NCBI GenBank assembly: GCA_017394885.1
Contig: JAFPWO010000025.1
Coordinates: forward strand, 1 to 64,000
Direction of reading: 5' to 3'
Origin: Lachnospiraceae bacterium
GTDB taxonomy: Bacteria > Bacillota > Clostridia > Lachnospirales > Lachnospiraceae
Length of the DNA stretch: 64,000 bases
Shown here: piece by piece, positions 1 to 64,000 of the stretch
Position numbering within the stretch: position 1 is the stretch's first letter
Layout: the number at the start of each line of letters is the position of its first letter
Made by a program: the position numbers and the translations under genes
Notes under the pieces: generated by a model
What the model was told of the DNA's origin: nothing
Seen by the model: only the letters and a program-made list of their open reading frames with translations
The model's database searches: none

Positions 1-375
1 GGCAGCATCGAAGGCCTGACGAAGCCGCAGGCGGCGCTGATCTTCGGAACGGAGACTTCGATCAAGTTCTACTTCCAGTACAGCGGCGACGTAAGCGAGC
101 TCAGCTTCAGCTGCAACAACGGAATGGATGTCACGCCGGTGGCGCAGAGCAACGACGGAAGATACTTCGTCAAGATCAACGGCCTGCGTTCGTACGTGCT
201 GTACAAGGACTATGTGCTTACCATCACGAAGGGAAGCGAGAAGCTGGAACTGACTTACTCACCGTACACCTACGCGGCGAATAAGTGGGATTCCTCCGAC
301 AACAAGGAAGCGACCCTGATGCACGCGTTTGTTGAATACGGCAATGCGGCAAGAGCTGCCTGGCCGAACAACTAA
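1..375 (+). CDS. C-terminal end of a secreted protein (5' truncated by window edge)
   Basis: An open frame enters from the window edge in frame 1 and ends at TAA 373-375, giving the last 124 residues of a larger protein. The stretch aligns almost without gaps to the last 120 or so residues of the giant subtilase encoded next (842-7192): both share TETSIKFYF/SETSLKIYF, then DGRY, a GLRSYVLYKD/GIRSYELYKD motif, YSPYxYAAxKW and a closing YGxAARxxW. By eye about half the positions are identical. The upstream body is not visible, so its activity is unknown. By analogy with its neighbour it is probably another large exported protein. A strong terminator follows at 401-432, so the two genes are separate transcription units. 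Confidence 0.85.
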   Translation, partial: GSIEGLTKPQAALIFGTETSIKFYFQYSGDVSELSFSCNNGMDVTPVAQSNDGRYFVKINGLRSYVLYKDYVLTITKGSEKLELTYSPYTYAANKWDSSDNKEATLMHAFVEYGNAARAAWPNN

Positions 376-400
376 ACAGCAGCAGGCCTACATGCCTCAG

Positions 401-432
401 CCCCCGTGGTTTCCAAAACCACGGGGGTTTTT
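401..432 (+). terminator. Rho-independent terminator
   Basis: A perfect 12-base-pair stem (401-412 with 416-427) closes a 3-base loop and is followed directly by five T residues. It lies 26 bases after the stop of the partial gene at 1-375. Confidence 0.93.
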
Positions 433-439
433 CTATGCC

Positions 440-535
440 TTCTCCCTGACGTGGGAAAGGATCCCGAGAATGCCTTCTCCTTGCCTTCTCTCGGACGCGG
501 GAGAAGGTGTCCGCCGCAGGCGGACGGAGGAGGGC
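440..535. repeat. Dispersed extragenic palindromic-type element
   Basis: Two adjacent hairpins can be drawn: CCTTCTC 484-490 with GAGAAGG 501-507, and TCCGCC 510-515 with GGCGGA 519-524. A decayed second copy of the CCTTCTCC arm lies at about 437-480. The GGGAGAAGG...GGCGGA arrangement resembles short repeats scattered between genes of gut Firmicutes, from memory and without a search. The rest of this gap, about 540-762, is AT-rich and holds nothing else I can support. Confidence 0.5.
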
Positions 536-762
536 GGCTTACCGGCAATGTCCCAAAATGAGATTGCATATAACGATGATAATGCGAATAATAATACCGC
601 GGATGCTTTGCTTTGCCCCACTTCCGCTTTGAAATAGTATTTTGAAAAATAAAAAAGATTCCGGCAGAAAACATCATCAGGAAAGTAAAATGAATGGTTT
701 CTTTAATATTGGCATATAATTGAAAATACTTCTCCCGGATATGTGAAACTGCGTAAAAAGAC

Positions 763-791
763 TTGAAAATTCAGCCGCCTTGGCCTATAAT
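763..791 (+). promoter_or_regulatory. Sigma-A promoter for the subtilase gene
   Basis: TTGAAA at 763-768, a 17-base spacer and a perfect TATAAT at 786-791. Transcription would start near 798, about 44 bases upstream of the ATG at 842. Confidence 0.85.
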
Positions 792-841
792 CTACGTTGA
801 ATCCTTATCGGGATACTATAATTACTCAGGAAGGAGATACT

Positions 842-3800
842 ATGAAACAAAGCAACTTTTTACGCAGACTGACTTCGTTTGTTCTGGCCGCTGCTATGAT
901 CATCGGCCTGACAAGCGGTCTGCCTGCCAAAAAAGTTCTTGCCGCGGGAGAGAGTGAAAACTCTCGTTTGACCTGGGAAAAGGTCGAGAACGAAGGCAGA
1001 GGACGAATGTTTCAAAGTAAGGAAGCAGCAAAGCTTTTCGAAGAGAACTATGTAAAGGAAGGGAAGGTTCGTGTTTCCATCGTTCTGGAAGCACCTTCCG
1101 CCATTGAAAAAGGTTATTCGACGAATAATATTGCTGCAAACACCGGCGCGAAGACTTATCGTGCACAGCTGCGTGCGCAGCAGGAGGAACTGGCTGACAG
1201 AATCTCCAGTCAGGTCCTCGGCGGAAAGCAGCTGGAGGTGGTCTGGCATCTGACGCTGGCAGCCAATATCATTTCCGCTTATGTGCCGTATGAGAAATTG
1301 GATGAGATCGGGCTGGTAAGAGGCGTTAAGAAGGTCATTGTGGAAACACAGTATGAACCGGAAAGCACGATCAAAGAAGAAAACCAGCCGAATATGGCTA
1401 CCGGTTCGGAAATGGTCGGCGGCAATCTTGCCTGGGCATCTGATCTGACCGGTGCCGGCAGCCGGATCGCGGTCGTGGATACCGGCCTGGACATTGAGCA
1501 TGAACTGTTTGCGGCGGATTCTTTTGAACATGCGATCGAGGGACAGAATGTTCAGCTGATGACAGCCAGCGATGCAGCAAATGTCTGGGACCAGCTGAAT
1601 GTTTCGCAGTGGGTCGCTTCTTCAGCCGGAACCTATGTAAACAGCAAAGTTCCTTTTGGCGTCAACTATGTTGATTTTGATTTGGATATCACCCATGCGA
1701 ATGACAGACAGGGTGAACATGGTTCCCACGTCGCCGGTATTGCCGCCGGTAACCGTTTCGTAAAAGAGGACGGAGAGTTCAAATCTTCGCTTGATACGGT
1801 TATGACGCAGGGCGAAGCGCCGGATGCGCAGCTCCTGATCATGAAGGTCTTCGGCAAGGGCGGCGGCGCCTATGATTCCGATTATTTCGCTGCGATCGAA
1901 GATGCGATTCTTCTTGGCGCGGATGCGGTGAACCTGTCGCTCGGCTCTTCGGTGGCCGGCTTCGTAATGGATGAGGATTTTCAGGATATCCTGGACAGCC
2001 TGACCGAGTGCACGAATCTGGTCTGGTGCAACTCTGCCGGCAACAACTATGACTGGACGAATTTCAACATCGGCAAATACGGCGGTTCTCTCTATGCAGA
2101 TGACGTCAATTTTGCGACTGGCGGCAGCCCCGGTACCTATGCTCCGACCTTAAGCGTGGCTTCGGTGGAGAACAAAGGGTCTACAGGAATGTATATTGAA
2201 GTGAAAGGCACCAAGTATTCCTATACAGAGACCCAGTATAAGAACACAAAAATTACTTCACTGGCGGATCAAAGCCCGCTGGAGTACGTTCTTTTTGATG
2301 ATCCCGCTGTCATCTCAGACGATGATGACAACATTCTTGAAGATCATTTCGCGGATCTGGATGAAGGCGTACTGACCGGCAAAGTCGCGATGTGCTACCG
2401 CGGTTCTTCCAGCTTTTACCAGAAAGTGGATGCCGCCGCTGCGGCCGGAGCCGTTGCCTGCGTCGTTATTAATAACAGGAGCGGCGCTTTTGGCATGGTG
2501 CTGAGCGATATGGAATCAACGCTTCCCGCCATTTCGATCTCGCAAGCGGATGGGGATTCTATTATTGCCGACTCTGAAGAAACAGAGATTAATGGCATGA
2601 CGGCCTATACCGGCACGCTCGTTATCGGAAAAACACCGTATATCAATAATCCCGGTGAAGTAGACAGCTATACCATGAGCGACTTCTCCAGCTGGGGCGT
2701 ACCCGGTGATCTGAGCATGAAACCGGAGATCACTGCACCCGGCGGAAATATCTATTCTGTACATGGCTATGCTTATGACAGTTCTACCGGGACATATGCC
2801 GGCGGTCCGGGATATTATGAGAACATGTCCGGTACCTCCATGGCATCTCCTCAGCTGGCCGGCCTGGCAGCACTGATGGCACAGTACATCCGCGAAAATG
2901 ATCTGGTGACCAAAACCGGGAAGACGGCAAGACAGCTGACACTGAGCCTGCTGATGTCTACCGCGGAGCCGATCGTAAATTCGAATGGCGCTCTGTATTC
3001 GATCCTGAAGCAGGGCTCCGGTCTGGCCAATATCAACAATGCGGTCAATGCTCGCTCGTATGTAACGATAGATAAGGTGGCGAATACCGCCCCGGCTTCC
3101 GCTGCTGCCTCTATCGCGGATGGAAAGGTAAAAGTTGAACTTGGGCAGGTAAAGAGCGATTTCGTATCGGCAAGCTTTACATTGCACAACTTCTCAGACG
3201 AATCGATTTCGTACTATCTGAGTGCGGAATTCTTTACCCAGTTGATCTATAGTGGCTTCCGCTGGCAGGATATTACGCCGCTCACCCTCAATCTGACCTG
3301 GACGGTGAACGGGCAGACCTATGTTCCCAAAGATGCCGAGAAGTTTGACTTTAACGGGGATAATGTTGTCAGCAGCCACGATGCGCAGCATCTGCTGGAA
3401 TACTGCACCGGTCTTAAGACTTCGCTCAACGGGAATGACGCGTATGCGGATTTTGACCAGGACGGCGATATCGATACCTATGATGCACGGCTGGCTTATG
3501 AAAAGCTGAATAATGCTTCACTGGATATAGCAGCTAATTCCGATGCGCAGATCGTGCTGACAGTATCCGGGCTGGATGCCGCGTTGGGAACTGCCATAAA
3601 CGGCAACTATATCGAAGGTTACATCTATGCACAGGAAGGCGAGACCGAAGACGGCGCGCTGGGCGTTCAGCATTCGATCCCGGTACTGGGATTCTACGGC
3701 AACTGGACTGATGCATCCATGTATGACAAGGGAACCTATCTGGACAGCTTTGATAATAGTTTCGGCAGTGAGACCAGATATCCGTATATGGTTTATGGAA

Positions 3801-6800
3801 CCGGAGGATACTATTATCCGCAGAGCTTCCTGGTACAGTACAGCGGAGATCCCAATCTGTATTATTTCGGCGGGAACCCGATCACTCGTTTCGATACCGA
3901 TTTCAGCTTTTCGGAAGAACTGTATCTGCCGGAGCGCAACGCCCTGAATCAGAATGATATGATCGCGGGCATCCAGTATACGCTTATCCGCAACTCTGCC
4001 GGCTGCCGTTTCTTCGTTACGGATAAAGACGGTGATATTATCGCTCTGATGAACGGTGGAAGCTCCTATGCCGCCTATTATTCGCAGAAGGATGAAGCAT
4101 GGCAATATGTAAGCACCACGATGACCTTCAACTATCTTGCCAAAGGTCTGGAAGAAGGGCAGAACTATACGCTGAACTGGCAGATGGCACCGGAGTATTA
4201 CGTTGATACAGAGACCGGTGAAATCAGCTGGGATGAGGTCGGTAAGGGAACGCTGATAAGTATTCCGTTCGTGATCGACAATACCGTGCCGGAGATCGAC
4301 GGTGCAGCGTACGATGAAGACACGATGACGATCGCAGTCACCGCATCCGATAATCAGTATATTTCTGCTGTCGTGCTCTATACGGAAGAAGGCGAACAGG
4401 TTGATATCTATCCGGGCTTTGCTGAACTGGAACCCGGAGAAGAGATGACCTATCCGTTTAACCTTTCCTCGGTACTGACCGGGGAAGAAACGGATCCGGT
4501 CCACTTCCTGATAGAGGTTTATGACTATGCCTGCAACCTCTCTACCTATAAAGTAAACCTGAATCCGGAGGAAGCGGACGATGCCTATGAAGTCGTTCTG
4601 AATCAGCATGAAGCAGAAATCGTGAATGCCGGAACGCTTCAGTTGTCTGCGACTGTCTACCCGTGGAGTTATGCGGATGAAACCTTGATTTGGTCTTCTT
4701 CCGATGAGACGCTTGCGGTAGTGGATGAGAATGGTCTGGTACAGGGTGTAGCAAAAGAGAACGGCGGTACTGTAACGATCACGGCCACGTCTGCCGTGGA
4801 TCCGAATGCTTCAGACAGCTGCGAGGTAACCGTCACCGTTCTTAAAAAGGGTCTGAACGGCATTGTCTGGGATGAACAAGGCGCTATCTGGCTGTCGGCA
4901 TTTGATATAAGCACTTTGCCGGCTTATGATAAGCTGAATGCGGAATCCTATTATCCGACCCTGCTGAGCTCCATGACCTATGATGAAAACGGCACGCTTT
5001 ACGCGGTCAGCTTTGATAATTCGGATTGGTCATCGGTCGTTTATACGATGGATCCGAACACGTACGAACTGACGGAAGTCGGCGCCGGTACAGTTGGCTA
5101 TATGGATATCTGTCAGGCTCCGAGTCTGGCAGGAGGTCTGTTGCTGGCGGTTTATGGACCGTATGTTATGCTGGTAAACAAAGCAACAGGCGCTATGGCA
5201 GGCTACTTTGATTTCTCGGACGACTTAGGCGACAACTATTTTGTTGGCATTGCTTACGAGGAACAATATGATCATCCTTCATATGGGCTGACTGACTGGA
5301 TATGGCTGATTGATGAAGCAGGCAACCTGTATAATACCGGATTCCTGAACTACAACGGCAGTTATACCCGCTTTACTCTCAGGAATCTTGGCCAGATCGG
5401 CGACAAGGTTGACAGACGGTACTGGCAGTCCCTGTATTATGATGGTGAAGATCTCTACTGGAGCAGATTCAATTATGCGGATAATGTCGTCGAGTTGATT
5501 ATGGTCAATGACATCTATAGCGATGGCAGTATCTATCATCTGGGCAAATTCGGAGACGGCGTATGGCCGGTCGGCGGTTTGTTCGAGATGGGTGTCAATC
5601 CGTATTTCGGACCGATTTCCGAGAGCGGTACGAATGAAAGACACAGCGATGCAGAGATTAATGAAAACAGTGCCTTCCTGACCGAGATTGAACCGCTTCC
5701 GGTCCCTGCTTCCGAGAGCACGCACAAGGGCTCCCTGAATGCGGTGAAGACGTCTGACGACGGTAAGACCGCTGATCCCGATAAGGTCTCCACCGAAGTG
5801 AAGATCGAGATCGCAGCGGAAGAGCTTTCCAAGAACGGCCTAATCACGCTGGAGATTCCGGAGACGGCAGAGCTTCTGAATATCGAAAGCTATGCGGAGC
5901 ATGAAGCCTGGAATTATAAGGATGACGGAACAATCGTTTACGGCTTTGTGGACGAGATCGGTATTCTGGAAGGACGGAACATTCTGGTCCTGACCTTCTC
6001 CAAGGAAAGCAGCGGTACAGTCACCATTACGACCGAAGATATCAACACGGACGATGAGCAGCACCTGGTAGAGACAGTTATTCTCGGTACGGCAACGGCC
6101 GAGCATACGGTCCACACCTACGGCGAACCGACCTGGGAGTGGGCTGAAGACTTCACCAGCGCTACCGCCACCTTCGTCTGCCCGGTCGATGACGACACGC
6201 AGGTCGTGGAAGCAAATGTGGAAAGTGTGTTCGATGCAGAAAGCGGCATCCTTACCTACACTGCGACCGTGACCTTCGAGGAAAAAGAGTACACCGATAC
6301 CGTGGAGATCGATCTCTCCGAAGTCGGCTATACGGCAACGGTTACCATGCAGGAGAACTTCAACCTGAACCTTTACATCAGAAATGTGAAAGATGAAGAT
6401 GCTGCTAATTTCGATGTGAAGTGGACCTTTGACGGGGCTGAGTACGAGGCTAACCTGGGTGAATTGAAGAAACAGTCTGACGGACGTTTCAAGATCCAGC
6501 TGGCGAAGGTCTTCTCGTACCAGATGACAAAGCCGTTCGAGATCGTGGTCACATACCTCGGTGTTGAGATCAAGACCATTGATTATTCGATCCAGAAGTA
6601 CTTCGAAAACCGTCTGAAAGCGGACAATGAAAGTGATGAGATGAAGGCCGTTTACAAGGCAGCCCTTGACTACGGCGCATCCGCACAGCTGTACTTTGAC
6701 GGCAAGTCGTATGCCGGCGGAACGTATGATACGGATGTGGAGCATCTTGCCAATGCGAATTCCAATCCGGATAATACCATTACGGCAACGAAGCCGAACA

Positions 6801-7192
6801 ATGCTTCAGCCAAGTCAGGCAGCGTAACAGGCTTTACTCCCAAGACCGCGACGCTGATCTTCGGCAGTGAGACATCCCTGAAGATCTACTTCCTGTTCGA
6901 CGGAGACATTGCCGATCTGACGGTCGGCTGCGACAATGGCAAGACGGTAACCGAACCGGTACTGGGAAGCGATGGCCGGTATTCCATTAAGCTTGAGGGC
7001 ATCCGCTCTTATGAGCTCTACAAGGATTTCGTGTTCAGCTTCTCCAAGGGATCAGAGACCGCAACGGTCACCTATTCTCCGTATGCGTATGCAGCGAAGA
7101 AGTGGGAATCCTCTGATGCGAATGAAGCAAGACTGGTCCAGGCTCTCGTAGCCTACGGTGACGCCGCCAGAGTCGTCTGGGGTGAAAACTGA
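842..7192 (+). CDS. Giant secreted subtilisin-family (S8) protease with dockerin-like and Ig-like domains
   Basis: This encodes a 2,116-residue exported serine protease. The start at 842 is chosen over an in-frame ATG at 797 because it follows GGAAGGAGA at a good distance and opens a signal peptide (MKQSNFLRR, a hydrophobic core, cleavage near VLAA). The catalytic triad is intact: Asp213 in AVVDTG, His293 in HGSHVAG and Ser666 in GTSMASP. A protease-associated domain sits between His and Ser at roughly 480-560, as in lactocepin and C5a-peptidase-like enzymes. A dockerin-like pair of calcium loops (DFNGDNVV and DFDQDGDID) lies at about 836-890. A bacterial Ig-like (Big_2) domain spans about 1250-1336. 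The tail carries two tandem copies of an unnamed module (about 1830-1975 and 1990-2116). I see no LPXTG motif, S-layer domain or transmembrane anchor. Its likely role is extracellular protein breakdown. Confidence 0.93.
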   Translation: MKQSNFLRRLTSFVLAAAMIIGLTSGLPAKKVLAAGESENSRLTWEKVENEGRGRMFQSKEAAKLFEENYVKEGKVRVSIVLEAPSAIEKGYSTNNIAANTGAKTYRAQLRAQQEELADRISSQVLGGKQLEVVWHLTLAANIISAYVPYEKLDEIGLVRGVKKVIVETQYEPESTIKEENQPNMATGSEMVGGNLAWASDLTGAGSRIAVVDTGLDIEHELFAADSFEHAIEGQNVQLMTASDAANVWDQLNVSQWVASSAGTYVNSKVPFGVNYVDFDLDITHANDRQGEHGSHVAGIAAGNRFVKEDGEFKSSLDTVMTQGEAPDAQLLIMKVFGKGGGAYDSDYFAAIEDAILLGADAVNLSLGSSVAGFVMDEDFQDILDSLTECTNLVWCNSAGNNYDWTNFNIGKYGGSLYADDVNFATGGSPGTYAPTLSVASVENKGSTGMYIEVKGTKYSYTETQYKNTKITSLADQSPLEYVLFDDPAVISDDDDNILEDHFADLDEGVLTGKVAMCYRGSSSFYQKVDAAAAAGAVACVVINNRSGAFGMVLSDMESTLPAISISQADGDSIIADSEETEINGMTAYTGTLVIGKTPYINNPGEVDSYTMSDFSSWGVPGDLSMKPEITAPGGNIYSVHGYAYDSSTGTYAGGPGYYENMSGTSMASPQLAGLAALMAQYIRENDLVTKTGKTARQLTLSLLMSTAEPIVNSNGALYSILKQGSGLANINNAVNARSYVTIDKVANTAPASAAASIADGKVKVELGQVKSDFVSASFTLHNFSDESISYYLSAEFFTQLIYSGFRWQDITPLTLNLTWTVNGQTYVPKDAEKFDFNGDNVVSSHDAQHLLEYCTGLKTSLNGNDAYADFDQDGDIDTYDARLAYEKLNNASLDIAANSDAQIVLTVSGLDAALGTAINGNYIEGYIYAQEGETEDGALGVQHSIPVLGFYGNWTDASMYDKGTYLDSFDNSFGSETRYPYMVYGTGGYYYPQSFLVQYSGDPNLYYFGGNPITRFDTDFSFSEELYLPERNALNQNDMIAGIQYTLIRNSAGCRFFVTDKDGDIIALMNGGSSYAAYYSQKDEAWQYVSTTMTFNYLAKGLEEGQNYTLNWQMAPEYYVDTETGEISWDEVGKGTLISIPFVIDNTVPEIDGAAYDEDTMTIAVTASDNQYISAVVLYTEEGEQVDIYPGFAELEPGEEMTYPFNLSSVLTGEETDPVHFLIEVYDYACNLSTYKVNLNPEEADDAYEVVLNQHEAEIVNAGTLQLSATVYPWSYADETLIWSSSDETLAVVDENGLVQGVAKENGGTVTITATSAVDPNASDSCEVTVTVLKKGLNGIVWDEQGAIWLSAFDISTLPAYDKLNAESYYPTLLSSMTYDENGTLYAVSFDNSDWSSVVYTMDPNTYELTEVGAGTVGYMDICQAPSLAGGLLLAVYGPYVMLVNKATGAMAGYFDFSDDLGDNYFVGIAYEEQYDHPSYGLTDWIWLIDEAGNLYNTGFLNYNGSYTRFTLRNLGQIGDKVDRRYWQSLYYDGEDLYWSRFNYADNVVELIMVNDIYSDGSIYHLGKFGDGVWPVGGLFEMGVNPYFGPISESGTNERHSDAEINENSAFLTEIEPLPVPASESTHKGSLNAVKTSDDGKTADPDKVSTEVKIEIAAEELSKNGLITLEIPETAELLNIESYAEHEAWNYKDDGTIVYGFVDEIGILEGRNILVLTFSKESSGTVTITTEDINTDDEQHLVETVILGTATAEHTVHTYGEPTWEWAEDFTSATATFVCPVDDDTQVVEANVESVFDAESGILTYTATVTFEEKEYTDTVEIDLSEVGYTATVTMQENFNLNLYIRNVKDEDAANFDVKWTFDGAEYEANLGELKKQSDGRFKIQLAKVFSYQMTKPFEIVVTYLGVEIKTIDYSIQKYFENRLKADNESDEMKAVYKAALDYGASAQLYFDGKSYAGGTYDTDVEHLANANSNPDNTITATKPNNASAKSGSVTGFTPKTATLIFGSETSLKIYFLFDGDIADLTVGCDNGKTVTEPVLGSDGRYSIKLEGIRSYELYKDFVFSFSKGSETATVTYSPYAYAAKKWESSDANEARLVQALVAYGDAARVVWGEN

Positions 7193-7225
7193 TCAACAAA
7201 AAGAATAGGATCTGAGTAGATCCGG

Positions 7226-7258
7226 CCCCGCGGTCTGAATAAGGCCGCGGGGATTCTT
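7226..7258 (+). terminator. Probable terminator of the subtilase gene
   Basis: CCCCGCGG 7226-7233 pairs with CCGCGGGG 7245-7252, extended by two weaker pairs. The following tract (ATTCTTAT) is only moderately T-rich, so termination may be partial. Confidence 0.7.
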
Positions 7259-7306
7259 ATCAGTACCTCTATGATTAAAAAATATAAAAGATGCACAAAA
7301 AAAGGC

Positions 7307-7335
7307 TTGCGTTTTGTTCTCTTTAGTGCTAATAT
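7307..7335 (+). promoter_or_regulatory. Promoter of the small peptide gene
   Basis: TTGCGT 7307-7312, a 17-base spacer and TAATAT 7330-7335. The transcript would start near 7342, giving the 36-residue peptide gene its own promoter. Confidence 0.78.
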
Positions 7336-7377
7336 GCTCTTTGTAATGGATTCTCAGCAAATGAAAGGAGTTTTCTC

Positions 7378-7488
7378 ATGAAGAAGTATACCGAAGCGGA
7401 AGTCGAAATCATTCGTTTTGACGTACGTGATATGATTACCACCAGCGGCCCCGGCGAACAGGGCGAAGGCGGCGGAGACGATCTGTAA
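7378..7488 (+). CDS. 36-residue peptide, candidate RiPP precursor
   Basis: ATG at 7378 follows AAAGGAG (7363-7370) at normal spacing and the frame closes at TAA 7486-7488. The first half is charged and amphipathic (MKKYTEAEVEIIRFDVRD) and would suit a leader. The second half begins ITTSG and is then dominated by Gly, Glu and Asp, ending DDL. Thr5, Thr21, Thr22 and Ser23 are the only hydroxyl side chains apart from Tyr4, and there is no Cys or Trp. It has its own promoter and a strong terminator, and lies 300 bases before an operon of HprK-like kinase, PqqD-like protein, S26-type peptidase and exporter. I recall similar MKKY...DVITTSG peptides as hypothetical proteins in gut Clostridia. Its role as a modified, exported peptide precursor is inference from context. 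Confidence 0.75.
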   Translation: MKKYTEAEVEIIRFDVRDMITTSGPGEQGEGGGDDL

Positions 7489-7502
7489 AGATCACGGTTA
7501 AT

Positions 7503-7532
7503 AAAGGAGGGCTTTTATGCCCTCCTTTCCTT
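7503..7532 (+). terminator. Rho-independent terminator of the peptide gene
   Basis: A perfect 10-base-pair stem (7503-7512 with 7519-7528) with a 6-base loop, followed by CCTTTTAT. It ends the peptide transcript 15 bases after the stop codon and insulates it from the modification operon, so peptide and enzymes can be made at different levels. Confidence 0.88.
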
Positions 7533-7620
7533 TTATCATGAAAAAGGAAGAATGTCAGGCGGAGCAATTGCTTTTCCGTCTGTTTGTGTTATGAATAAAA
7601 TTTGCACATAAATACACGAC

Positions 7621-7660
7621 GGGAAGGAGGATGGCGGAAGCTTTTGTCCTTCCCTTTTTC
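7621..7660 (+). other. Second hairpin with T tract in the peptide-kinase gap
   Basis: GGGAAGGA 7621-7628 pairs with TCCTTCCC 7647-7654 and is followed by TTTTTC. It could be a back-up terminator. The surrounding gap 7533-7729 contains only very short frames without a convincing ribosome binding site, and I see nothing else in it. Confidence 0.5.
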
Positions 7661-7729
7661 TTGTATTGTTGATGTATGCGCCTTGATTTTCCGGAAAAGA
7701 TCATCTTACCCGGATATCATACACATAAC

Positions 7730-7757
7730 TTGCAAACTGCCGGAAAATCCGTATAAT
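7730..7757 (+). promoter_or_regulatory. Promoter of the kinase-PqqD-peptidase-ABC operon
   Basis: TTGCAA 7730-7735, a 16-base spacer and a perfect TATAAT 7752-7757. The first gene starts at 7797. No further clear promoter is seen before hprK at 12269, so this may also drive hprK-murB-whiA. Confidence 0.8.
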
Positions 7758-7796
7758 ATCCTTTGAATAAAGGGATGAATAACAGGAGGTTTTGGC

Positions 7797-8534
7797 TTGG
7801 AGATCCTTCGCCTTGCAGAACGGAATATCAGTATTTCTGGTCTTTCTGACTCGTTTCCGGATTTTGCCCGGGATTATCTATGCGAGGCTGAAACACCGGA
7901 TTTTTCTGTGAACTGTACTTCGGAGGATATCGCCCGGGAACAGAAGAAATCAGAGGAAGAAGCTGTCCTGGAGGGGATAAAGCCCCGGCTCTGGCCGGCT
8001 CCGTATCTGGAAACGCTGGCGGTTTACCGTAAGATAGCCGAGAAAATGCCGGCTTATGATACGTTCCTGTTTCACGGTTCTGTCATAGCCGTCGATGGAG
8101 AAGCTTTTCTTTTTACAGCCAAGAGCGGCACCGGGAAGTCTACTCATACACGGCTCTGGCGGGAATATTTCGGAGACCGCGTGTTTATGGTGAACGATGA
8201 TAAGCCGCTGCTCCGCGTATTGCCGGACGGAAGTGTTACCGCATACGGTACGCCCTGGAACGGCAAGCATCATCTGAGCAGAAATATCGGCGTCCCCTTA
8301 AAAGCTGTTTGCATTTTGACAAGGGATACGTATAATCATATTGAACGGTTAACGGCAGAAGAGGCATATGCCTCTCTATATCAGCAGGTCTATCATCCGA
8401 AGGAAGGAGAGGCGCTGCTGAAAACGCTGGAGCTGTTGGATATTCTTTGTAAAAACGTGGGATTATATCGCCTTGGCTGCAACATGGATCCGGAGGCTGC
8501 CCGGGTCGCCTATGAGGGAATGACAAGAGGATAA
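7797..8534 (+). CDS. HprK-like kinase of a peptide-modification cluster
   Basis: This 245-residue protein starts with TTG behind AGGAGG (7784-7789). It carries an HPr-kinase-type P-loop, SGTGKST at residues 110-116, preceded by a hydrophobic strand, and a downstream NDDKP stretch at 133-137 that matches the VADD region of HprK. It lacks the N-terminal half of true HprK, and a full canonical hprK sits only 4.4 kb downstream, so it is a paralogue and not the HPr enzyme. Kinases of this kind occur in lasso-peptide clusters such as paeninodin, where one phosphorylates a Ser of the precursor. Here the inferred substrate is the 36-residue peptide at 7378-7488, whose Thr-Thr-Ser run is the obvious target. 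Substrate not proven. Confidence 0.82.
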   Translation: MEILRLAERNISISGLSDSFPDFARDYLCEAETPDFSVNCTSEDIAREQKKSEEEAVLEGIKPRLWPAPYLETLAVYRKIAEKMPAYDTFLFHGSVIAVDGEAFLFTAKSGTGKSTHTRLWREYFGDRVFMVNDDKPLLRVLPDGSVTAYGTPWNGKHHLSRNIGVPLKAVCILTRDTYNHIERLTAEEAYASLYQQVYHPKEGEALLKTLELLDILCKNVGLYRLGCNMDPEAARVAYEGMTRG

Positions 8535-8609
8535 ATATCATACAATCCTGACAGTATCTGCGGCGATGAGAATTATCGCTGCGGCATAAAGAAAACAGAG
8601 GTACTTACT

Positions 8610-8870
8610 GTGAAATTAAAAAAAGGGTTTTATACCCATCAGGCCGGAAATGCACAGGTCATGGTCGGCGTGGCCGGAACCGGTTTTTCCGGGATCTTCC
8701 GGAGTAATGAGACGGCCGCATTTATCGTGGATCAGTTAAAAAACGAAACCACTGAGGATGAGATCGTAAAAGCGATACTGGCGGAGTATGACGCCACGGA
8801 AGACCAGGCTCGACGGGATGTTCGGATGGTACTGGGAAAACTGAGAGAAATCTCAGCCCTGGAGGAGTAA
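8610..8870 (+). CDS. PqqD-family protein (RiPP recognition element)
   Basis: An 86-residue protein starting with GTG at 8610; the ribosome binding site (CAGAGG) is weak. Its pattern fits the PqqD fold: a beta-rich N-terminal half (GFYTHQAGNAQVMVGV, then FSGIFRSNETAAFIVDQL) and a helical half (TTEDEIVKAILAEYDAT). PqqD-like domains bind the leader of a precursor peptide and present it to the modifying enzyme. In this operon it sits between the HprK-like kinase and the S26-type peptidase, so it probably presents the small peptide to one or both. No fused enzymatic domain is present. Confidence 0.85.
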   Translation: MKLKKGFYTHQAGNAQVMVGVAGTGFSGIFRSNETAAFIVDQLKNETTEDEIVKAILAEYDATEDQARRDVRMVLGKLREISALEE

Positions 8871-8886
8871 GCGGTTTGGGAGCACA

Positions 8887-9366
8887 ATGAACAAGCAGGC
8901 AATGGAGAATCGGATCCCGGAAGGAACGATCGATTTCGAAACCTACCTTAAAGAAAACGGATCCCTGACCTACTGGAATCGCGGCGCCAGCATGCGTCCG
9001 CTGATCCGGCAGGACAAGGATCTGTTTACGGTACTTCCCAAAACCAGGGGTCGCTGTCAGAAATATGACGTGGTGCTGTATAAGCGCCATAACGGCGTAT
9101 ATGTACTGCATCGGATTCTGAAGGTCCGGGAAGACGATTACGGGATCCTGGGGGATAACACCTATAAAATGGAATACGGCATTACCGATCGCGACATTCT
9201 GGGCGTGATGACGGCTTTCTCCCGGGGCGGGAAATCCTGGACGTCCGTTGAATCTGCCGGATACCGATTTTATGTCCGCTTCTGGTTTGCGATATATCCG
9301 CTTCGGAAGGCTTTTGTTGCCGGAAGACGCCTGGCAGCACGCATTTACCACCGTATTGCAAAGTAA
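8887..9366 (+). CDS. S24/S26-type signal peptidase-like protein with Ser-His dyad
   Basis: This 159-residue protein has the signal peptidase boxes: GASMRPLI with nucleophile candidate Ser35, KYDVVLYKR, VLHRILKV with His75, and ILGDN with Asp90. His in place of the bacterial general-base Lys (HRI) is the pattern of SipW, archaeal and ER-type (Sec11) signal peptidases. A short hydrophobic segment near residues 127-137 could be a single membrane span, placed C-terminally as in SipW-type enzymes. Lying between the PqqD protein and the exporter, it is the likely leader peptidase of the peptide system. It starts 17 bases after pqqD and ends 7 bases before the ABC gene. The LexA-like regulator alternative is unlikely because there is no DNA-binding domain. 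Confidence 0.8.
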   Translation: MNKQAMENRIPEGTIDFETYLKENGSLTYWNRGASMRPLIRQDKDLFTVLPKTRGRCQKYDVVLYKRHNGVYVLHRILKVREDDYGILGDNTYKMEYGITDRDILGVMTAFSRGGKSWTSVESAGYRFYVRFWFAIYPLRKAFVAGRRLAARIYHRIAK

Positions 9367-9372
9367 AGATCG

Positions 9373-11091
9373 ATGGAACAGACAACGAATCAAAAAACTT
9401 CGAATATGGCATGGCTGCTGCAGGTGACCCGGAAAAAGAGGTGGAGCATCTGGCTTCTTTTGCTTATCCAGCTGCTTTTGGCCGGGGCTGCGTTGTTTCA
9501 GACCTGGATGCTGAAAGGCCTGATCGATGCGGCTGTCAGCGGGAACAGCGGGGAGTTCCGCGCCCGGGCATTTTTACTGGTCGGGATCATGCTGGCGCAG
9601 CTCGCCATGCGGGCCGGACTGCGTTTCCTGCGGGAATATTCTCATGCATCGATCGAAAACGCATTGAAAAGCAGGCTCTTTGATTGCCTTCTGACCCGCT
9701 CTTTCCCGGAGGTTACAGCGGTTCATTCGGGAGAATGGATGAACCGGCTAACCAACGATACGACAGTAGTGGCGACCGGCCTCAGTGATATTGTCCCGGA
9801 TGTGATGGGGATGATCCTGCGGCTGATCGGAGGCATCGTTCTGATCCTGATCATGATCCCGCAGGTGGCATGGGTCATGGTGCCGGGAGGATTGCTGCTC
9901 GTCTTTTTTACCTTTCTCTTTCGGAAAAAACTCAAACTGCTGCATAAGCGCATCCAGGAAGCGGACGGACGGCTTCGGGTATTTTTGACAGATCGCCTGA
10001 CCAGTATGCTTGTGGTGCGTTCCTTTGTCCGGGAAGAAGCCGCTAAGGCGGAAGGAGACTGTTTTATGGACAGCCATAAGGCGGCCCGGATGAAGCGGAA
10101 TCATTTTTCCAATCTCTGCAACGTGGGTTTCGGCCTGTTCGTGCACGGAGCTTATATCGGCGCCGCCATTTACTGCGGCTGGGGGATCCTGAAAGGATTC
10201 CTGAGCTACGGGACCTTTGTCGCGACGCTGCAGCTGGTCGCGCAGGCGCAGACGCCTTTTGCCAATATTTCCGGCTATCTGCCCCGATATTATGCGATGC
10301 TGGCCAGCGCCGAGCGGCTGAGGGAAGCGGAAGGTTTTGAGGAAGACTTAAAAGAACCGCGGGTGGATCCGTCGGCGATCCAATCCTTTTATGCAGACGA
10401 GATGCAGGCCCTGTCCCTGCAGAATGCGTCTTTCAGTTATCCGGTCCGGGAAGGGGAACCGCAGCGAAGGACCTTGCACGAGGTGAATTTGCGCCTTTCT
10501 AAAGGAGAAATCACAGCGGTGACCGGCCCCTCCGGCTGCGGGAAAAGCACATTGCTGAAACTTCTGATGGCGCTGTATCCGCTGGATGAGGGAGAACGGC
10601 TGCTTGTAAATAAGGACGGCGAGATGGCTCTTCTCACCGCCGCCTGGCGCGGTCTGTTCGCTTATGTGCCCCAGGGCAACCAGCTGATGAGCGGGACGAT
10701 CCGGGAAGTCGTCTGTTTCGGAGACGGGACGGTTTCGGAAGAAAAAGTTAGAGAATCCCTGCATATCGCGTGCGCGGACTTTGTCGAAGAATTGCCGCTT
10801 GACCTGGACACCCCGATCGGTGAGCGCGGCGCCGGTCTGTCGGAAGGACAGCTGCAGCGCCTGGCCATTGCCCGCGCCATCTGCTCGGAGCATCCGATCC
10901 TGCTGCTGGATGAAGCGACCAGTTCCCTGGATGAGGCGACAGAGCAGAAGCTCCTGGAGAATCTGGAGACCATGACGGACCGCACGGTGATTATTGTGAC
11001 GCACCGCCCCGGCGTTCTTCGGATCTGCAGCCAGGAGATACGAATGACAGAGGAGGGGATCCGGGTCAGAAACCTGGCCGAAAAAGGATAG
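9373..11091 (+). CDS. ABC exporter, fused membrane and ATPase domains
   Basis: A 572-residue half-transporter. Residues about 17-310 hold the six-helix exporter domain. The nucleotide-binding domain (about 335-565) has Walker A GPSGCGKS with Lys391, signature LSEGQ at 489-493 and Walker B LLLDEA with Asp513 and Glu514, then a switch His in VTHRP. There is no N-terminal C39 peptidase domain, which fits with leader removal by the separate S26-type protein just upstream. As a homodimer it probably exports the mature peptide. It starts 6 bases after the peptidase stop and is followed after 5 bases by the nucleotidyltransferase gene. Confidence 0.93.
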   Translation: MEQTTNQKTSNMAWLLQVTRKKRWSIWLLLLIQLLLAGAALFQTWMLKGLIDAAVSGNSGEFRARAFLLVGIMLAQLAMRAGLRFLREYSHASIENALKSRLFDCLLTRSFPEVTAVHSGEWMNRLTNDTTVVATGLSDIVPDVMGMILRLIGGIVLILIMIPQVAWVMVPGGLLLVFFTFLFRKKLKLLHKRIQEADGRLRVFLTDRLTSMLVVRSFVREEAAKAEGDCFMDSHKAARMKRNHFSNLCNVGFGLFVHGAYIGAAIYCGWGILKGFLSYGTFVATLQLVAQAQTPFANISGYLPRYYAMLASAERLREAEGFEEDLKEPRVDPSAIQSFYADEMQALSLQNASFSYPVREGEPQRRTLHEVNLRLSKGEITAVTGPSGCGKSTLLKLLMALYPLDEGERLLVNKDGEMALLTAAWRGLFAYVPQGNQLMSGTIREVVCFGDGTVSEEKVRESLHIACADFVEELPLDLDTPIGERGAGLSEGQLQRLAIARAICSEHPILLLDEATSSLDEATEQKLLENLETMTDRTVIIVTHRPGVLRICSQEIRMTEEGIRVRNLAEKG

Positions 11092-11096
11092 GACCA

Positions 11097-12272
11097 ATGA
11101 CAGAAAGAGTCTTGACACCGGAAGCGGAAGCCTTATTATATCTGACAGCCTGTGCCGTGAACGGGGCGATCCCCCGAAAAGAGCGGGTTGCTTCTTTTGC
11201 GTGGGAGAAGCTTCTGGAAAAGGCAAAACAGCAGAAGATGAGCGCGATGGCAGCGATCGCGCTGGAAAGCATGCATGAGGAAGATCAGGCTGTTATCCCG
11301 GAAGAGATCCGAAGAGAATGGCAGAAACTGCGGATGTCTAATCTGCGCAGAAGAATGTTGTTTGATGCGGAGCGCGGGGAACTGTTCCGGCTGTTTGACG
11401 AAAAGGAGATCTGGTATCTGCCGCTCAAAGGCATTATTATTCAGGACTATTATCCGGTCTATGAGATGCGGGAGATGACGGATAATGACATCCTTTACAA
11501 CCCGCAGAAAAAAAGAAAGCTGTGCCGGATCTTTAAAGACAGGCAGTACCGGTATGTTTCTGAGCATAACGTGGATGCCTTCATGAAGGAGCCCTTCTTT
11601 AATTTTGAGATGCACAGAAGAATATTCCCAGGGAATCTGTCTTTTTTCTCTGCCGTCATGAAGCGTACCATTCCAGCCGGAGACGGGACGCTGGAAAGGC
11701 TTATGACCCCGGAAGACTTTTACCTGCATTTTTTACAGCACGCCAGAAAGCATATGCTCAGCAAAGGGTCAGGCATTCGTCCTCTTGCGGACCTGTTTGT
11801 AATCCAGAATTCTTTGGGAGACAAATGGGATGCGTCCCTGTTGGAGAAAGGGATAAACGCTTTGGATCTGCAGAATTTCCGGCTTGTTATGGAGGGCCTC
11901 ACCGATAAGCTGCTTTCGGATCCGGAGTGTCAGGATATCAGCAAGCTCTCCGATGAGGAATGGCTCTTCCTGTCCCATATGACAGGGTCATACATGTACG
12001 GTGACCAGCAGCAGTTTGTCCGGAACTTTTTTGAACAAAATGTCGGTGAGCAGGTTACCCTGCGATCCCGAATGAAATATCTTTGGCTGCGTTTATTCCC
12101 GGATATGGAATACATGAAGGCTTATTTCCCGATATTGAGGAAAATCCCGGTTTTGCTGCCATTCCTTTATCCTGTCCGATGGGTGCTGCAATGGCTTCGA
12201 AGATCAGAACACATAAAAGCAGAACTGAAGTTTTTACGGAAAATCTCGAAAGTAAGGGAGGATAAATCATGA
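11097..12272 (+). CDS. Nucleotidyltransferase-family protein (NTP_transf_5 type)
   Basis: This 391-residue protein has the hallmark of the uncharacterised nucleotidyltransferase family often found in lasso and other RiPP clusters: LKG at residues 110-112, then Y-x-x-REM-T-D129-N-D131-IL, with two acidic residues expected to bind metal. The rest is helical. It is the last cluster-specific gene, 5 bases after the ABC transporter, and its stop codon overlaps the start of the true hprK (ATGA at 12269-12272). It may add a nucleotide or related group to the peptide, or act on another metabolite in the pathway; neither is shown by sequence. Confidence 0.8.
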   Translation: MTERVLTPEAEALLYLTACAVNGAIPRKERVASFAWEKLLEKAKQQKMSAMAAIALESMHEEDQAVIPEEIRREWQKLRMSNLRRRMLFDAERGELFRLFDEKEIWYLPLKGIIIQDYYPVYEMREMTDNDILYNPQKKRKLCRIFKDRQYRYVSEHNVDAFMKEPFFNFEMHRRIFPGNLSFFSAVMKRTIPAGDGTLERLMTPEDFYLHFLQHARKHMLSKGSGIRPLADLFVIQNSLGDKWDASLLEKGINALDLQNFRLVMEGLTDKLLSDPECQDISKLSDEEWLFLSHMTGSYMYGDQQQFVRNFFEQNVGEQVTLRSRMKYLWLRLFPDMEYMKAYFPILRKIPVLLPFLYPVRWVLQWLRRSEHIKAELKFLRKISKVREDKS

Positions 12273-13201
12273 ACGCGATCAGTCTGGAACAGCTGGCTCA
12301 TGAACTGCAGCTGGAAAATCTTACCCCCGAGATCCCTCTCTATGATATTCTGATCCAGACGGCGGAAATGAACCGGCCGGCGCTGCAGCTGACGGGCTTT
12401 CTGGAGCATTTTGATCCGAGCCGTGTCCAGGTGATCGGCCTGGTAGAGCATACCTATGTCAATTCGCTGGAGCCGGAAGAGCGGATCCGCGCTTTTGAGC
12501 GGCTTTTTTCCGCCCATATCCCCTGCCTGATCCTTTGCCGGGGCTTTAAGCCGGCGGAGGATGTGGTGACTCTGGCGCTGCGCTATCATGTTCCGATTCT
12601 CTCCAGTCCGATGTCGACCTCGACCTTCCAGGCCCGCATCATGCGGCTTCTGGAGGTGCGTCTGGCGCCGATGGTGGCCATTCACGGCTGTCTGGTGGAC
12701 GTTTTCGGGGAAGGCGTGCTGATGCTCGGAGACAGCGGCGTGGGCAAGAGCGAGACGGCGCTGGAGCTGATCAAGCGCGGACACCGCCTGGTCGCGGACG
12801 ATACCGTGGAGATCCGCCGCTACAGCGAGAACGAGCTGTACGGCCGCGCGCCGGAAGTGACAAAGTATCTCATGGAACTGCGCGGCATCGGCGTGATCGA
12901 TGTCAAAGCGCTGTACGGGGTCGCCAGCGTCAAGGATGACATGCGCATCAGCATGGTCATGAAGCTGGAATCCTGGGACAATAAAAAGATTTTCGACCGG
13001 CTCGGCATGCGGGAGGATTTTGTGGAGTATCTGGGCAATAAAGTCACCTGCTATACCGTCCCCATGAGCGCGGGCCGCAACTCGGCGGTGATTGTGGAGA
13101 CGGCCGCCATTAACTTCCGGCAGAAGAGAATGGGCTACGACGCGATGCAGGAGCTGGAGAGGCGCCTTGCGGAGCAGATGAGCCGGAACCGGGGAGAATA
13201 A
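12269..13201 (+). CDS. hprK: HPr kinase/phosphorylase
   Basis: The canonical bifunctional enzyme that phosphorylates and dephosphorylates HPr at Ser46 to control carbon catabolite repression. At 310 residues it is full length. It has the N-terminal domain, P-loop GDSGVGKS at 154-161, LVADDTVEI and the C-terminal signature LRGIGVIDV. The ATG sits after AGGGAGG and overlaps the previous gene by 4 bases, so it is translationally coupled to the peptide-modification operon. It is followed within 2 bases by murB. In many Firmicutes hprK is grouped with cell-envelope genes; coupling to a RiPP-like cluster is unusual. Confidence 0.96.
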   Translation: MNAISLEQLAHELQLENLTPEIPLYDILIQTAEMNRPALQLTGFLEHFDPSRVQVIGLVEHTYVNSLEPEERIRAFERLFSAHIPCLILCRGFKPAEDVVTLALRYHVPILSSPMSTSTFQARIMRLLEVRLAPMVAIHGCLVDVFGEGVLMLGDSGVGKSETALELIKRGHRLVADDTVEIRRYSENELYGRAPEVTKYLMELRGIGVIDVKALYGVASVKDDMRISMVMKLESWDNKKIFDRLGMREDFVEYLGNKVTCYTVPMSAGRNSAVIVETAAINFRQKRMGYDAMQELERRLAEQMSRNRGE

Positions 13202-13203
13202 GC

Positions 13204-14121
13204 ATGTCCTACGATGTGTTGCAATATGCGGAGGATTATACCGTCCGCACCGATGAAGTGGAGATCGTGCTGGGCGAGCCCATGCGTTATCACACCAATT
13301 TCCGGATCGGCGGCAGCGCGGAACTCTTTGTCAGCCCTTACAGCGAAGATGCGCTGGCCATCGGGCTGGAGATGTGCCGCAAACGCGAGATCCCCTATAC
13401 GGTGATCGGCCGGGGCAGCAACCTCCTGGTCTCGGACCGGGGGATACGGGGCGTGGTTTTTGACCTCAGCACGCTGACCGGATACCGTTTTGACGGCAAT
13501 ACCGTGTTTGCGCTGGCGGGGACGACGCTGGCCGCACTGGCGGGCAAAGCGGCCGAAAGAGGCCTTTCCGGCCTGGAATTTGCCGCAGGGATCCCCGGGA
13601 GCCTGGGCGGCGCCGTTTTCATGAATGCCGGCGCGTACGGCGGCGAAATGAAGGATATCGTGGAAAGCGCGCGGGTCATGGATGAGGCGGGCCGCATCCG
13701 CACGCTGAGCGCGGAAGAACTGGAGCTTTCCTACCGCCACAGCAAGCTGGAAGAGACCGGGGAGATCCTGTTGTCCGCAGTGCTGCGCTTAAAGAGCGGG
13801 GACCGCGCGGAGATCGAAAGGACCATGCAGGAACTGGCAGAGAAAAGACGGGACAAGCAGCCCCTGAATTACCCCTCTGCCGGGAGCACCTTTAAGCGGC
13901 CGGCCGGCCACTTTGCCGGAAAACTGATCGAAGAAGCGGGGCTCAAGGGCTTTTCCGTGGGCGGCGCGCAGGTTTCGGAAAAGCATGCGGGCTTTGTCAT
14001 CAACAAGGGCGGGGCGACCGCCGCGGATGTGATGGCGCTGTGCCGTGAGGTGCAGGCCCGGGTGAAGGAAAACAGCGGCGTGGATCTGGAACTGGAGGTC
14101 CGTCTGGTGGGAGAGTGGTAA
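13204..14121 (+). CDS. murB: UDP-N-acetylenolpyruvoylglucosamine reductase
   Basis: MurB reduces UDP-N-acetylglucosamine enolpyruvate to UDP-N-acetylmuramate with NADPH, the second committed step of peptidoglycan precursor synthesis. This 305-residue protein has the FAD-binding motifs RIGGSAELFV, GRGSNLLVSD and IPGSLGGAVFMNAGAYGGE. The active-site motif YPSAGSTFKRP and LIEEAGLKGFSVGGAQVSEKHAGF mark the short type II MurB common in Firmicutes. The gene lies 2 bases after hprK and 1 base before whiA. Confidence 0.97.
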   Translation: MSYDVLQYAEDYTVRTDEVEIVLGEPMRYHTNFRIGGSAELFVSPYSEDALAIGLEMCRKREIPYTVIGRGSNLLVSDRGIRGVVFDLSTLTGYRFDGNTVFALAGTTLAALAGKAAERGLSGLEFAAGIPGSLGGAVFMNAGAYGGEMKDIVESARVMDEAGRIRTLSAEELELSYRHSKLEETGEILLSAVLRLKSGDRAEIERTMQELAEKRRDKQPLNYPSAGSTFKRPAGHFAGKLIEEAGLKGFSVGGAQVSEKHAGFVINKGGATAADVMALCREVQARVKENSGVDLELEVRLVGEW

Positions 14122-14122
14122 C

Positions 14123-15058
14123 ATGCCTGATTTTTCCCGGGAAACAAAAGAAGCGCTCTCCGTACTGCCCGTCCGGAATGCGGCTTCCCGCAGGGCGGAG
14201 CTTGCGGCGCTGACGGTCGGGATCGGAAGCATCGGGCTGGAAGAGGACGGGACGCTTTTTCTGATGCTGCAAAGTGAAAATCTGCCGGCAATGCGGCGGG
14301 CAGATTTTTTGCTGCGCGCGCTGACGGGTTCAGACCCGCAGGTCAGTCTGTTTCACGGGGCCGAGCAGAAAAATGCGCTTTATACGATCGTCCTGGAGGA
14401 GCCCGCCAGCTTAAAACAGTTATTAAAGGATCTGGGTTTTATGAACAGCCGCGGCGTTCTGCGGGAGACGTCGGTACCTTCTCCGGAAGCGATGCTTCGC
14501 CGGGATGAGGCCCGGAAAGCCTTTCTGCGCGGCGCTTTTCTGGCCGGCGGATACCTAAGCGACCCCGAACAGGATTACCATCTGGAGATCGTGATGCGCA
14601 GCGAGGAGCGCGCGCAGGAGCTGCGGTCGGTGATGCAGGCCCTCGGTATTACGGCCCGCATTACGCACCGGAAAGGCGTGCCGCTGATCTATCTGAAGGA
14701 GAGCGAAGCGATCTCGGACGTCCTCGGCCTGATGGGGGCGGTCCGCAGCCGCCTGGCGTGGGAGAATGCCCGCGTGCTGCACAGCATGAAAGGGAATATC
14801 AACCGGCAGGTGAACTGCGAGATGGCCAATCTGGAAAAGTCGGTGAAAGCCGGGGCTGCCCAGATCGACGCTATCCGCCGGATCGAGGAATCGGAGGGAC
14901 TGGGCGCTTTGCCTCCGAGTCTGCGGGAAGTGGCCAAGCTGCGGCTGGCCTACCCGGACGCGTCGCTGCAGGAACTCGGAGAACGGATGGATCCGCCCCT
15001 CGGGAAGTCCGGGGTGAACCACCGCCTCCGCCGGATCATGGAGCTCGCGGGCAAGTGA
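14123..15058 (+). CDS. whiA: DNA-binding protein WhiA
   Basis: WhiA links cell division and chromosome segregation in Gram-positive bacteria. The 311-residue protein has the LAGLIDADG-like homing-endonuclease fold (FLRGAFLAGGYLSDP) and a C-terminal helix-turn-helix region (LPPSLREVAKLRLAYPDASL to GKSGVNHRLRRI). In most Firmicutes rapZ and yvcK lie between murB and whiA; here murB and whiA are separated by a single base. It belongs to the hprK-murB operon. An 85-base gap with a decayed repeat separates it from the PHP gene. Confidence 0.96.
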   Translation: MPDFSRETKEALSVLPVRNAASRRAELAALTVGIGSIGLEEDGTLFLMLQSENLPAMRRADFLLRALTGSDPQVSLFHGAEQKNALYTIVLEEPASLKQLLKDLGFMNSRGVLRETSVPSPEAMLRRDEARKAFLRGAFLAGGYLSDPEQDYHLEIVMRSEERAQELRSVMQALGITARITHRKGVPLIYLKESEAISDVLGLMGAVRSRLAWENARVLHSMKGNINRQVNCEMANLEKSVKAGAAQIDAIRRIEESEGLGALPPSLREVAKLRLAYPDASLQELGERMDPPLGKSGVNHRLRRIMELAGK

Positions 15059-15066
15059 CGGAACGG

Positions 15067-15103
15067 CCATCCTGAGCAGGCGCGGCGAGACGAGGAATCC
15101 CAT
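15067..15103. repeat. Decayed copy of the CATCCTGAGC dispersed repeat
   Basis: CATCCTGAGC followed by a GC-rich centre and GAGGAATCCCAT. It matches two better copies in the window, at 41647-41682 (inside mutL) and 51911-51947. It lies in the gap between whiA and the PHP gene. Confidence 0.6.
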
Positions 15104-15143
15104 TCGGGGACAGAAAATACAGAAAAAAGAGGTTTTCAGATTC

Positions 15144-15926
15144 ATGCAGTCTCTGCATATGCACACCTGGCGCTGCAAGCACGCGACAGGCACCATGGAA
15201 GAATATGTGCTGGCAGCCATTGCCGGCGGCATCACGGATATGGGCTTCTCGGACCATGTCCCGCTGCCGGATGCCTATGTTTACGATAAAAAGTCGATCT
15301 ATCGGGTCCGGATGAACATGGCGGAGCTTCCCGTCTATGCGGCCGAGGTCCGGGCGCTGGCAAAAAAGCACCGGGACGCCGCAAATATCCGCCTGGGGAT
15401 CGAGATGGAATATGTCCCGTCGCAGCACGAGGAAGTCATGCGCGCGCTGCGGGATGTCGGGGTTGAGTATATTATCCTGGGCCAGCATTTTCTGGAGGAC
15501 GGGGCGTATTATCCTTTAAATTCGACAGATAGTGACCGCTGGCTCTGCCTCTATACGGATACCTTGCTTTCCGCCGCGGCGACCGGAGATTTCACCTTCG
15601 CGGCGCATCCGGATCTGATCCACTATACCGGCAACAACCGGGCGCTGTATATCCGGGAGATGACACAACTGTGCGCCGGCCTGATGGAGGCCGGGATGCC
15701 GCTGGAGATCAATCTGCACGGCCTGGGCGACGGCCGCAACTACCCGGATCCGCTGTTCTGGGATATTGCGGGGGAGATGCAAGCGCCGACGGTTTTGGGC
15801 GTGGATGCGCACGGCGCGGATGAGGTATGGAATAAAGAACTGGTGGAGCGCGGACGGGAGTTTGCCGCCGCGCATCATGTAAACCTGCTGGACCGGATTC
15901 CGGAAGAACGGATGAGAAAAGTGTAA
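15144..15926 (+). CDS. PHP-domain phosphatase, histidinol-phosphatase-like
   Basis: A 260-residue metal-dependent phosphoesterase of the PHP superfamily. Motif I (LHMHTWRCKHATG) supplies the first two histidines, then FSDHVPLP, EMEYVPSQHEE, HPDLIHY and a closing GVDAHGADEV supply the remaining expected ligands. This arrangement resembles HisK-type histidinol-phosphatases (HisJ), but no other his genes are nearby, so the substrate is open. A PHP gene is a frequent partner of the murB-whiA region in Clostridia. The ribosome binding site (AGAGG) is modest and 11 bases from the ATG. Confidence 0.88.
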   Translation: MQSLHMHTWRCKHATGTMEEYVLAAIAGGITDMGFSDHVPLPDAYVYDKKSIYRVRMNMAELPVYAAEVRALAKKHRDAANIRLGIEMEYVPSQHEEVMRALRDVGVEYIILGQHFLEDGAYYPLNSTDSDRWLCLYTDTLLSAAATGDFTFAAHPDLIHYTGNNRALYIREMTQLCAGLMEAGMPLEINLHGLGDGRNYPDPLFWDIAGEMQAPTVLGVDAHGADEVWNKELVERGREFAAAHHVNLLDRIPEERMRKV

Positions 15927-15949
15927 GGAATAAAAAGGAGGAATTGGCC

Positions 15950-16420
15950 ATGTTCCGTGACATGAGAAGAATCGGACAAAAACTGCCGGAGGACCGCTGC
16001 CGGGAGATTCTGGAGAAAGCGCCGCGGGGCGTATTATCTTTACTGGGCGACGGAGGCTATCCGTACGGGATCCCGGTGGACTTTTTCTTTGAAGGGGACA
16101 CTCTTTATTTTCACTGTGCGAAAGAAGGGCATAAGATCGACGCCGTGAAGGCCTGTGACAAGGCTTCCTTCTGCGTGATGGAGAACGGCGGGCAGGAAGA
16201 AGGCGACTGGTGGTATCATTTTGAGAGCGTGATCGTGTTCGGACGGATCTCCCTCGTGGAGGAGGAAGCGGAAAAGACCCGTGTGCTGCGGCTAATCGGC
16301 AATAAATATATGCCTTCGGAAGAAATGGTGGAAGCGGTCCTGCAGCGCAGCGGCGCGCGCGCTGCGGTACTGGCGCTTCGGATCGAGCACATGAGCGGAA
16401 AACGCGTCAACGAGAAGTGA
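15950..16420 (+). CDS. Pyridoxamine 5'-phosphate oxidase-like flavin-binding protein
   Basis: This 156-residue protein starts at the ATG 8 bases after AGGAGG (15936-15941); an in-frame TTG at 15944 is too close to that site. It has the split-barrel pattern of the NimA/PNPOx-like family: GVLSLLGDGGYPYGIPVDFFFEGDTLYFHCAKEG broken across strands, then KACDKASFCVM and a VIVFGRISLVEE strand. Such proteins bind FMN or heme and some reduce nitroimidazoles; the substrate is not readable from sequence. The gene follows the PHP gene by 24 bases. Confidence 0.85.
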   Translation: MFRDMRRIGQKLPEDRCREILEKAPRGVLSLLGDGGYPYGIPVDFFFEGDTLYFHCAKEGHKIDAVKACDKASFCVMENGGQEEGDWWYHFESVIVFGRISLVEEEAEKTRVLRLIGNKYMPSEEMVEAVLQRSGARAAVLALRIEHMSGKRVNEK

Positions 16421-16505
16421 CGCGGTCGCTTTGGCCGGCCGGAACATGTTCATATTTACCTTGCTTCCCGGGAGAAATGGCCCGAAACGCGAAGAATGGT
16501 AAAGA

Positions 16506-16569
16506 TTGACGATAAATTTTAGTTAAATTTATATAAATCGCTTGACAAATTATAGATACGTGCTAAGAT
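16506..16569 (+). promoter_or_regulatory. Tandem promoters of the RHH-clpB operon
   Basis: The clearer promoter has a perfect TTGACA at 16542-16547, a 16-base spacer and TAAGAT at 16564-16569. A second possible promoter lies upstream: TTGACG 16506-16511, 17 bases, TTATAT 16529-16534. Both read toward 16658. Confidence 0.75.
16512..16532. promoter_or_regulatory. Inverted repeat, candidate operator for the RHH protein
   Basis: ATAAATTT 16512-16519 and AAATTTAT 16525-16532 form a perfect 8-base inverted repeat with a 5-base spacer. It lies 9 bases upstream of the TTGACA box and overlaps the possible second promoter, a position suited to autoregulation by the ribbon-helix-helix protein at 16658. 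Confidence 0.5.
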
Positions 16570-16570
16570 A

Positions 16571-16598
16571 AGAAGTGCGGGGAAAGCCCGGCACTTCT
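16571..16598 (+). other. Hairpin at the start of the RHH-clpB transcript
   Basis: AGAAGTGC 16571-16578 pairs with GCACTTCT 16591-16598, with an inner GGG-CCC. It would form at the very 5' end of the mRNA, about 60 bases before the start codon. It could stabilise the mRNA or act as an attenuator; the T tract after it is weak. Confidence 0.5.
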
Positions 16599-16657
16599 TC
16601 TTGTTATAGAGAAGCCGGTGACAGATTCCGGGAAAGACTCCCGCGTAAGGAGGGCGT

Positions 16658-17287
16658 ATGGCGAAATCATTATACAGTTTGATGCTCTCGGATGAGGTCG
16701 TCAGCGCGGTGGACCGGCTGGCTCTGCGCGCGCAGACCAACCGCTCCAATCTGATCAATCAGATCCTGGCGGAGTACTGCAGCCTGCTGACGCCGGAAAA
16801 GCGAATCGCGCAGATCTTTGAACAGGTGGAGCGCTTTTTCGACGGCAGCGAGCTGGCTGCGTTCCTCACGCCGCATCAGCCGACGATGCTTCTGAAGACC
16901 TCGTTGAATTACCGCTACCGGCCGACCATCCGCTATGAGCTGCGGCTCTATGCGGCGCCGGTGGATACCGCGGTGGGGGAGCTGCACGTCAGCATGCGCA
17001 CGCAGTCGGCGGGGCTCATCAGCCTGATGGAAGAATTCTTTAACCGGTGGATCCCCATCGAAGCCGCGGTGCAGGAAGAAAAAGGGATTCGCCCGAGCTA
17101 TTCTTTGAGCGCGGGCCGTTTTGACCGGACCATCCATCTGCCGGCGGGAAACGACGCGGAGCAGGTAAGCGGCGCGATCGCAGGCTATGTGCAGCTGCTG
17201 GACGGCGCGATGAAGCAGTTTATCGACGGCTCGCTCCCGGAAAAGGAGATGGCCGATCTGATCCAAAAAGCCGACATCGGTATTTAA
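16658..17287 (+). CDS. Ribbon-helix-helix (CopG-like) regulator upstream of clpB
   Basis: A 209-residue protein. Its first 45 or so residues fit a ribbon-helix-helix DNA-binding domain: a strand (KSLYSLMLSDEVVSAVDRLA) then TNRSNLINQILAEY. The longer C-terminal part is not one I recognise; it is rich in hydrophobic strands and may sense a ligand or misfolded protein. The ATG follows AAGGAGG, and clpB starts 29 bases after the stop with no terminator between, so the two are cotranscribed. The likely role is an autoregulated controller of clpB, inferred from position. No CIRCE or CtsR site was seen. Confidence 0.8.
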   Translation: MAKSLYSLMLSDEVVSAVDRLALRAQTNRSNLINQILAEYCSLLTPEKRIAQIFEQVERFFDGSELAAFLTPHQPTMLLKTSLNYRYRPTIRYELRLYAAPVDTAVGELHVSMRTQSAGLISLMEEFFNRWIPIEAAVQEEKGIRPSYSLSAGRFDRTIHLPAGNDAEQVSGAIAGYVQLLDGAMKQFIDGSLPEKEMADLIQKADIGI

Positions 17288-17316
17288 AACCGCAAACCGA
17301 AGGAAGGAGATAGAAT

Positions 17317-19908
17317 ATGAACGCTGAAAAATTTACACAGAAAGCCATGGAAGCGCTGCAGGATGCGCGGACCGCGGCGATCGATCGTGATAATACGGAG
17401 ATCACACCGGAACATCTGCTGTATGCGCTGGTGGAGCAGGAGGACGGACTGATCCCGGCACTCTTTAAAAAGATGAATGTGAATACCACCGAGGTCCGGG
17501 TCGGCGTGGAAAACTATCTGGACGGCCTGCCCCGCGTCACGGGGAGCGGCATGGATAATGCGCAGATCTATTTCAACCGGGGCAGTGAGAAAGTCCTGAG
17601 CTTTGCGGACAAGGTGGCAGAGCGCCTGAAGGATGAGTACCTCTCCGTCGAGCATATCATGCTTGGCCTGCTGGAACATCCGACCGAGAATCTGCGCCGG
17701 CTCTTCCAGGCGAAAGGCATTGAAAAGAATGCTTTTATGAAGGCACTGGCTGAGGTGCGGAACTTCCGCGTGACCAACGATAATCCGGAGAACAGCGTGG
17801 ATGCCCTCGGCAAATACGGCTCGGATTTGGTGGAACGGGCCAGACAGGGCAAGATGGACCCGGTGATCGGCCGGGATGCGGAGATTCGTTCCGTGATCCG
17901 CATTCTCTCCCGGAAGACCAAGAATAACCCGGTGCTGATCGGGGAACCCGGCGTCGGCAAGACCGCCATCGCGGAGGGCCTGGCGCAGCGGATCCTGCGC
18001 GGCGACGTCCCGGAAGGCTTAAAGAATAAAACCGTGTTTTCCCTGGATATGGGGGCGCTGGTCGCCGGTGCGAAATACCGCGGCGAGTTCGAGGAACGGC
18101 TCAAAGCCGTATTGGAACAGGTGAAAAAGCAGGAGGGGAGAGTCATCCTCTTTATCGACGAGCTGCATCTGATCGTCGGGACCGGCAAGACAGACGGCGC
18201 AATGGACGCCGGCAACCTGTTAAAGCCCATGCTGGCGCGCGGCGAGTTGCACTGCATCGGCGCAACTACGCTGGACGAGTATCGCAAGTATATCGAGACA
18301 GACGCGGCGCTGGAACGCCGGTTCCAGCCCGTGCAGGTGGATGAGCCCTCGGTGGAGGATACGATCTCGATCCTCCGGGGCATCAAGGACCGGTATGAGA
18401 TTTATCACGGCGTCACGATCCATGACCGGGCCCTGATCGCGGCCGCGACGCTCTCAAACCGCTATATTACGGACCGCTTCCTGCCGGATAAGGCGATCGA
18501 CCTGGTGGACGAGGCCTGCGCCACGCTGCGGATGGAGATGGATTCCATGCCGGCCGAGCTGGATGATCTGCGCCGCGGCATCATGCAGATGGAGATCGAG
18601 GAACTGGCATTAAAGAAAGAAACGGACGCCCTGTCCCAGGACCGTCTGGCCAAGCTGGAGGCGGAACTGCAGCAGGCCCGGGAAGAGTTCAAGGAAAAGA
18701 AATCCGCCTGGGATGTGGAGAAGAATGCCGTCGAAAACGTCAAGCGCCTGAAGGAAGAGCTTGAGCAGGCGAACGTGGAGATCGAAGAGGCGCAGCGCGC
18801 CTACGATTATGAAAAGGCTTCGCGTCTGCGCTTCCAGGAGATCCCGCGGCTGCAGGCTGAGCTGCAGAAGGCGCAGGAGGCGGCGGACCGCCGCAGCACG
18901 AATCCGATGGTCCGGGATACCGTGACCGAGGAAGTCATTGCGGACGTGGTCGCCCGCTGGACCGGGATCCCGGTTGATAAACTGATGGAAGGCGAGCGGG
19001 AGAAGCTCCTGCATCTGGATTCCCTGCTGCACAAGCGGGTCGTCGGCCAGGATGAAGCCGTCCGCGTGGTCAGCGACGCGATCCTGCGCAGCCGGGCCGG
19101 GATCGGCGATCCGGGCCGTCCCATCGGTTCCTTCATCTTCCTGGGACCGACCGGCGTCGGCAAGACGGAGCTCACCAAGGCACTGGCGGAAGCGCTCTTT
19201 GACAACGAAAAGAATATGATCCGTATCGATATGTCGGAGTATATGGAGAAGTTCTCTGTATCGCGGCTGATCGGGGCGCCTCCCGGATACGTGGGCTATG
19301 ATGAAGGCGGCCAGCTGACTGAAGCCGTGCGCCGCAAGCCCTACAGCGTGGTGCTTTTCGACGAGATCGAGAAGGCGCATCCGGACGTGTTCAATATCCT
19401 GCTGCAGGTGCTGGACGACGGCCGCATCACGGATTCGCAGGGCCGTACGGTCGATTTTAAGAACACGATCATTATCATGACCTCGAATCTGGGCTCGGAC
19501 TATCTGCTGGACGGTATCGATGAAGACGGAGAGATCACCGAAAGCGCCCGCGACGCGGTCTTTGAACTGCTGAGACGGAGCTTCCGTCCGGAGTTTTTGA
19601 ACCGGGTGGACGAGATCGTCTTCTACAAGCCGCTGACCCGGGAGAATATGCGGGCGATCATCGATCTGCTGACGGCATCGCTGGCGAAGAGGCTGGAAGA
19701 GCGGGAGCTGCATCTGGCGATCACGGACGCGGCAAAAGACGCCGTCATTGAAGAGGCGTACGATCCCGTCTACGGGGCGAGACCCATCAAGCGTTTCCTG
19801 CAGGCGCAGGTCGAGACCCTGATCGCGCGGGCGATCCTCGAGGGCCGCTACGTCGCCGGGGATACCGTGACGGTCGATGAAAAAGACGGAAAGCTGGAAG
19901 TTCTGTAA
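17317..19908 (+). CDS. clpB: ATP-dependent disaggregase ClpB
   Basis: Full-length (863 residues) AAA+ chaperone that, with DnaK, threads and rescues aggregated proteins. The N-terminal Clp repeats cover about 1-145. The first ATPase has Walker A GEPGVGKT at 209-216 and Walker B LFIDELH. The coiled-coil middle domain (about 410-530) distinguishes ClpB from ClpC and ClpA. The second ATPase has Walker A GPTGVGKT at 610-617, and there is no IGF/IGL ClpP-binding loop evident. The start follows AAGGAAGGAGA. It is the second gene of an operon with the ribbon-helix-helix regulator. Confidence 0.97.
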
Positions 19909-19931
19909 AATCTGTGGTATGATACACGATA

Positions 19932-19954
19932 GCGGCGATGCCCTACATCGCCGC
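19932..19954. other. Hairpin between clpB and the glycosyltransferase gene
   Basis: GCGGCGATG 19932-19940 and CATCGCCGC 19946-19954 form a perfect 9-base-pair stem with a 5-base loop. There is no T tract, so it is not a classical terminator. It may attenuate read-through or stabilise the downstream message. Confidence 0.55.
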
Positions 19955-19971
19955 CGGAAGGAGAAGTCAGC

Positions 19972-20895
19972 ATGCGCCCCCTTATCAGCGTCATCGTACC
20001 GGTCTATAATGTGGAAGCCTATCTGGAGGAGTGCGCGGACTCCCTTCTTCAGCAGACGCTGCGGGAGATCGAGATCATCCTGGTGGATGACGGCTCCACA
20101 GACAGCTCCGGACAGATCTGCGACCGCTATGCCGCCCGGGATCCGCGGATCCGTGTGATCCATCAGGAAAACGGGGGGCTTTCCGCGGCGCGCAACCGGG
20201 GCATCGATCTCGCGCAGGCGGATTGTGTCATGTTTGTGGACAGCGATGACTGGGTCGCGCCGGATTATTGCCGAAAACCCTGGGAGGCCATGCAGAAAAG
20301 TGGGGCAGATCTGGTCTTTTTCGGCTTTCGGACCGTAAAAAAAGGCCTGGACCGGGTGGTTTCCTATCCGGCCGGGCCCCGGACCAAAGATCAGGCGCTG
20401 GAGAAGGCGCATTGCTACGCCTGGAATAAGCTGTACCGGAAAGAGCTGTTCGATACGATCCGCTTCCCGCTGGGGCGGTATCATGAAGACATCGCCATCA
20501 TGTATGACGTACTGGAGCATGCGGACGGGATCTGCGGCATTCCGGACGTTCTGTATTTCTACCGCCGCCGCGAAGGCAGCATTACCGTCGCCAAGAGTGA
20601 AAAGCAGCGGAAGGATTTCTTCGAGATGAATATCCGAATGCTGCGCGGCATACAAAAATACGGCTTTGCCGGTGCGAAGCGGGCTGCCGCGAATTTTGCG
20701 CTGGTCTATATGATGATCTTCTCGGGAACGCCCGAACAAAAAGAATACCGGATCTGTACGAAGATCCTGAAGAGCGTGAAGTCGCCCAAAGCCTGTTTCA
20801 GCGGGATCCGGCGTTTTATCTATCTGCTGTACCGCGTCTGGCCGGCCGCCTTCGACAAGGTCTGCAAACTGGCCGGAACGAGGCTCCTGGTATAG
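19972..20895 (+). CDS. Family 2 glycosyltransferase
   Basis: A 307-residue GT-A fold enzyme. Its N-terminal half has ISVIVPVYNVEAYLEECADS, ILVDDGSTDSSG and FVDSDDWV, the sugar-nucleotide and metal-binding motifs of GT2. The C-terminal part is short and has no clear membrane helices. It probably adds a sugar to a lipid-linked oligosaccharide on the inner face of the membrane. The gene follows clpB by 63 bases with a good AAGGAGA site and opens a polysaccharide locus of four GT2 genes, a ligase/polymerase-like protein and galE. Confidence 0.92.
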   Translation: MRPLISVIVPVYNVEAYLEECADSLLQQTLREIEIILVDDGSTDSSGQICDRYAARDPRIRVIHQENGGLSAARNRGIDLAQADCVMFVDSDDWVAPDYCRKPWEAMQKSGADLVFFGFRTVKKGLDRVVSYPAGPRTKDQALEKAHCYAWNKLYRKELFDTIRFPLGRYHEDIAIMYDVLEHADGICGIPDVLYFYRRREGSITVAKSEKQRKDFFEMNIRMLRGIQKYGFAGAKRAAANFALVYMMIFSGTPEQKEYRICTKILKSVKSPKACFSGIRRFIYLLYRVWPAAFDKVCKLAGTRLLV

Positions 20896-20943
20896 CGGCC
20901 ACTTTCAGCAGCGCTTAATAAATGTTCTGTCAGTGCGGTCAGC

Positions 20944-21984
20944 TTATCCGCGGTGCGTGATCTTCCGTCCCGTCCGCAGCAGTTGATATCCGGCTTCGAT
21001 CAGCCGGATTTTTTTTGCGGCAAAAAGACGGAAGAGGACCTGCTGCTTGCGGCCGATCGCTTTATTCCCGGCCAATTCCTTCAGCTCCGGATGTGAATCC
21101 GCAAAGTCCGAGGCATAGTGCAGCACCGCCTTCCGGTCATAGTTTCCCTCGTAAAAATACAGGATCCCGTCCAGGACGCCTTTGAAAGCTGAAGCTTTCA
21201 GCTTCGCGCGGTCATCCGCGCTGTCCATGCCCCAGTGCCGCAGATACGGCTCGAAGAAGGCCAGTTTCAGCTCGTTATACCGCTTATCCAGCTGCGCGGT
21301 GTCAAAGACGTGCATGACGCTCCCCGTGCGCATTCGGTAGCGGTAGAGCACCTCGGGGATCAGCAGGACCGAGGCGGCTTCGGTCAGGGGATACAGGCAG
21401 TGCAGCGCGTCCTCTCCGTAAGGATTGGCCGAATACGGCGCATAATCGGCCGGGTCGTTCTGCATCAGTTCCCGGCGGATGGCCTTGATGCACAGGCTGT
21501 CCAGCCGGTTGCCTTCGATCAGCAGCCGGTACAGCTCTTTTTTCTCTTCTCCGGCGATGAGCCGCGGCGTTTCGGCCAGCGGGGGGCGGCTTTCTTCCGG
21601 GTGGCCGTCCTCAAAGAAGAAGGAAAGCTCGTAAAGAATCACGTCCGCCTGCGGATAGGCGCGGCGGTATTTCATCAGGGTGGAAAGACAGGCCGGCTCC
21701 AGCAGATCGTCCGAATCCAGCCAGACGATGAAATCCCCTTCTGCCGCGGCGACGGCTACGCGGCGCGTCAGCACCGTGCCCGTGTGCGGCCGGTGGATCA
21801 CACGGATCATGTCCGGATACGCAGCTGCCAGATCGTCGCAGACTGCCCCGCTTCCGTCCGGGGAGCCGTCCTCCACCAGAACGATCTCATACGAAAAATC
21901 ACCCTGCTGCGAAAGCGCGGAGCGAACGGTTTCGGCGAGGACTTCCTCGCTGCGGTATACGGGTATCAGAATGCTGAAGTCCAT
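20944..21984 (-). CDS. Family 2 glycosyltransferase (opposite orientation)
   Basis: A 346-residue GT2 enzyme on the minus strand, with FSILIPVYRSEEVLAETVRS, IVLVEDGSPDGSG and IVWLDSDDLLEP. It differs from its neighbours in a longer middle region and a basic C-terminal tail. It converges with the gene at 19972-20895 (48-base gap) and diverges from the next at 22088. The donor and acceptor sugars cannot be read from sequence. Confidence 0.92.
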   Translation of the reverse strand: MDFSILIPVYRSEEVLAETVRSALSQQGDFSYEIVLVEDGSPDGSGAVCDDLAAAYPDMIRVIHRPHTGTVLTRRVAVAAAEGDFIVWLDSDDLLEPACLSTLMKYRRAYPQADVILYELSFFFEDGHPEESRPPLAETPRLIAGEEKKELYRLLIEGNRLDSLCIKAIRRELMQNDPADYAPYSANPYGEDALHCLYPLTEAASVLLIPEVLYRYRMRTGSVMHVFDTAQLDKRYNELKLAFFEPYLRHWGMDSADDRAKLKASAFKGVLDGILYFYEGNYDRKAVLHYASDFADSHPELKELAGNKAIGRKQQVLFRLFAAKKIRLIEAGYQLLRTGRKITHRG

Positions 21985-22013
21985 GGCCTTACTATATCAT
22001 ATCCCGGAAAAAC

Positions 22014-22042
22014 TTGAAATAGAAGAAAGAATAAATTATAAT
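22014..22042 (+). promoter_or_regulatory. Promoter of the second polysaccharide gene run
   Basis: TTGAAA 22014-22019, a 17-base spacer and a perfect TATAAT 22037-22042. It lies in the 103-base divergent gap and would drive 22088-26426. Confidence 0.85.
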
Positions 22043-22087
22043 AACTTTACCTATGCATTCCCGCCGGGAGGAAGAAAGGCCGCCTGC

Positions 22088-23062
22088 ATGAAAGCTAAGA
22101 TCAGCATTATCGTACCGGTTTATCAGACAGAAGCGTATCTGGAAAAGTGCGTCCGCTCGCTTCTGGCGCAGACCTATACGGATTTTGAGCTGATCCTGGT
22201 AGAGGACGGTTCTCCGGACGGAAGCGGCGCGCTTTGCGATGCCCTGGCCGGAGAGGATGCGCGCATCCGCGTGATCCATCAGGAAAACGGCGGCGTAAGC
22301 CGTGCGCGGAATGCGGGGCTCCAGGCGGCAGCGGGTTCTTTTGTCTGCTTTGCAGACAGTGACGACTGGACCGAGCCCACCTATCTGGAAACCATGTATG
22401 CGCGCCGGGAAGAGACCGGCGCCGCGATCAGCGGCTGCGGCTTTGCCGAGCACAGGGGAGAGCAGGTCAGTTTCCCCTGTGAAGAGGTAAACAGCGGCGC
22501 GGCGGTCCCGTCCCGCAGCTTCCTGCAGGATGCCCTGGACGGGCACCTGGGCGTCCGCCTTTCCGTCTGGGGCTGGCTGGTCCCGGCCGCCCTGGCAAAA
22601 TCCGTATGCTTTGATCCGGAACTGCCCTACGGGGAAGATGCGCTCTGGCTGTGCGGTGTGCTGAAAGAGGCGGAAAATGTCTGTTTTACGGCGGCGCCAC
22701 TCTATCATTATGTGGCGGACCGGAGCGGAAACACGGCGACCCGCCGCTCGCTGGAGCGAAGCCGGCTGATCCTGACGGCCTGGCAGCGGATGGCGGCGCT
22801 TTATGCGGAAGAAGGCGGCGCCCTGCCGGCTTCTTTCAACCGTATCCTGACCGATATTTCCCTGCAGTCTGCTTCCCAGGCCGCAGCGGAAGGCAATAAC
22901 GCTGTGAAGGAAGAGCTCCTCCGGCTGGCCCGGGGGTATTATAAAAAAATAGCGGGATCCGCGTATATCAGCCGGAAAGATAAACTGCGCCTGCGCCTTC
23001 TGCTGACGGCGCCTGTAGCGGGTCCGAAGCTGTGGCAGAAGCTGAAAGGAGGCCGGACATGA
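22088..23062 (+). CDS. Family 2 glycosyltransferase
   Basis: A 324-residue GT2 enzyme. The open frame reaches back to 21680, but the family start ISIIVPVYQTEAYLEKC follows an ATG at 22088, which also sits downstream of the 22014-22042 promoter. It shows ILVEDGSPDGSG and CFADSDDWTEP. Its stop overlaps the next start by 4 bases (ATGA at 23059-23062), so the two are translationally coupled. Confidence 0.9.
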   Translation: MKAKISIIVPVYQTEAYLEKCVRSLLAQTYTDFELILVEDGSPDGSGALCDALAGEDARIRVIHQENGGVSRARNAGLQAAAGSFVCFADSDDWTEPTYLETMYARREETGAAISGCGFAEHRGEQVSFPCEEVNSGAAVPSRSFLQDALDGHLGVRLSVWGWLVPAALAKSVCFDPELPYGEDALWLCGVLKEAENVCFTAAPLYHYVADRSGNTATRRSLERSRLILTAWQRMAALYAEEGGALPASFNRILTDISLQSASQAAAEGNNAVKEELLRLARGYYKKIAGSAYISRKDKLRLRLLLTAPVAGPKLWQKLKGGRT

Positions 23063-24060
23063 ACGGAAAGATCAGTATCATCGTCCCGGTCTACAAGGTG
23101 GAAGAGTATCTGGACGCCTGCGTGCAGAGCCTGCTGAACCAGACCTGGCCGGATCTGGAGATCATCCTGGTGGACGACGGTTCCCCGGATACCTCCGGTT
23201 CACTGTGCGAAAAATACGCGGTGATCGATTCCCGCGTCCGGGTGCTGCATCAGGAAAACGGCGGGCTCTCCGCCGCGCGCAACAGCGGCCTGGCGCTGGC
23301 GGAAGGCGACTATATCGCTTTTATCGACAGCGACGACTGGATCGATCCCGATATGATGGAATCCATGCTCGAAGCCCTGGAGAAGGAGCAGGCAGACATC
23401 GCGCTCTGCGGCTGGCATAACGAGATTGAAAAAAGTACCGTGCAGCGGGATGAGAAAGAAGATCCGCCCGCGCTCCCGGACCAGCTCCCGCCGGAAGGTA
23501 CGTTTACGGCCCGGGAAGCCCTGGCAAAACTATCGGAACCGGGAGGCGTGGCTTTCGTGATCGCCTGCAACCGGCTGGCCAGGCGGAAGATCTATGAGGA
23601 TTTCCGCTTCCCGGAGGGCAAGCTGCACGAAGATGAGTTTACCGCGCACATCCTGCTTTCCCGGGCGGAGAAGATCGTGGCTCTGGCGCGGCCTTTCTAC
23701 CATTACCGGCGCCACGGCGGCACCATTACCGGAAGTGCCGGAAGTATCCGCCGTCTGGACGGCGCGCAGGCGCTGGCCGAGCGCTTTGGCTTCTTTGAAG
23801 AGCAGGGCATGGCCGAGCTGCTGCAGCCGGCGTTCCAGGGCTTTATGAGCTGCTATATCACGGCGATCCGGGATCTGAGACCGAAGAACGACGAAGAAAA
23901 GGCCCGCCTGGAAGAAATGGCGGCCGTGGGGCGGGATCTTCTAGCCCGGAGCGGTCTGGAAGAGAGCCTGAGCAAAAATGAGAAGCTGGCGCTGGAAAAG
24001 CCCGAGATGTGGATCCGTCTGTTCCATATCAAGCAGACGCTGAAAAAAGTGAAACGATAG
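23059..24060 (+). CDS. Family 2 glycosyltransferase
   Basis: A 333-residue GT2 enzyme starting at the ATG 6 bases after AAAGGAGG (23045-23052); an earlier in-frame ATG at 23032 lacks such a site. Motifs are ISIIVPVYKVEEYLDACVQS, ILVDDGSPDTSG and FIDSDDWIDP. It shares its N-terminal half closely with the preceding GT2 and with that at 19972, which suggests local duplication followed by divergence of the acceptor-binding half. The ligase/polymerase-like gene starts 3 bases after its stop. Confidence 0.92.
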   Translation: MNGKISIIVPVYKVEEYLDACVQSLLNQTWPDLEIILVDDGSPDTSGSLCEKYAVIDSRVRVLHQENGGLSAARNSGLALAEGDYIAFIDSDDWIDPDMMESMLEALEKEQADIALCGWHNEIEKSTVQRDEKEDPPALPDQLPPEGTFTAREALAKLSEPGGVAFVIACNRLARRKIYEDFRFPEGKLHEDEFTAHILLSRAEKIVALARPFYHYRRHGGTITGSAGSIRRLDGAQALAERFGFFEEQGMAELLQPAFQGFMSCYITAIRDLRPKNDEEKARLEEMAAVGRDLLARSGLEESLSKNEKLALEKPEMWIRLFHIKQTLKKVKR

Positions 24061-24063
24061 ACT

Positions 24064-25401
24064 ATGGAGAAAACCCTTCAAACCGATTGGAGACCCGGCC
24101 GCCTGACGCAGATCAGCCGTATACTGCTGTGCCTGCTTCTTTTTGATGTGGCCTGCACCGGCTCGGGCCGGTATATTTCGGTCGGCTGGTTCAGTCCCCG
24201 CATCGTTCTCGCGCTGTTTATGGTGCTCACGGGGCTGCCCGCGCTGATCCGGGACTTCCGGACGCAGCTGAAAAACCCCGTGAACTATATGATCCTGGGC
24301 TTCTGGCTGTATCTCGGCGCAGAGGCGTATGTGGGCATGCAAAACGGCAACAATATGGCCGTCTTAAAGAGTGATCTGATGGGCTTCGCCTGGCTGGGCC
24401 TGATACCTTTTATGTCCATGCTGCTGCGCGAGGAGCTTTGGATGAAGCGGGCACTGTCCGCCATCGTGATCGGGGCGTCGGTCCAGGCCGCGCTCTGCGT
24501 GATCTTCAATATCGTATTCGCGGCCATCGCCCCGCAGGCGCTGCCGGACTTTGTGGAAGGCATCTGGGCCGCCGGCTGGGGCACGATCCTGGCCGTGGAA
24601 TACAACGCGGTGCGGGTCTTCTGCCGCAGCTGCATGATGATCGTGATCGCCTGCGTCCTGCTTTTCGGGGCCATCATGCGCCGGGAAAAGTTCTCCCCGG
24701 GGCTCGCCGCGCTCTTCCTGCTCAATTTTTTCGCCCTGTTTTATACGTATACCCGCAGCATTTATCTGGCCCTCGGCTTTGCCCTTCTGCTGAGCCTGGT
24801 CTACCTTGCCTTTACGGTCAGCTTCAGAAAGGCTTTGCTTCGGGCCCTGGTCCTGGCTGCGGCTTTCCTTCTGATCGGCTTTGCCTCGGATCTGATCCTG
24901 AAGCAGGGCAGCTTCCAGTACGCTGTGGCGCGCTGCTTCCACCGGGATCTGAACGAGCTGCTGCCGCTGCCGCTGCCGCATACCTGGGAGCAGTCGGAGC
25001 TGGATTTTGAGGATATCACGAAAGATTCGAATGACACACGGGATACCACCACGGAAGAATTAAGAATCATTATCGCCGAATCCCCGGTCGTGGGGCACGG
25101 CCTGGGAGCCGTGGTCCCGTCCCGGGGCGGCAATGACGAGTATTTTTATCACGACATGCTGATGCGCACCGGCGTGCTGGGCCTGGTCCTGTACATGACG
25201 CCGGTGATCTATGCCGGGATCTGGCTGATCCTTCTGCGGAAGCGCTGGAAGGAGGAACCGCGGATGGGGCTGATCTATATCGGCCTCCTGAGCTTCCTGC
25301 TGGCCAGTTATTTCAATCCGTGGATGAACGCGGTCGTCGGCATCAGCTGGTACGGGATCACGCTGACGGAAATCGACCGGAACACGCTGGAACTGCGCTG
25401 A
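24064..25401 (+). CDS. O-antigen ligase/polymerase-like membrane protein
   Basis: A 445-residue protein with about ten or more hydrophobic segments. A large loop at about 290-345 contains an acidic stretch and ends in GHGLGAVVPSRGG, which fits the periplasm-facing loop of the Wzy/WaaL family. Such proteins join or polymerise lipid-linked glycans. There is no ribosome binding site of its own; the start lies 3 bases after the preceding GT2 stop and is probably coupled. Whether it is a polymerase or a ligase cannot be decided. Confidence 0.82.
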   Translation: MEKTLQTDWRPGRLTQISRILLCLLLFDVACTGSGRYISVGWFSPRIVLALFMVLTGLPALIRDFRTQLKNPVNYMILGFWLYLGAEAYVGMQNGNNMAVLKSDLMGFAWLGLIPFMSMLLREELWMKRALSAIVIGASVQAALCVIFNIVFAAIAPQALPDFVEGIWAAGWGTILAVEYNAVRVFCRSCMMIVIACVLLFGAIMRREKFSPGLAALFLLNFFALFYTYTRSIYLALGFALLLSLVYLAFTVSFRKALLRALVLAAAFLLIGFASDLILKQGSFQYAVARCFHRDLNELLPLPLPHTWEQSELDFEDITKDSNDTRDTTTEELRIIIAESPVVGHGLGAVVPSRGGNDEYFYHDMLMRTGVLGLVLYMTPVIYAGIWLILLRKRWKEEPRMGLIYIGLLSFLLASYFNPWMNAVVGISWYGITLTEIDRNTLELR

Positions 25402-25427
25402 CGCGCCTTGAAACAAAGGAGGAGAGT

Positions 25428-26426
25428 ATGGGAAAAATCTTGCTGACCGGCGGGGCCGGATTCATCGGCTCGCATACGGCGGTGGAGCTGTTGAATAAAG
25501 GCTATGACGTGGTCGTGGCCGATAACTTATCCAACAGCAGTGAAGAGGTGATGGAACAGATCGAATGCATCTGCGGCCGGCGGCCTTTGTTTTACAAGCT
25601 CGACGTAGCGGATCCCGCGGCGCTTACGCTCCTGTTCATGGAGCAGCCGATCGACGCCGTGATCCATTTCGCGGGCTGTAAGGCCGTGGGGGAATCGGTG
25701 GCGAAGCCGCTGCTGTATTACCGCAACAATCTGGATTCCACGCTGACGCTGCTTGAGACCATGGCGCGCTATGGCACGAAGAAGATCATTTTCAGCTCCT
25801 CGGCAACGGTCTACGGGGCCGCGCAGCCGCCTTTTACCGAGGATATGCCGGTGGGCAGCTGCAGCAATCCCTATGGCTGGACCAAGTTTATGATCGAAGA
25901 GATCCTGATGGATGCGGCGAAGGCGGATCCGGAGCTCGGCGTCGTGCTTCTCCGCTATTTTAACCCGGTCGGCGCGCATGAGAGCGGCCTCATCGGGGAA
26001 AAGCCCAACGGCATCCCGAATAATCTGATGCCGTATATCACGCAGGTGGCCGGCGGCGTGCGCGATCATCTGAACGTGTTCGGCAACGATTATGAAACGC
26101 CCGACGGCACCGGTGTGCGGGATTATATCCATGTGGTGGATCTGGCGAAGGGCCATGTGGCGGCGCTCGGGTATGCCGAAACGCATACCGGGACCGAGGT
26201 GTTCAATCTGGGGACCGGCCGCGGGACCAGCGTGCTGGAGCTGGTGCATGCGTTTGAAGAGGCGAACGGGATCCGGATCCCGTATGAGATCGCGCCGCGC
26301 CGCCCGGGTGATCTGGCGTTCAGCTATGCGAAGACCGATAAGGCGGAGCAGGTGCTGGGCTGGAAAGCCGAGAAGAGTATTGCGGATATGTGCCGCGATG
26401 CCTGGAATTTTCAGAAGAATCTGTAA
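25428..26426 (+). CDS. galE: UDP-glucose 4-epimerase
   Basis: GalE interconverts UDP-glucose and UDP-galactose (and often the N-acetyl forms), supplying the glycosyltransferases upstream. The start at 25428 follows AAAGGAGGAGAGT; the open frame begins earlier, at 25320, inside the previous gene. The 332-residue protein has the NAD-binding GGAGFIGSHT, the SSSATVYG serine and YGWTKFMIEEIL with the catalytic Tyr-x3-Lys, and RYFNPVGAH. A terminator follows at 26479. Confidence 0.96.
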   Translation: MGKILLTGGAGFIGSHTAVELLNKGYDVVVADNLSNSSEEVMEQIECICGRRPLFYKLDVADPAALTLLFMEQPIDAVIHFAGCKAVGESVAKPLLYYRNNLDSTLTLLETMARYGTKKIIFSSSATVYGAAQPPFTEDMPVGSCSNPYGWTKFMIEEILMDAAKADPELGVVLLRYFNPVGAHESGLIGEKPNGIPNNLMPYITQVAGGVRDHLNVFGNDYETPDGTGVRDYIHVVDLAKGHVAALGYAETHTGTEVFNLGTGRGTSVLELVHAFEEANGIRIPYEIAPRRPGDLAFSYAKTDKAEQVLGWKAEKSIADMCRDAWNFQKNL

Positions 26427-26478
26427 GTGCGGTTTGCCAGGGCAAAGCTTCGCCGGGACTGTAAATACGGGATAGTTT

Positions 26479-26510
26479 AGGGACGGCTTCTCAGGCCGTC
26501 CCTTTCTTTT
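26479..26510 (+). terminator. Terminator of the polysaccharide operon
   Basis: A perfect 9-base-pair stem (26479-26487 with 26495-26503) and a T-rich tail. It overlaps the last codon of the convergent gene that ends at 26491. Confidence 0.88.
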
Positions 26511-26931
26511 TTGTCCCCAGCTGGCGGGCGGCCAGCACGATGCTGATGCCCGCGGCGATGGAGAGCGCGGCTTCCGCGGTCGTCTGGCCGCTTTCCATCG
26601 CGGCCTGCATCTCGCCGTGGACGGCGTGGCTCATCGTGTAGTAGAGCGAGCCGCCGGGCACGAGCGGCAGGATGGACGGCGTAAGGAACAGGATCGCCGG
26701 GCATTTCAAGAGGTGCGCCAGCAGCTCCGCAAAGAGAGCGGCAAAGGCGGAAGCGATGAGATACGGCAGGAAGTTTTCCTGCAGCAGATGATCGCTCAGG
26801 ATATAGACGGCGACTGTCAGCAGGCCGCCCAGCGCCGCGGCGAACAGATACCGCCGGCGCAGCCCGTAGAGCAGCGAAAAGCCGAAGACGCTGACAAAGG
26901 CGGTGATCAGAAGGATGATCTCATGCTTCAT
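26491..26931 (-). CDS. ThrE/YjjB-type exporter subunit (small part)
   Basis: A 146-residue membrane protein with about four to five helices. It contains the LLAHLLKCPAILFLTPSILPLVPGGSLYYTM region split across helices, typical of the ThrE_2 (DUF3815, YjjB-like) half of split threonine/serine or dicarboxylate exporters. It overlaps the stop of the larger subunit gene by 4 bases (26928-26931), so the two are made together. The substrate is unknown. Confidence 0.88.
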   Translation of the reverse strand: MKHEIILLITAFVSVFGFSLLYGLRRRYLFAAALGGLLTVAVYILSDHLLQENFLPYLIASAFAALFAELLAHLLKCPAILFLTPSILPLVPGGSLYYTMSHAVHGEMQAAMESGQTTAEAALSIAAGISIVLAARQLGTKKKGTA

Positions 26932-27713
26932 GCCGCCACCCCCAGTCTCTGCAGGAGCAGCATGGCGACCATAAAGCCGCCGGCGAGCGCGATGGCCCAG
27001 ATCAGGCTCTCCGCGAGCCGCACCACCCCGGAGACCGTGTCCCCAATCAGCATGTTGCGGATGGCGTTGGTCATGGCCAGTCCCGGGATGAGCAGCATGA
27101 TATCCCCGATCAGGATCATATCCATATGCAGGACGGGAAAAAGCACGGTCAAGCCGCCCACGAGCAATCCGGCTGTCAGCGAGATCAGCAGGTTCGCGGC
27201 GACCTGATTCAGTTCCGTCCGGCCGAGAGCCTTCTGCAGGAAGCAGATGAAAAGGGCAGCCGCTGCGGCGCCCAGCCCGTCCCAGACGGTCCCGCCGAAG
27301 AAGACCGCAAAGGCGCCGGCCCCGATCATGCTGCCAAGAAGAAAGCGCCAGCCGGGCTTTTGTCCGGCGGAAACCTTGCGGAGCGCCTCTTCGAGCTCTC
27401 CGATCGGCATCGGATCCGCGCAGCAGCGCCGGCTTACCGCATTGAGTTTTTCCAGCCGGTAAAAGTCGATGGAGCCGTTGGAACGGATGCGGCGCGACTG
27501 CGTCTCGACGCTCTGATCCGGAAAGACCGCATTCAGAACGATAAGGGACGGGATCGCGAAGACGTCGATCCGCACCGCCCCGTAGGCCTGCCCCACCCGC
27601 TGCAGGGTATCCTCCACGCGGCTGATCTCGGCGCCGCAGTCTAAAAGCAGGTCCCCCATCTCCAGGAGACAGGGAACCAGCTTCTTTTTATTGTCTTCAC
27701 ATAAGGCATTCAT
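26928..27713 (-). CDS. ThrE/YjjP-type exporter subunit (large part)
   Basis: A 261-residue protein of the ThrE (DUF1212, YjjP-like) family. The cytoplasmic N-terminal half holds LLLDCGAEISRVEDTLQRV, a family hallmark. The C-terminal half has five hydrophobic segments with LLIPGLAMTNAIRNMLIGD. Together with 26491-26931 it should form a two-part exporter of small organic or amino acids. It starts 3 bases after the stop of the flavodiiron protein gene, so all are one operon. Confidence 0.9.
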   Translation of the reverse strand: MNALCEDNKKKLVPCLLEMGDLLLDCGAEISRVEDTLQRVGQAYGAVRIDVFAIPSLIVLNAVFPDQSVETQSRRIRSNGSIDFYRLEKLNAVSRRCCADPMPIGELEEALRKVSAGQKPGWRFLLGSMIGAGAFAVFFGGTVWDGLGAAAAALFICFLQKALGRTELNQVAANLLISLTAGLLVGGLTVLFPVLHMDMILIGDIMLLIPGLAMTNAIRNMLIGDTVSGVVRLAESLIWAIALAGGFMVAMLLLQRLGVAA

Positions 27714-27716
27714 GGC

Positions 27717-29507
27717 TTACAGCCGTTCAAAGTCGGAAGCCGGGTGCTTGCAGAGCGGGCAGATGAAGTCTGCGGGCAGCTCCTCGCCTTCGTAGATATA
27801 GCCGCAGATCCGGCAGACCCAGCCCTTTTTCTTTTCGGTATTCTGAGGCTTCGGCTTCACATTGGTCTGATAGTAGGTGTAGGTCATCGTATCGGCCTTG
27901 CTCATCACGCGGCATTCGGTCACGTCGCAGATAAACATGCCGTGCGTGCCCAGATCCAGCGACTGCACCACTTTCAGGGACATATAAGCATTGATGTACT
28001 TGTCCAGATAGATCAGGCCGTTGTCGGAGCGGAGCTTTTCCTTCCCTTCGAATTTATCCACCGTGCGGCCGCTGCGGAAGCCGAAATCCTGGAAGACGGA
28101 GAACGGCGCTTCCACGGACAGGCAGTTCAGGTTCAGCTGCCCGGTCTGGCTCACGATGTGGTGCGTATAGTTCTGCTTGTTGATGCAGACCGCCACGCGG
28201 TTCGGTGTGGAAGTGACCTGCACCACGGTGTTCACGATGCAGCCGTTATCCCGCTTGCCGTCGTTGGTGGTGACCACATACAGGCCGTAGCCGATCTTGA
28301 ACATAGCCTTTAAGTCGTGCTTGTCCACCTCGGCGGGTTCGGGCTTGGTATATTCTTCGCAGAGCTCTTCGGCCAGGGCCTCCAGCTTTGCGTTCGCAGT
28401 CTCATCCAGGGCGGAATTGATGCGGACGGTATTTTCCGCAAAGGTCAGGTTCTCGCATCCTTCGAACAGGCTGCGCATGACTTTCGCGGCCTGCGGCGCC
28501 CAGGATCCGTTCTCGATCAGGGCGATCGTGCGGTTCTTGTAGCCGCGCTCGGTCAGGTGCTCGATGAAGGTTCGCATGAAGGGGAAAATATCGCTGTTGT
28601 AGGTGGTCGTGGCGAGCACGATCTTGCCGTAGCGGAAAGCATCTTCCACGGCCTCGGCCATGTCGTCGCGGGCGAGGTCTGTCACGCTGACCTTCGGGCA
28701 GCCTTTTGCGAGCAGCAGCTTTTCCAGCTTTTCCACCGCCTCTTTCGTGTGGCCGTACACGGAAGTGTAGGCGATCACGATGCCCTCGCTCTCCACGCCG
28801 TAGGAGGACCAGGTGTTGTACAGATCCAGATAGTAGCCGAGGTTTTCTTTGAGGACCGGCCCGTGCAGCGGGCAGATGGTTTTGATCTCCAGCGCGGCGG
28901 CCTTCTTTAACACGGCCTGCACCTGCGCCCCGTATTTGCCCACGATGCCGAAGTAATAGCGGCGGGCTTCGCAGGCCCAGTCCTCGTCCGCATCGAGCGC
29001 GCCGAACTTGCCGAAGCCGTCGGCGGAGAAGAGGACCTTATCGAAGGCGTCGTAGGTCATGATGACTTCCGGCCAGTGGACCATCGGCGCCGTGATAAAA
29101 TGCAGCACGTGCCGGCCCAGCGGGAGCGTATCGCCTTCTTTGACGATCAGGCGGTTCTCCGCAAAGTCCTTCCCGAAGAAGTTTTTCATCATGCGGAAGG
29201 CCTGCGCGGACGCGACGAGCGTGGTCTCCGGATAGATCTTCAGGAAGTTTTCAATATTGGCGGAGTGGTCGGGCTCCATATGCTGCACGATCAGATAGTC
29301 CGGCTTTTTCTCGCCCAGGGCGGCGGCCAGATTGTCCAGCCATTCATGGGTGAAGTTCTTGTCCACCGTATCCATGACAGCGGTCTTGTAGTCCAGGATC
29401 ACGTAGGAATTATACGCCATGCCGTTCGGGACGATATACTGGCCTTCGAACAGGTCGATCTTGTGATCGTTGACGCCCACATAGCGGATATCGTTGGTAA
29501 TATTCAT
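27717..29507 (-). CDS. Flavodiiron protein fused to flavin reductase and rubredoxin
   Basis: A 596-residue four-domain enzyme reducing O2 to water or NO to N2O, protecting an anaerobe. Domain 1 (about 1-250) is the diiron metallo-beta-lactamase core with ligands H76, E78, D80 and H81 in HMEPDH. Domain 2 (about 255-395) is a flavodoxin (AYTSVYGHTKEAV). Domain 3 (about 405-555) is a flavin reductase-like domain (NRVAVCINKQNYTH). Domain 4 (about 562-596) is a rubredoxin with CRICG and CPLCK. The last two resemble the high-molecular-weight rubredoxin (Hrb) that reduces flavodiiron proteins in acetogens, here joined to its partner in one chain. The start follows CAGGAGG. The EFR1 protein gene lies 30 bases upstream. 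Confidence 0.94.
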   Translation of the reverse strand: MNITNDIRYVGVNDHKIDLFEGQYIVPNGMAYNSYVILDYKTAVMDTVDKNFTHEWLDNLAAALGEKKPDYLIVQHMEPDHSANIENFLKIYPETTLVASAQAFRMMKNFFGKDFAENRLIVKEGDTLPLGRHVLHFITAPMVHWPEVIMTYDAFDKVLFSADGFGKFGALDADEDWACEARRYYFGIVGKYGAQVQAVLKKAAALEIKTICPLHGPVLKENLGYYLDLYNTWSSYGVESEGIVIAYTSVYGHTKEAVEKLEKLLLAKGCPKVSVTDLARDDMAEAVEDAFRYGKIVLATTTYNSDIFPFMRTFIEHLTERGYKNRTIALIENGSWAPQAAKVMRSLFEGCENLTFAENTVRINSALDETANAKLEALAEELCEEYTKPEPAEVDKHDLKAMFKIGYGLYVVTTNDGKRDNGCIVNTVVQVTSTPNRVAVCINKQNYTHHIVSQTGQLNLNCLSVEAPFSVFQDFGFRSGRTVDKFEGKEKLRSDNGLIYLDKYINAYMSLKVVQSLDLGTHGMFICDVTECRVMSKADTMTYTYYQTNVKPKPQNTEKKKGWVCRICGYIYEGEELPADFICPLCKHPASDFERL

Positions 29508-29537
29508 GAAAAATCCTCCTGATTTATTGTTGCGTTT

Positions 29538-30371
29538 TTATGGCAGGAATGCTGACGGTTCCGCCCTTCTCGTATACCCTTTCTCGAGTTCCGTCCGGTG
29601 ATAGAGATACCCCGGGTCATCGTAATACCGGGCTCCTTCCGGACACTTCTTTTCACACGCCCCGCACTTGATGCAGATCCCCGTATACAGCGTGATATCC
29701 GCCGGATCGATCGAGCCCATGGGGCAGACTTTTGCGCAGATCCCGCAGCGGCTGCACTTCTGAAGGTCGACCTTCGGCTTAACTTTTAAGATATTGACCG
29801 GGTTTCCCTGGCGGTCCCGCGGCGTATAGTAGGGGCGGATGGGATAACAGCCTTCCACCGCGGCCGGGTGCGGGAGCCTCCTGCCTTCTTCCTGTGCTTT
29901 TTTCAGGATCACGGCCAGCGCGGCGGCAAAGTCCTTTGCCTTTTCCAGGTCTTCCGCATCCGGCCGTCCGGCTCCGAGGATGCGGGAGAAAGCATGTTCG
30001 CCGATAAAGGCGGCCCCGGCGATCGTCCGGAAGCCGTCCGCCTCCAGCAGGTTCCGCAGCTCGATCAGCCCGTCGTCGAAGTTCCGGTTCCCGTAGAGGA
30101 CGACCGGCACGGCGGGGGCGCCATGCCCTTCCAGTGTTTTAAAAAACGGCAGCAGCACGTTCGGAACGCGTCCCGCATAGACCGGTGTTCCGAAAATCAC
30201 CAGTTCATTTTCCGAGAAAAGAGGCGCTTTTGCGCGGCCGGCGGGCAGGGTAAAATCCGTTGTCACAACAGGCAGCAAAAGTGCTTCGGAGAGTACTTCC
30301 GAAACGGTTTTTACGATCTTTTCCGTCGTGCCCGTGGCACTGAAAAATACTTCATGGATCCCTGTGAGCAT
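29538..30371 (-). CDS. EFR1-type flavodoxin/ferredoxin fusion protein
   Basis: A 277-residue protein. The N-terminal half is flavodoxin-like (FFSATGTTEKIV with phosphate-binding Thr/Ser residues, IFGTPVYAGRVPNVL). The C-terminal part binds two [4Fe-4S] clusters through CSRCGICAKVCP and CIKCGACEKKCP. Members are called EFR1 family ferredoxins and carry electrons between flavin and iron-sulfur partners. It starts 6 bases after AAGGAGG and heads an operon with the flavodiiron protein, so it may feed electrons to oxygen or NO reduction. Confidence 0.92.
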   Translation of the reverse strand: MLTGIHEVFFSATGTTEKIVKTVSEVLSEALLLPVVTTDFTLPAGRAKAPLFSENELVIFGTPVYAGRVPNVLLPFFKTLEGHGAPAVPVVLYGNRNFDDGLIELRNLLEADGFRTIAGAAFIGEHAFSRILGAGRPDAEDLEKAKDFAAALAVILKKAQEEGRRLPHPAAVEGCYPIRPYYTPRDRQGNPVNILKVKPKVDLQKCSRCGICAKVCPMGSIDPADITLYTGICIKCGACEKKCPEGARYYDDPGYLYHRTELEKGYTRRAEPSAFLP

Positions 30372-30391
30372 ACCGCCCTCCTTTTGTAATC

Positions 30392-30420
30392 ATCCTATCA
30401 CAGATACCGGGGAAATTCAA
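30392..30420 (-). promoter_or_regulatory. Promoter of the EFR1-flavodiiron-ThrE operon
   Basis: On the minus strand, TTGAAT (30420-30415), a 17-base spacer and TAGGAT (30397-30392), just ahead of the start at 30371. Confidence 0.7.
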
Positions 30421-30431
30421 CGGCCGCACAC

Positions 30432-30477
30432 AAAAAGAGAGGCCGGAAGGAACCGTTTCCACGGGTCCCTCCGGCCT
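30432..30477 (-). terminator. Terminator of the M29 aminopeptidase gene
   Basis: On the minus strand AGGCCGGA (30477-30470) pairs with TCCGGCCT (30447-30440), with further inner pairs, followed by CTCTTTTTG. It separates the aminopeptidase gene from the EFR1 operon. Confidence 0.85.
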
Positions 30478-30508
30478 GCGCCGTTCTTCCTGTTTTCCTG
30501 CGCAGCCC

Positions 30509-31732
30509 TCAGAACGCCCAGGTCCCGTCCCGGAAGATCGGGACGATTCGGCCGTCCGCGCAGACGCCGTCGATCGCCATGTCCTCGGAGCCGATCATAA
30601 AATCGGTGTGGCTGACGGAATCGTTGACGCCCAGCTCGTAGATCTCTTCCTGGCTCATCGTCTCAAAATCCTTCACGCACTCATTAAAGCCTGAGCCGAG
30701 CGCCAGATGGCAGGCGGCGTTCTCGTCGAAGAGCGTATTGTAAAAGAGGATCCCCGACTGATGGATGGGCGATTCCTTCGGGACCAGCGCGCACTCGCCT
30801 AAGTAATGGCTTGCTTCATCCACGCTGATGACCTCCTCCAGCACTTTCTGCCCCTTCTCGGCCTTCACTTCCACGGCGCGGCCTTTTTCAAAACGTACGG
30901 AGAAGTTCTCGATCAGCTGTCCCTGATAGGAGAGCGGCTTGGTGGAGTATACGATCCCTTCCGCGGTGCGGCGGTCGGGCGAGGTAAAGACCTCCTCGGT
31001 AGGAATGTTGGGATCGAAGCTGATGCCCTGCATCGTCGTATCGGCGCCGGCATGGAAGAGGCCGGTCGGGATCAGTCCGACCGTAAGATCGGTGCCGTTT
31101 TCGCTCTTGTAGCGCAGCTCTTTCAGTCCCAGGCTGTTCAGATACGCGCAGCGGGCTTTGAGATCCTTATTGTGCGCTTCCCAGGCCGCGACGGCGTCTT
31201 CCCCGTCCGCGCGGGAGGTGAAGAGGATATCCTTCCAGAGCTGTTCGACCGCCTGATGCCTGCTTAAATTCGGGTAGAGCTTTTTGGCCCAGGCTTCTCC
31301 CGGGACCGCGGCGATGCACCACTGGTGCTTATTGTCAATGGCCTTGCGGTACGGCCTCACGATGCGGGCCCGCGCCGCCATCGCCTTAAAGAAGCGGGGA
31401 TGGATGCCGTCCAGGCCGTCGGGGTCGTCCGAATCCAGGAAGATGCGCACCGGCAGGACGTCCACCATGTGCTGCAGCCTGGCTTTTTCCCACTCCTCCA
31501 CGCGGGCCAGATCCTTCTGCTTCATGTAGCGCGCGTGGACTTTCTGCAGCGAATTGCAGACCCAGTCGACCCGCACCTTGGAGGCGCCGGCTTTGTAGCA
31601 TTCTTCCACCAGCATCTTCACGAACTCAGGCTGGTCCAGACCGGCGGTCACAATGACCTGCTGGCCTTTCTGTACGTTGGCCCCGACCCGGGCAATGAGC
31701 TTCGCATAGTTCCGTAAAATCGTTTTCTGCAT
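30509..31732 (-). CDS. M29-family aminopeptidase
   Basis: A 407-residue metallo-aminopeptidase of the AmpS/PepS/AmpT family. The start at 31732 is chosen because AAGGAG sits 6 bases before it; the longer frame from 31750 would place that site inside the gene. The C-terminal domain carries the expected metal ligands in EVISVDEASHYLGECA, SGILFYNTLFDENAACHLA and HTDFMIGSEDMAIDG. It removes N-terminal residues from peptides in the cytoplasm. It is monocistronic, with a strong terminator. Confidence 0.92.
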   Translation of the reverse strand: MQKTILRNYAKLIARVGANVQKGQQVIVTAGLDQPEFVKMLVEECYKAGASKVRVDWVCNSLQKVHARYMKQKDLARVEEWEKARLQHMVDVLPVRIFLDSDDPDGLDGIHPRFFKAMAARARIVRPYRKAIDNKHQWCIAAVPGEAWAKKLYPNLSRHQAVEQLWKDILFTSRADGEDAVAAWEAHNKDLKARCAYLNSLGLKELRYKSENGTDLTVGLIPTGLFHAGADTTMQGISFDPNIPTEEVFTSPDRRTAEGIVYSTKPLSYQGQLIENFSVRFEKGRAVEVKAEKGQKVLEEVISVDEASHYLGECALVPKESPIHQSGILFYNTLFDENAACHLALGSGFNECVKDFETMSQEEIYELGVNDSVSHTDFMIGSEDMAIDGVCADGRIVPIFRDGTWAF

Positions 31733-31796
31733 GGCAGTCTCCTTATTCATTCATGATATTATTATAAGCTTCCCGGAAAAAATGCCGCGGGAAGTT

Positions 31797-33140
31797 CTAC
31801 GGCGTTGTCTGCGGCAGCTGGCTGATCAGCATTTGCAGTACGCCGCTGATCTCCTCGGGAATACTCTTTCCGACCGTCGTGATCGCCTGATACAGCCCTT
31901 CCATGTAGACAAAGGCGATCATTGCGATGCCGATGAGGGGCAGGACTGCGTCAAATACACGGTTTTTATGGGTCCTGGTATAGGAAAACAAAAGCATGAA
32001 GGGAATCATCAGAATCAGGATCATACTGCCCCCAAACCCGCTCACGGTCAGCGATCTCATCAGAACTTCCTGCGTGATTCTCGTTTCGTCCAGGAAAAGG
32101 AGGAGGATCATTGGCACGATAAAAACCGTCAGGAAATCGAGAAGCACGGCCAGCAGAAAGACTTTGGACGTGAACAGGGAGAAGCGCAGGGAATTGTAAT
32201 TGGTTTTCAGAAACACCTGCAGTTCCTCGTGTGTTTTTCCGTATTTCCGGAAGATGCGTTCCTTCTTTTTTACGTAAAAGGCAAGGATGATAAAGACCAC
32301 AAAGGTCATGGGAGCTTTCGTGGTCAGGAACGGATAGGCCCAGACGGGCAGCAGGATCAGCTGGTTGCTGGCCATGATCTTGACAAGGAAGGACGCCAGT
32401 TCGTAAAGGACCGGCACGATCGCAAGAAGCCGGAGGATGATCACGCTTTTTCCCCGGAAAAAGCGTTTGGGACGGTAATTCAGCAGGAACATGAAAAGTG
32501 AGCACAGAAACAGATCCATAAAGATATTAAAGCTCACGAACCCGTTCGGGAAAACAAGGCGCGAAACCGAATCCAGGACGCGCGGGGCTTCCTCGCGGCT
32601 CTGGATCAGGACGCCGGTGATCCCCAGCAGGTACCGTTTATAGAGAAAGAAACAAAACCCGATGACAGACAGAGAAAGAAAGCTGTAGCGGATCAGCTGG
32701 CGGGGGTAGCCTTCTTCTCCGTCCAGAATCGTGGCGAAGTTGGCAATAAGCAGGAAAGGGACCGCCAGAGTGGAGACCGACTGAAAAACCTGGATCATCG
32801 GTATGTTCTGCAGGGCGAACTCCGGCTCCAGTTTCAGGTCCAGGTTCAGCAGGACCGCCACCTGGCCGAGGACGATGCAGGTCCAGGCGAGTATTCGGAA
32901 ATGGCGGTAGGAGAGCGGCCCCCGGTAGCGGATGTCGTGGTCCGCAGAATAAGAGAGCAGTTTCTGCCTTTTCTTTACGCTCCGTTTTATCTTTTTCGGC
33001 TTTGCCGCGGGGAGCACGGCCGCCACCGTCTGTTCCTGAGGAGGAGCTGCCTGTGCAGGCACGGCCGCCGGGTCTTCCTTCCCGGGAATCTCGGCAGATA
33101 TGGTTAATTCTTTATCGGAACTCTCAGCAGGGGACGTCAT
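31797..33140 (-). CDS. Polytopic membrane protein of unknown function
   Basis: A 447-residue protein I do not recognise. The first 75 residues are Ala/Pro-rich and then strongly basic (KPKKIKRSVKKRQK) and should be cytoplasmic. About ten hydrophobic segments follow, from residue 85 to the end, with a basic loop FYVKKKERIFRKYGKTHEEL near residues 285-305. The start has AAGGAGT before it. It is transcribed divergently from miaB and ends 64 bases before the aminopeptidase start. Candidate roles include polysaccharide or lipid handling, but nothing in the sequence decides this. Confidence 0.8.
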   Translation of the reverse strand: MTSPAESSDKELTISAEIPGKEDPAAVPAQAAPPQEQTVAAVLPAAKPKKIKRSVKKRQKLLSYSADHDIRYRGPLSYRHFRILAWTCIVLGQVAVLLNLDLKLEPEFALQNIPMIQVFQSVSTLAVPFLLIANFATILDGEEGYPRQLIRYSFLSLSVIGFCFFLYKRYLLGITGVLIQSREEAPRVLDSVSRLVFPNGFVSFNIFMDLFLCSLFMFLLNYRPKRFFRGKSVIILRLLAIVPVLYELASFLVKIMASNQLILLPVWAYPFLTTKAPMTFVVFIILAFYVKKKERIFRKYGKTHEELQVFLKTNYNSLRFSLFTSKVFLLAVLLDFLTVFIVPMILLLFLDETRITQEVLMRSLTVSGFGGSMILILMIPFMLLFSYTRTHKNRVFDAVLPLIGIAMIAFVYMEGLYQAITTVGKSIPEEISGVLQMLISQLPQTTP

Positions 33141-33278
33141 AACGGGACTCCTTCTGTCTCTGGAAATCGAAACATCTCTCGTACTGTAAGAATACCATAA
33201 AAAAGAAACAATGACAGCAGTTTTCCGAAAAAACTTCGGGGGACGGCAGAAACGTTCTCGGAACTCTTCCGCGCGGCC

Positions 33279-33307
33279 TTGCGGTCCGGCCGAAAAAAAG
33301 ATATAAT
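33279..33307 (+). promoter_or_regulatory. Promoter of miaB
   Basis: TTGCGG 33279-33284, a 17-base spacer and a perfect TATAAT 33302-33307, 34 bases ahead of the start codon. Confidence 0.8.
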
Positions 33308-33340
33308 TAAATTCTTCATAACAAATCCCGGGAGAAGGGC

Positions 33341-34732
33341 ATGACAGCTTTCTTAAGTCAGGAAATCTATGAACTGAAAAAACGGGTGGAAGCGGAGACC
33401 GCGCGCCGCGGGCATGTGCCGACGGCCTGCGTGGTGACCTTCGGCTGCCAGATGAATGAGCGGGACTCGGAGAAGCTAAGCGGCGTGCTGCTCGCGGCCG
33501 GCTTTGCGGAATCGAAGGATGAGACCGCGGACGTGGTCGTCATCAATACCTGCACGGTGCGGGAGAACGCGAACGAGCGGCTCTACGGGCACCTGGGGCA
33601 CCTTAATTCCATGAAGCGGGCGAACCCGGACAAGATCATCGCGCTCTGCGGCTGCATGATGCAGGAGCCCGACGAGGTGGAGCGCATCCGCCGCACGTAT
33701 TCCTTCGTGGATATCGTTTTCGGGACGCACAATCTCTACCGCTTCCCGGCGCTGCTGGCGAGGCGCCTGGCCGGAGAGAAGCGGGTCTTCGAGGTCTGGG
33801 ACAAGGAGCGGGAGATCGTGGAGAATCTGCCGAAAAAGCGTGAAGTCCCGTACAAGTCCGGCGTCAATATCATGTTCGGCTGCAACAATTTCTGCAGCTA
33901 CTGCATCGTGCCCTACGTGCGCGGGCGGGAGCGCAGCCGCGAGCCGGGGGAGATCCTGAAAGAAGTGCGGGAGCTGGCCGCGGACGGCGTGATCGAGATC
34001 ATGCTGCTGGGCCAGAACGTGAATTCCTACGGAAAAACGCTGGCAGAGCCGCTGAGCTTCGCGCAGCTGCTGGATAAAGTCTGCCAGGTGGAGGGCATCG
34101 AGCGCGTGCGCTTCATGACCTCGCATCCGAAGGATCTCTCGGACGAACTGATCGAGGTGATGGCGAAAAATCCCAAGGTCTGCCGGCACCTGCATTTGCC
34201 GATGCAGAGCGGCTCCAGCCGGATCCTGAAGGCCATGAACCGCCGCTATACGAAGGAACAGTACCTCGCACTGGCCGCGAAGATCAAAGCCGCGATGCCG
34301 GACATCCACCTGACGACGGATATCATCGTCGGCTTCCCCGGCGAGACCGAAGAGGATTTTGAGGAGACGCTGGACGTGGTGCGGCGCGTCCGCTTCGACA
34401 GCGCATTTACCTTTATCTACAGCCCGCGGACCGGAACCCCGGCCGCAAAGATGCCGGACCAGATACCGCCGGAGGTCGTAAAGGAGCGCTTCCCGCGGCT
34501 TCTGGAACTGGTGCAGAAAATCGGCAGCGAGGAGAGCCTGCGGGAGCTCGGACAGACTCTGCCTGCCCTCGTGGAAGCTGTCGACGACGCTCATCCCGGC
34601 CGCGTCACCGGCCGCCTCGGCAACAACGTGATGGTGCATTTTGACGGCGGCGAAGAGCTGATCGGGACGATCGTGAACGTAAAGCTCAAAGAATGCCGCG
34701 GCTTTTATTACCTCGGAACGCAGGTACCGTAA
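33341..34732 (+). CDS. miaB: tRNA-2-methylthio-N6-dimethylallyladenosine synthase
   Basis: Radical-SAM methylthiotransferase that turns i6A37 into ms2i6A37 in tRNAs reading U-initial codons. The 463-residue protein has the N-terminal cluster cysteines ([31 protein letters not shown]), the radical-SAM motif [11 protein letters not shown], and a C-terminal TRAM domain. The presence of VNTC...REN and the full length support MiaB over MtaB or RimO. Its substrate is the product of MiaA, encoded 8 kb downstream at 42485. Confidence 0.96.
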
Positions 34733-34742
34733 AGGAGAGAGT

Positions 34743-36416
34743 ATGGAGAAATGGACGGGTAACCGGAACCCGGAGAATCCGCAGGAGGGGTACTTTGTCG
34801 GGCTCATGAATTCCTGCGGATACCGCAGCGAAGATTTAAGCAAGCCGATCATCGGCATCGCAAATTCCTATACCGATGTGAATCCCGGCCACCGGGCTTT
34901 TAAGCAACTGGTGGAGTTTGTCAAAGAAGGCATCTGGGCCGGCGGCGGCGTCCCGGCCGAATTCAACGTGCCCGCACCCTGCGACGGCATGGCCCAGGGC
35001 GACGGCATGCACACGATCCTGCCGCAGCGCGATCTGATCGCGGCCGGTATCGAGGCGATGTCCCGCGCGCACGGCTTCGACGGGATGGTGTTTTTGTGCA
35101 GCTGCGACAAGATCGTGCCCGGCATGCTGATGGCCGCGGCGGCCCTGAACAAGCCGTCCCTGTTTCTGACGGCCGGCAGCATGATCCCCTACGAGGCCCC
35201 GGAGGGCACCTATGTGACGCCGGACCTTAAGGAATCCATCGGCGCCCGGAACATCGGAGCGATCGATGAGGAGACCTTTACCCGCTTTCGGGAGAATATC
35301 TGCTTCTCCTGCGGGACCTGCTCCATGTACGGCACCGCGAATACCATGGGCGTCTTTGCCGAGGTGATCGGCATCTGCCCCATCGATTCGACGACGATGC
35401 TGTACTGTTCCGGCAGCAAATACCGCATGGCAAGAACGGTGGGAGAACGGATCGTGGCGCTGACCCGGGAAGGCGTCCGCTTCCGCGATATCGTGACCGA
35501 AAAGAGCCTGATCAACGGGCTGCGGCACGTGGCGGCCACGGGCGGATCGACCAATGCGCAGCTGCATATCTGCGCGCTGGCGAAGGTCATGGGGATCCCG
35601 CTTGACCTGGGCCGGTTTGACGAGATCCAGCGCGAAGTGCCCTGCGTGGCGAAATTCAAGCCCAGCAGCCGCTACAGCATTTACGATTATTATAAGGCCG
35701 GCGGCGTCGGGGCTACGATGAAGGCGATTGAGCGCTATCTGGATCCGGAGTGCCGCCTTGCCATGGGCGGGACCGTCGGAGAGTTTTTGTCAGCTTTCTC
35801 CCGCTCGGTGGATCCGGCGGTCATTCACAGCTGTGAGGATGCGCTGTACCCGGACGGCTGCTATGCAGTCCTGTACGGGAACCTGGCCCCCGGCGGCTGC
35901 CTGGTCAAGAAGAGCGGGGTAGTACCGGAGATGTTCCGTCACCGCGGCCCGGCGGTCTGCTTCGATTCGGAGGATGATCTGCGCCAGGCCATGGCGAATA
36001 AAGAGATCAAACCCGGCTGTGTCCTGATCATCCGCTATGAAGGCCCGAAGGGCGGCCCCGGCATGCGGGAAATGTCGATCCCGGCCGCGATGCTGGTCGG
36101 CATGGGGCTGCATACCAGCGTGGCGATGGTCACGGACGGCCGCTACTCCGGCGCGACGAGGGGCCCGTGCATCGGCCATGTGACGCCGGAGGCCTGGGAC
36201 GGCGGCCCGATCGCCGCGGTGCAAAACGGAGACATGATCGAGATCGATATTGACCGGCACTTCATTCATTGGGAAGTGGACGATGCGGAGATGAAGGAAC
36301 GCCTGAAGAGCGTCAGACGGCCCGAAAACCATCCCGCGTCCGGTTTCCTGCGCGTGTACCGGGATATCGTAAGCGGCGTCAACGACGGCTGCACCTGGCT
36401 GTATAAGTTAGATTAA
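34743..36416 (+). CDS. IlvD/Edd-family dehydratase
   Basis: A 557-residue iron-sulfur dehydratase. It shows [46 protein letters not shown] and [13 protein letters not shown], which are the substrate-Mg and cluster-binding regions of the family, with cysteines in the last two motifs and the first. The CDG motif differs from the usual CDGIAMGHxGM of dihydroxy-acid dehydratase, and no ilv genes are nearby, so it may act on a sugar acid instead. It follows miaB by 10 bases with AAAGGAGAG before the ATG. Confidence 0.85.
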
Positions 36417-36444
36417 CGCATAAAGGAAATAATGCAGGACAAAG

Positions 36445-36490
36445 CAGGGACGTTTTCTGACTGTCTTATGACAGCCGGGTAACGTCCCTG
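36445..36490. repeat. Two-arm hairpin element before mutS
   Basis: CAGGGACGTT 36445-36454 pairs with AACGTCCCTG 36481-36490, and inside it CTGTC 36461-36465 pairs with GACAG 36470-36474. There is no T tract. It could terminate or process the dehydratase transcript. The GGGACGTT...AACGTCCC form is like small mobile palindromes of gut Clostridia that I recall, but only this one copy is clear here. Confidence 0.6.
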
Positions 36491-36506
36491 AACTGTCCCG
36501 GACATC

Positions 36507-36535
36507 TTGCGTTTTCCGCTGAAAAAAGCTATAAT
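36507..36535 (+). promoter_or_regulatory. Promoter of mutS
   Basis: TTGCGT 36507-36512, a 17-base spacer and a perfect TATAAT 36530-36535, placed 37 bases before the mutS start. Confidence 0.8.
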
Positions 36536-36571
36536 ACTTCGCGCAATATTTCAGAAGCAGGAAGATGGCCT

Positions 36572-39223
36572 ATGCTTTCCCCCATGATGCAGCATTACCT
36601 GGCGACCAAGGAAGAAAATAAAGATTGCATTCTGTTTTACCGTCTCGGGGACTTCTACGAGATGTTTTTTGATGATGCGAAAACGGCGGCGAAAGAGCTG
36701 GAGCTCGTACTGACCGGCAAGGACTGCGGCCTCCCCGAGCGCGCGCCGATGTGCGGCGTCCCCTTCCATGCGGTAGACGGATATGTGAACCGCCTCGTGG
36801 AGAAGGGCTACAAGGTCGCGATCGCGGAGCAGATGGAGGATCCGAAGCTCGCGAAGGGACTCGTGAAGCGCGAGGTCATCCGCGTGGTCACGCCCGGGAC
36901 GAATATCAGCGCGGAAGCGCTGGATGAAGGCCGCAACAACTACATTTTTTCCGTGGTCTTTGAAGACCGCACCTTCGGCGTAGCTCTCTGCGACGTTTCG
37001 ACCGGCGCGTTTTTCGTAACGCAGCTGGGGAGCGCCGCCGCACTGATGGATGAGATCAGCAAGTTCGAACCGTCCGAGCTGATCTGCAACGAAGCGTTTT
37101 ATATGAGCGGCGCGGATCTGGCGGAGCTGTCCGAACGGCGCCGGATCCGTGTGAGCGCGCTCGGCGCGAAATACTTCCGGGAAAACGTCAATGAAGCGCT
37201 GCTGCGGGAGCATTTCGGCGTGGGCTCGAGCGAAGCGCTGGGCCTCAAGGATTTTCCGGCCGGAAGGGCGGCGGCCGGCGCGCTGCTGCAGTATCTGACC
37301 GAAACGCAGAAGGTCTCGCTCTGCCATATCAATGAATTAACACCTTATAAGCCCGGGAATTTCATGCTGCTGGATTCGGCGACAAGGCGGAATCTCGAGC
37401 TGGTGGAAACACTGCGCGACAAAAACAAACGCGGCTCGCTCCTCGGCGTGCTGGATAAGACCGCCACGGCAATGGGCGCCCGCCGCCTGCGCAGCTTTAT
37501 CGAGCAGCCGTTACTGGATAAAGCGGAGATCCTGCGCCGCCAGGACGCGATCGAAGCCTTAAACACCTCGGTGATCGACCGGGAAGAGCTGCGGGAGTAT
37601 CTGGGACCGATCTACGATCTGGAGCGCCTGATCGGCCGCGTCGCTTTTAAGACCGCCAATCCCCGGGACCTGATCGCCTTAAAAACCTCGCTGCAGATGC
37701 TGCCGGCCCTCCGGCAGACACTGAAAAACATCTCCGGCTCTGAGCTGCTTTCCCGGCTGCATGAGGAAATGGATCCGCTGGAGGATATGACTGCGCTGCT
37801 GGAGCATGCGATCGTGGACGATCCGCCGCTTACCGTGCGCGAGGGCGGGATCATCAAACCCGGGTACAACGCGGAGAACGACCGGCTGCACAAGGCTTCC
37901 ACGGAGGGAAAAAGCTGGCTGGCTGAGCTCGAGCAGCAGGAGAAAGAGCGCACGGGCATCAAAAACCTGCGCATCAAATACAACAAAGTTTTCGGCTATT
38001 ATCTGGAGGTGACGAATTCCTTCAAGGATCTGGTGCCGGAGGATTACATCCGCAAGCAGACGCTGGTCGGCGCCGAGCGCTATACGATGCCGCGCCTCAA
38101 GGAACTGGAGGACGTGATCGTCGGCGCGGAGGAAAAGAGCATCTCCCTCGAATATGAACTCTTTACGGAGGTCCGTGAAACGCTGGCCGGGGAGACCGCG
38201 CGCTTAAAGCGGACGGCGGAAGCCGTAGCCGTGCTCGACGCGCTGGTCTCGCTCGCCCTGGTCGCGGACCGGAACCGCTACGTCCGCCCGGCCATCAACG
38301 AGAAAGGCATCGTGGAGATCAAAGGCGGGCGCCATCCGGTCGTGGAACAAATGCTGCGCGACGAGCCCTTCGTGGCGAACGATACCTATCTGGACGGCGG
38401 TGACAACCGCGTGGCGATCATCACCGGCCCGAACATGGCCGGCAAATCCACCTACATGCGGCAGACGGCGCTGATCGTGCTGATGGCGCAGATCGGCTCA
38501 TTTGTACCGGCGGAGAGCGCGAATATCGGCCTCTGCGACCGGATCTTCACCCGCGTCGGCGCCTCGGATGACCTTGCCTCCGGCCAGAGTACCTTTATGG
38601 TGGAAATGACCGAGGTCGCGAATATCCTGCGCAATGCGACGAAAAAAAGCCTTATCGTCTTCGATGAGATCGGCCGCGGGACCAGTACCTTTGACGGGCT
38701 GGCTATCGCCTGGGCCGTGGTCGAGCATGTGGCGGATCCCAAGCGCCTCGGTGCGAAAACGCTTTTCGCGACGCATTACCATGAGCTGACCGAGCTCGAA
38801 GGGAGCCTTTCCGGCGTCCATAATTTCTGCGTGGCCGTCAAGGAACGCGGAGACTCCGTGATATTCCTGCGGAAGATCATCCCGGGCGGCGCGGACAGAA
38901 GCTACGGCATCCAGGTGGCGCGGCTCGCCGGCGTACCCGAGACGGTCTTAAAGCGCGCGCGGGAGCTTGTGGACGAGCTTTCGGATGCGGATATCTCGAA
39001 GCGAGCGGCCGAGATCGCCGCGGAATCAGGCGGAAAGCGCGCGAAGGCGGAGACTTTTAAGCGTCCGGATGAGGTGGACCGCGGGCAGATGAGCCTGTTC
39101 GTGACCGCGACCGACGATGCGATCCTGGACGAACTGCGGACGATGGATCTCGAGGAGCTTTCGCCCCGCGAGGCACTAAATACCCTGTACCGGCTGCAGG
39201 GAGAACTCAGAAACAGAGTGTAG
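36572..39223 (+). CDS. mutS: DNA mismatch repair protein MutS
   Basis: Full-length (883 residues) mismatch sensor. The mismatch-reading motif GDFYEMF lies near residue 30. The lever and clamp domains follow, then the ABC-type ATPase with Walker A GPNMAGKSTYMRQ, a signature region STFMVEMTEVANIL, Walker B LIVFDEIGRGTSTFDG and the C-terminal ATHYHEL. It recruits MutL, encoded 1.3 kb downstream. The M18 aminopeptidase gene lies between them, so mutS, mutL and miaA appear to be one operon. Confidence 0.97.
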   Translation: MLSPMMQHYLATKEENKDCILFYRLGDFYEMFFDDAKTAAKELELVLTGKDCGLPERAPMCGVPFHAVDGYVNRLVEKGYKVAIAEQMEDPKLAKGLVKREVIRVVTPGTNISAEALDEGRNNYIFSVVFEDRTFGVALCDVSTGAFFVTQLGSAAALMDEISKFEPSELICNEAFYMSGADLAELSERRRIRVSALGAKYFRENVNEALLREHFGVGSSEALGLKDFPAGRAAAGALLQYLTETQKVSLCHINELTPYKPGNFMLLDSATRRNLELVETLRDKNKRGSLLGVLDKTATAMGARRLRSFIEQPLLDKAEILRRQDAIEALNTSVIDREELREYLGPIYDLERLIGRVAFKTANPRDLIALKTSLQMLPALRQTLKNISGSELLSRLHEEMDPLEDMTALLEHAIVDDPPLTVREGGIIKPGYNAENDRLHKASTEGKSWLAELEQQEKERTGIKNLRIKYNKVFGYYLEVTNSFKDLVPEDYIRKQTLVGAERYTMPRLKELEDVIVGAEEKSISLEYELFTEVRETLAGETARLKRTAEAVAVLDALVSLALVADRNRYVRPAINEKGIVEIKGGRHPVVEQMLRDEPFVANDTYLDGGDNRVAIITGPNMAGKSTYMRQTALIVLMAQIGSFVPAESANIGLCDRIFTRVGASDDLASGQSTFMVEMTEVANILRNATKKSLIVFDEIGRGTSTFDGLAIAWAVVEHVADPKRLGAKTLFATHYHELTELEGSLSGVHNFCVAVKERGDSVIFLRKIIPGGADRSYGIQVARLAGVPETVLKRARELVDELSDADISKRAAEIAAESGGKRAKAETFKRPDEVDRGQMSLFVTATDDAILDELRTMDLEELSPREALNTLYRLQGELRNRV

Positions 39224-39246
39224 GCCGGAACATAAGAGGAGAGATC

Positions 39247-40524
39247 ATGATCAAAGAACTGTTATCCTTTATCCATGAAAGTCCGGTCAGTTTCCTGGCC
39301 ATCCGCAGCGTGAAAGCACGCCTGGAGAACGAAGGCTTTCTCGAATTGCCCTCTGGTGACTGGAACCTGAAGCCGGGCGGCAAATACTTTATGACGCGGA
39401 ACGGCTCTTCCCTGATCGCCTTCCGGGTCCCGAACGGGAAGCCGGCGGGCTTTGTCATCAGCGCGAGCCACTCGGACAGCCCGTGCCTGCGGATCCGGGA
39501 CGCCGCGGAGCTCAAAGGACCGTATATCCGTCTGGAGACGGAACGCTACGGCGGCATGATCAATGCAAGCTGGGTGGACCGGCCCTTAAGCGTGGCCGGA
39601 CGCGTGCTGGTGCGGGACTATCAGGGCCTGGCGGTCAAGCTGATCGATATGAAGAAGGACATGGCGGTGATCCCGAATCTCGCCATACACATGAACCGCG
39701 GCATGAACGACGGCGTCAAATACGATCCGGCGAAGGATCTGATCGCGCTGTACGCCGAAGCGGCCAACGAAGGGAGCTTTAAAGAGGAGATCGCCTGCGA
39801 GGCCGGCTGCCGCGCGGAGGATATCGTATCGGGCGATCTGTACCTCTATAACAACCAGCCCGGCACCATCTGGGGCCCGGAGGGCGAGTTCTTATCCGCC
39901 CCGCGGCTGGACGATCTGGCCTGCGTGTATGCCTGCCTGGAAGGGTTCCTCATGGCACGGCCGACCGACCGCATCCCGGTGCTTTGTGTTTTCGACAACG
40001 AAGAAATCGGCTCCGGCACCAAACAGGGCGCCGGCTCGGAATTTTTGCCGCGGATCCTGCAGAATATCTCCGAGGGGCTGTTCCTAAGCCCGGTGCAGCA
40101 TCTGGGCCTTTTGGACAACAGCTGGATGCTGTCCTGCGACAACGGCCATGCGAAGCACCCGAACCATCCGGAAATGGCAGATGCCAATGAGGCGCCGATC
40201 TTAAACGGCGGTGTGGTCATCAAGCACTCGCCCAAGTACGCAACGGATGCGGTATCCGCCGCGGTCTTTGCGGAGCTCTGCCGGCAGGCGGACGTTCCGG
40301 TGCAGCATTATTCCAACCGGGCGGATCTTGCCGGCGGCGGCACGCTCGGCTTAATTGCCGATAAGGAAACGCCGGTGCCGACCGTGGACATCGGCCTGGC
40401 GCAGCTGGCCATGCACTCGGCTTTTGAGACCATGGGCAGCCGCGATACGGAATACATGGTGACCGCGCTCAAGGCATCTTACGAGAGCCGTGTGGACTTT
40501 AAGGGAGAACAAATCAGACTGTAA
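39247..40524 (+). CDS. M18-family aminopeptidase
   Basis: A 425-residue zinc aminopeptidase of the aspartyl-aminopeptidase family (ApeB-like). Metal-binding motifs are SASHSDSPCLRI, DDLACVYACLEG, FDNEEIGSGTKQGAGS and the late QLAMHSAFE. Length fits the bacterial family. The ATG follows AAGAGGAGA. It overlaps the mutL start by one base (40524), so its synthesis is coupled to mismatch repair genes without a known functional link. Confidence 0.94.
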   Translation: MIKELLSFIHESPVSFLAIRSVKARLENEGFLELPSGDWNLKPGGKYFMTRNGSSLIAFRVPNGKPAGFVISASHSDSPCLRIRDAAELKGPYIRLETERYGGMINASWVDRPLSVAGRVLVRDYQGLAVKLIDMKKDMAVIPNLAIHMNRGMNDGVKYDPAKDLIALYAEAANEGSFKEEIACEAGCRAEDIVSGDLYLYNNQPGTIWGPEGEFLSAPRLDDLACVYACLEGFLMARPTDRIPVLCVFDNEEIGSGTKQGAGSEFLPRILQNISEGLFLSPVQHLGLLDNSWMLSCDNGHAKHPNHPEMADANEAPILNGGVVIKHSPKYATDAVSAAVFAELCRQADVPVQHYSNRADLAGGGTLGLIADKETPVPTVDIGLAQLAMHSAFETMGSRDTEYMVTALKASYESRVDFKGEQIRL

Positions 40525-42485
40525 TGGCAAGAATTCATATTTTAGATGAACAGACGATCGATCAGATCGCGGCCGGCGAAGTGGTGGAACGGCCGGTATC
40601 GGTCGTAAAAGAGCTGGTGGAAAACGCGCTGGACGCCGGGGCCACCGATATCACGGTGGAGATCCTGGGCGGCGGGATCGAAATGATCCGCATCACGGAC
40701 AACGGTTGCGGGATCCCCGCGGACCAGGTCCGCACGGCGTTCTTCCGGCATGCCACCAGCAAGATCGACACGGCAGAAGATCTCTTCGCCCTGACCTCGC
40801 TGGGGTTCCGCGGGGAGGCGCTTTCCAGCATCGCTTCGGTGGCGAAGGTCGAACTGGTCACGAGGGCCGCGGAGGAGGAGACCGGCACCCGCTACGTCAT
40901 CGAAGGCGGCGTGGAGATCACACAGGAGGAATGCGGCGCGCCGGCCGGCACCCGCTTTACGGTGCGGGATCTGTTCTTCAATACCCCGGTGCGGCGGGGC
41001 TTTCTGAAATCCCCGCAGACCGAAGGGTCCTATATCGTGACGTTAATGGAGCAGCTCTCCTTAAGCCGCCCCGGTATTGCCATGCGGCTTTCCGTGGATG
41101 GAAAAAACAAGCTGCAGACCAGCGGGACGTACCGGATGAAGGACGTGATCTATACGCTGTTCGGCCGCGAGGTGGCCGCGCATCTTCGCCCGGTGGATTA
41201 TACGGAGAAAGGACAGCGTGTGCAGGGCTATATCGGGGAACCGGAGATCAACCGCGGCAACCGGGGCGGCGAGCTTTGCTTTGTGAACGGCCGCTTTGTG
41301 AAAAGCCCGCTGATGATGAAGGCGATCGAGCAGGCTTACCACGGCCTGACTATGCAGCATAAATTCCCGGTGGCGGTCCTGCAGCTGACGCTGGAGCCCG
41401 AGCTTGTGGACGTGAACGTCCATCCGAACAAGACCGAAGTGCGCTTCCGGGCGGAAAAAGACGTCTTTGACGTGATCTATCACGCCGTGCGGGAAGCGCT
41501 GTACGCGAAAGACCTTATTCCTACGGAAGGGGCCAAGCCCGCGCCGGCAGAAGAAAAGCCGCAGGTTGAAGCTTCTTCCAAACCGTATCTTCCCGAGCAG
41601 GTGCAGCAAGCCGAAGGAGCCGGCGCGCCGCAGACGCCTGCTTCCTGTCATCCTGAGCGAGCGCAGCGAGCCGAAGGATCCCGTCCGGTACAGACGCCTC
41701 CGCCCGCCAATGGCAGCGATGCCATCTATCGTCAGGAATCCTCCCGCCAGACCTTCGGCGAGACCTCCCAGCTCCGCGAAGTCGTGGACTACCGCGTGGA
41801 CGAAGACCGGCGCCTCCTGGACCGTCTCCTGGAGCAGCATGCGGCGCAGGCCAAAGAAAAAGCGCAGCAGCTGAATCTCTTTGAGGAGAAGATCCTTGCC
41901 CCGGAGAAAGAAAAGAACTTCCGCCTGATCGGGCAGGTCTTTGATACCTACTGGCTGCTGGAATATGAGAACTGGTTCCTGCTCGCGGATCAGCACGCCG
42001 TGCATGAAAAGATCCTTTACGAGCGCACCATGAAGAATCTGGCCTCAAAGGAAGCCACGTCCCAGCAGCTGGATCCGCCGCTCTTTTTATCGCTTTCCGG
42101 CGCGCAGGCAGAGACCCTGCGGCGCTATGAAGACGCCTTTGCCAACCTCGGCTTCGAGATCAATCCGCTGGGCGGGCGGGCGTACAGCGTGAGCGCCGTC
42201 CCGGATAATCTCTTTAACCTGGCTGCGCAGGACCTGTTCATCTCCATGCTGGACGAGCTGGGCGAAGAACGCATGGTCCCGGCTTCGATGCTGGACGCGA
42301 AAGTCGCGCTGATGAGCTGCAAGGCCGCGGTCAAGGGCAATCAGAAGCTTTCCTTCGAAGAGGCGGAAGCACTTCTCAAAGAACTGCTGACTTTGGATAA
42401 TCCCTATACCTGCCCGCACGGGCGGCCCACGATGATCCGCATGAGCAAGGCGGAGCTGGAAAAGAAATTCAAGAGAATCGTCTGA
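40524..42485 (+). CDS. mutL: DNA mismatch repair endonuclease MutL
   Basis: A 653-residue GHKL ATPase and latent nicking endonuclease. The N-terminal ATPase has VKELVENALDAGATDI, DNGCGIP and GFRGEALSSI. The C-terminal domain keeps the endonuclease motifs DQHAVHEKILYE, SCKAAVKGNQ and CPHGRPTM, so it should nick DNA itself, as expected where MutH is absent. The linker, about 335-435, is Pro/Ala/Glu-rich and includes residues 375-386 translated from a dispersed DNA repeat (41647-41682). It overlaps miaA by one base. Confidence 0.97.
   Translation: MARIHILDEQTIDQIAAGEVVERPVSVVKELVENALDAGATDITVEILGGGIEMIRITDNGCGIPADQVRTAFFRHATSKIDTAEDLFALTSLGFRGEALSSIASVAKVELVTRAAEEETGTRYVIEGGVEITQEECGAPAGTRFTVRDLFFNTPVRRGFLKSPQTEGSYIVTLMEQLSLSRPGIAMRLSVDGKNKLQTSGTYRMKDVIYTLFGREVAAHLRPVDYTEKGQRVQGYIGEPEINRGNRGGELCFVNGRFVKSPLMMKAIEQAYHGLTMQHKFPVAVLQLTLEPELVDVNVHPNKTEVRFRAEKDVFDVIYHAVREALYAKDLIPTEGAKPAPAEEKPQVEASSKPYLPEQVQQAEGAGAPQTPASCHPERAQRAEGSRPVQTPPPANGSDAIYRQESSRQTFGETSQLREVVDYRVDEDRRLLDRLLEQHAAQAKEKAQQLNLFEEKILAPEKEKNFRLIGQVFDTYWLLEYENWFLLADQHAVHEKILYERTMKNLASKEATSQQLDPPLFLSLSGAQAETLRRYEDAFANLGFEINPLGGRAYSVSAVPDNLFNLAAQDLFISMLDELGEERMVPASMLDAKVALMSCKAAVKGNQKLSFEEAEALLKELLTLDNPYTCPHGRPTMIRMSKAELEKKFKRIV
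41647..41682. repeat. CATCCTGAGC-type dispersed repeat inside the mutL linker
   Basis: GTCATCCTGAGCGAGCGCAG followed by CGAGCCGAAGGATCCC, an imperfect palindrome with ATCC and GGAT ends. It is translated in frame as part of the MutL linker. A similar but weaker stretch lies just before it at about 41594-41625. Related copies lie between genes at 15067-15103 and 51911-51947. Confidence 0.8.
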
Positions 42486-43432
42486 TGGAAAAACGTCCGC
42501 TGCTTATTCTCACAGGCCCGACCGCAGCCGGCAAGACCGCGCTATCGATCTCCCTCGCCAGACGCTTTGACGGGGAGATCATCAGCGCGGATTCGATGCA
42601 GGTCTACCGTGGTATGGATATCGGTTCGGCCAAGATTCGGCCGGCGGAGATGCAGGGCGTCCCGCACCATTTGATCGATATCCGGGAGCCGGAAGAGGGC
42701 TTTTCGGTGGCGGATTTTGTGGAATGCGGCAGAGAGGCAGCCGCGGAGATCCACGCCCGGGGGCATCTGCCGATCCTGGTCGGCGGCACCGGATTCTATA
42801 TCCAGGCCTTCCTGAAAGACCTGGTTTTTGCGGAAGGAGAAGAGGATAAGGCGGTGCGGGAGCGGCTGACAAAGCTCGCTGAAACAGAGGGCCCGGAAGC
42901 CCTGCATCAGCGCCTGAAAGAGCTCGATCCGGCCTCGGCCGAAGCGATCCACGCGAATAACGTAAAACGCGTGATCCGGGCGCTCGAATACTATGAACTC
43001 ACCGGCCGGCGCATCTCCGAGACCAATACAAAACAGCAGGAGAGCGAATCGCCTTATAACTATCTGTATTTTGTCCTGGATCTGCCGCGGGAAGAACTCT
43101 ACGCGCGCATCGAAAAGCGGGTGGACCAGATGATGGCGGAAGGCCTGCCTGAAGAAGTGAAGCACCTGAAAGACCGAGGCCTAACGCAGAAAGATCTTTC
43201 CATGCAGGGGCTGGGCTACCGGCAGCTGCTGGATCATCTGGACGGGCTATGCAGCCGGGAGGAAGCGGTGGCGCGCATCAAGACCGAGACGAGGCATTTC
43301 GCCAAGCGGCAGCTGACGTGGTTCCGCCGGGAAAAAGATGTCATCTGGGTGAATAAAAATGACTTCCCCGATGAGGAAGCCATCCTGCAGTATATGAGCG
43401 GACTGATCCGAGAGCGCTTATTCCTGCCGTGA
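42485..43432 (+). CDS. miaA: tRNA dimethylallyltransferase
   Basis: MiaA adds a dimethylallyl group to A37 of tRNAs that read U-initial codons, making the substrate for MiaB. The 315-residue protein has the P-loop GPTAAGKTALS, SADSMQVYRGMDIGSAK, VPHHLIDI and the QLTWFRR C-terminal motif. It is the last gene of the mutS-mutL-miaA run and overlaps the convergent EamA gene by 15 bases. Confidence 0.97.
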   Translation: MEKRPLLILTGPTAAGKTALSISLARRFDGEIISADSMQVYRGMDIGSAKIRPAEMQGVPHHLIDIREPEEGFSVADFVECGREAAAEIHARGHLPILVGGTGFYIQAFLKDLVFAEGEEDKAVRERLTKLAETEGPEALHQRLKELDPASAEAIHANNVKRVIRALEYYELTGRRISETNTKQQESESPYNYLYFVLDLPREELYARIEKRVDQMMAEGLPEEVKHLKDRGLTQKDLSMQGLGYRQLLDHLDGLCSREEAVARIKTETRHFAKRQLTWFRREKDVIWVNKNDFPDEEAILQYMSGLIRERLFLP

Positions 43433-44320
43433 AGTCTTCTGGACGCCCCAGATCCCGACCAGGATGAGCACGCAGCAGAGCAGGCTGATAAAGGAGAAGG
43501 GTTCTTTCAGAAAGACCGCGCCGGCAAACACGGAGACGGCGGTCGTCAGATTGCTGAAAACGCTCTCCCGGGCTACGGTCAGATACGTGAGCGCATAGCC
43601 GGACATGAAATAACAGATCACCGAGCAGCCGATCGCCAGATAGATAACCGAACCCACATAGGCAGGCTGTCCCAGCGGCGCAAGATACGCGGACAGGCTG
43701 CCTTTCTGCTGCACGAAAGCCAGCGGCGTAAAGACCGCGGCTCCGAATCCCAGCATGACGTAGGTGCGTTCCAGGGGCGAAAACTCGCCGGAGATCGACC
43801 GGCTGATCAGGGAATACGCGGCGGCGGCAGCCACGGCAATGAGCAGTGCCGCCAGCCCGATCCCGTCCAGCGTACCGCTGCTCCGGCTGAGCAGCCCGAT
43901 TCCGATCACGCCGCCCACGGAGATCAGGCTGAACAGAAGCTGGCCCGCCGTCGGCTTTTCCTTTAAAAACGGGGCGGCGGCCAGCGTGGCGGCGATGGGG
44001 ATCATCGCGATCATCACGCCGGAGAAGATGGTGCTGGAGTGCAGGATCCCGTACTGTTCCCCCAGAAAGTAAATGACCGGTTCCATCAGCCCCAGAAGAA
44101 GCAGCATGGACAGATTCTTGCCGCGAAGGTGGATACGGATGCGGCCGGTCAGCAGCAGGAGGTTCAGGATCAGAAAGGCCAGGATGAACCGGTGGCTGAG
44201 CAGCAGAAGGACCGGCGCGCTGTCCAGCGCCGTACGGGAAGTCATGAAGCTGAAGCCCCAGAGAATATGACAAAGTATGGTGGCCAGCAGGGCCTTCGTT
44301 TGCTGTGACGTACTCTTCAT
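43418..44320 (-). CDS. EamA-family (DMT superfamily) transporter
   Basis: A 300-residue protein with ten predicted helices arranged as two EamA repeats: HILWGFSFMTSRTALDSAPV begins the first, and SYLTVARESVFSNLTTAVSV-like sequence marks the second. Such carriers export amino acids or other metabolites. The last 5 codons overlap the end of miaA on the other strand. The start at 44320 lacks a clear ribosome binding site, so it may lie slightly downstream. Confidence 0.9.
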   Translation of the reverse strand: MKSTSQQTKALLATILCHILWGFSFMTSRTALDSAPVLLLLSHRFILAFLILNLLLLTGRIRIHLRGKNLSMLLLLGLMEPVIYFLGEQYGILHSSTIFSGVMIAMIPIAATLAAAPFLKEKPTAGQLLFSLISVGGVIGIGLLSRSSGTLDGIGLAALLIAVAAAAAYSLISRSISGEFSPLERTYVMLGFGAAVFTPLAFVQQKGSLSAYLAPLGQPAYVGSVIYLAIGCSVICYFMSGYALTYLTVARESVFSNLTTAVSVFAGAVFLKEPFSFISLLCCVLILVGIWGVQKTSRQE

Positions 44321-44527
44321 GATGACAGCGGCCTGTTCTCAGGCGAAGGGGAAAACGATCGTATCGCCCTTCATTATATCGGGGACTGCGGCAAAAGACA
44401 AGGGGCCGGAAGCGGCCTTCTTGACATTCCGAAAAATCTGTGGCAGACTGGGCGGGAAAAGAGCGGGAAAGGACGGCCGCTGGAAGGGAAAAGACTGAAA
44501 TAATTCATTTTTCACCGTATTTTCTGC

Positions 44528-44556
44528 TTGACACGCCTGTACTTTTCAGCTAATAT
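44528..44556 (+). promoter_or_regulatory. Promoter of the rplU operon
   Basis: A perfect TTGACA 44528-44533, a 17-base spacer and TAATAT 44551-44556. The gap 44321-44527 upstream holds nothing else I can support. Confidence 0.88.
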
Positions 44557-44562
44557 ATAACA

Positions 44563-44640
44563 GCTTGCGGTTTCCGCACACCGCACGGCGAGGTCAAAGC
44601 GCGAAAGCCACCACAGCCGGCGAGATTATTTCAGGAGGTA
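44563..44640 (+). promoter_or_regulatory. Probable L21 ribosomal protein leader
   Basis: The mRNA leader between the promoter and rplU is about 80 bases and GC-rich, with pairable blocks (GCGGTTTCCGC at 44566-44576; CGGCGAGGTC and GCCGGCGAG) and the segment AAAGCGCGAAAGCCACCA. Firmicutes carry an autoregulatory L21 leader at this position, to which this is my best match. The fold was not computed. Confidence 0.5.
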
Positions 44641-44646
44641 CATTTC

Positions 44647-44955
44647 GTGTACGCAATCATTGCAAATGGCGGCAAGCAGTACAAGGTAGAAGAAGGCGAT
44701 CTCATCCGTGTTGAGAAGATCGACGTCGCTGAAGGCGCAGAATACACCTTCGATCAGGTACTGGCAGTAAAGGACGGAGAACTGGTTGTCGGGACTCCCA
44801 CCGTGGACGGAGCCTGCGTAAAGGCCACCTGCACCGCGCAGGGCAAGGGCAAGAAGGTCATCGTCTACAAGTACAAGAGAAAGTCCGGCTATCACAAGAA
44901 GCAGGGACACAGACAGCTTTTCACCGAGTTCAAGATCGATGCGATCGTACGGTAA
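44647..44955 (+). CDS. rplU: 50S ribosomal protein L21
   Basis: A 102-residue protein with a GTG start 8 bases after AGGAGG. It has MYAIIANGGKQYKVEEGDLI and the C-terminal KRKSGYHKKQGHRQ, the rRNA-binding signature of L21. It is followed after 25 bases by rpmA, with no gene for the Prp protease between them. Confidence 0.97.
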   Translation: MYAIIANGGKQYKVEEGDLIRVEKIDVAEGAEYTFDQVLAVKDGELVVGTPTVDGACVKATCTAQGKGKKVIVYKYKRKSGYHKKQGHRQLFTEFKIDAIVR

Positions 44956-44980
44956 TGCCGGAAAAGACAGGAGGTAAGTT

Positions 44981-45250
44981 ATGGCTCATAAAAAAGGCGG
45001 CGGTTCAACTAAAAACGGACGCGATTCAGCATCAAAGCGTTTAGGCGCAAAGAGAGCAGACGGACAGTTTGTTTTAGCCGGTAATATCCTGTACCGTCAG
45101 CGCGGCACCAAGATTCACCCCGGTGAAAACGTAGGCCGCGGCGGCGATGACACCCTGTTCGCGAAGGCGGACGGCGTGGTTCGTTTCGAGAGATTAGGCA
45201 AAGACAGAAAGAAAGTCTCGGTCTATCCGAAAGCGGAATCGGCTGAATAA
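44981..45250 (+). CDS. rpmA: 50S ribosomal protein L27, without N-terminal extension
   Basis: An 89-residue protein with the signature [17 protein letters not shown] near its start. The ATG lies 6 bases after AGGAGG, so the protein begins [10 protein letters not shown]. Most Firmicutes L27 proteins start with a short extension ending in FF-A that the protease Prp cleaves; this one has none, and the prp gene that normally sits between rplU and rpmA is absent. The mature N-terminus reaches into the peptidyl transferase centre. Confidence 0.97.
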
Positions 45251-45263
45251 AAGCTTTCTTCAT

Positions 45264-45291
45264 GAAAGCCGGCGCAGCAGCGCCGGCTTTC
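45264..45291 (+). other. Strong hairpin between rpmA and obgE
   Basis: A perfect 12-base-pair stem (45264-45275 with 45280-45291) and AGCA loop, without a T tract. It probably protects the abundant rplU-rpmA message or lowers read-through into obgE. Confidence 0.75.
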
Positions 45292-45316
45292 GCTGTATCA
45301 ACCAAGGAGAAGAACT

Positions 45317-46606
45317 ATGTTTGCGGATTACGCAAAAATCTTTATAAAATCCGGGAAGGGCGGCGACGGCCATGTGAGCTTCCGCCGGGAGCTTTACGTG
45401 CCTGCGGGCGGCCCGGACGGCGGCAACGGCGGCAAGGGCGGCGACGTTATTTTCGAGGTAGATACCGGCCTGAATACCCTGACCGATTTCCGTCACGTAC
45501 GCAAATTCGTGGCGGAGAACGGCGAGGAAGGCAAGAATAAGCGCCGCAGCGGGAAAAACGGGGCGGATCTGGTGATCAAGGTCCCGGCCGGAACCGTGGT
45601 CCGGGACTTCGAGACCGGGAAGGTCATCACGGATATGTCCGGGGAGAACACGCGGGAGGTCATCTTAAAGGGCGGCCGCGGCGGCAGCGGCAACATGAAT
45701 TATGCCACGCCGACCATGCAGGCCCCGCTCTACGCCAAGCCCGGCCGGCCCGGCCAGGAGCGCATGGTCACGCTGGAGCTCAAGATGATCGCGGACGTCG
45801 GCCTGATCGGCTATCCGAACGTGGGGAAATCCACGCTGCTTTCCGCGGTGACCAATGTCCGCCCGAAGATCGCGGACTATGCGTTCACGACCATCATCCC
45901 GAACCTGGGCGTGGTGGACCGGCCTGGCGGGAACGGCTTTGTGATGGCGGATATCCCGGGGCTCATTGAAGGCGCGGCGGACGGCGTCGGCCTCGGCCAC
46001 GATTTCTTAAAGCATATCGAGCGGACGCGCCTGCTGGTACATATGGTGGACGCTTCCGGCCTCGAGGGGCGGGACCCGGTGGAAGATATCGGCTGCATCA
46101 ACACGGAGCTGGAACGCTTTAACCCGAAGATGACGCAGCTTCCGCAGATCCTCGCGGCGAATAAGATCGACGCCGTGGATCCGGAGAGCGACAATCTGGA
46201 GCGCCTGCGTGCCTACGCAGAAGAGAAGGGCCTGCCGTATTTCGAGATCTCGGCCGCCGGCCGGATAGGCCTGGAGCCGCTTCTTCAGAAGATCGAAAAA
46301 AGCCTTCAGAAGATCGGCCGCGAACCGGTCGTTTTCGAGAAAGAATTCAGCTGGCTGGACGCGGTGGAAGCCGAACTCCCCTTCGAAGTCAGCTACGACG
46401 CGAAAGAAAAGGAATACGTCGCTGAAGGCCCGCTGATCGAAAAGATGCTGGGCTATACCAATCTGGAATCCGAGAAGGGCTTCGTCTTTTTCCAGCGTTT
46501 CTTAAAGGAACGCGGCGTGATCGACGCGTTAAAGGAGGCCGGCATGCAGGAGGGCGATACGGTCCGCCTCTACGGCCATGTGTTTGAATATCTGGAGGAT
46601 GAATGA
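45317..46606 (+). CDS. obgE: GTPase ObgE/CgtA
   Basis: A 429-residue ribosome-assembly and stress GTPase. The glycine-rich Obg domain (about 1-157) includes GGPDGGNGGKGGDV and GGRGGSGN. The G domain has [11 protein letters not shown], the switch TTIIPNLGVV, DIPGLIEGA and NKID. The C-terminal OCT domain, about 345-429, is typical of Firmicutes Obg. The ATG follows AAGGAGA. Its stop overlaps the HAD gene start. Confidence 0.97.
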   Translation: MFADYAKIFIKSGKGGDGHVSFRRELYVPAGGPDGGNGGKGGDVIFEVDTGLNTLTDFRHVRKFVAENGEEGKNKRRSGKNGADLVIKVPAGTVVRDFETGKVITDMSGENTREVILKGGRGGSGNMNYATPTMQAPLYAKPGRPGQERMVTLELKMIADVGLIGYPNVGKSTLLSAVTNVRPKIADYAFTTIIPNLGVVDRPGGNGFVMADIPGLIEGAADGVGLGHDFLKHIERTRLLVHMVDASGLEGRDPVEDIGCINTELERFNPKMTQLPQILAANKIDAVDPESDNLERLRAYAEEKGLPYFEISAAGRIGLEPLLQKIEKSLQKIGREPVVFEKEFSWLDAVEAELPFEVSYDAKEKEYVAEGPLIEKMLGYTNLESEKGFVFFQRFLKERGVIDALKEAGMQEGDTVRLYGHVFEYLEDE

Positions 46607-47430
46607 TGGCATCATCCGCTTCCTGCCGGGCAGAGCTCCTGCAGAAAAAGCTGTTTATCATGGATATGGACGGAACACTGTACCTGGGAAAGACCGTGTT
46701 CCCGTTCGCGGTGCGCTTTGTGAAAAATCTGCGCGCGGCCGGCAAAAGAGTCCTGTTTTTTACCAATAATTCCTCGGCGAGGACAGAGACCTATATCGAA
46801 CGCCTGAAAGGCCACGGCTTTGATCCGCAGCCGGGGGAGATCATGACCAGCGGGGATGTGACGATCGAATTTTTAAAGCGCCACCGCCCCGGAAAAAGCG
46901 TGTATGTGATGGGAACGGAGGACCTTCTGGCTTCCTTCCGCGCGGCGGGGATCGACCCGCTGCCCGAAGGGAGCAGGCAGGCGGATATCGCGGTACTGGG
47001 ATACGATACGACGCTCACCTATACGAAGCTCAGCGATATGTGCCGGCTGGTGCGGGGCGGATCGGAGTATCTGGCCACCCATACCGATCTGACCTGCCTG
47101 AACGAGGAAGAGCTCCTGCCCGACTGCGGCGCGATGATCGCCTTTATTAAGGCAATGAGCGGGAAAGAACCGGTTGCTTTCGGGAAGCCGAACCGAGAAA
47201 CGATCGGGATGCTCTGCGAAGTGAGCGGCTGCGCGCCGTCCGAGATGTGTATCTTCGGGGATATGCTGACGACCGATATCGCCATGGGAAAACGAAACGG
47301 CATCACCTGCAGCCTGCTCTTATCCGGCGAGACACATCCGGAACAGCTGGGAAGCCTGCCGGAGAGCGAGGCCCCCGATTATGTTTTCTCTTCCCTTGAT
47401 GAGGTGGACAGACTGCTGTTCCCTCAGTGA
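46603..47430 (+). CDS. HAD-IIA family phosphatase
   Basis: A 275-residue HAD hydrolase of the NagD/AraL type. The nucleophile motif is MDMDGTLYLG, followed by FFTNNSS, the C2a cap, and the late IFGDMLTTDIAMGKRNG that binds Mg. It dephosphorylates small phosphorylated metabolites; the substrate is unknown. The start overlaps obgE by 4 bases, with a second ATG 3 bases on at 46606, and a terminator follows. Confidence 0.92.
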   Translation: MMASSASCRAELLQKKLFIMDMDGTLYLGKTVFPFAVRFVKNLRAAGKRVLFFTNNSSARTETYIERLKGHGFDPQPGEIMTSGDVTIEFLKRHRPGKSVYVMGTEDLLASFRAAGIDPLPEGSRQADIAVLGYDTTLTYTKLSDMCRLVRGGSEYLATHTDLTCLNEEELLPDCGAMIAFIKAMSGKEPVAFGKPNRETIGMLCEVSGCAPSEMCIFGDMLTTDIAMGKRNGITCSLLLSGETHPEQLGSLPESEAPDYVFSSLDEVDRLLFPQ

Positions 47431-47436
47431 AAAATG

Positions 47437-47456
47437 CCGCCTTCGGGCGGTTTTTT
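47437..47456 (+). terminator. Terminator of the rplU-obgE operon
   Basis: CCGCC-TTCG-GGCGG (47437-47450) with a stable UUCG tetraloop, followed by six T residues and a further T tract. Confidence 0.93.
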
Positions 47457-47533
47457 GCTGTTTTTTTGTTAGATTGCTTTCCTTTTATCGTCTGTACAGG
47501 TGAAGTGCTTCACAAAAGGAGTGGCCGGCGGTT

Positions 47534-48094
47534 ATGGAAGATCGTCAGATCGTGGAAAAACTGAAAGCCCGGGACGAGTCTGCCCTGGAAGAGATCCGTC
47601 TGCAGTACGGGTCTTTCCTGCAGACCCTGGCGGAGCGTATCCTGGAAAGCCGTGAGGACGCCGAAGAGTGCGTAAGCGACGCGCTGCTCCGGGTCTGGGA
47701 GCGGATCCCGCCGGAATCGCCTGCGTATCTGGGCCCCTGGATGGGGAAGATCGTGCGGAATCTGGCCATCGACCGGCTTCGAATCCGGGATGCGAAACGG
47801 CGCGGCGCCGGGGTCAGGCCGCTGGTCTGGGATGATCTGCCGGAGATACGATCGCGGCAGGCTGGACCGGAAGATGCGCTGATGGCGGAAGGGCTGGGCA
47901 GCCTGATCGCAGACTTTGTAAAAGCGCTCCCGCCGGAGCAGAGGGACGTATTCCTGCGGCGCTTCTGGTATCTGGACCCGATCGCGGAGATCGCGGCGCG
48001 GCATCGCTGCAGCGAGGGCCGGATCAGCATGATGATAAGGCGCATCAGGACAAAGCTGGAAAAGCAGCTGAAAAAGGAAGGATGGATCGAATGA
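47534..48094 (+). CDS. ECF-type RNA polymerase sigma factor
   Basis: A 186-residue sigma-70 family protein with only regions 2 and 4. Region 2 includes DAEECVSDALLRVWERIP and the start of a DNA-binding helix (IVRNLAIDRLR). Region 4 has LPPEQRDVFLRRFWYLDPIA and a helix-turn-helix ending in KLEKQL. The ribosome binding site AAAGGAG lies about 13 bases from the ATG. It overlaps by 4 bases the membrane serpin gene, the position usually held by the anti-sigma factor. I see no clear autoregulated promoter. Confidence 0.92.
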   Translation: MEDRQIVEKLKARDESALEEIRLQYGSFLQTLAERILESREDAEECVSDALLRVWERIPPESPAYLGPWMGKIVRNLAIDRLRIRDAKRRGAGVRPLVWDDLPEIRSRQAGPEDALMAEGLGSLIADFVKALPPEQRDVFLRRFWYLDPIAEIAARHRCSEGRISMMIRRIRTKLEKQLKKEGWIE

Positions 48095-49725
48095 ATAAAG
48101 ATGAACTGATGAAAGCCGTCACCGAAGTGGATGACGGCATGATCGAAGAAGCGGGAAAAACGTATAAAAAGCGCAGTCTCTGGCCGGCCGCGGCGGCGGT
48201 GGCCGCGGTGCTGGCACTGGCTTTGCTGCTGCCTCCGGCTCTGCGAAGCGGAAGGCAGATACAGCCCACGCAGGAATCTTCCGGGCAGGAAGTAAACAGC
48301 CAGACGCAGGAAAACACACAGCCAACCAGGAGCACGGCTCCGCAGGAAATGAAAAACACGGCAGAGGAAACGCCGGCCGGGACGACGGCCGCACCGGCGG
48401 AGACGACGCCGGCCGAAACGGCTTCTGTCCCGAAACAGGACGATGCTGCGGCAAAGTTCCTGCTGGCCTCGCCCGTCTATCCGGAACAGTGGGCGAGAGA
48501 AGAACATTACAAGAATCACGCCCCGGGGGAAGTGGACCCGCTCTATGCCCGCCGGGCATGGGCCCGCGATGCGGAGGGACCGTACCGGGCTTTTCTGGGG
48601 AAACTCATTGATCTTTCTCTGAACGGCGAGACGGAGGAAAACGCGGTCATGTCGCCGATCAATCTTTTCCTTTCCCTGACGATGCTCTCAGAGATCACGG
48701 ACGGCGGGACCCGGGCGGAGTTCCTGAACGCGCTCGGCGCGCCGGATCAGGAAACGCTCCGGGAAGCCGCGGAAAAGATCTGGAACCTGGTTTACTATGA
48801 TGACGGGAAGGAGAAAATGATCCCCGCGAACTCGCTGTGGCTCTCGGACGAACTGGAGTATCGGAAGGACACGGTCGACCTGCTGGCAGAAAAGTATTAT
48901 GCTTCCGTTTTCCGGGGGACCATGGGGACAGAAACCTATGATCAGGCGCTGCGCAGCTGGATCAACGCGCAGACCGGAGATCTGCTGAAAGAGCAGGCCG
49001 AGGGGCTGTCCATGGACGCCGAAACACGGCTGGGGCTGGTCAGTACGGTCTTTTATCAGTCAAAGTGGGCGGTACCTTTCCGGGCTTCGGACAACAGAAC
49101 AGCGGTTTTCCACGGCACGGACGGCGACAAAGAGACCGAATTCATGTTCCAAAAGATGGAGACGGCTACGTACTACTACAGCGAAAAGTTCAGCTTCATC
49201 CGGCTTTCAACAATGAACGGGATGGTCTGGTTTTTCCTGCCGGATGAAGGCGTGAGCGTGCAGGAGATGATGGCAGAGGAGACGTTTCAGGGCATCGTTT
49301 CCGGAAAATACAACGTCGATCACTATTATCTGGATGACGACGTGATGGAAACGATGGAAAAGGACGGGATCGGAGCCTGTTATATTAAAGTCAATCTGAC
49401 GGTTCCCAAGATGGATATCAGCCGGAAGCTGGATCTTCATCCGTTAATGAAAAAACTGGACATTCAAACCTGCTTCGATCCGCTTGCCGCCGATTTTTCC
49501 CCGATCCTCGGCGAGGATACCGGCTTCCTCTCCGGCGGCGAACAGGCGACCCGGATCGTTATGGATGAAGAAGGCGTCAGCGCGGCTTCCTATGTTGACT
49601 GGCTGGTCGGCGCCGCGCCGCCGCCGGAGGAGGAGATCGATTTTACGCTCGACCGCCCGTTCTTCTTCATGATCAGCAGTCCTGCCTGTCTTCCCTACTT
49701 TGCCGGGATCATGAATAACCCGTGA
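48091..49725 (+). CDS. Membrane-anchored serpin, candidate anti-sigma partner
   Basis: A 544-residue protein. The start at 48091 is chosen because AAGGAAGG lies too close to the ATG at 48082. Residues 1-30 (MNKDELMKAVTEVDDGMIEE) resemble the N-termini of Firmicutes membrane proteins paired with ECF sigma factors. One membrane helix lies near 32-50, then a Thr/Glu/Gln-rich spacer to about 125. The rest is a full serpin: MSPINLFLSLTMLSEITDGG, TVFYQSKWAVPF, VNLTVPKMDI, a hinge DEEGVSAASYV and the closing RPFFFMI. The hinge has small residues as in inhibitory serpins. It would face outside, trapping a protease and perhaps signalling to the sigma factor. The signalling role is inference. Confidence 0.9.
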   Translation: MNKDELMKAVTEVDDGMIEEAGKTYKKRSLWPAAAAVAAVLALALLLPPALRSGRQIQPTQESSGQEVNSQTQENTQPTRSTAPQEMKNTAEETPAGTTAAPAETTPAETASVPKQDDAAAKFLLASPVYPEQWAREEHYKNHAPGEVDPLYARRAWARDAEGPYRAFLGKLIDLSLNGETEENAVMSPINLFLSLTMLSEITDGGTRAEFLNALGAPDQETLREAAEKIWNLVYYDDGKEKMIPANSLWLSDELEYRKDTVDLLAEKYYASVFRGTMGTETYDQALRSWINAQTGDLLKEQAEGLSMDAETRLGLVSTVFYQSKWAVPFRASDNRTAVFHGTDGDKETEFMFQKMETATYYYSEKFSFIRLSTMNGMVWFFLPDEGVSVQEMMAEETFQGIVSGKYNVDHYYLDDDVMETMEKDGIGACYIKVNLTVPKMDISRKLDLHPLMKKLDIQTCFDPLAADFSPILGEDTGFLSGGEQATRIVMDEEGVSAASYVDWLVGAAPPPEEEIDFTLDRPFFFMISSPACLPYFAGIMNNP

Positions 49726-49762
49726 CCCGTACCCGGATGAGGGCGGCGGATGGGAAATAAAA

Positions 49763-49805
49763 GGCGGCGGCAGTGGGGGACATACCCTGTCGCCGCCGTT
49801 CTTTT
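49763..49805 (+). terminator. Terminator of the sigma-serpin operon
   Basis: GGCGGCG 49763-49769 pairs with CGCCGCC 49791-49797, with inner CAG/CTG pairs, followed by GTTCTTTTC. Confidence 0.78.
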
Positions 49806-49807
49806 CA

Positions 49808-49836
49808 TAGACAGTTCGGTCAGACTGTGTTATACT
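49808..49836 (+). promoter_or_regulatory. Promoter of the lipoprotein gene
   Basis: TAGACA 49808-49813, a 17-base spacer and TATACT 49831-49836, 25 bases before the start codon. Confidence 0.68.
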
Positions 49837-49860
49837 TCCGCCATCAGGAGGTGATCCGTT

Positions 49861-51891
49861 ATGAAAAAATGGCGTGTTTTGGCGTGGGTGCTTGCATTGG
49901 CCGTGATCCTTTCTGCCTGCGGAACGCAGCCGGCGGAAACGACGGCCCCGGAAAAGACGCAGCCCGCATCGGCCAGCAGCGAAGAGACAAAGCAGGAGGA
50001 AACGCAGCCTTCCGATACCGCGGCGCCGGGGACAGAAGAACCCTCTTCCGAGGCAGCTGAGCCCGCAACGACCGTTTCGGAAGAGACGGAACCGGCCCAG
50101 ACCGAGCCTTCTGAAGAACCGACCGGGACCGAGCAGGCAGAACCGTCATCGGAGGAGGAAGCGCCTTCGGATACGGAAGTGGAAGACCCGGATGACGCGG
50201 AAGGGACGGATCCCGATAAGGAGATCATCCGGATCACGGCTCCGGAAGCCGTGCTTTCCGACGAAGGCGGATCGGCTTCCCTGTTTATGAAGCTGGAGTA
50301 TATGCGGGTCCTGGATTTCTATGCGGGTTCCCTGGACGGAGAGAATATCGTATATATCCTGGAGAACGGATCGGATGAGATGCGTCCGGCCCGTGTGCGT
50401 CTTTTCCTGGAAGGGAAAGAACTGACATCGCTTGAGATCGATTTCTGCGAGGAACCGCTCCGCTTCTGTGTTCTGGACGGTTTCTATTATTCGGGCTTCA
50501 ATAAATATGCCATTCTGGGCGATGAAAAGCTTTGTATCGTGACGGCGGACGTCGAGGCAGAACTTGTCTCGGAGGTCAATACCTACGGGCTGCCGCAGGG
50601 GGTCACGGCCGAGGACGTGCAGTCGCTGTCGGCCTGGATGGACGGTTACTTTGCCAACGTTTATGCGGTCCTCATCACCTGGGGGAAAGGTGCTTTCTAT
50701 CTGGATGAAGAGAGCGGGAGATGGATGTCCTTCGGAGATACGTGGTTTTACCAGCCGCAGGTGAAAGATGGCAGGCTCCTTGTGGAGTGCAGCGAACGGA
50801 TCTGGGAGATCCCCGAGGCCGTCCGCGAAAGCGGCGAGCTGCTGGATGCGACCGATTATACGCTGGCATACTATCTGGAGACCGACCCGATGACGCCGGG
50901 TGTTTTCTGCAGGTACCGCTTTGATGCGGAAAGCGGAGAACTGTCCGAAGAGGTCACGGCGGTGGATTACCGCGACTGGATCAGAGCGCCGCGCGTGATC
51001 TGTGAAGACGTGCTGCTGGCGCCGCGTCAGGATGCGCTGTATTTTTACCGCCTGAACGGGACCGTGCGCATGGAGCGGCAGATCGATGATCTGACCGACA
51101 GGGAAGGTGAGATCCTGGCCGGAGACCGGCTGGAACTGTATAACGGCGAACCGCTGCAAACGGAGCAGACAGGCTTCCGGATCGATCTGGACCAGGACGG
51201 GGTCCCGGAGGAGATCACGATCCGGCCGGGTATTTATAAAGACGGAACACCGTGCGGAGAGATCTTCTGCGACGGCCTGCCCTGCGGCTATACCCGTATG
51301 GTGAAAGGTCTTGCGGTTGAGGAACGGCAGAACAACTGGCCCGATGAAGGCTGCTTTAAGCCGGAATCCGGGTATATACTCTCCCTTGCCAGTCCGGACG
51401 GAGAGAAGATCAATCTTGTGCTCAGCAATGATCAGACCGTGATCGTGCTGGAGATCGTGCAGCTCCTCGGAGATGACATGAGCCGCACGCTCTTTGCCTC
51501 GGCGAAGATGGTCGGAGAGGGTAAGAGTCCGGATGATCTGCAGCCCGGCCGCAGCCTGAAGGAGTATGTGGCGGACGGCTGGACGTGCCGCCCTTCCGAC
51601 GGTGACCGGATCGACCTGAATGATGACGGAAAAGACGATACGCTCACCGTGCAGTATATCGCCTACGGATCTCCTTTCTATGAGGAGATCTGGGTCAATA
51701 AAGAACCGGACGTTTGGAGCAGTGCTGTTGACCTTGGCTGGGAGGTCAGGCTGGAAGAATGGGGATACACGATCCGGTACCGCTATGACCGTCTCTTCTA
51801 TGTGATCCGGGAAGACAGAACGGTCATCCTGCGCGGAGAGATCATGCTGGGCGGAGAACAACACACCCAGGAATACACAGTAATGCCGTAA
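49861..51891 (+). CDS. Large secreted lipoprotein of unknown function
   Basis: A 676-residue protein with a lipoprotein signal peptide: MKKWR, a hydrophobic core and lipobox LSAC, so Cys20 should be lipid-modified. Residues about 22-120 form a flexible Thr/Ser/Glu/Pro-rich spacer similar in style to that of the serpin protein upstream. The rest, about 135-676, is beta-rich and acidic and I do not recognise it. It contains two DLN/DLD-type acidic loops (RIDLDQDGVPEEI and RIDLNDDGKDDTL) that resemble calcium-binding repeats of FG-GAP/VCBS-like domains. The ATG follows CAGGAGGTG. It is transcribed separately from the sigma-serpin pair. Confidence 0.85.
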   Translation: MKKWRVLAWVLALAVILSACGTQPAETTAPEKTQPASASSEETKQEETQPSDTAAPGTEEPSSEAAEPATTVSEETEPAQTEPSEEPTGTEQAEPSSEEEAPSDTEVEDPDDAEGTDPDKEIIRITAPEAVLSDEGGSASLFMKLEYMRVLDFYAGSLDGENIVYILENGSDEMRPARVRLFLEGKELTSLEIDFCEEPLRFCVLDGFYYSGFNKYAILGDEKLCIVTADVEAELVSEVNTYGLPQGVTAEDVQSLSAWMDGYFANVYAVLITWGKGAFYLDEESGRWMSFGDTWFYQPQVKDGRLLVECSERIWEIPEAVRESGELLDATDYTLAYYLETDPMTPGVFCRYRFDAESGELSEEVTAVDYRDWIRAPRVICEDVLLAPRQDALYFYRLNGTVRMERQIDDLTDREGEILAGDRLELYNGEPLQTEQTGFRIDLDQDGVPEEITIRPGIYKDGTPCGEIFCDGLPCGYTRMVKGLAVEERQNNWPDEGCFKPESGYILSLASPDGEKINLVLSNDQTVIVLEIVQLLGDDMSRTLFASAKMVGEGKSPDDLQPGRSLKEYVADGWTCRPSDGDRIDLNDDGKDDTLTVQYIAYGSPFYEEIWVNKEPDVWSSAVDLGWEVRLEEWGYTIRYRYDRLFYVIREDRTVILRGEIMLGGEQHTQEYTVMP

Positions 51892-51910
51892 CGGCGGGAC
51901 TGTGCGACGT

Positions 51911-51947
51911 GTCATCCTGAGCGGCAGCACGAGCCGGAGGATCCCAT
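51911..51947. repeat. CATCCTGAGC-type dispersed repeat
   Basis: GTCATCCTGAGCGGCAGCAC then GAGCCGGAGGATCCCAT, between the lipoprotein gene and gltX. Same family as the copies at 15067-15103 and 41647-41682. Confidence 0.8.
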
Positions 51948-51956
51948 CACTAAAAA

Positions 51957-51997
51957 ATACAAAACCTTGTTTTAACGCAGGGTTTTGTATTTTTTTC
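51957..51997 (+). terminator. Terminator before gltX
   Basis: ATACAAAACC 51957-51966 pairs with GGTTTTGTAT 51981-51990, with inner TTG/CAG pairs, followed by TTTTTTC. Because the arm opposite the T tract is also A-rich, it may work in both directions. Confidence 0.9.
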
Positions 51998-52026
51998 TTG
52001 TATTTTTCCGGAAAATAGAATAAAAT
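51998..52026 (+). promoter_or_regulatory. Promoter of gltX
   Basis: TTGTAT 51998-52003, a 17-base spacer and TAAAAT 52021-52026. No T-box leader is present in the 36 bases before the start. Confidence 0.68.
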
Positions 52027-52062
52027 AACGGGTGATTTTTCATTTTCAGGAGGAATCGTTCT

Positions 52063-53514
52063 ATGATGCAGCGAATCCGTACAAGATATGCCCCCAGCCC
52101 CACCGGCCGTATGCACGTGGGGAATCTGCGCACCGCGCTCTATGCCTACCTGATCGCCAAGCATGAAGGCGGCGATTACCTGCTCCGCATCGAGGATACC
52201 GACCAGGAACGCCAGGTCGAAGGCGCCGTGGAGATCATCAACCGCACGCTGGAAAAGACCGGCCTGATCTGGGATGAAGGCCCGGACAAGGACGGCGGCG
52301 TAGGACCGTATGTGCAGAGCGAACGCGTGACCGCCGGTATTTATATGGAATATGCCAAGAAGCTGATCGAGAAGGGCGAAGCCTATTACTGCTTCTGCGA
52401 CAAGGAGCGGCTGGAGAGCCTGAAAACCGTGATCGACGGCAAGGAGATCACAGTTTACGACAAGCACTGCCTGCATCTGCCGAAAGAGGAGATCGAGGCG
52501 AATCTGGCTGCCGGCAAACCGTTTGTCGTCCGTCAGAACACGCCGAACGAAGGGACCACGACCTTCACGGACGTCCTCTACGGCGACATCACCGTGCCCA
52601 ACGCGGAGCTGGACGATATGATCCTTCTGAAATCCGACGGTTTCCCCACCTACAACTTTGCGAACGTGGTGGACGATCATCTGATGGGCATCAGCCATGT
52701 GGTGCGCGGCAACGAGTATTTAAGCTCGGCGCCGAAGTATACGCGTCTGTATCAGGCCTTCGGCTGGGAAGAACCGCAGTATGTGCACTGCCCGCTGATC
52801 ACGGACGAGAACAAGAAGAAATTGAGCAAGCGCAGCGGTCACTCCTCCTATGAGGACCTGGTGGAACAGGGCTTCGTGGATGAGGCGATCGTGAACTATG
52901 TCGCGCTTCTGGGCTGGAGTCCGGAGGACAACAACGAGATCTTCAGCCTGCAGGAGCTGGTGGAGAAGTTTGACTATCACAGGATCAACAAATCCCCCGC
53001 GGTCTTTGATATGAACAAGCTTCGCTGGATGAACGGCGAATACATTAAAATGATGGATCCGGAGAAGTATTATGTGCGCGCGCTGCCCGAAGTGAAGAAG
53101 GTCATTACGAAGCCGCTGGATCTGAAGAAGATCGCGGACCTGATGAAGACGCGCATCGAAGTGTTCCCGGACATTGCGGAGCCAATCGCTTTCTTCGAGG
53201 AGCTGCCGGCGTATGATGTTTCGCTCTACACCCACAAGAAGATGAAGACGGATCCCGAGATCTCTCTGGCGATCCTGAAGGATATGCTGCCGATGCTGGA
53301 AGCGCAGGAGGACTACTCCCTGGAAGGGCTGCGCGCCTCCATCAGCGCGTACATCGAGCAGTCCGGCCGCAAGACCGGGCAGGTGCTTTGGCCGCTGCGG
53401 ATCGCCGTATCCGGCCAGGCCATGACCCCCGGCGGGGCGTATGAGATCATGGAGATCTTAGGAAAAGAGGAAAGCCTGGCCCGTATCCGCAAGGGGATCG
53501 AGAAGCTTTCCTGA
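52063..53514 (+). CDS. gltX: Glutamate--tRNA ligase
   Basis: A 483-residue class I aminoacyl-tRNA synthetase. It has the HIGH-type motif [25 protein letters not shown] and the KMSKS-type motif KKLSKRSG. The C-terminal anticodon-binding domain is present, so length is normal. The ATG follows AGGAGG; a second ATG 3 bases on is equally possible. It charges tRNA-Glu, and in Firmicutes usually also tRNA-Gln before amidation. Confidence 0.97.
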
Positions 53515-53529
53515 ATCATGATTTAATCT

Positions 53530-55380
53530 ATGCAATACAATTCGGAACAGCGGGAGGCGATCCTGCACTTTGAGGGGCCGGCCATGATCCTGGCCGGCCC
53601 CGGTTCCGGAAAGACCGCGGTGATCACCGGGCGTATTAGTTATCTTATTCAATTCAGAAAAATCCCTCCTTCACAAATACTGGTCATTACCTATACCCGG
53701 GCTGCGGCGGAAGAGATGAAAACCCGTTTCCTTGCGCAGAGCGGGCCGGAAGGACGCGCGGTCACATTCGGAACCTTTCATGCTGTTTTCAACAGAATCT
53801 TACATTTATCCCAGGGAACACAGAAAAGAAAAGTGATTTCGGCCGCCAGGCGGCGGCAGTGGTTAAAAGAAATGCTGGCGGAAGAGCAGCGCGAAGAATC
53901 GCCGGAGATGCTTGCCGCACTGGCGGAAGAACTTTTAGCCTATAAAAGCAGCGGAAGAGATCTGCTGAAGTATTCGGCGCGGAGCTGTCAGCCTGCGCTC
54001 TTTCGGCGTCTCTTTGAAGCCTATACCAGGCGGCTCCGCGAGGAAGGGCTGATGGATTTTGAGGATATGCTGCGCGAGTGCCTGCTGCTTTTTGCGGAGA
54101 GACCGGCTGTGCTGGCCCGCTGGCAGCAGCATTTTACGCATATCCTGATCGATGAGTTTCAGGATATCAACCCGCTGCAGTATGAGCTGGTCCGCGCCCT
54201 GGCCGGCATGCGGAAAAATCTGTTTATCGTAGGCGATGACGACCAGTCCGTTTACCGGTTCCGCGGCGCGCAGCCGGAAATCATGCTGCGTTTCCCGGCC
54301 GATTATCCGGACTGCCGGATCCTTCAGCTGTCTGTCTGTTACCGCTGCCCGTCGGCCGTTCTTGCGGCGGCCGGAAGACTGATCGCCCACAACAAAAAAC
54401 GGTACGAAAAAGAACTGCTCAGTTTCCGGACGTCCGGCGGTGCGCCTGAGATCCATGCCTTTGAGGATCGGAGAGAGGAGCAGGAAGCCCTGCTCAAGGA
54501 GCTGCGGCAGGAGATCCGCGCCGGGACGGCGCCTGGGCGGATGGCCGTGCTTTGCCGCACGCAGTTCGGTCTGCGGCTGGCGGCCGCGCTGCTTTACCGG
54601 GCGGAGCTTCCGTTTACGCTGCGCGGCGCCGAAGAGGAGGAAGGAGATCACTGGATCGTCAGGGATATTTTCGCCTATCTGCGGGCCGGGGCGGGGAGCC
54701 GTAGCCGGGAGGACTGGCTGCGCATCATAAATAAGCCGCTGCGGTATATTCCGAGAAAGGCGTTTCCCGAGGAGACGGTAAACATTGCTTCCCTGCAGGC
54801 TTTTGTGCACAGGATGCCGGCGCTGGAAAGACGGACGGAGGAGCTGCTCTTTGATCTGGCCGTGATCGGAAAGCTCAGGCCCTATGCGGCGATCGAATAC
54901 ATCCGGAAGGAGATCGGGTATGAAAAAATGCTGAAGGAATATGCGGCAGAGCGGGGAGAAAGCGCGGAAAACTATCTGAATGTGCTGAATGAGCTGCAGG
55001 AGGAGAGCGCGGATTTCAGCACTGCGGCGCAATGGGAGAGATCCCGCGCGCTCCTGCGTGAAATACGCCAAAGAGAGCCGTCTGAGGAGTCCGGCCGGGG
55101 GATCCTCCTTACGACCATGCACGGCGCGAAGGGGCTGGAGTTCGACGCGGTCTTTCTGCCGGATGTCAACGAAGGCGTGATCCCGCATGGAAAAAGCACG
55201 TCGGCGGCGGACCGGGAAGAAGAGCGGCGGCTCTTTTACGTGGCGCTCACCCGGACCCGGCGCAGGCTCTGGATCGGCTTCGTCTCCCGCCGGCGCGGGC
55301 AGCGCCTCGAGCCGTCCCGTTTCCTGCGGGAGATGAGTGACGGAAAGAGGCGAGCGGAGAAGAAAGAAAGCGATGGATAA
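53530..55380 (+). CDS. UvrD/PcrA-like superfamily 1 DNA helicase
   Basis: A 616-residue helicase. Motifs are complete: Q-motif NSEQREAI, Walker A AGPGSGKT, TFHAVFNRIL, Walker B DEFQDINPLQ, GDDDQSVYRFRGA, the motif V region TMHGAKGLEFDAVFLP and motif VI EERRLFYVALTRTR. It is about 100 residues shorter than PcrA and lacks the long C-terminal extension, so it is a paralogue of the main repair helicase. No ribosome binding site is clear before the ATG, which lies 15 bases after gltX, so it is probably translated by coupling. Confidence 0.92.
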   Translation: MQYNSEQREAILHFEGPAMILAGPGSGKTAVITGRISYLIQFRKIPPSQILVITYTRAAAEEMKTRFLAQSGPEGRAVTFGTFHAVFNRILHLSQGTQKRKVISAARRRQWLKEMLAEEQREESPEMLAALAEELLAYKSSGRDLLKYSARSCQPALFRRLFEAYTRRLREEGLMDFEDMLRECLLLFAERPAVLARWQQHFTHILIDEFQDINPLQYELVRALAGMRKNLFIVGDDDQSVYRFRGAQPEIMLRFPADYPDCRILQLSVCYRCPSAVLAAAGRLIAHNKKRYEKELLSFRTSGGAPEIHAFEDRREEQEALLKELRQEIRAGTAPGRMAVLCRTQFGLRLAAALLYRAELPFTLRGAEEEEGDHWIVRDIFAYLRAGAGSRSREDWLRIINKPLRYIPRKAFPEETVNIASLQAFVHRMPALERRTEELLFDLAVIGKLRPYAAIEYIRKEIGYEKMLKEYAAERGESAENYLNVLNELQEESADFSTAAQWERSRALLREIRQREPSEESGRGILLTTMHGAKGLEFDAVFLPDVNEGVIPHGKSTSAADREEERRLFYVALTRTRRRLWIGFVSRRRGQRLEPSRFLREMSDGKRRAEKKESDG

Positions 55381-55399
55381 CATCGCCGCCGCGGAAAAT

Positions 55400-55429
55400 A
55401 AAAAAAGCGGCGATGCAGAGCATCGCCGC
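55400..55429 (-). terminator. Terminator of the DUF1292 gene
   Basis: GCGGCGATGC 55407-55416 and GCATCGCCGC 55420-55429 form a perfect 10-base-pair stem with a 3-base loop; on the minus strand it is followed by seven T residues (55406-55400). It also sits 20 bases after the helicase stop on the plus strand. Confidence 0.92.
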
Positions 55430-55442
55430 CGCGATGAAATGA

Positions 55443-55772
55443 TTATTCCGTGGTCGGAACCAGTTCGTCGAAATCTTCTTCGTCGCAGATTTCGTCAAAG
55501 CGGTCGCAGACGGCTTCGAAAACGTCGTCGTCTTCAATATCGCCCAGAATCGGCTGGCCGTCATCATCTTCACTGTATTCATAGAGATAAATATCGGCTT
55601 CCTCTTCTTCAGCCTGATCCACCGGGATCAGAGCGATGTACTGCTTTTCGTCGACAGGGAAAATAGCCAGTACGATACAGTCCTCGGTCTCGCCGTCTTC
55701 CATTTCCAGGGTCAGAACCAGTTCATCGTCGTAGAGCTCTTCCGTCATTTCTTCTCTGATCTCTTCCATCAT
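55443..55772 (-). CDS. DUF1292-family acidic protein
   Basis: A 109-residue, very acidic protein with the DUF1292 pattern: ELVLTLEMEDGETEDCIVLA, then FPVDEKQYIALIPVDQ and IYLYEYSEDDDG. The family is widespread in Firmicutes and usually lies near translation or DNA-repair genes; its role is not known. Two adjacent ATGs (55772 and 55769) follow AGGTGAGG; either could start translation. It is transcribed divergently from the CsoR-family gene. Confidence 0.9.
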   Translation of the reverse strand: MMEEIREEMTEELYDDELVLTLEMEDGETEDCIVLAIFPVDEKQYIALIPVDQAEEEEADIYLYEYSEDDDGQPILGDIEDDDVFEAVCDRFDEICDEEDFDELVPTTE

Positions 55773-55792
55773 CCTCACCTCTTCATTAAGAC

Positions 55793-55812
55793 TGTAAGGA
55801 CAGATCCTTACA
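55793..55812. promoter_or_regulatory. Perfect inverted repeat in the DUF1292 5' region
   Basis: TGTAAGGA 55793-55800 and TCCTTACA 55805-55812, with a 4-base spacer. It covers the first 20 or so bases of the DUF1292 transcript, just after the minus-strand promoter. It could be an operator or an mRNA hairpin. Confidence 0.55.
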
Positions 55813-55817
55813 AGACA

Positions 55818-55846
55818 CTTATACATGAAAACATCGGAGATTGCAA
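55818..55846 (-). promoter_or_regulatory. Promoter of the DUF1292 gene
   Basis: On the minus strand TTGCAA (55846-55841), a 17-base spacer and TATAAG (55823-55818). Confidence 0.65.
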
Positions 55847-55881
55847 GAAAAAAGAAGAAGAAAATGATCCCCGGGACGGGC

Positions 55882-55910
55882 TTGAGAAATGCCGCGGGGT
55901 AGAGTATAAT
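55882..55910 (+). promoter_or_regulatory. Promoter of the CsoR-family gene
   Basis: TTGAGA 55882-55887, a 17-base spacer and a perfect TATAAT 55905-55910. GC-rich arms CCCCGGG 55869-55875 and CCGCGGGG 55892-55899 flank the TTGAGA box, a layout seen in some CsoR operators. Confidence 0.75.
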
Positions 55911-55946
55911 ACATCCACGCCAAAGAAAGATCCTGAGGGCACCGCT

Positions 55947-56333
55947 ATGCAGAAAGAAACAGAAGAGACGGCAGGTCTTCATACCCATATCCTGGAAGAC
56001 GGGACGGTGGTGACGCACACCCATACGCACGCGGACGGGCACGAAGCAGAACATCACCACAATCATACCCATACCCATACGAATACCCGGGCGGTGGTGA
56101 ACCGGCTGGCCCGGGCGATCGGCCATTTGGAGAAGGTCAAGCGCATGGTGGAAGCCGGCGTTGACTGCAGCGAGGTGCTGGTGCAGCTGGCCGCGGTCCG
56201 CTCTGCCATCAACAACACCGGCAAGATCATTCTGCAGGACCATATCGAGCACTGCCTGGTAGACGCCGTGGAATCCGGCGACATGGAAACGATCGCCGAG
56301 CTGAACAAGGCGATCGAGCAGTTTGTAAAATAA
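55947..56333 (+). CDS. Metal-sensing CsoR/RcnR-family repressor with His-rich N-terminus
   Basis: A 128-residue protein. Residues about 12-47 are rich in histidine (HTHTHADGHEAEHHHNH). The rest is the all-helical CsoR/FrmR domain: VVNRLARAIGHLEKVKRMVE, DCSEVLVQLAAVRSA, and HIEHCL. The Cys in DCSEV with the His and Cys of HIEHC matches the metal-ligand pattern of the copper sensor CsoR, though a nickel or zinc sensor is also possible. The His-rich tail is an addition that core CsoR proteins lack. No metal exporter or chaperone gene is adjacent, so the target is unknown. Confidence 0.9.
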   Translation: MQKETEETAGLHTHILEDGTVVTHTHTHADGHEAEHHHNHTHTHTNTRAVVNRLARAIGHLEKVKRMVEAGVDCSEVLVQLAAVRSAINNTGKIILQDHIEHCLVDAVESGDMETIAELNKAIEQFVK

Positions 56334-56360
56334 AAAAACAGCGGGGAGTATTCCCCGCTG
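56332..56360. terminator. Shared convergent terminator (csoR-like and ychF)
   Basis: CAGCGGGGA 56339-56347 pairs with TCCCCGCTG 56352-56360. On the minus strand the stem is followed by seven T residues, so it works well for ychF. On the plus strand the tail TAATATT is weaker. Confidence 0.85.
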
Positions 56361-56379
56361 TAATATTATGATCTGAATC

Positions 56380-57477
56380 TTATACATTGAAGCGGAAGAG
56401 GACGACGTCCCCGTCCTGCATCACATATTCCTTTCCTTCCACGCGGACCTGCCCTTTTTCCTTGGCGGCAGCGTAGGAGCCGGCAGCCAGCAGATCTTTA
56501 TAGTTCACGACCTCGGCCCGGATAAAGCCGCGCTCAAAGTCCGAATGGATCTTGCCAGCGGCCTGCGGCGCCTTGGTCCCCATACGGATCGTCCAGGCGC
56601 GGGTCTCTTTTTCGCCGGCGGTCAGAAAGCTCATCAGGCCGAGCAGCCGGTAGCTGGCGGCGATCAGCTTTTCCAGCCCGCCTTCCTTTAAGCCCAGCTC
56701 TTCGAGGAACATCTGACGGTCCTCGTCGTCAAGCTCACTCATTTCTTCCTCGAGCTTGGCGCAGATGACGAACACTTCACTGCCTTCGGCTGCGGCGAAC
56801 TCGCGCACGCGGGCTACAAACGGGTTGGAAGCGCCGTCATCGCCCAGATCATCCTCGCCGACATTGGCGGCATAGATGACGGGCTTGGCGCTGAGCAGCC
56901 CGAGCGTCTCGATGAAGGCGGCTTCGTCGTCATCTTCCGGCTCATAATCCTTGGCCTGCTTTCCTTCATTGAGGAGCGGCTGCAGCTTCTTAAGGACGGC
57001 CAGCTCTTTTTTTGCGTCTTTATCATTCATCGCGCTGCGCGCCGTCTTGGCGATACGCCGTTCCAGCACTTCCAGGTCCGCCAGCACCAGTTCCAGTTCG
57101 ATGGTCTCGATATCCCGCACGGGGTCGATCGAGCCTTCCACATGGATCACATTCCCGTCCTCAAAGCAGCGCACCACATGCACGATGGCGTCCACCTCGC
57201 GGATCGCAGCCAGAAACTGGTTCCCGAGGCCTTCGCCCTTGCTCGCACCCTTGACCAGCCCGGCGATGTCCACGAATTCAATGACCGCCGGCGTCGTCTT
57301 TTTGCTCTGATAAAAATCGCTCAGGAGCGGCAGGCGCGGATCCGGTACGGCAACGACGCCCACGTTGGGGTCGATGGTGCAGAAGGGATAGTTGGCGGCT
57401 TCCGCACCGGCTTTGGTCAGGGAATTAAACAAAGTGCTCTTGCCGACGTTCGGCAGGCCGACGATACCTAATTTCAT
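56380..57477 (-). CDS. ychF: Redox-regulated ATPase YchF
   Basis: A 365-residue Obg-family P-loop ATPase. It has [17 protein letters not shown], the switch region [30 protein letters not shown], a coiled-coil region about 130-200 and a C-terminal TGS domain ending in [11 protein letters not shown]. The NKxD position is altered (YAANVGEDD), which explains the ATP preference of the family. It binds ribosomes and responds to oxidative stress. The ATG follows AAAGGAG. Confidence 0.96.
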
Positions 57478-57550
57478 ATATGGTCAAATCTCCTTTGTTT
57501 TCAAAGTTTTTGACGCTCCTTTCCTGGGAAAACGGAGCTTGATTTTTCCT

Positions 57551-57579
57551 ATTTTAACATGTGAGTTCCGTATTCTCAA
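57551..57579 (-). promoter_or_regulatory. Promoter of ychF
   Basis: On the minus strand TTGAGA (57579-57574), a 17-base spacer and TAAAAT (57556-57551). Confidence 0.72.
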
Positions 57580-57798
57580 TAGTTTCACTTTCAGATTTGT
57601 ATTTTGTCCTCGGCAAACAGGACTCTTCGTTGGCTGCAGAAGCTTTTTGCAGTATATCGCCGGATGAAAAGGCCGGCCCATGATAAAGTCAGAGGATAAC
57701 GAAACGCTTACGGAGCTTTTCAATAGCCGGAGTCCGCATTCGAGGGTCTCTCTTAGGGATCGGGAAAAACTATGAGCGACGGTCTTCAGGCGGGACAA
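57580..57798. other. Gap upstream of ychF with no supported gene
   Basis: A possible 104-residue minus-strand frame (57484-57798) crosses the ychF promoter and has no ribosome binding site or family-like composition. I see no RNA gene or repeat here. Confidence 0.6.
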
Positions 57799-57839
57799 TA
57801 AAAAAACGACCGCATCGGGTATTATGCTCGATGTGGCCG
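57799..57839 (-). terminator. Terminator of the metallophosphoesterase gene
   Basis: An imperfect 11-base-pair stem (57807-57817 with 57829-57839); on the minus strand it is followed by seven T residues (57806-57800). Confidence 0.85.
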
Positions 57840-57901
57840 CGTTTGTCCGCAGCAGACGGTCTGCTGTGAGAAACTTGTGTTGTATCAGGATCCGGGCAGT
57901 T

Positions 57902-58588
57902 TCAATTTTCGCCTTGGTATTCTCCGAAGATCAGATTCTCAAGTTCTCTTCGCTGCCGGGTGATCCGGACAATTTCCGCATTTCTGTCAGCCGGCGCTTC
58001 ATAGTCAAACTCATACCGCTCCGAAACATTGATGATCCGGGTATTTTCACGGCGATGTTCGCGGGGGAGACGGTGTCCGTAACGCTGGTGAATATGTCCG
58101 TGCAGAAAGTATAAGGGATGATACGTATCTATAAGATCGACAAAAGCCTGAAAACCGCGATGGGCAGGATCGTCAAGATCACCGAGGTCCTTCGGCGCGG
58201 CATGCGTGATGACAATATCCACACCGCCTGCCTTTCGGATAGCATGCCGGATCTTTCTAATGCGGCGGGCCATTTCCGCTTCCGTATACTGATAAGGCCC
58301 GTCATGATACCACAGGCATCCGCCGAGACCGAGTATCCGGACTCCATTGTACGTTACAAGCTGTCCGTCGATATCGTCACAGCCGGCAGGCGGATCCTCG
58401 GCATAACGGCCGTCATGGTTTCCGTGTATATAGAGTAGCCTGGCATGGCTCATGGTGACGAGGAAACGGAGATAGGAAGGCTTGAGATCACCGCAGGAGA
58501 GAATGAGATCATAATCATCAAGCCGGCCGGGAACATAAAAATCACACAGTGCGGGGCATTCTTCATCGGAAACGGCAAGGATCTTCAT
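57902..58588 (-). CDS. Calcineurin-like metallophosphoesterase
   Basis: A 228-residue protein starting at MKILAVSDEEC (ATG 58588-58586); the open frame extends upstream to 58687 but the family begins here. Metal-binding motifs are SDEE, SCGDL, IHGNHDGR, VITHAAP and FLHGHIHQRYG. The first motif has Glu where D-x-H is usual (VSDEEC). It probably hydrolyses a small phosphoester or cyclic nucleotide. It is transcribed divergently from the TerB operon. Confidence 0.88.
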   Translation of the reverse strand: MKILAVSDEECPALCDFYVPGRLDDYDLILSCGDLKPSYLRFLVTMSHARLLYIHGNHDGRYAEDPPAGCDDIDGQLVTYNGVRILGLGGCLWYHDGPYQYTEAEMARRIRKIRHAIRKAGGVDIVITHAAPKDLGDLDDPAHRGFQAFVDLIDTYHPLYFLHGHIHQRYGHRLPREHRRENTRIINVSERYEFDYEAPADRNAEIVRITRQRRELENLIFGEYQGEN

Positions 58589-58754
58589 TTCAGTCTTTTC
58601 TTTCAGTATAAGCTTCCGGGAGCTGAGGAATAAATCCTTTGGTCTGTCGGGCGGAGATACTATAACATGCCGCTTCATGAAAAACAAGTCCCGGCGGACA
58701 GGAGGGCGCTCTTATGATATGGTTTCGCCTCTGTATCGTTTCTGCTTTTTCTGC

Positions 58755-58782
58755 TTGATTTATGATCCGGGCATGCTATAAT
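58755..58782 (+). promoter_or_regulatory. Extended -10 promoter of the TerB-ATPase-helicase operon
   Basis: TTGATT 58755-58760, a 16-base spacer and a perfect TATAAT 58777-58782 with the extended TG at 58774-58775. The first gene starts at 58839. Confidence 0.82.
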
Positions 58783-58838
58783 TCAATCGAACATATGAGC
58801 TATTTTTTGCAGAGATCCCGCTGTGGGAAGGAGAGATC

Positions 58839-60425
58839 ATGGATCTGTCGGAATGGGGTGTGAAATTGTCAGAGCGGATGGCCTTCACGGACGAAAAGGA
58901 ACACATCGCTGCAGACCGTTCTGAAAACACACAGAGTTTTACGATCGTTCTTGAGTCAGCTTCCGCGGAAAATGAATACCATGATACGCCCCTTCCGTTT
59001 GCCGGCAGCCGGTACCGGGCGGAAAAGGAAGCGGTTCCGGAAAAGATCCGGCAGATGCGGCGCCTGTATGATTACAGCTGGGGGCCGGTCAGCCTGAAAG
59101 CGCGCAACTTCGTCCGGCAGGGACGATTCATGGAAGACTATGAAGATGATTACCCCTGGACGGGGGAGTTTCTCTGTTATTTCCCGACCTATCACGATCT
59201 GACGATCAGGCAGCTGCGGGGGTATTTTTCCTGGCGGAGCCATGTCCGGAAGGGGGACTTTCAGCCGATCGCGGCTTCCGCGGCGTATCTTTATATCTAT
59301 GAACTTTTGAACGGGATCGGCGCGTCCTGCGCGGAGGAGAGCCTGCGGAAGCTGAAGGATTTCGAAAAAGGCTTCCTGGACTCCGGGATCGGCGACAGGC
59401 ATATCCGGCCGAACCTCATGCGCTGGATGACGGAGCTGGCCGTGGTCCGGGATCTGCCGCCGGAAACCGCCGTACAGTTTGCCGACCCGGCGCTATTAAG
59501 GCAGGATGCGGCGCTCACGGTCCTGAAGGATCCGGAACGGTATTCGGACGAAGAAGTGTTCGCGGCGCTGTGCACATTCGGGGGGAAGCGGCTGGCCGGA
59601 TCGCCTGTTATTTCCAAAGCCCCGGAGCGGGGCCGGCATTTATTCTGCGAGGTCTGGCGGACGACTTTATCCGAAATGCGGGACCAGGGCAGGGATCTGT
59701 TCAAACGCTGCTTCGGAGCGCCGCGGGAGCGGCTGTGGATCCCGCTGGCCAATGCGGTTTTTCTCTGGCCGAAGGAGCTTCCGGACCGGGATTATATTCT
59801 GGATGAGTGCCGGATCTATCGCTGCCGGGGCGGGATCTGGCAGGTGGAATCCTACGATAAAACGACCTTCAACCGGGAGCGCTTTCAGAGCCTGATGACC
59901 GGCGCGGACCAGAAACTGAGGCGGTATCTGAAAACCGGCCGGTATCTGCGGGAAAGGCCGGAGGACGCCTGGGCGGCGCCTTTTATCGAAGCAGTGATGC
60001 AGGCGGATAAGAAGGCGGCTCTCGAAGCCGCGCGGCCGAAGATCACGATCGATTTTTCGGGCCTTGACCGGATCCGCAGAGAAGCGCTCCTGACCCGGGA
60101 CAGCCTGCTCACGGAAGAAGAGCTTGCGGAGCTGGAAGCGCTTCCGGAGATCCCCGCCCCCCTCCTTCCGGAAGAGGAGAAGCGGCCGGCTCTGCCGCTG
60201 AGTGCCGTGCAGATCCGGATCCTTACGGCGCTCCTTCAGGGCGGATCCGCCGAGGAGATCGTCCGCGAGGAATACCTGACGCCCTCTCTTGCGGCGGACG
60301 CCGTCAACGAAGCGTTGTTTGATGAATTTGCCGATATCGTACTGCTCTGCGAGGATGACAAACTCTCCCTCGTGGAGGATTATACCGAAGATCTGGCGCA
60401 GATGCTGGGAGGAGTAAACAGATGA
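58839..60425 (+). CDS. TerB-N/TerB-C domain protein
   Basis: A 528-residue protein. Residues about 70-200 fit the TerB_N domain: SWGPVSLKARNFVRQGRFME, WTGEFLCYFPTYHDLTIRQL, GYFSWRSHVRKGDF and AYLYIYELLNGIG. The middle is helical. Residues about 405-525 fit TerB_C (DFSGLDRIRREA, then VQIRILTALLQGG and LSLVEDYTEDL). There is no central metal-binding TerB domain that I can see. These proteins are known from comparative genomics to sit with P-loop ATPases and helicases in predicted DNA-processing systems. The ATG follows GGAAGGAGAG. It overlaps the ATPase gene by 4 bases. Confidence 0.85.
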   Translation: MDLSEWGVKLSERMAFTDEKEHIAADRSENTQSFTIVLESASAENEYHDTPLPFAGSRYRAEKEAVPEKIRQMRRLYDYSWGPVSLKARNFVRQGRFMEDYEDDYPWTGEFLCYFPTYHDLTIRQLRGYFSWRSHVRKGDFQPIAASAAYLYIYELLNGIGASCAEESLRKLKDFEKGFLDSGIGDRHIRPNLMRWMTELAVVRDLPPETAVQFADPALLRQDAALTVLKDPERYSDEEVFAALCTFGGKRLAGSPVISKAPERGRHLFCEVWRTTLSEMRDQGRDLFKRCFGAPRERLWIPLANAVFLWPKELPDRDYILDECRIYRCRGGIWQVESYDKTTFNRERFQSLMTGADQKLRRYLKTGRYLRERPEDAWAAPFIEAVMQADKKAALEAARPKITIDFSGLDRIRREALLTRDSLLTEEELAELEALPEIPAPLLPEEEKRPALPLSAVQIRILTALLQGGSAEEIVREEYLTPSLAADAVNEALFDEFADIVLLCEDDKLSLVEDYTEDLAQMLGGVNR

Positions 60426-61750
60426 CGGAAAGCAGAAAAGTACCGAAGCGGATCGCGCAGACCGTGCTGAATTCGCTGAAGGGCGGCGTGGTGCCGCGCA
60501 TCGGCCTGCCCTATATCACGGTGGGACGGAAGAGCGAGATCGAAGCTCTGCTGCACGATGTGGATATCATTACCGAAGGCGGCGCGTCTTTCCGCTTCAT
60601 CGTCGGGCGCTACGGCAGCGGCAAAAGTTTTCTGCTGCAGACCATCCGCAATTACGTGATGGACCGGGGCTTTATCGTGGCGGATGCGGACCTTTCCCCG
60701 GAGCGGCGCCTGCAGGGGACCCGCGGGCAGGGGCTGGCCACCTACCGGGAGCTGATTGGCAATCTGTCCACCAAAACAAAGCCCGAAGGCGGCGCGCTGA
60801 CACTGGTGCTGGACCGCTGGATCAGTTCGGTGCGGAGCGAGGCGGCGCAGGAAAGCGGCCTTGCGCCCGGAGATCCGGCCCTGGCCGCGGCCGTGGATAA
60901 AAAGATCCTGGCCGTTACGGCTTCCGTCAGCGAACTGGTGCACGGCTTTGAGTTCGCGCGCCTTTTATCCGCCTACTATCACGCGTACCTGGACGGTGAC
61001 GATGAGACCAAGGCCAAGGTCGCGCGATGGTTCCGGGGCGAGTACAGCCTAAAGAGCGAGGCGCGGGAAGATCTCGGCGTCAACCTGATCATTTCGGACG
61101 ATGACTGGTACGATTACCTTAAGATCTTTGCGGTATTTTTCCGCCTCGCGGGCTATGCCGGCATGATGGTCATGATCGATGAGCTGGTCAATCTTTACAA
61201 GATCCCGAACGCTGTCACCCGGCAGTATAATTACGAAAAGCTGCTGACCATGTATAACGATACGCTGCAGGGAAAGGCCCGGTATCTGGGCATCCTGATG
61301 GGGGCGACCCCGCAGGCGCTGGAGGATAAAAGACGCGGCATCTACAGCTATGAAGCGCTGCGCTCGCGCCTGGCCGAAGGGCGGTTTTCCCGGCCCGGCG
61401 CGCGGGATCTTCTGGCGCCGGTCATTCGCCTGGAGCCGCTGACCGCAGAAGAGATGCTGGTGCTGTGCGAGAAGCTGGCGGAGATGCACGCGGGGCTGTA
61501 CGGATATGAGAGAAGGATCGGAACGGATGACCTGGCAGGCTTTATCAAAGTGGAATACAGCCGCATCGGCGCGGATCAGAATATCACGCCCCGTGAGGTG
61601 ATCCGGGACTTTATCGAACTGCTGGATCTGATGCTCCAGAACCCGGCGGTGACCCTCGCTTCGCTGCTCGAATCCGACGCGTTTTCCTATGCGGAATCGG
61701 AGGCGGTCTCAAATGAGGTGCAGGAAGCTTTTGCGGAGTTTACGGTATGA
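60422..61750 (+). CDS. BrxD-like P-loop ATPase (DUF2791 type)
   Basis: A 442-residue AAA-like ATPase. Walker A is GRYGSGKS at residues 62-69 and Walker B is MVMIDELVNL with Asp253 and Glu254. The N-terminal GVVPRIGLPYITVGRKSEIE and the late NITPREVIRDFIELLD match the BrxD group, which couples ATP hydrolysis to DNA processing in type 2 BREX phage defence. No BREX methylase, PglZ or BrxC/PglY gene is in the window. The gene overlaps both neighbours by 4 bases (ATGA), so all three are made in fixed ratio. Confidence 0.85.
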   Translation: MTESRKVPKRIAQTVLNSLKGGVVPRIGLPYITVGRKSEIEALLHDVDIITEGGASFRFIVGRYGSGKSFLLQTIRNYVMDRGFIVADADLSPERRLQGTRGQGLATYRELIGNLSTKTKPEGGALTLVLDRWISSVRSEAAQESGLAPGDPALAAAVDKKILAVTASVSELVHGFEFARLLSAYYHAYLDGDDETKAKVARWFRGEYSLKSEAREDLGVNLIISDDDWYDYLKIFAVFFRLAGYAGMMVMIDELVNLYKIPNAVTRQYNYEKLLTMYNDTLQGKARYLGILMGATPQALEDKRRGIYSYEALRSRLAEGRFSRPGARDLLAPVIRLEPLTAEEMLVLCEKLAEMHAGLYGYERRIGTDDLAGFIKVEYSRIGADQNITPREVIRDFIELLDLMLQNPAVTLASLLESDAFSYAESEAVSNEVQEAFAEFTV

Positions 61751-64000
61751 ATGTATTTGAACGCTACGCGCCGTTTATTCAGGATTATATCTACCGCGCG
61801 GGGTGGCAGCGCCTGCGCAGCGTGCAGAATGCGGCAGGAGAGGCGATTTTCGGAACGGATGAGAACGTCCTTCTGACGGCGTCGACCGCCTCGGGCAAGA
61901 CCGAAGCGGCCTTTTTCCCCATCCTTACGCTGCTGGACGAGGATCCCTCCCAAACGGTGGGCGTCCTTTATATCGCGCCGCTCAAGGCCCTGATCAACGA
62001 CCAGTTCGGCCGTCTGAACGAGCTGTGCGAGGAACAGGATTTCCCGGTCTACCGCTGGCACGGGGATGTGGCGCAGTCCCGCAAACGAAAGCTCCTGCGG
62101 AAGCCCTCCGGGATCCTGCAGATCACGCCGGAGTCGCTGGAGTCTCTGCTGATGAACAAGTACATGGAGATCCCTTCCCTGTTCGGAGATCTGCGCTTTA
62201 TCGTGATCGATGAGATCCATTCCCTGCTGCGGGCGGACCGCGGCCTGCAGACCTTCTGCCTGATCGAGCGGCTCTGCCGGCTGGCGGGCTGTAATCCGCG
62301 CAGGATCGGGCTTTCCGCCACGATCGGCAATCCCGAAGACGCCGGGAAGTTCCTGGCGGCGGGAAGCGGCCGGGAAACGCTGATCCCGCGCTTTGACGGC
62401 GGGAAAGAAGTCTGGCGGCTGTCGATGGAGCACTTTTTTTCCAGTGCGCCGCAGGCCGGGGAGGGATCGCCCCTTCCCGAAGAGACGCTGTTTTCCGAAG
62501 CGCCGACGGATACCGCGCCGAAAGCCGCCGACCCCGGCATCGGCTTTATTTTCGAACACACCCGGGGCAAGAAATGCCTCATTTTTACCAATTCCCGCGA
62601 GGAATGCGAGACGGTCTGCCAGCAGCTGCGCCATTACTGCGAGGTCAGTCATGAGCCGGACCGCTTTCTCATCCATCACGGCAACCTTTCGGCTTCCTTC
62701 CGGGAGAGTGCGGAAGAGGAAATGAAGGACGACGACTCCCTGATGAGCATCTGTGCCACGGCCACGCTCGAGCTGGGCATCGATATCGGCCGGCTGGAGC
62801 GGGCTTTCCAGATCGACGCGCCGTTTACGGTTTCGGGTTTCCTGCAGCGCATGGGCCGCACCGGCCGGCGCGGGAATCCGTCGGAGATGTGCTTTGTCAT
62901 GCGGGAGGAGCACCAGGAAGCGCGGGCCATGATGCCGGATACGATCCCCTGGTATCTGATCCAGGGCATTTCGCTTGTCCAGCTCTATATCGAGGAGCGT
63001 TTTGTGGAGCCGCCGCGGATGGACCGCCTGCCCTACAGCCTTTTATATCACCAGACTATGAGCACGCTGGCTTCCTGCGGGGAGATGATCCCGGCAGAGC
63101 TGGCTTCCCGCGTGCTTTCCTTAAGCTGCTTTCGGCGCGTTTCGCAGGAAGATTTCCGCCTCCTGCTGCGGCATCTGCTGGAGATCGATCACATAAACCG
63201 GACCGAAAACGGCGGCCTGATCGTGGGGATCTCGGGCGAGCGGATCGTGAACAGCTATAAATTCTACGCAGTCTTTCAGGAAAATATCGAGTATACCGTC
63301 CACGCGGGCTCCGAACAGCTCGGGACCATCGTAAAGCCCCCGCCCGTGGGGGATAAGATCGCCATCGCTGGCCGGGTCTGGGTCGTGGAAGAGGTGGACC
63401 ATAAGCGCCGGGAGCTTTACTGCACACTGGTCAAGGGCAGTATTCCGGCTTATTTCGGAGACGTGCCGGGGGATATCCATACCCGGATCCTGGAACGGAT
63501 GTACGGAGTGCTTTCGGAAGAAAAATCGTATCCGTACCTGATGCCGCATGCCGTAAGCCGCCTCGCGGAGGCCCGCGATACCTTCCGGAAAGCCCGGATG
63601 GCGGAGCGGCCGCTCATTTCCCTCGGCGGGAAGATGTGGGCGTTGTTCCCCTGGCTGGGAAGCTACGCGTTTCTGGCGCTGGAGCGCTTTTTAAAGATCC
63701 GCTGCGCGAAGCGCCTCGGCCTGACCGGCCTTAATGCATCCCGGCCGTACTACATGCAGTTTACGCTTCAGGTCAGTGAAGCCGAGTTCTATGAAATAGT
63801 CTGCGAGGAAGCAGAAAAGGAACTTGACCCGCTGGAGCTGGTATACCCCGGGGAAGTTCCTGTCTTTGAAAAATATGATGAATATGTGCCGACGGATCTG
63901 GTGCGCAAAGGCTTTGCCTGCGGCGTCCTGGACATCGAAGGGATGAAAACGCGGGTGCGGGAGTGGAAGAATATGACTCCCGTTTCCGGACAGGAGACGA
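61747..64000 (+). CDS. Lhr/BrxHI-like DEXH superfamily 2 helicase (3' truncated by window edge)
   Basis: 751 codons are visible with no stop before the window edge. The helicase core has Walker A TASGKTEA with Lys51, TPESLESLL, DEIH at 155-158, LSATIG, then in the second RecA domain LIFTNSREEC, ATATLELGIDIG and QRMGRTGRRG at 367-376. The part after residue 400 has a winged-helix-like and Lhr-type region (LASCGEMIPAE, VGDKIAIAGRVWVVEEVD). The start overlaps the ATPase stop by 4 bases. Type 2 BREX pairs BrxD with BrxHI, a helicase of this kind. Further defence genes, if any, lie beyond the window. Confidence 0.9.
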   Translation, partial: MNVFERYAPFIQDYIYRAGWQRLRSVQNAAGEAIFGTDENVLLTASTASGKTEAAFFPILTLLDEDPSQTVGVLYIAPLKALINDQFGRLNELCEEQDFPVYRWHGDVAQSRKRKLLRKPSGILQITPESLESLLMNKYMEIPSLFGDLRFIVIDEIHSLLRADRGLQTFCLIERLCRLAGCNPRRIGLSATIGNPEDAGKFLAAGSGRETLIPRFDGGKEVWRLSMEHFFSSAPQAGEGSPLPEETLFSEAPTDTAPKAADPGIGFIFEHTRGKKCLIFTNSREECETVCQQLRHYCEVSHEPDRFLIHHGNLSASFRESAEEEMKDDDSLMSICATATLELGIDIGRLERAFQIDAPFTVSGFLQRMGRTGRRGNPSEMCFVMREEHQEARAMMPDTIPWYLIQGISLVQLYIEERFVEPPRMDRLPYSLLYHQTMSTLASCGEMIPAELASRVLSLSCFRRVSQEDFRLLLRHLLEIDHINRTENGGLIVGISGERIVNSYKFYAVFQENIEYTVHAGSEQLGTIVKPPPVGDKIAIAGRVWVVEEVDHKRRELYCTLVKGSIPAYFGDVPGDIHTRILERMYGVLSEEKSYPYLMPHAVSRLAEARDTFRKARMAERPLISLGGKMWALFPWLGSYAFLALERFLKIRCAKRLGLTGLNASRPYYMQFTLQVSEAEFYEIVCEEAEKELDPLELVYPGEVPVFEKYDEYVPTDLVRKGFACGVLDIEGMKTRVREWKNMTPVSGQET

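What the first reader, a model, noticed from the sequence alone, without database searches (positions are those of the whole stretch)
7307..12272. RiPP-like cluster with an HprK-like kinase, PqqD, S26-type peptidase and exporter but no known core-modifying enzyme
Seen: a 36-residue peptide gene with its own promoter and terminator, then five close genes (HprK-like kinase, PqqD-family, S26-type peptidase, ABC exporter, nucleotidyltransferase-family). Known: HprK-like kinases, PqqD-like proteins and this nucleotidyltransferase family occur in lasso-peptide clusters such as paeninodin. Here there is no asparagine-synthetase-like cyclase, no transglutaminase-like B2 protease and no radical-SAM enzyme. 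Inference: a class of peptide whose only modifications are phosphorylation and possibly nucleotidylation, then leader removal and export.
Basis: partly seen in the sequence, partly recalled or inferred. Interest (0 to 1): 0.82.

Follow-up and report, generated by a model that had tools for sequence, protein, structure and literature searches.

The report
Peptide maturation cassette for surface proteins
A small set of lasso-peptide-type genes, without the lasso-forming enzymes, processes tiny peptides whose genes almost always sit directly after the gene of a large secreted protein with an undescribed end domain, which suggests an unknown way in which gut and rumen bacteria finish or display surface proteins.

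Summary
The genes are real: a 36-aa leader-bearing peptide, then HprK-like kinase, PqqD, S26-type peptidase, ABC exporter and PF14907 protein. The genome (97% complete) has no asparagine-synthetase-like protein, no second PqqD and no close homologue of the radical SAM maturase that same-genus relatives carry between peptide and kinase. In 392 class-wide genomes 46 of 48 peptide carriers have the kinase (p 5e-40). Up to 18 peptide genes are scattered per genome, nearly always just downstream of a large Sec-secreted protein; in the window, the S8 subtilase at 797-7192. These proteins share unnamed domains at their extreme C-terminus. The window's type (CTD1, Ig-like model) occurs only in kinase-positive genomes among 145 relatives and is followed by a peptide in 27 of 47 class-wide cases (0.02 expected). 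Where tails are long they track the client's end domain (r 0.71-0.92); this is weak for CTD1 itself. Best reading: the cassette matures and exports peptides that act as small partners of secreted proteins; a radical SAM step is optional and matches Cys in the tail (7/7 versus 1/81). Kinase target, tail chemistry and purpose are inferred; 'nucleotidylation' is weakly supported.

The parts
797..7192 (+). large Sec-secreted S8 subtilase with PA, Big_2 and dockerin domains (probable start ATG 842); presumed client of the peptide
6329..7192 (+). CTD1: unnamed C-terminal domain of the subtilase, two beta-sandwich-plus-helix units
7226..7252 (+). terminator-like hairpin after the subtilase gene
7378..7446 (+). 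leader part of the peptide gene (MKKYTEAEVEIIRFDVRDMITTS), conserved family
7447..7488 (+). tail (presumed core) GPGEQGEGGGDDL plus stop; no Ser, Thr or Cys
7503..7528 (+). terminator-like hairpin after the peptide gene
7797..8534 (+). HprK/PEPCK-fold kinase
8610..8870 (+). PqqD-family protein (leader-binding element), the only one in the genome
8887..9366 (+). S26-type peptidase, Ser35/His75/Asp90, presumed leader peptidase
9373..11091 (+). ABC exporter, membrane and ATPase domain fused, no peptidase domain
11097..12272 (+). PF14907 'nucleotidyltransferase'-family protein

Best explanation
The cassette is a central maturation and export line for short leader-bearing peptides that are small partners of Sec-secreted surface or extracellular proteins. 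The leader (residues 1-23, ending ..ITTS) docks on PqqD; the S26-type Ser-His peptidase cuts it off, probably after S23; the HprK-like kinase and the PF14907 protein modify the peptide (site unknown; S23 is the only Ser of the window peptide); the ABC protein exports the tail. A radical SAM enzyme is an optional extra step used only when the tail has Cys. Outside, the tail meets the C-terminal domain of the client encoded just upstream (here the subtilase and its CTD1) and helps to assemble, anchor or activate it. Shown by computation: gene content, co-occurrence, gene pairing, shared C-terminal domains, tail/domain covariation in three genomes, and the radical SAM/Cys link. Inferred: every enzymatic step, the cut site, the extracellular meeting and its purpose.
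For: Peptide, kinase and CTD1 co-occur: peptide-kinase 46/48, CTD1-kinase 18/23, CTD1-peptide 17/23 in 392 genomes (p 5e-40, 6e-11, 1e-12). In the genus CTD1 is in 9/9 kinase-positive and 0/7 kinase-negative genomes, with at least 3 changes of kinase presence on an hprK tree. 27 of 47 complete CTD1 domains are followed by a peptide gene 21-191 bp downstream on the same strand, versus 0.02 expected. Other peptides lie about 15 bp after other secreted-protein genes; 51/57 complete clients have signal-peptide-like starts versus 169/644 other ORFs (p 2e-21). Client N-parts are unrelated: subtilase, M60, pectinesterase, LRR, GLUG, transglutaminase-like, LamG, while CTD1 ends within 0-5 residues of the C-terminus. 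Tail tracks client C-terminal domain in G338 (r 0.85), G159 (0.92), G158 (0.71); the leader in G338 only 0.14 although it lies between them; example pairs. Radical SAM and tail Cys: 7/7 versus 1/81.
Against: Adjacent genes can hitchhike and duplicate together, which by itself gives covariation. For CTD1-type pairs across species tail-domain covariation is weak (r 0.20, p 0.04; leader-domain r 0.38). Same-genus genomes with 8-10 CTD1 hits show one peptide gene, so pairing is not one to one. Five CTD1-positive genomes lack a kinase hit at 1e-30, two of them with peptides; assembly gaps cannot be excluded. 51 kinase-positive genomes lack CTD1, so other end domains must serve there. In the window a terminator separates client and peptide. 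No experiment shows binding, cleavage or modification.
Confidence: 0.55

Rival explanations
1. An ordinary secreted RiPP natural product or signal. The peptide acts alone after leader removal and export; the large secreted proteins are neighbours by linkage or shared regulation, for example extracellular processing, immunity or adhesion factors.
For: RiPP-type gene set; radical SAM variant with Cys tails; tails are short, variable and acidic, like diverse cores; weak tail-CTD1 covariation across species.
Against: Up to 18 dispersed peptide genes, each directly after a different secreted-protein gene; CTD1 absent from kinase-negative genus members; the tail follows the client domain rather than the leader in G338.
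Confidence: 0.2
2. A sorting or anchoring system proper: the modified peptide becomes covalently linked to the client's C-terminal domain and fixes it to the envelope, as sortase, exosortase or type IX CTD systems do.
For: One machine, many clients with unrelated N-parts and a common extreme C-terminal domain; CTD1 proteins end with no LPXTG or membrane tail; kinase plus PF14907 protein could make a phospho-linked adduct as in pseudomycoidin (PMC8498205).
Against: No sortase-like or other joining enzyme in the cassette; no evidence for a covalent bond or wall link; the CTD1 model resembles Ig domains, which have many uses.
Confidence: 0.15
3. One reading: a free peptide class whose only modifications are phosphorylation and perhaps nucleotidylation.
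For: HprK fold; lasso kinases phosphorylate precursors, and a PqqD-type B1 protein speeds this up in one system (PMC10368454); no cyclase or close maturase in the genome.
Against: Window tail lacks Ser/Thr; only 2 of 88 peptides end in Ser, the paeninodin-kinase target; the known PsmN-type enzyme adds hexose; ignores the client link.
Confidence: 0.07
4. A reduced or decaying radical SAM cluster: the window lineage lost the maturase and the rest persists.
For: Same-genus relatives have peptide-radical SAM-kinase-(PqqD)-S26.
Against: 73 of 80 homologous loci lack it; 80 of 81 tails without it lack Cys; no remnant in the 300-bp gap; all genes are intact, and ABC and PF14907 genes are present.
Confidence: 0.03

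Closest known systems
Paeninodin/pseudomycoidin-type phosphorylated lasso peptide clusters (genes A, K, B1, D, N)
   Same: HprK-like kinase, PqqD-type B1, ABC exporter and 'nucleotidyltransferase' N; leader with [YF]xxP in 59 of 82 peptides and Thr at -2 of the presumed cut in 40 of 82.
   Different: No cyclase C in the whole genome; no B2 protease in the cassette, an S26-type peptidase instead; window leader has YxxA; peptides rarely end in Ser; several dispersed peptide genes per genome, each beside a secreted-protein gene.
SynChlorMet cassette (ScmC kinase, ScmD PqqD, ScmE/F radical SAM)
   Same: Best curated kinase hit is ScmC (E 7e-5); kinase, PqqD and radical SAM together in the same-genus variant.
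   Different: All hits far below cut-offs; the window lacks the radical SAM genes; S26 peptidase and exporter are added.
TIGR04463 / geopeptide / CefB radical SAM-SPASM RiPP maturases
   Same: The maturase of same-genus relatives matches these best; tails there have Cys.
   Different: Below cut-offs; absent from the window and from 73 of 80 loci.
Sortase, exosortase (PEP-CTERM) and type IX CTD systems
   Same: One central machine, many clients with unrelated N-parts and a shared extreme C-terminal region (comparison from general knowledge).
   Different: A dedicated small peptide is added; no transpeptidase found; no LPXTG or membrane tail on the clients.

Membership tests
Lasso peptide cluster (paeninodin type) | asparagine-synthetase-like cyclase C | tested here: not met
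   PF00733 absent from the whole genome; control genomes ring
Lasso peptide cluster (paeninodin type) | transglutaminase-like B2 leader peptidase in the cluster | tested here: not met
   none among the cassette genes; genome-wide PF13471 search not run
Lasso peptide cluster (paeninodin type) | PqqD-type B1 protein | tested here: met
   PF05402 above cut-off; lasso-specific models below cut-off
Lasso peptide cluster (paeninodin type) | YxxPxL leader motif | tested here: inconclusive
   [YF]xxP in 59/82 family members, but YxxAxV in the window
Lasso peptide cluster (paeninodin type) | C-terminal Ser as kinase target | tested here: not met
   2 of 88 peptides end in Ser; the window's ends in Leu
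SynChlorMet cassette | ScmC/ScmD above cut-off and ScmE/ScmF radical SAM genes | tested here: not met
   22.3 of 125 bits and 14.6 of 100 bits; no radical SAM gene in the cluster
HPr-rel-A system | TIGR04352 and TIGR04353 above cut-off | tested here: not met
   16.1 of 200 and 13.2 of 35 bits
Radical SAM thioether RiPP (sacti-/ranthipeptide) | dedicated maturase and Cys in the core | tested here: not met
   window tail has no Cys and the genome no close maturase; both are present in same-genus relatives
HprK-type kinase | HprK/PEPCK fold with P-loop | tested here: met
S26 peptidase | Ser nucleophile and His (SipW/ER type) motifs | tested here: met
   S35, H75 and D90 invariant in 54 homologues; activity untested
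Dedicated surface-protein sorting system | client localisation depends on the cassette | not testable with these tools
   only co-occurrence and gene pairing are available

The most novel reading that the evidence does not exclude
A new kind of surface-protein maturation in Gram-positive anaerobes: a lasso-derived peptide-processing machine makes short modified peptides that recognise, and perhaps become joined to, matching C-terminal domains of secreted proteins, one machine serving many peptide-client pairs.
Probability: 0.4. Interest if true: 0.93.

Novelty: new variant of a known kind. Interest (0 to 1): 0.82.

Why it matters
If right, RiPP-type enzymes, known for making free natural products, are also used to equip secreted proteins of common gut and rumen bacteria. 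It would give a role and a substrate class to many unnamed small ORFs and end domains (no Pfam or NCBIfam family covers the peptide or CTD1), and would mean that part of the 'HPr kinase/PqqD/nucleotidyltransferase' loci of rumen bacteria are not lasso clusters. The idea is directly testable by peptide-plus-domain co-expression.

Tried and rejected
Search for a radical SAM remnant in the 300-bp gap between peptide and kinase: only chance-level matches. My first guess that the genome's single weak radical SAM match was the SCIFF maturase was wrong: it scores best with NirJ2/MoaA-like models. Sequence searches of kinase profile and S26 protein against PDB: nothing; a fold search was needed for the kinase. 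CTD1 by sequence against PDB: one E 0.06 hit, not used; its fold matches are generic Ig domains at Z about 6, which may mean only a common arrangement. Extra modifying genes in the cassettes of 80 loci: no recurrent one besides the radical SAM gene in 7 loci. Tail-CTD1 covariation across species as support for cognate pairing in the window's own type: weak, not relied on. A first within-genus tree used wrong-strand ORFs and was replaced. Literature searches for the gene set or for a PqqD-linked surface system gave lasso papers or nothing relevant. The genus tree is one gene only, and G012 holds two hprK copies (possible contamination).
Full report
OBSERVATION. The peptide is a real gene: its family recurs in 15 of 145 relatives and 48 of 392 class-wide genomes. 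PqqD, both ABC domains and the PF14907 protein pass Pfam cut-offs. The kinase is below all curated cut-offs, but its model (pLDDT 94.5) matches HPr kinase/phosphatase and PEPCK best. The S26 assignment rests on Ser35 in GxSMxP, His75-Arg76 and Asp90, invariant across 54 homologues. The next gene, 12269-13201, is the housekeeping hprK and marks the right border. Terminator-like hairpins lie at 7226-7252 and 7503-7528; no promoter match was found between 7250 and 7378.

WHAT THE GENOME LACKS. In the 2.22-Mb genome (97% complete) there is no Asn_synthase family member, a single PqqD and no close homologue of the relatives' radical SAM maturase. Fifteen radical SAM genes exist. Of the seven scanned, the two SPASM-like ones resemble NirJ2/MoaA-like and TIGR04133 proteins, below cut-offs, and neither lies beside a PqqD gene. 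A genome-wide B2 search was not done.

RELATIVES SHOW TWO ARCHITECTURES. In the same genus, four genomes have peptide - radical SAM - kinase - (PqqD) - S26 without ABC and PF14907 genes nearby; the maturase resembles TIGR04463, geopeptide and CefB maturases. The 80 best homologous loci in named genomes are mostly rumen and gut Ruminococcus, Lachnospiraceae and other Clostridia, with two Atopobiaceae MAGs. They mostly keep kinase-PqqD-S26-ABC-PF14907; 7 of 80 have the radical SAM gene. All 7 peptides beside a radical SAM gene have Cys in the tail; of 81 others one does (p 1.3e-9). So the radical SAM step looks like an optional add-on acting on Cys tails, and the Cys-free window peptide fits its absence.

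THE PEPTIDES GO WITH SECRETED PROTEINS. A whole-genome profile search showed several peptide genes per genome, mostly away from the cassette, up to 18 in one genome. Their neighbourhoods have one thing in common: a secreted-protein gene directly upstream, often by 4-50 bp or overlapping. In the window this is the subtilase at 797-7192, just outside the reported interval. Complete clients have signal-peptide-like starts in 51 of 57 cases versus 169 of 644 other ORFs. Their N-parts differ (subtilase, M60, pectinesterase/GDSL, BspA LRR, GLUG, LamG, transglutaminase-like) but their extreme C-termini fall into a few shared domains. The window type, CTD1, is about 287 residues, always within 0-5 residues of the end, modelled as two beta-sandwich-plus-helix units (pLDDT 87) with Ig-like matches of modest Z, and has no Pfam or NCBIfam family.

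STATISTICS. In 145 relatives CTD1 occurs in 11 genomes, all kinase-positive; in the genus in 9/9 kinase-positive and 0/7 kinase-negative genomes, with at least 3 changes of kinase presence on an hprK tree, so these are not 16 independent points. In 392 class-wide genomes: peptide with kinase 46/48 (p 5e-40), CTD1 with kinase 18/23 (p 6e-11), CTD1 with peptide 17/23 (p 1e-12); 27 of 47 complete CTD1 hits are followed by a peptide within 191 bp on the same strand, 0.02 expected. These p-values take no account of phylogeny.

COVARIATION. In three genomes with many pairs the tail tracks the client's last 110 residues (Mantel r 0.85, 0.92, 0.71), and in the pooled set the client's N-part adds nothing once the end domain is controlled for. 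The leader, which lies between domain and tail in the DNA, tracks the domain far less in G338 (0.14) and moderately in the others (0.62, 0.37). Examples: L249 and L259 share 92% of the leader but 26% of tail and 22% of end domain; L249 and L252 share 56% of tail and 47% of domain but 42% of leader. Leaders are constrained, which weakens the contrast, and linked genes can duplicate together. For CTD1-type pairs across species the effect is weak (r 0.20), so cognate recognition is not established for the window's own type.

MECHANISM. Leader features fit PqqD docking by the lasso precedent, where Tyr-17, Pro-14, Leu-12 and Thr-2 matter (PMC10368454): here [YF]xxP is found in 59/82, and Thr before a near-constant Ser in 40/82. 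The window peptide has YxxA. Ser23, with a small residue usual at -3, could be the -1 residue of an S26 cut or the phosphorylation site; it is the only Ser of the window peptide. The kinase is probably a peptide kinase by lasso precedent (PMC8498205), and the PF14907 protein may add a sugar to phosphate, as reported for pseudomycoidin, rather than a nucleotide. The ABC protein lacks a peptidase domain, so an S26 leader peptidase plus a plain exporter is consistent. The extracellular meeting of tail and client domain is inferred.

VERDICT. I file the cassette as a new variant of lasso-type RiPP maturation (it is not a lasso cluster: the cyclase test fails), with a substantial chance that the whole is a new kind of surface-protein system.

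Noticed in passing
window 1-375: End of a second CTD1-bearing protein, cut off by the contig start, with no peptide gene behind it.
   Followed up: partly
L131 (G022:C51) about 6701-7746: The 246-aa membrane-anchored protein upstream of the peptide ends in VDEDGWTTIIVKP, almost the peptide's own tail TDEDGWTVIIVKP.
   Followed up: no
G003, G007, G011 (loci L032-L034 and other contigs): 8-10 CTD1 hits per genome but one detected peptide gene, unlike G338 with 18 peptide genes.
   Followed up: no
L195, L198: The cassette also occurs in Atopobiaceae (Actinomycetota) MAGs, which suggests transfer between phyla.
   Followed up: no
L249, L252, L253, L258, L259: Leader and tail of the short peptide genes appear to be exchanged independently of each other.
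   Followed up: partly
G000:C20:112193-112633 and G000:C9:185662-186141: Two SPASM-like radical SAM genes of unclear role in the window's genome, below all NCBIfam cut-offs.
   Followed up: partly
G012 (L263, L277): Two hprK genes from different branches of the genus in one assembly, probably contamination.
   Followed up: no

Follow-up and report, generated by a model that had tools for sequence, protein, structure and literature searches.

Where a gene for an HprK-like kinase adjoins a very short open reading frame, the question arises of which residue of the peptide the kinase would modify and what the product would be for. In the stretch of Lachnospiraceae DNA analyzed here (64,000 nucleotides, hereafter the window), the peptide in question, MKKYTEAEVEIIRFDVRDMITTSGPGEQGEGGGDDL, is probably the precursor of a small linear phosphopeptide from a RiPP pathway like that of the linear polyphosphorylated peptides (LPPs), with an RRE, a kinase acting at Ser23, an S26 peptidase and ABC export (table 1). 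We base this reading on the genes and their order, the conservation of Ser23 and of catalytic residues, the absence of a lasso cyclase and co-occurrence across genomes; phosphorylation, its site, leader cleavage by the S26 peptidase and export would proceed as in the characterized LPP pathway.

Table 1. Features of the window, with precursors of a further type from other loci in the last row.
Feature	Position	Strand	Basis or remark
Protein cut by contig start, closed by the same C-terminal domain (CTD)	37..375	+	
Large secreted subtilase-like protein upstream of precursor	797..7192	+	Sec signal MKQSNFLRRLTSFVLAAAMIIG; S8, PA, Big_2, dockerin
Weaker second CTD copy, same protein	6413-6700	+	
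CTD of the 797..7192 protein	6851..7189	+	Common to proteins upstream of other precursors
Ribosome binding site AAAGGAG	7364..7370	+	Sequence
Precursor peptide, 36 aa	7378..7488	+	RRE-binding leader Y4-F14, conserved D18-M19-I20, near-invariant Ser23, acidic tail
Ser23 codon, predicted phospho-acceptor, LppA Ser3 equivalent	7444..7446	+	Ser in 44/46 homologues
Terminator-like hairpin, T-rich tail, between precursor and enzyme genes	7503..7528	+	Consensus match only
Promoter-like site TTGCAA-16-TATAAT before kinase gene	7730..7757	+	Consensus match only; such matches occur in about chance number
HprK-like peptide kinase, LppK equivalent, TTG start	7797..8534	+	Invariant GTGKSTH and NDDKP; AF2 model; HprK/P match
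PqqD-family RRE, predicted leader-presenting, LppB equivalent	8610..8870	+	PF05402 E=9e-16; profile matches TbiB1, TfuB1, LppB 9x8z
S26/SipW-type peptidase, predicted leader peptidase, LppS equivalent	8887..9366	+	Ser35, His75, Asp90; weak model matches; invariant S/H/D; fold
MsbA-like ABC exporter without C39 peptidase domain, LppD equivalent	9373..11091	+	PF00664, PF00005; best NCBIfam model MsbA_rel
NTP_transf_5 nucleotidyltransferase, LppN equivalent	11097..12272	+	PF14907 E=2e-34
Housekeeping HPr kinase hprK	12269-13201		Canonical; downstream of cassette
YxKPxLD-type precursors	L155:8364-8537; L156:10536-10718; L158:13232-13417		

The peptide had been described in an initial annotation made from the letters of the window, and its translation, ribosome binding site and homologues bear that description out: the hydroxyl residues are exactly Tyr4, Thr5, Thr21, Thr22 and Ser23, and a tail rich in Gly, Glu and Asp follows Ser23. 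A profile built on homologous leaders matches this frame alone in the 64-kb window (E=1.6e-6) and the adjoining kinase has hundreds of relatives, so the frame is not a product of chance. The genome (G000; 2.22 Mb, 97% complete) encodes one such peptide and one PqqD protein over the cut-off, and searches of Pfam, NCBIfam and the PDB returned no significant match to the peptide. The lack of Cys and Trp that the annotation had pointed out holds for the window peptide and does not extend to its homologues, whose tails contain Cys in 5 and Trp in 7 of 46 cases; the exclusion of lanthionine, thioether and azole chemistry stands, the corresponding enzymes not having been found. The leader, called amphipathic, does alternate hydrophobic and polar residues (V9, I11, F14, V16), a pattern more in keeping with a beta strand packed against an RRE than with an amphipathic helix.

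The genes that follow complete a cassette of which the annotation had left out the S26 leader peptidase and the NTP transferase, as well as the association with the upstream secreted protein. The kinase has no Pfam HprK match and weak matches to ScmC and HprK_rel_A; its AlphaFold2 model (pLDDT 93) retrieves HprK/P first and then PEPCK from the PDB with Foldseek, and GTGKSTH and NDDKP are kept in all 29 kinase-family sequences compared. The S26 protein, matched weakly by the models for archaeal signal peptidase I and SipW, has a conserved Ser-His-Asp triad and a predicted structure with the signal peptidase/LexA fold. The clostridial RRE profile matches TbiB1 and TfuB1 at 1e-6 and LppB (9x8z) at 3e-4, the last scoring below both actinobacterial lasso RREs. 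The NTP transferase gene overlaps at its 3′ end with hprK, which places the cassette immediately ahead of that canonical gene; the genes after hprK we take, from reading their translations, to be murB- and whiA-like.

This arrangement is not peculiar to the window. The kinase profile finds at least 588 relatives in GTDB genomes, of which 80 loci were kept, two from Atopobiaceae and most of the others from Lachnospiraceae and Oscillospiraceae of the rumen and gut, and the order peptide-kinase-PqqD-S26-ABC-NTP recurs among them. Around the 80 kinases, many of them on short contigs, PqqD was found 66 times, S26 62 times, ABC 45 times and NTP 38 times, and at the level of whole proteins no family from outside the cassette occurs in more than 6 of 86 neighborhoods. 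In the kinase tree the window falls within a well-supported clostridial group, nearest L057. Precursors track the kinase within the genus (8 of 9 kinase-bearing genomes vs 0 of 7 kinase-less ones) and occur in all 20 carrier genomes searched, often as several copies away from the cassette (eight in R. flavefaciens Y1). A scan of IMG/VR with the RRE found no relatives, and a plasmid collection yielded distant kinases only (Butyrivibrio, Phocaeicola, Prevotella).

Several loci lie at the edges of this group. Distant kinase and S26 pairs occur outside Bacillota, on a Phocaeicola plasmid (L138) and in Prevotella (L139), where no precursor was recognized, and two contigs of Atopobiaceae (Actinomycetota; L099, L102) carry the kinase with S26, PqqD or NTP genes, possibly by transfer or through a binning error. 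Clusters of kinase and PqqD in L053, L054, L056 and L043 include radical-SAM-looking reading frames (CxxxCxxC or a Cys-rich end), and their precursors, such as YVSPMVTIEYYRLTQAIASCA, appear to be further branches of kinase-RRE peptides. A precursor type YxKPxLD...FE(N/S)VF(T/A)xC, located beside kinase and S26 genes, has Cys at the place where Ser would be expected.

Iterated profiles returned about 50 precursors from 43 loci, and residues were counted over 46 distinct clostridial precursors found with a profile truncated ahead of the boundary triplet. Their leaders follow the pattern Y-x-x-(P/A/L)-x-(M/I/L)-E-V-I-x-F-x-x-E-D-V-I-x-x-S, with Asp18 invariant (46/46) and Ile20 (41/46), Phe14 (40/46), Tyr4 (39/46, Phe in the other 7), Glu10 (37/46) and Pro7 (22/46) kept to decreasing degrees. 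Ser23 is present in 44 of the 46, a figure that the seeding of the precursor HMM with Ser-bearing peptides could inflate; the profile ending before Ser brought in no new Ser-less members. Thr21 and Thr22 are each found in 30, being replaced by V/A/C/L/R/E/M and by A/D/E/N/V, respectively, in about a third of the homologues that keep the kinase. Position 23 is Thr in none of the 46, and its non-Ser cases are one Met and one Ala, the latter through a one-residue shift. The initial annotation had proposed the Thr-Thr-Ser block as kinase target and expected it to be the most conserved part of the peptide, which proves correct of Ser23 only; its broader idea, that one hydroxyl site is conserved where leader meets core and that an HprK-like kinase and a PqqD-type RRE are encoded alongside, is upheld. 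The pattern it had named as contrary, a kinase kept where boundary Thr/Ser is lost, was seen only in L118 (boundary CDMGSEEGI, with Ser displaced two residues later) and, by way of the one-residue shift, in L046. Because position 23 is so nearly always Ser and never Thr, and the two threonines are far less constant, Ser23 rather than the whole block is the likely phosphorylation acceptor. The tails span 5-31 residues with 26% D+E and 2% K+R, and 45 of the 46 are net negative, which makes the acidity noted for the window peptide a family trait. Further Ser or Thr occurs within 35 of the 46 tails and is absent from that of the window, and a motif E/D-(L/T/Q)-P is found in 12 tails against 2.0 expected from shuffled tails.

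The lpp cluster of Paenibacillus alginolyticus, from which the LPPs were reported in 2026 with no role assigned to them, comprises LppA, kinase LppK, RRE LppB, SipW-like LppS, exporter LppD and NTP transferase LppN (Popov et al. 2026, PMC13381572). LppK phosphorylates one boundary serine only, core Ser3, adding several phosphates (S3A, S3T and S3Y are inactive), and LppS cleaves after FET, right before xxS, in a reaction that needs the RRE and proceeds poorly on the unphosphorylated precursor (PMC13381572). By analogy, the PqqD/RRE protein of the window would bind the leader (Y4...F14), the HprK-like kinase would phosphorylate Ser23 and the SipW-type S26 peptidase would remove the leader, after which the ABC protein would export a short acidic product (TTSGPGEQGEGGGDDL if cleavage follows Ile20); the NTP transferase may add a further group to the phosphate before export. 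A cut after Ile20 is what LPP would predict, cuts after Thr21 or Val16 are also possible, and all three keep Ser23 in the product.

The constancy of Ser23 might instead reflect cleavage, Ser23 being retained as the −1 residue of the S26 site while the kinase modifies a different site or a different protein. The signal-peptidase fold of the S26 protein, the preference of signal peptidases for small residues at −1, the position of Ser at the leader/tail boundary and the additional Ser/Thr of most tails would all suit such an arrangement. We nevertheless regard it as improbable, because Ala, Gly and Thr practically never replace Ser23, whereas a −1 rule would permit Ala, Gly, Cys or Thr. The window tail, moreover, would leave the kinase without a target in the product, and in LPP the cut precedes xxS and Ser3 is the mapped site (PMC13381572). 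Far less credible still is a degraded or cyclase-less lasso cluster with core GPGEQGEGGGDDL, Thr22 at −2 and a cyclase encoded elsewhere, even though the lasso-like RRE leader, the T-S-G at the boundary and the company of an HprK-like kinase, ABC and NTP transferase genes recall paeninodin clusters. We reject the lasso reading because there is no cyclase: Asn_synthase does not rise above the cut-off anywhere in the 97% complete genome, no cyclase or B2 motif was seen beside 85 related cassettes, and an S26 gene is found near these loci instead of B2-motif frames. Thr22 is also swapped in a third of the homologues, and many tails lack an initial Gly. The single PP-loop match, in L109, is to a reading frame of 258 aa at a distance of 5 kb.

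If the peptide is the precursor of a linear phosphopeptide, its genomic neighbors bear on what the product might do. Among 74 distinct precursors with upstream sequence, 61 have a gene on the same strand less than 600 nt upstream; 51 of these genes encode at least 350 aa (up to 2955), with signal peptides in 34, several of the others being cut by a contig end. Forty-four of 57 large upstream proteins form one BLAST component, which may be held together partly by repeats, LRRs among them. Aligning 20 of these proteins, all from carriers, gave a profile for a C-terminal domain (CTD) of ∼110 aa with no significant match in Pfam, NCBIfam or the PDB; in an HMM search it ends 0-6 residues from the C-terminus in 43 of 54 reading frames. 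A precursor gene follows the CTD frame in 41 of the 54, a figure biased by the choice of loci around kinases and precursors; 36 distinct precursors have a recognizable CTD gene upstream and 39 do not. The N-terminal parts of CTD proteins vary, including subtilase with PA and Big_2 (the window, L057), transglutaminase-like (L101) and BspA-type LRR (L081, L039) forms. Genome G601 has ten CTD proteins, each with the domain at its C-terminus, against a single precursor, and wherever the start of such a protein is intact a simple pattern recognizes a Sec-like signal. Other exoproteins encoded directly upstream of precursors (L092, L097, L074, L220, L221) close with a second C-terminal type (TWYVRSYVKY...YGD).

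Genome-wide counts, which are independent of locus choice though shared ancestry makes them less than independent of one another, point the same way. The kinase is present in 9 of the 16 genomes of the genus, and the CTD in exactly those nine and in none of the other seven (hypergeometric chance 1/11440). Across 200 genera of the family, the CTD occurred in six genomes, all among the seven with a kinase at E<1e-60 (the exception is G051), a threshold picked after seeing the data; at E<1e-38 the CTD is found in 6 of 13 or 14 vs 0 of the rest. Of 398 genomes drawn from the phylum, only the two whose S26 is closest contain the CTD. Because the profile was derived from carriers, it could overlook divergent versions of the domain in non-carriers. 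The pairing of CTD and precursor is not universal: the profile detects no CTD in 4 of 20 carrier genomes, and the proteins upstream of many precursors end differently. The system is nonetheless tied by co-occurrence and gene order to large secreted proteins that share the CTD. Our search of the open-access literature found no paper linking such a cassette to exoproteins.

The position of the domain, its co-occurrence with the cassette and the pairing of the genes suggest that the phosphopeptide acts jointly with CTD exoproteins outside the cell, which it may anchor, protect or activate. A more specific proposal, that the exported peptide, Ser-phosphorylated and perhaps also nucleotidylated, serves as a dedicated partner of the CTD, binding or being joined to it and thereby holding or sorting exoproteins at the cell surface, is offered tentatively, as something we think rather unlikely in just this form. 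That the peptide is a signaling or antimicrobial product exported alone, its closeness to exoprotein genes reflecting shared regulation only, is a serious possibility that we would still place short of probable; it competes with the exoprotein reading and leaves the LPP-like pathway untouched. In its favor, LPP and lasso systems are regarded as natural-product pathways, a hairpin divides the peptide from the enzyme genes in the window, and the carriers without a CTD by the profile used are readily accommodated. A stand-alone product leaves unexplained, however, a CTD whose distribution within the genus coincides with that of the kinase, as well as up to ten CTD exoproteins per genome of which most are unlinked to the cassette.

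Such a partnership between peptide and CTD, if true, would mean a RiPP pathway used for sorting or anchoring surface proteins and not for making antibiotics or signals. The travel of the cassette with a CTD on large exoproteins is a strong clue to function, and if the link holds, the purpose of phosphorylated RiPPs becomes testable as surface-protein biology. Common among bacteria of the rumen and gut, the clostridial branch offers a precise acceptor prediction (Ser23, not Thr) together with a distinct leader code.

Of known systems, C-terminal sorting tags such as PEP-CTERM and the type IX CTD likewise combine a Sec signal at one end with a shared domain at the extreme C-terminus of diverse exoproteins and a co-occurring processing cassette; here, no transpeptidase or exosortase was seen, the cassette would make a modified peptide, and any attachment is hypothetical. 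The cassette kinase shares with HprK/P the fold, the Walker A region and a conserved Asp, but its sequence is too distant for Pfam Hpr_kinase_C and the housekeeping hprK is separate. Phosphorylated lasso peptides of the paeninodin type (padeK, NTP transferase) have an RRE-bound [Y/W]xxP-type leader, an HprK-like kinase, an NTP transferase and an ABC exporter in common with the window, which differs in having neither cyclase nor B2 cysteine peptidase and a boundary Ser instead of a C-terminal one.

The closest counterpart is LPP itself, and we call the cassette LPP-like, without claiming membership, because the leader consensus differs. Of the LPP consensus YxxPxVLxHQxIxFETxxS the window has Tyr, Phe and xxS, with no HQ and no FET at that spacing; position 7, Pro in the consensus and in 22 of the 46 homologues, is Ala; and an extra block after F14 ends in D-x-I, so that Tyr and Ser are 19 residues apart rather than 18. 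The present systems are also clostridial, with short acidic tails as opposed to the 45-aa LppA core, and their precursor genes are dispersed through the genome and linked with CTD exoproteins; the main text of PMC13381572 names neither Clostridia nor CTD-type exoproteins. A PDB search with an LPP-like leader string built from the published consensus retrieved designed repeat proteins only. FETxxS precursors were absent from the collected clostridial loci and occurred only in L155 and L156 (G296, G210), where canonical LPP-looking precursors (YVKPMIITEEEIQFETLVS, YSKPEITHEEEIEFETRIS; FETLVS, FETRIS, FETAIS) adjoin a paeninodin-like lasso precursor among several HprK-like kinases; in the kinase tree these, where placeable, fall outside the clade of the window. 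Against these differences stand the same six functions in the same order as the lpp cluster (A-K-B-S-D-N), a discrete PqqD-type RRE, an HprK-like kinase beside the precursor, an MsbA-like exporter with an NTP transferase, a SipW-like/archaeal-type peptidase with Ser-His-Asp and the absence of a macrolactam cyclase. Ser lies three residues after a conserved motif in both (D-V-I-xxS in the family and D-M-I-TTS in the window, F-E-T-xxS in LPP), the variable +1 and +2 neighbors before it correspond to the "xx" of LPP, and a position 23 that is never Thr parallels the dead S3T variant. On sequence grounds, the cassette is a gut and rumen clostridial LPP-like branch.
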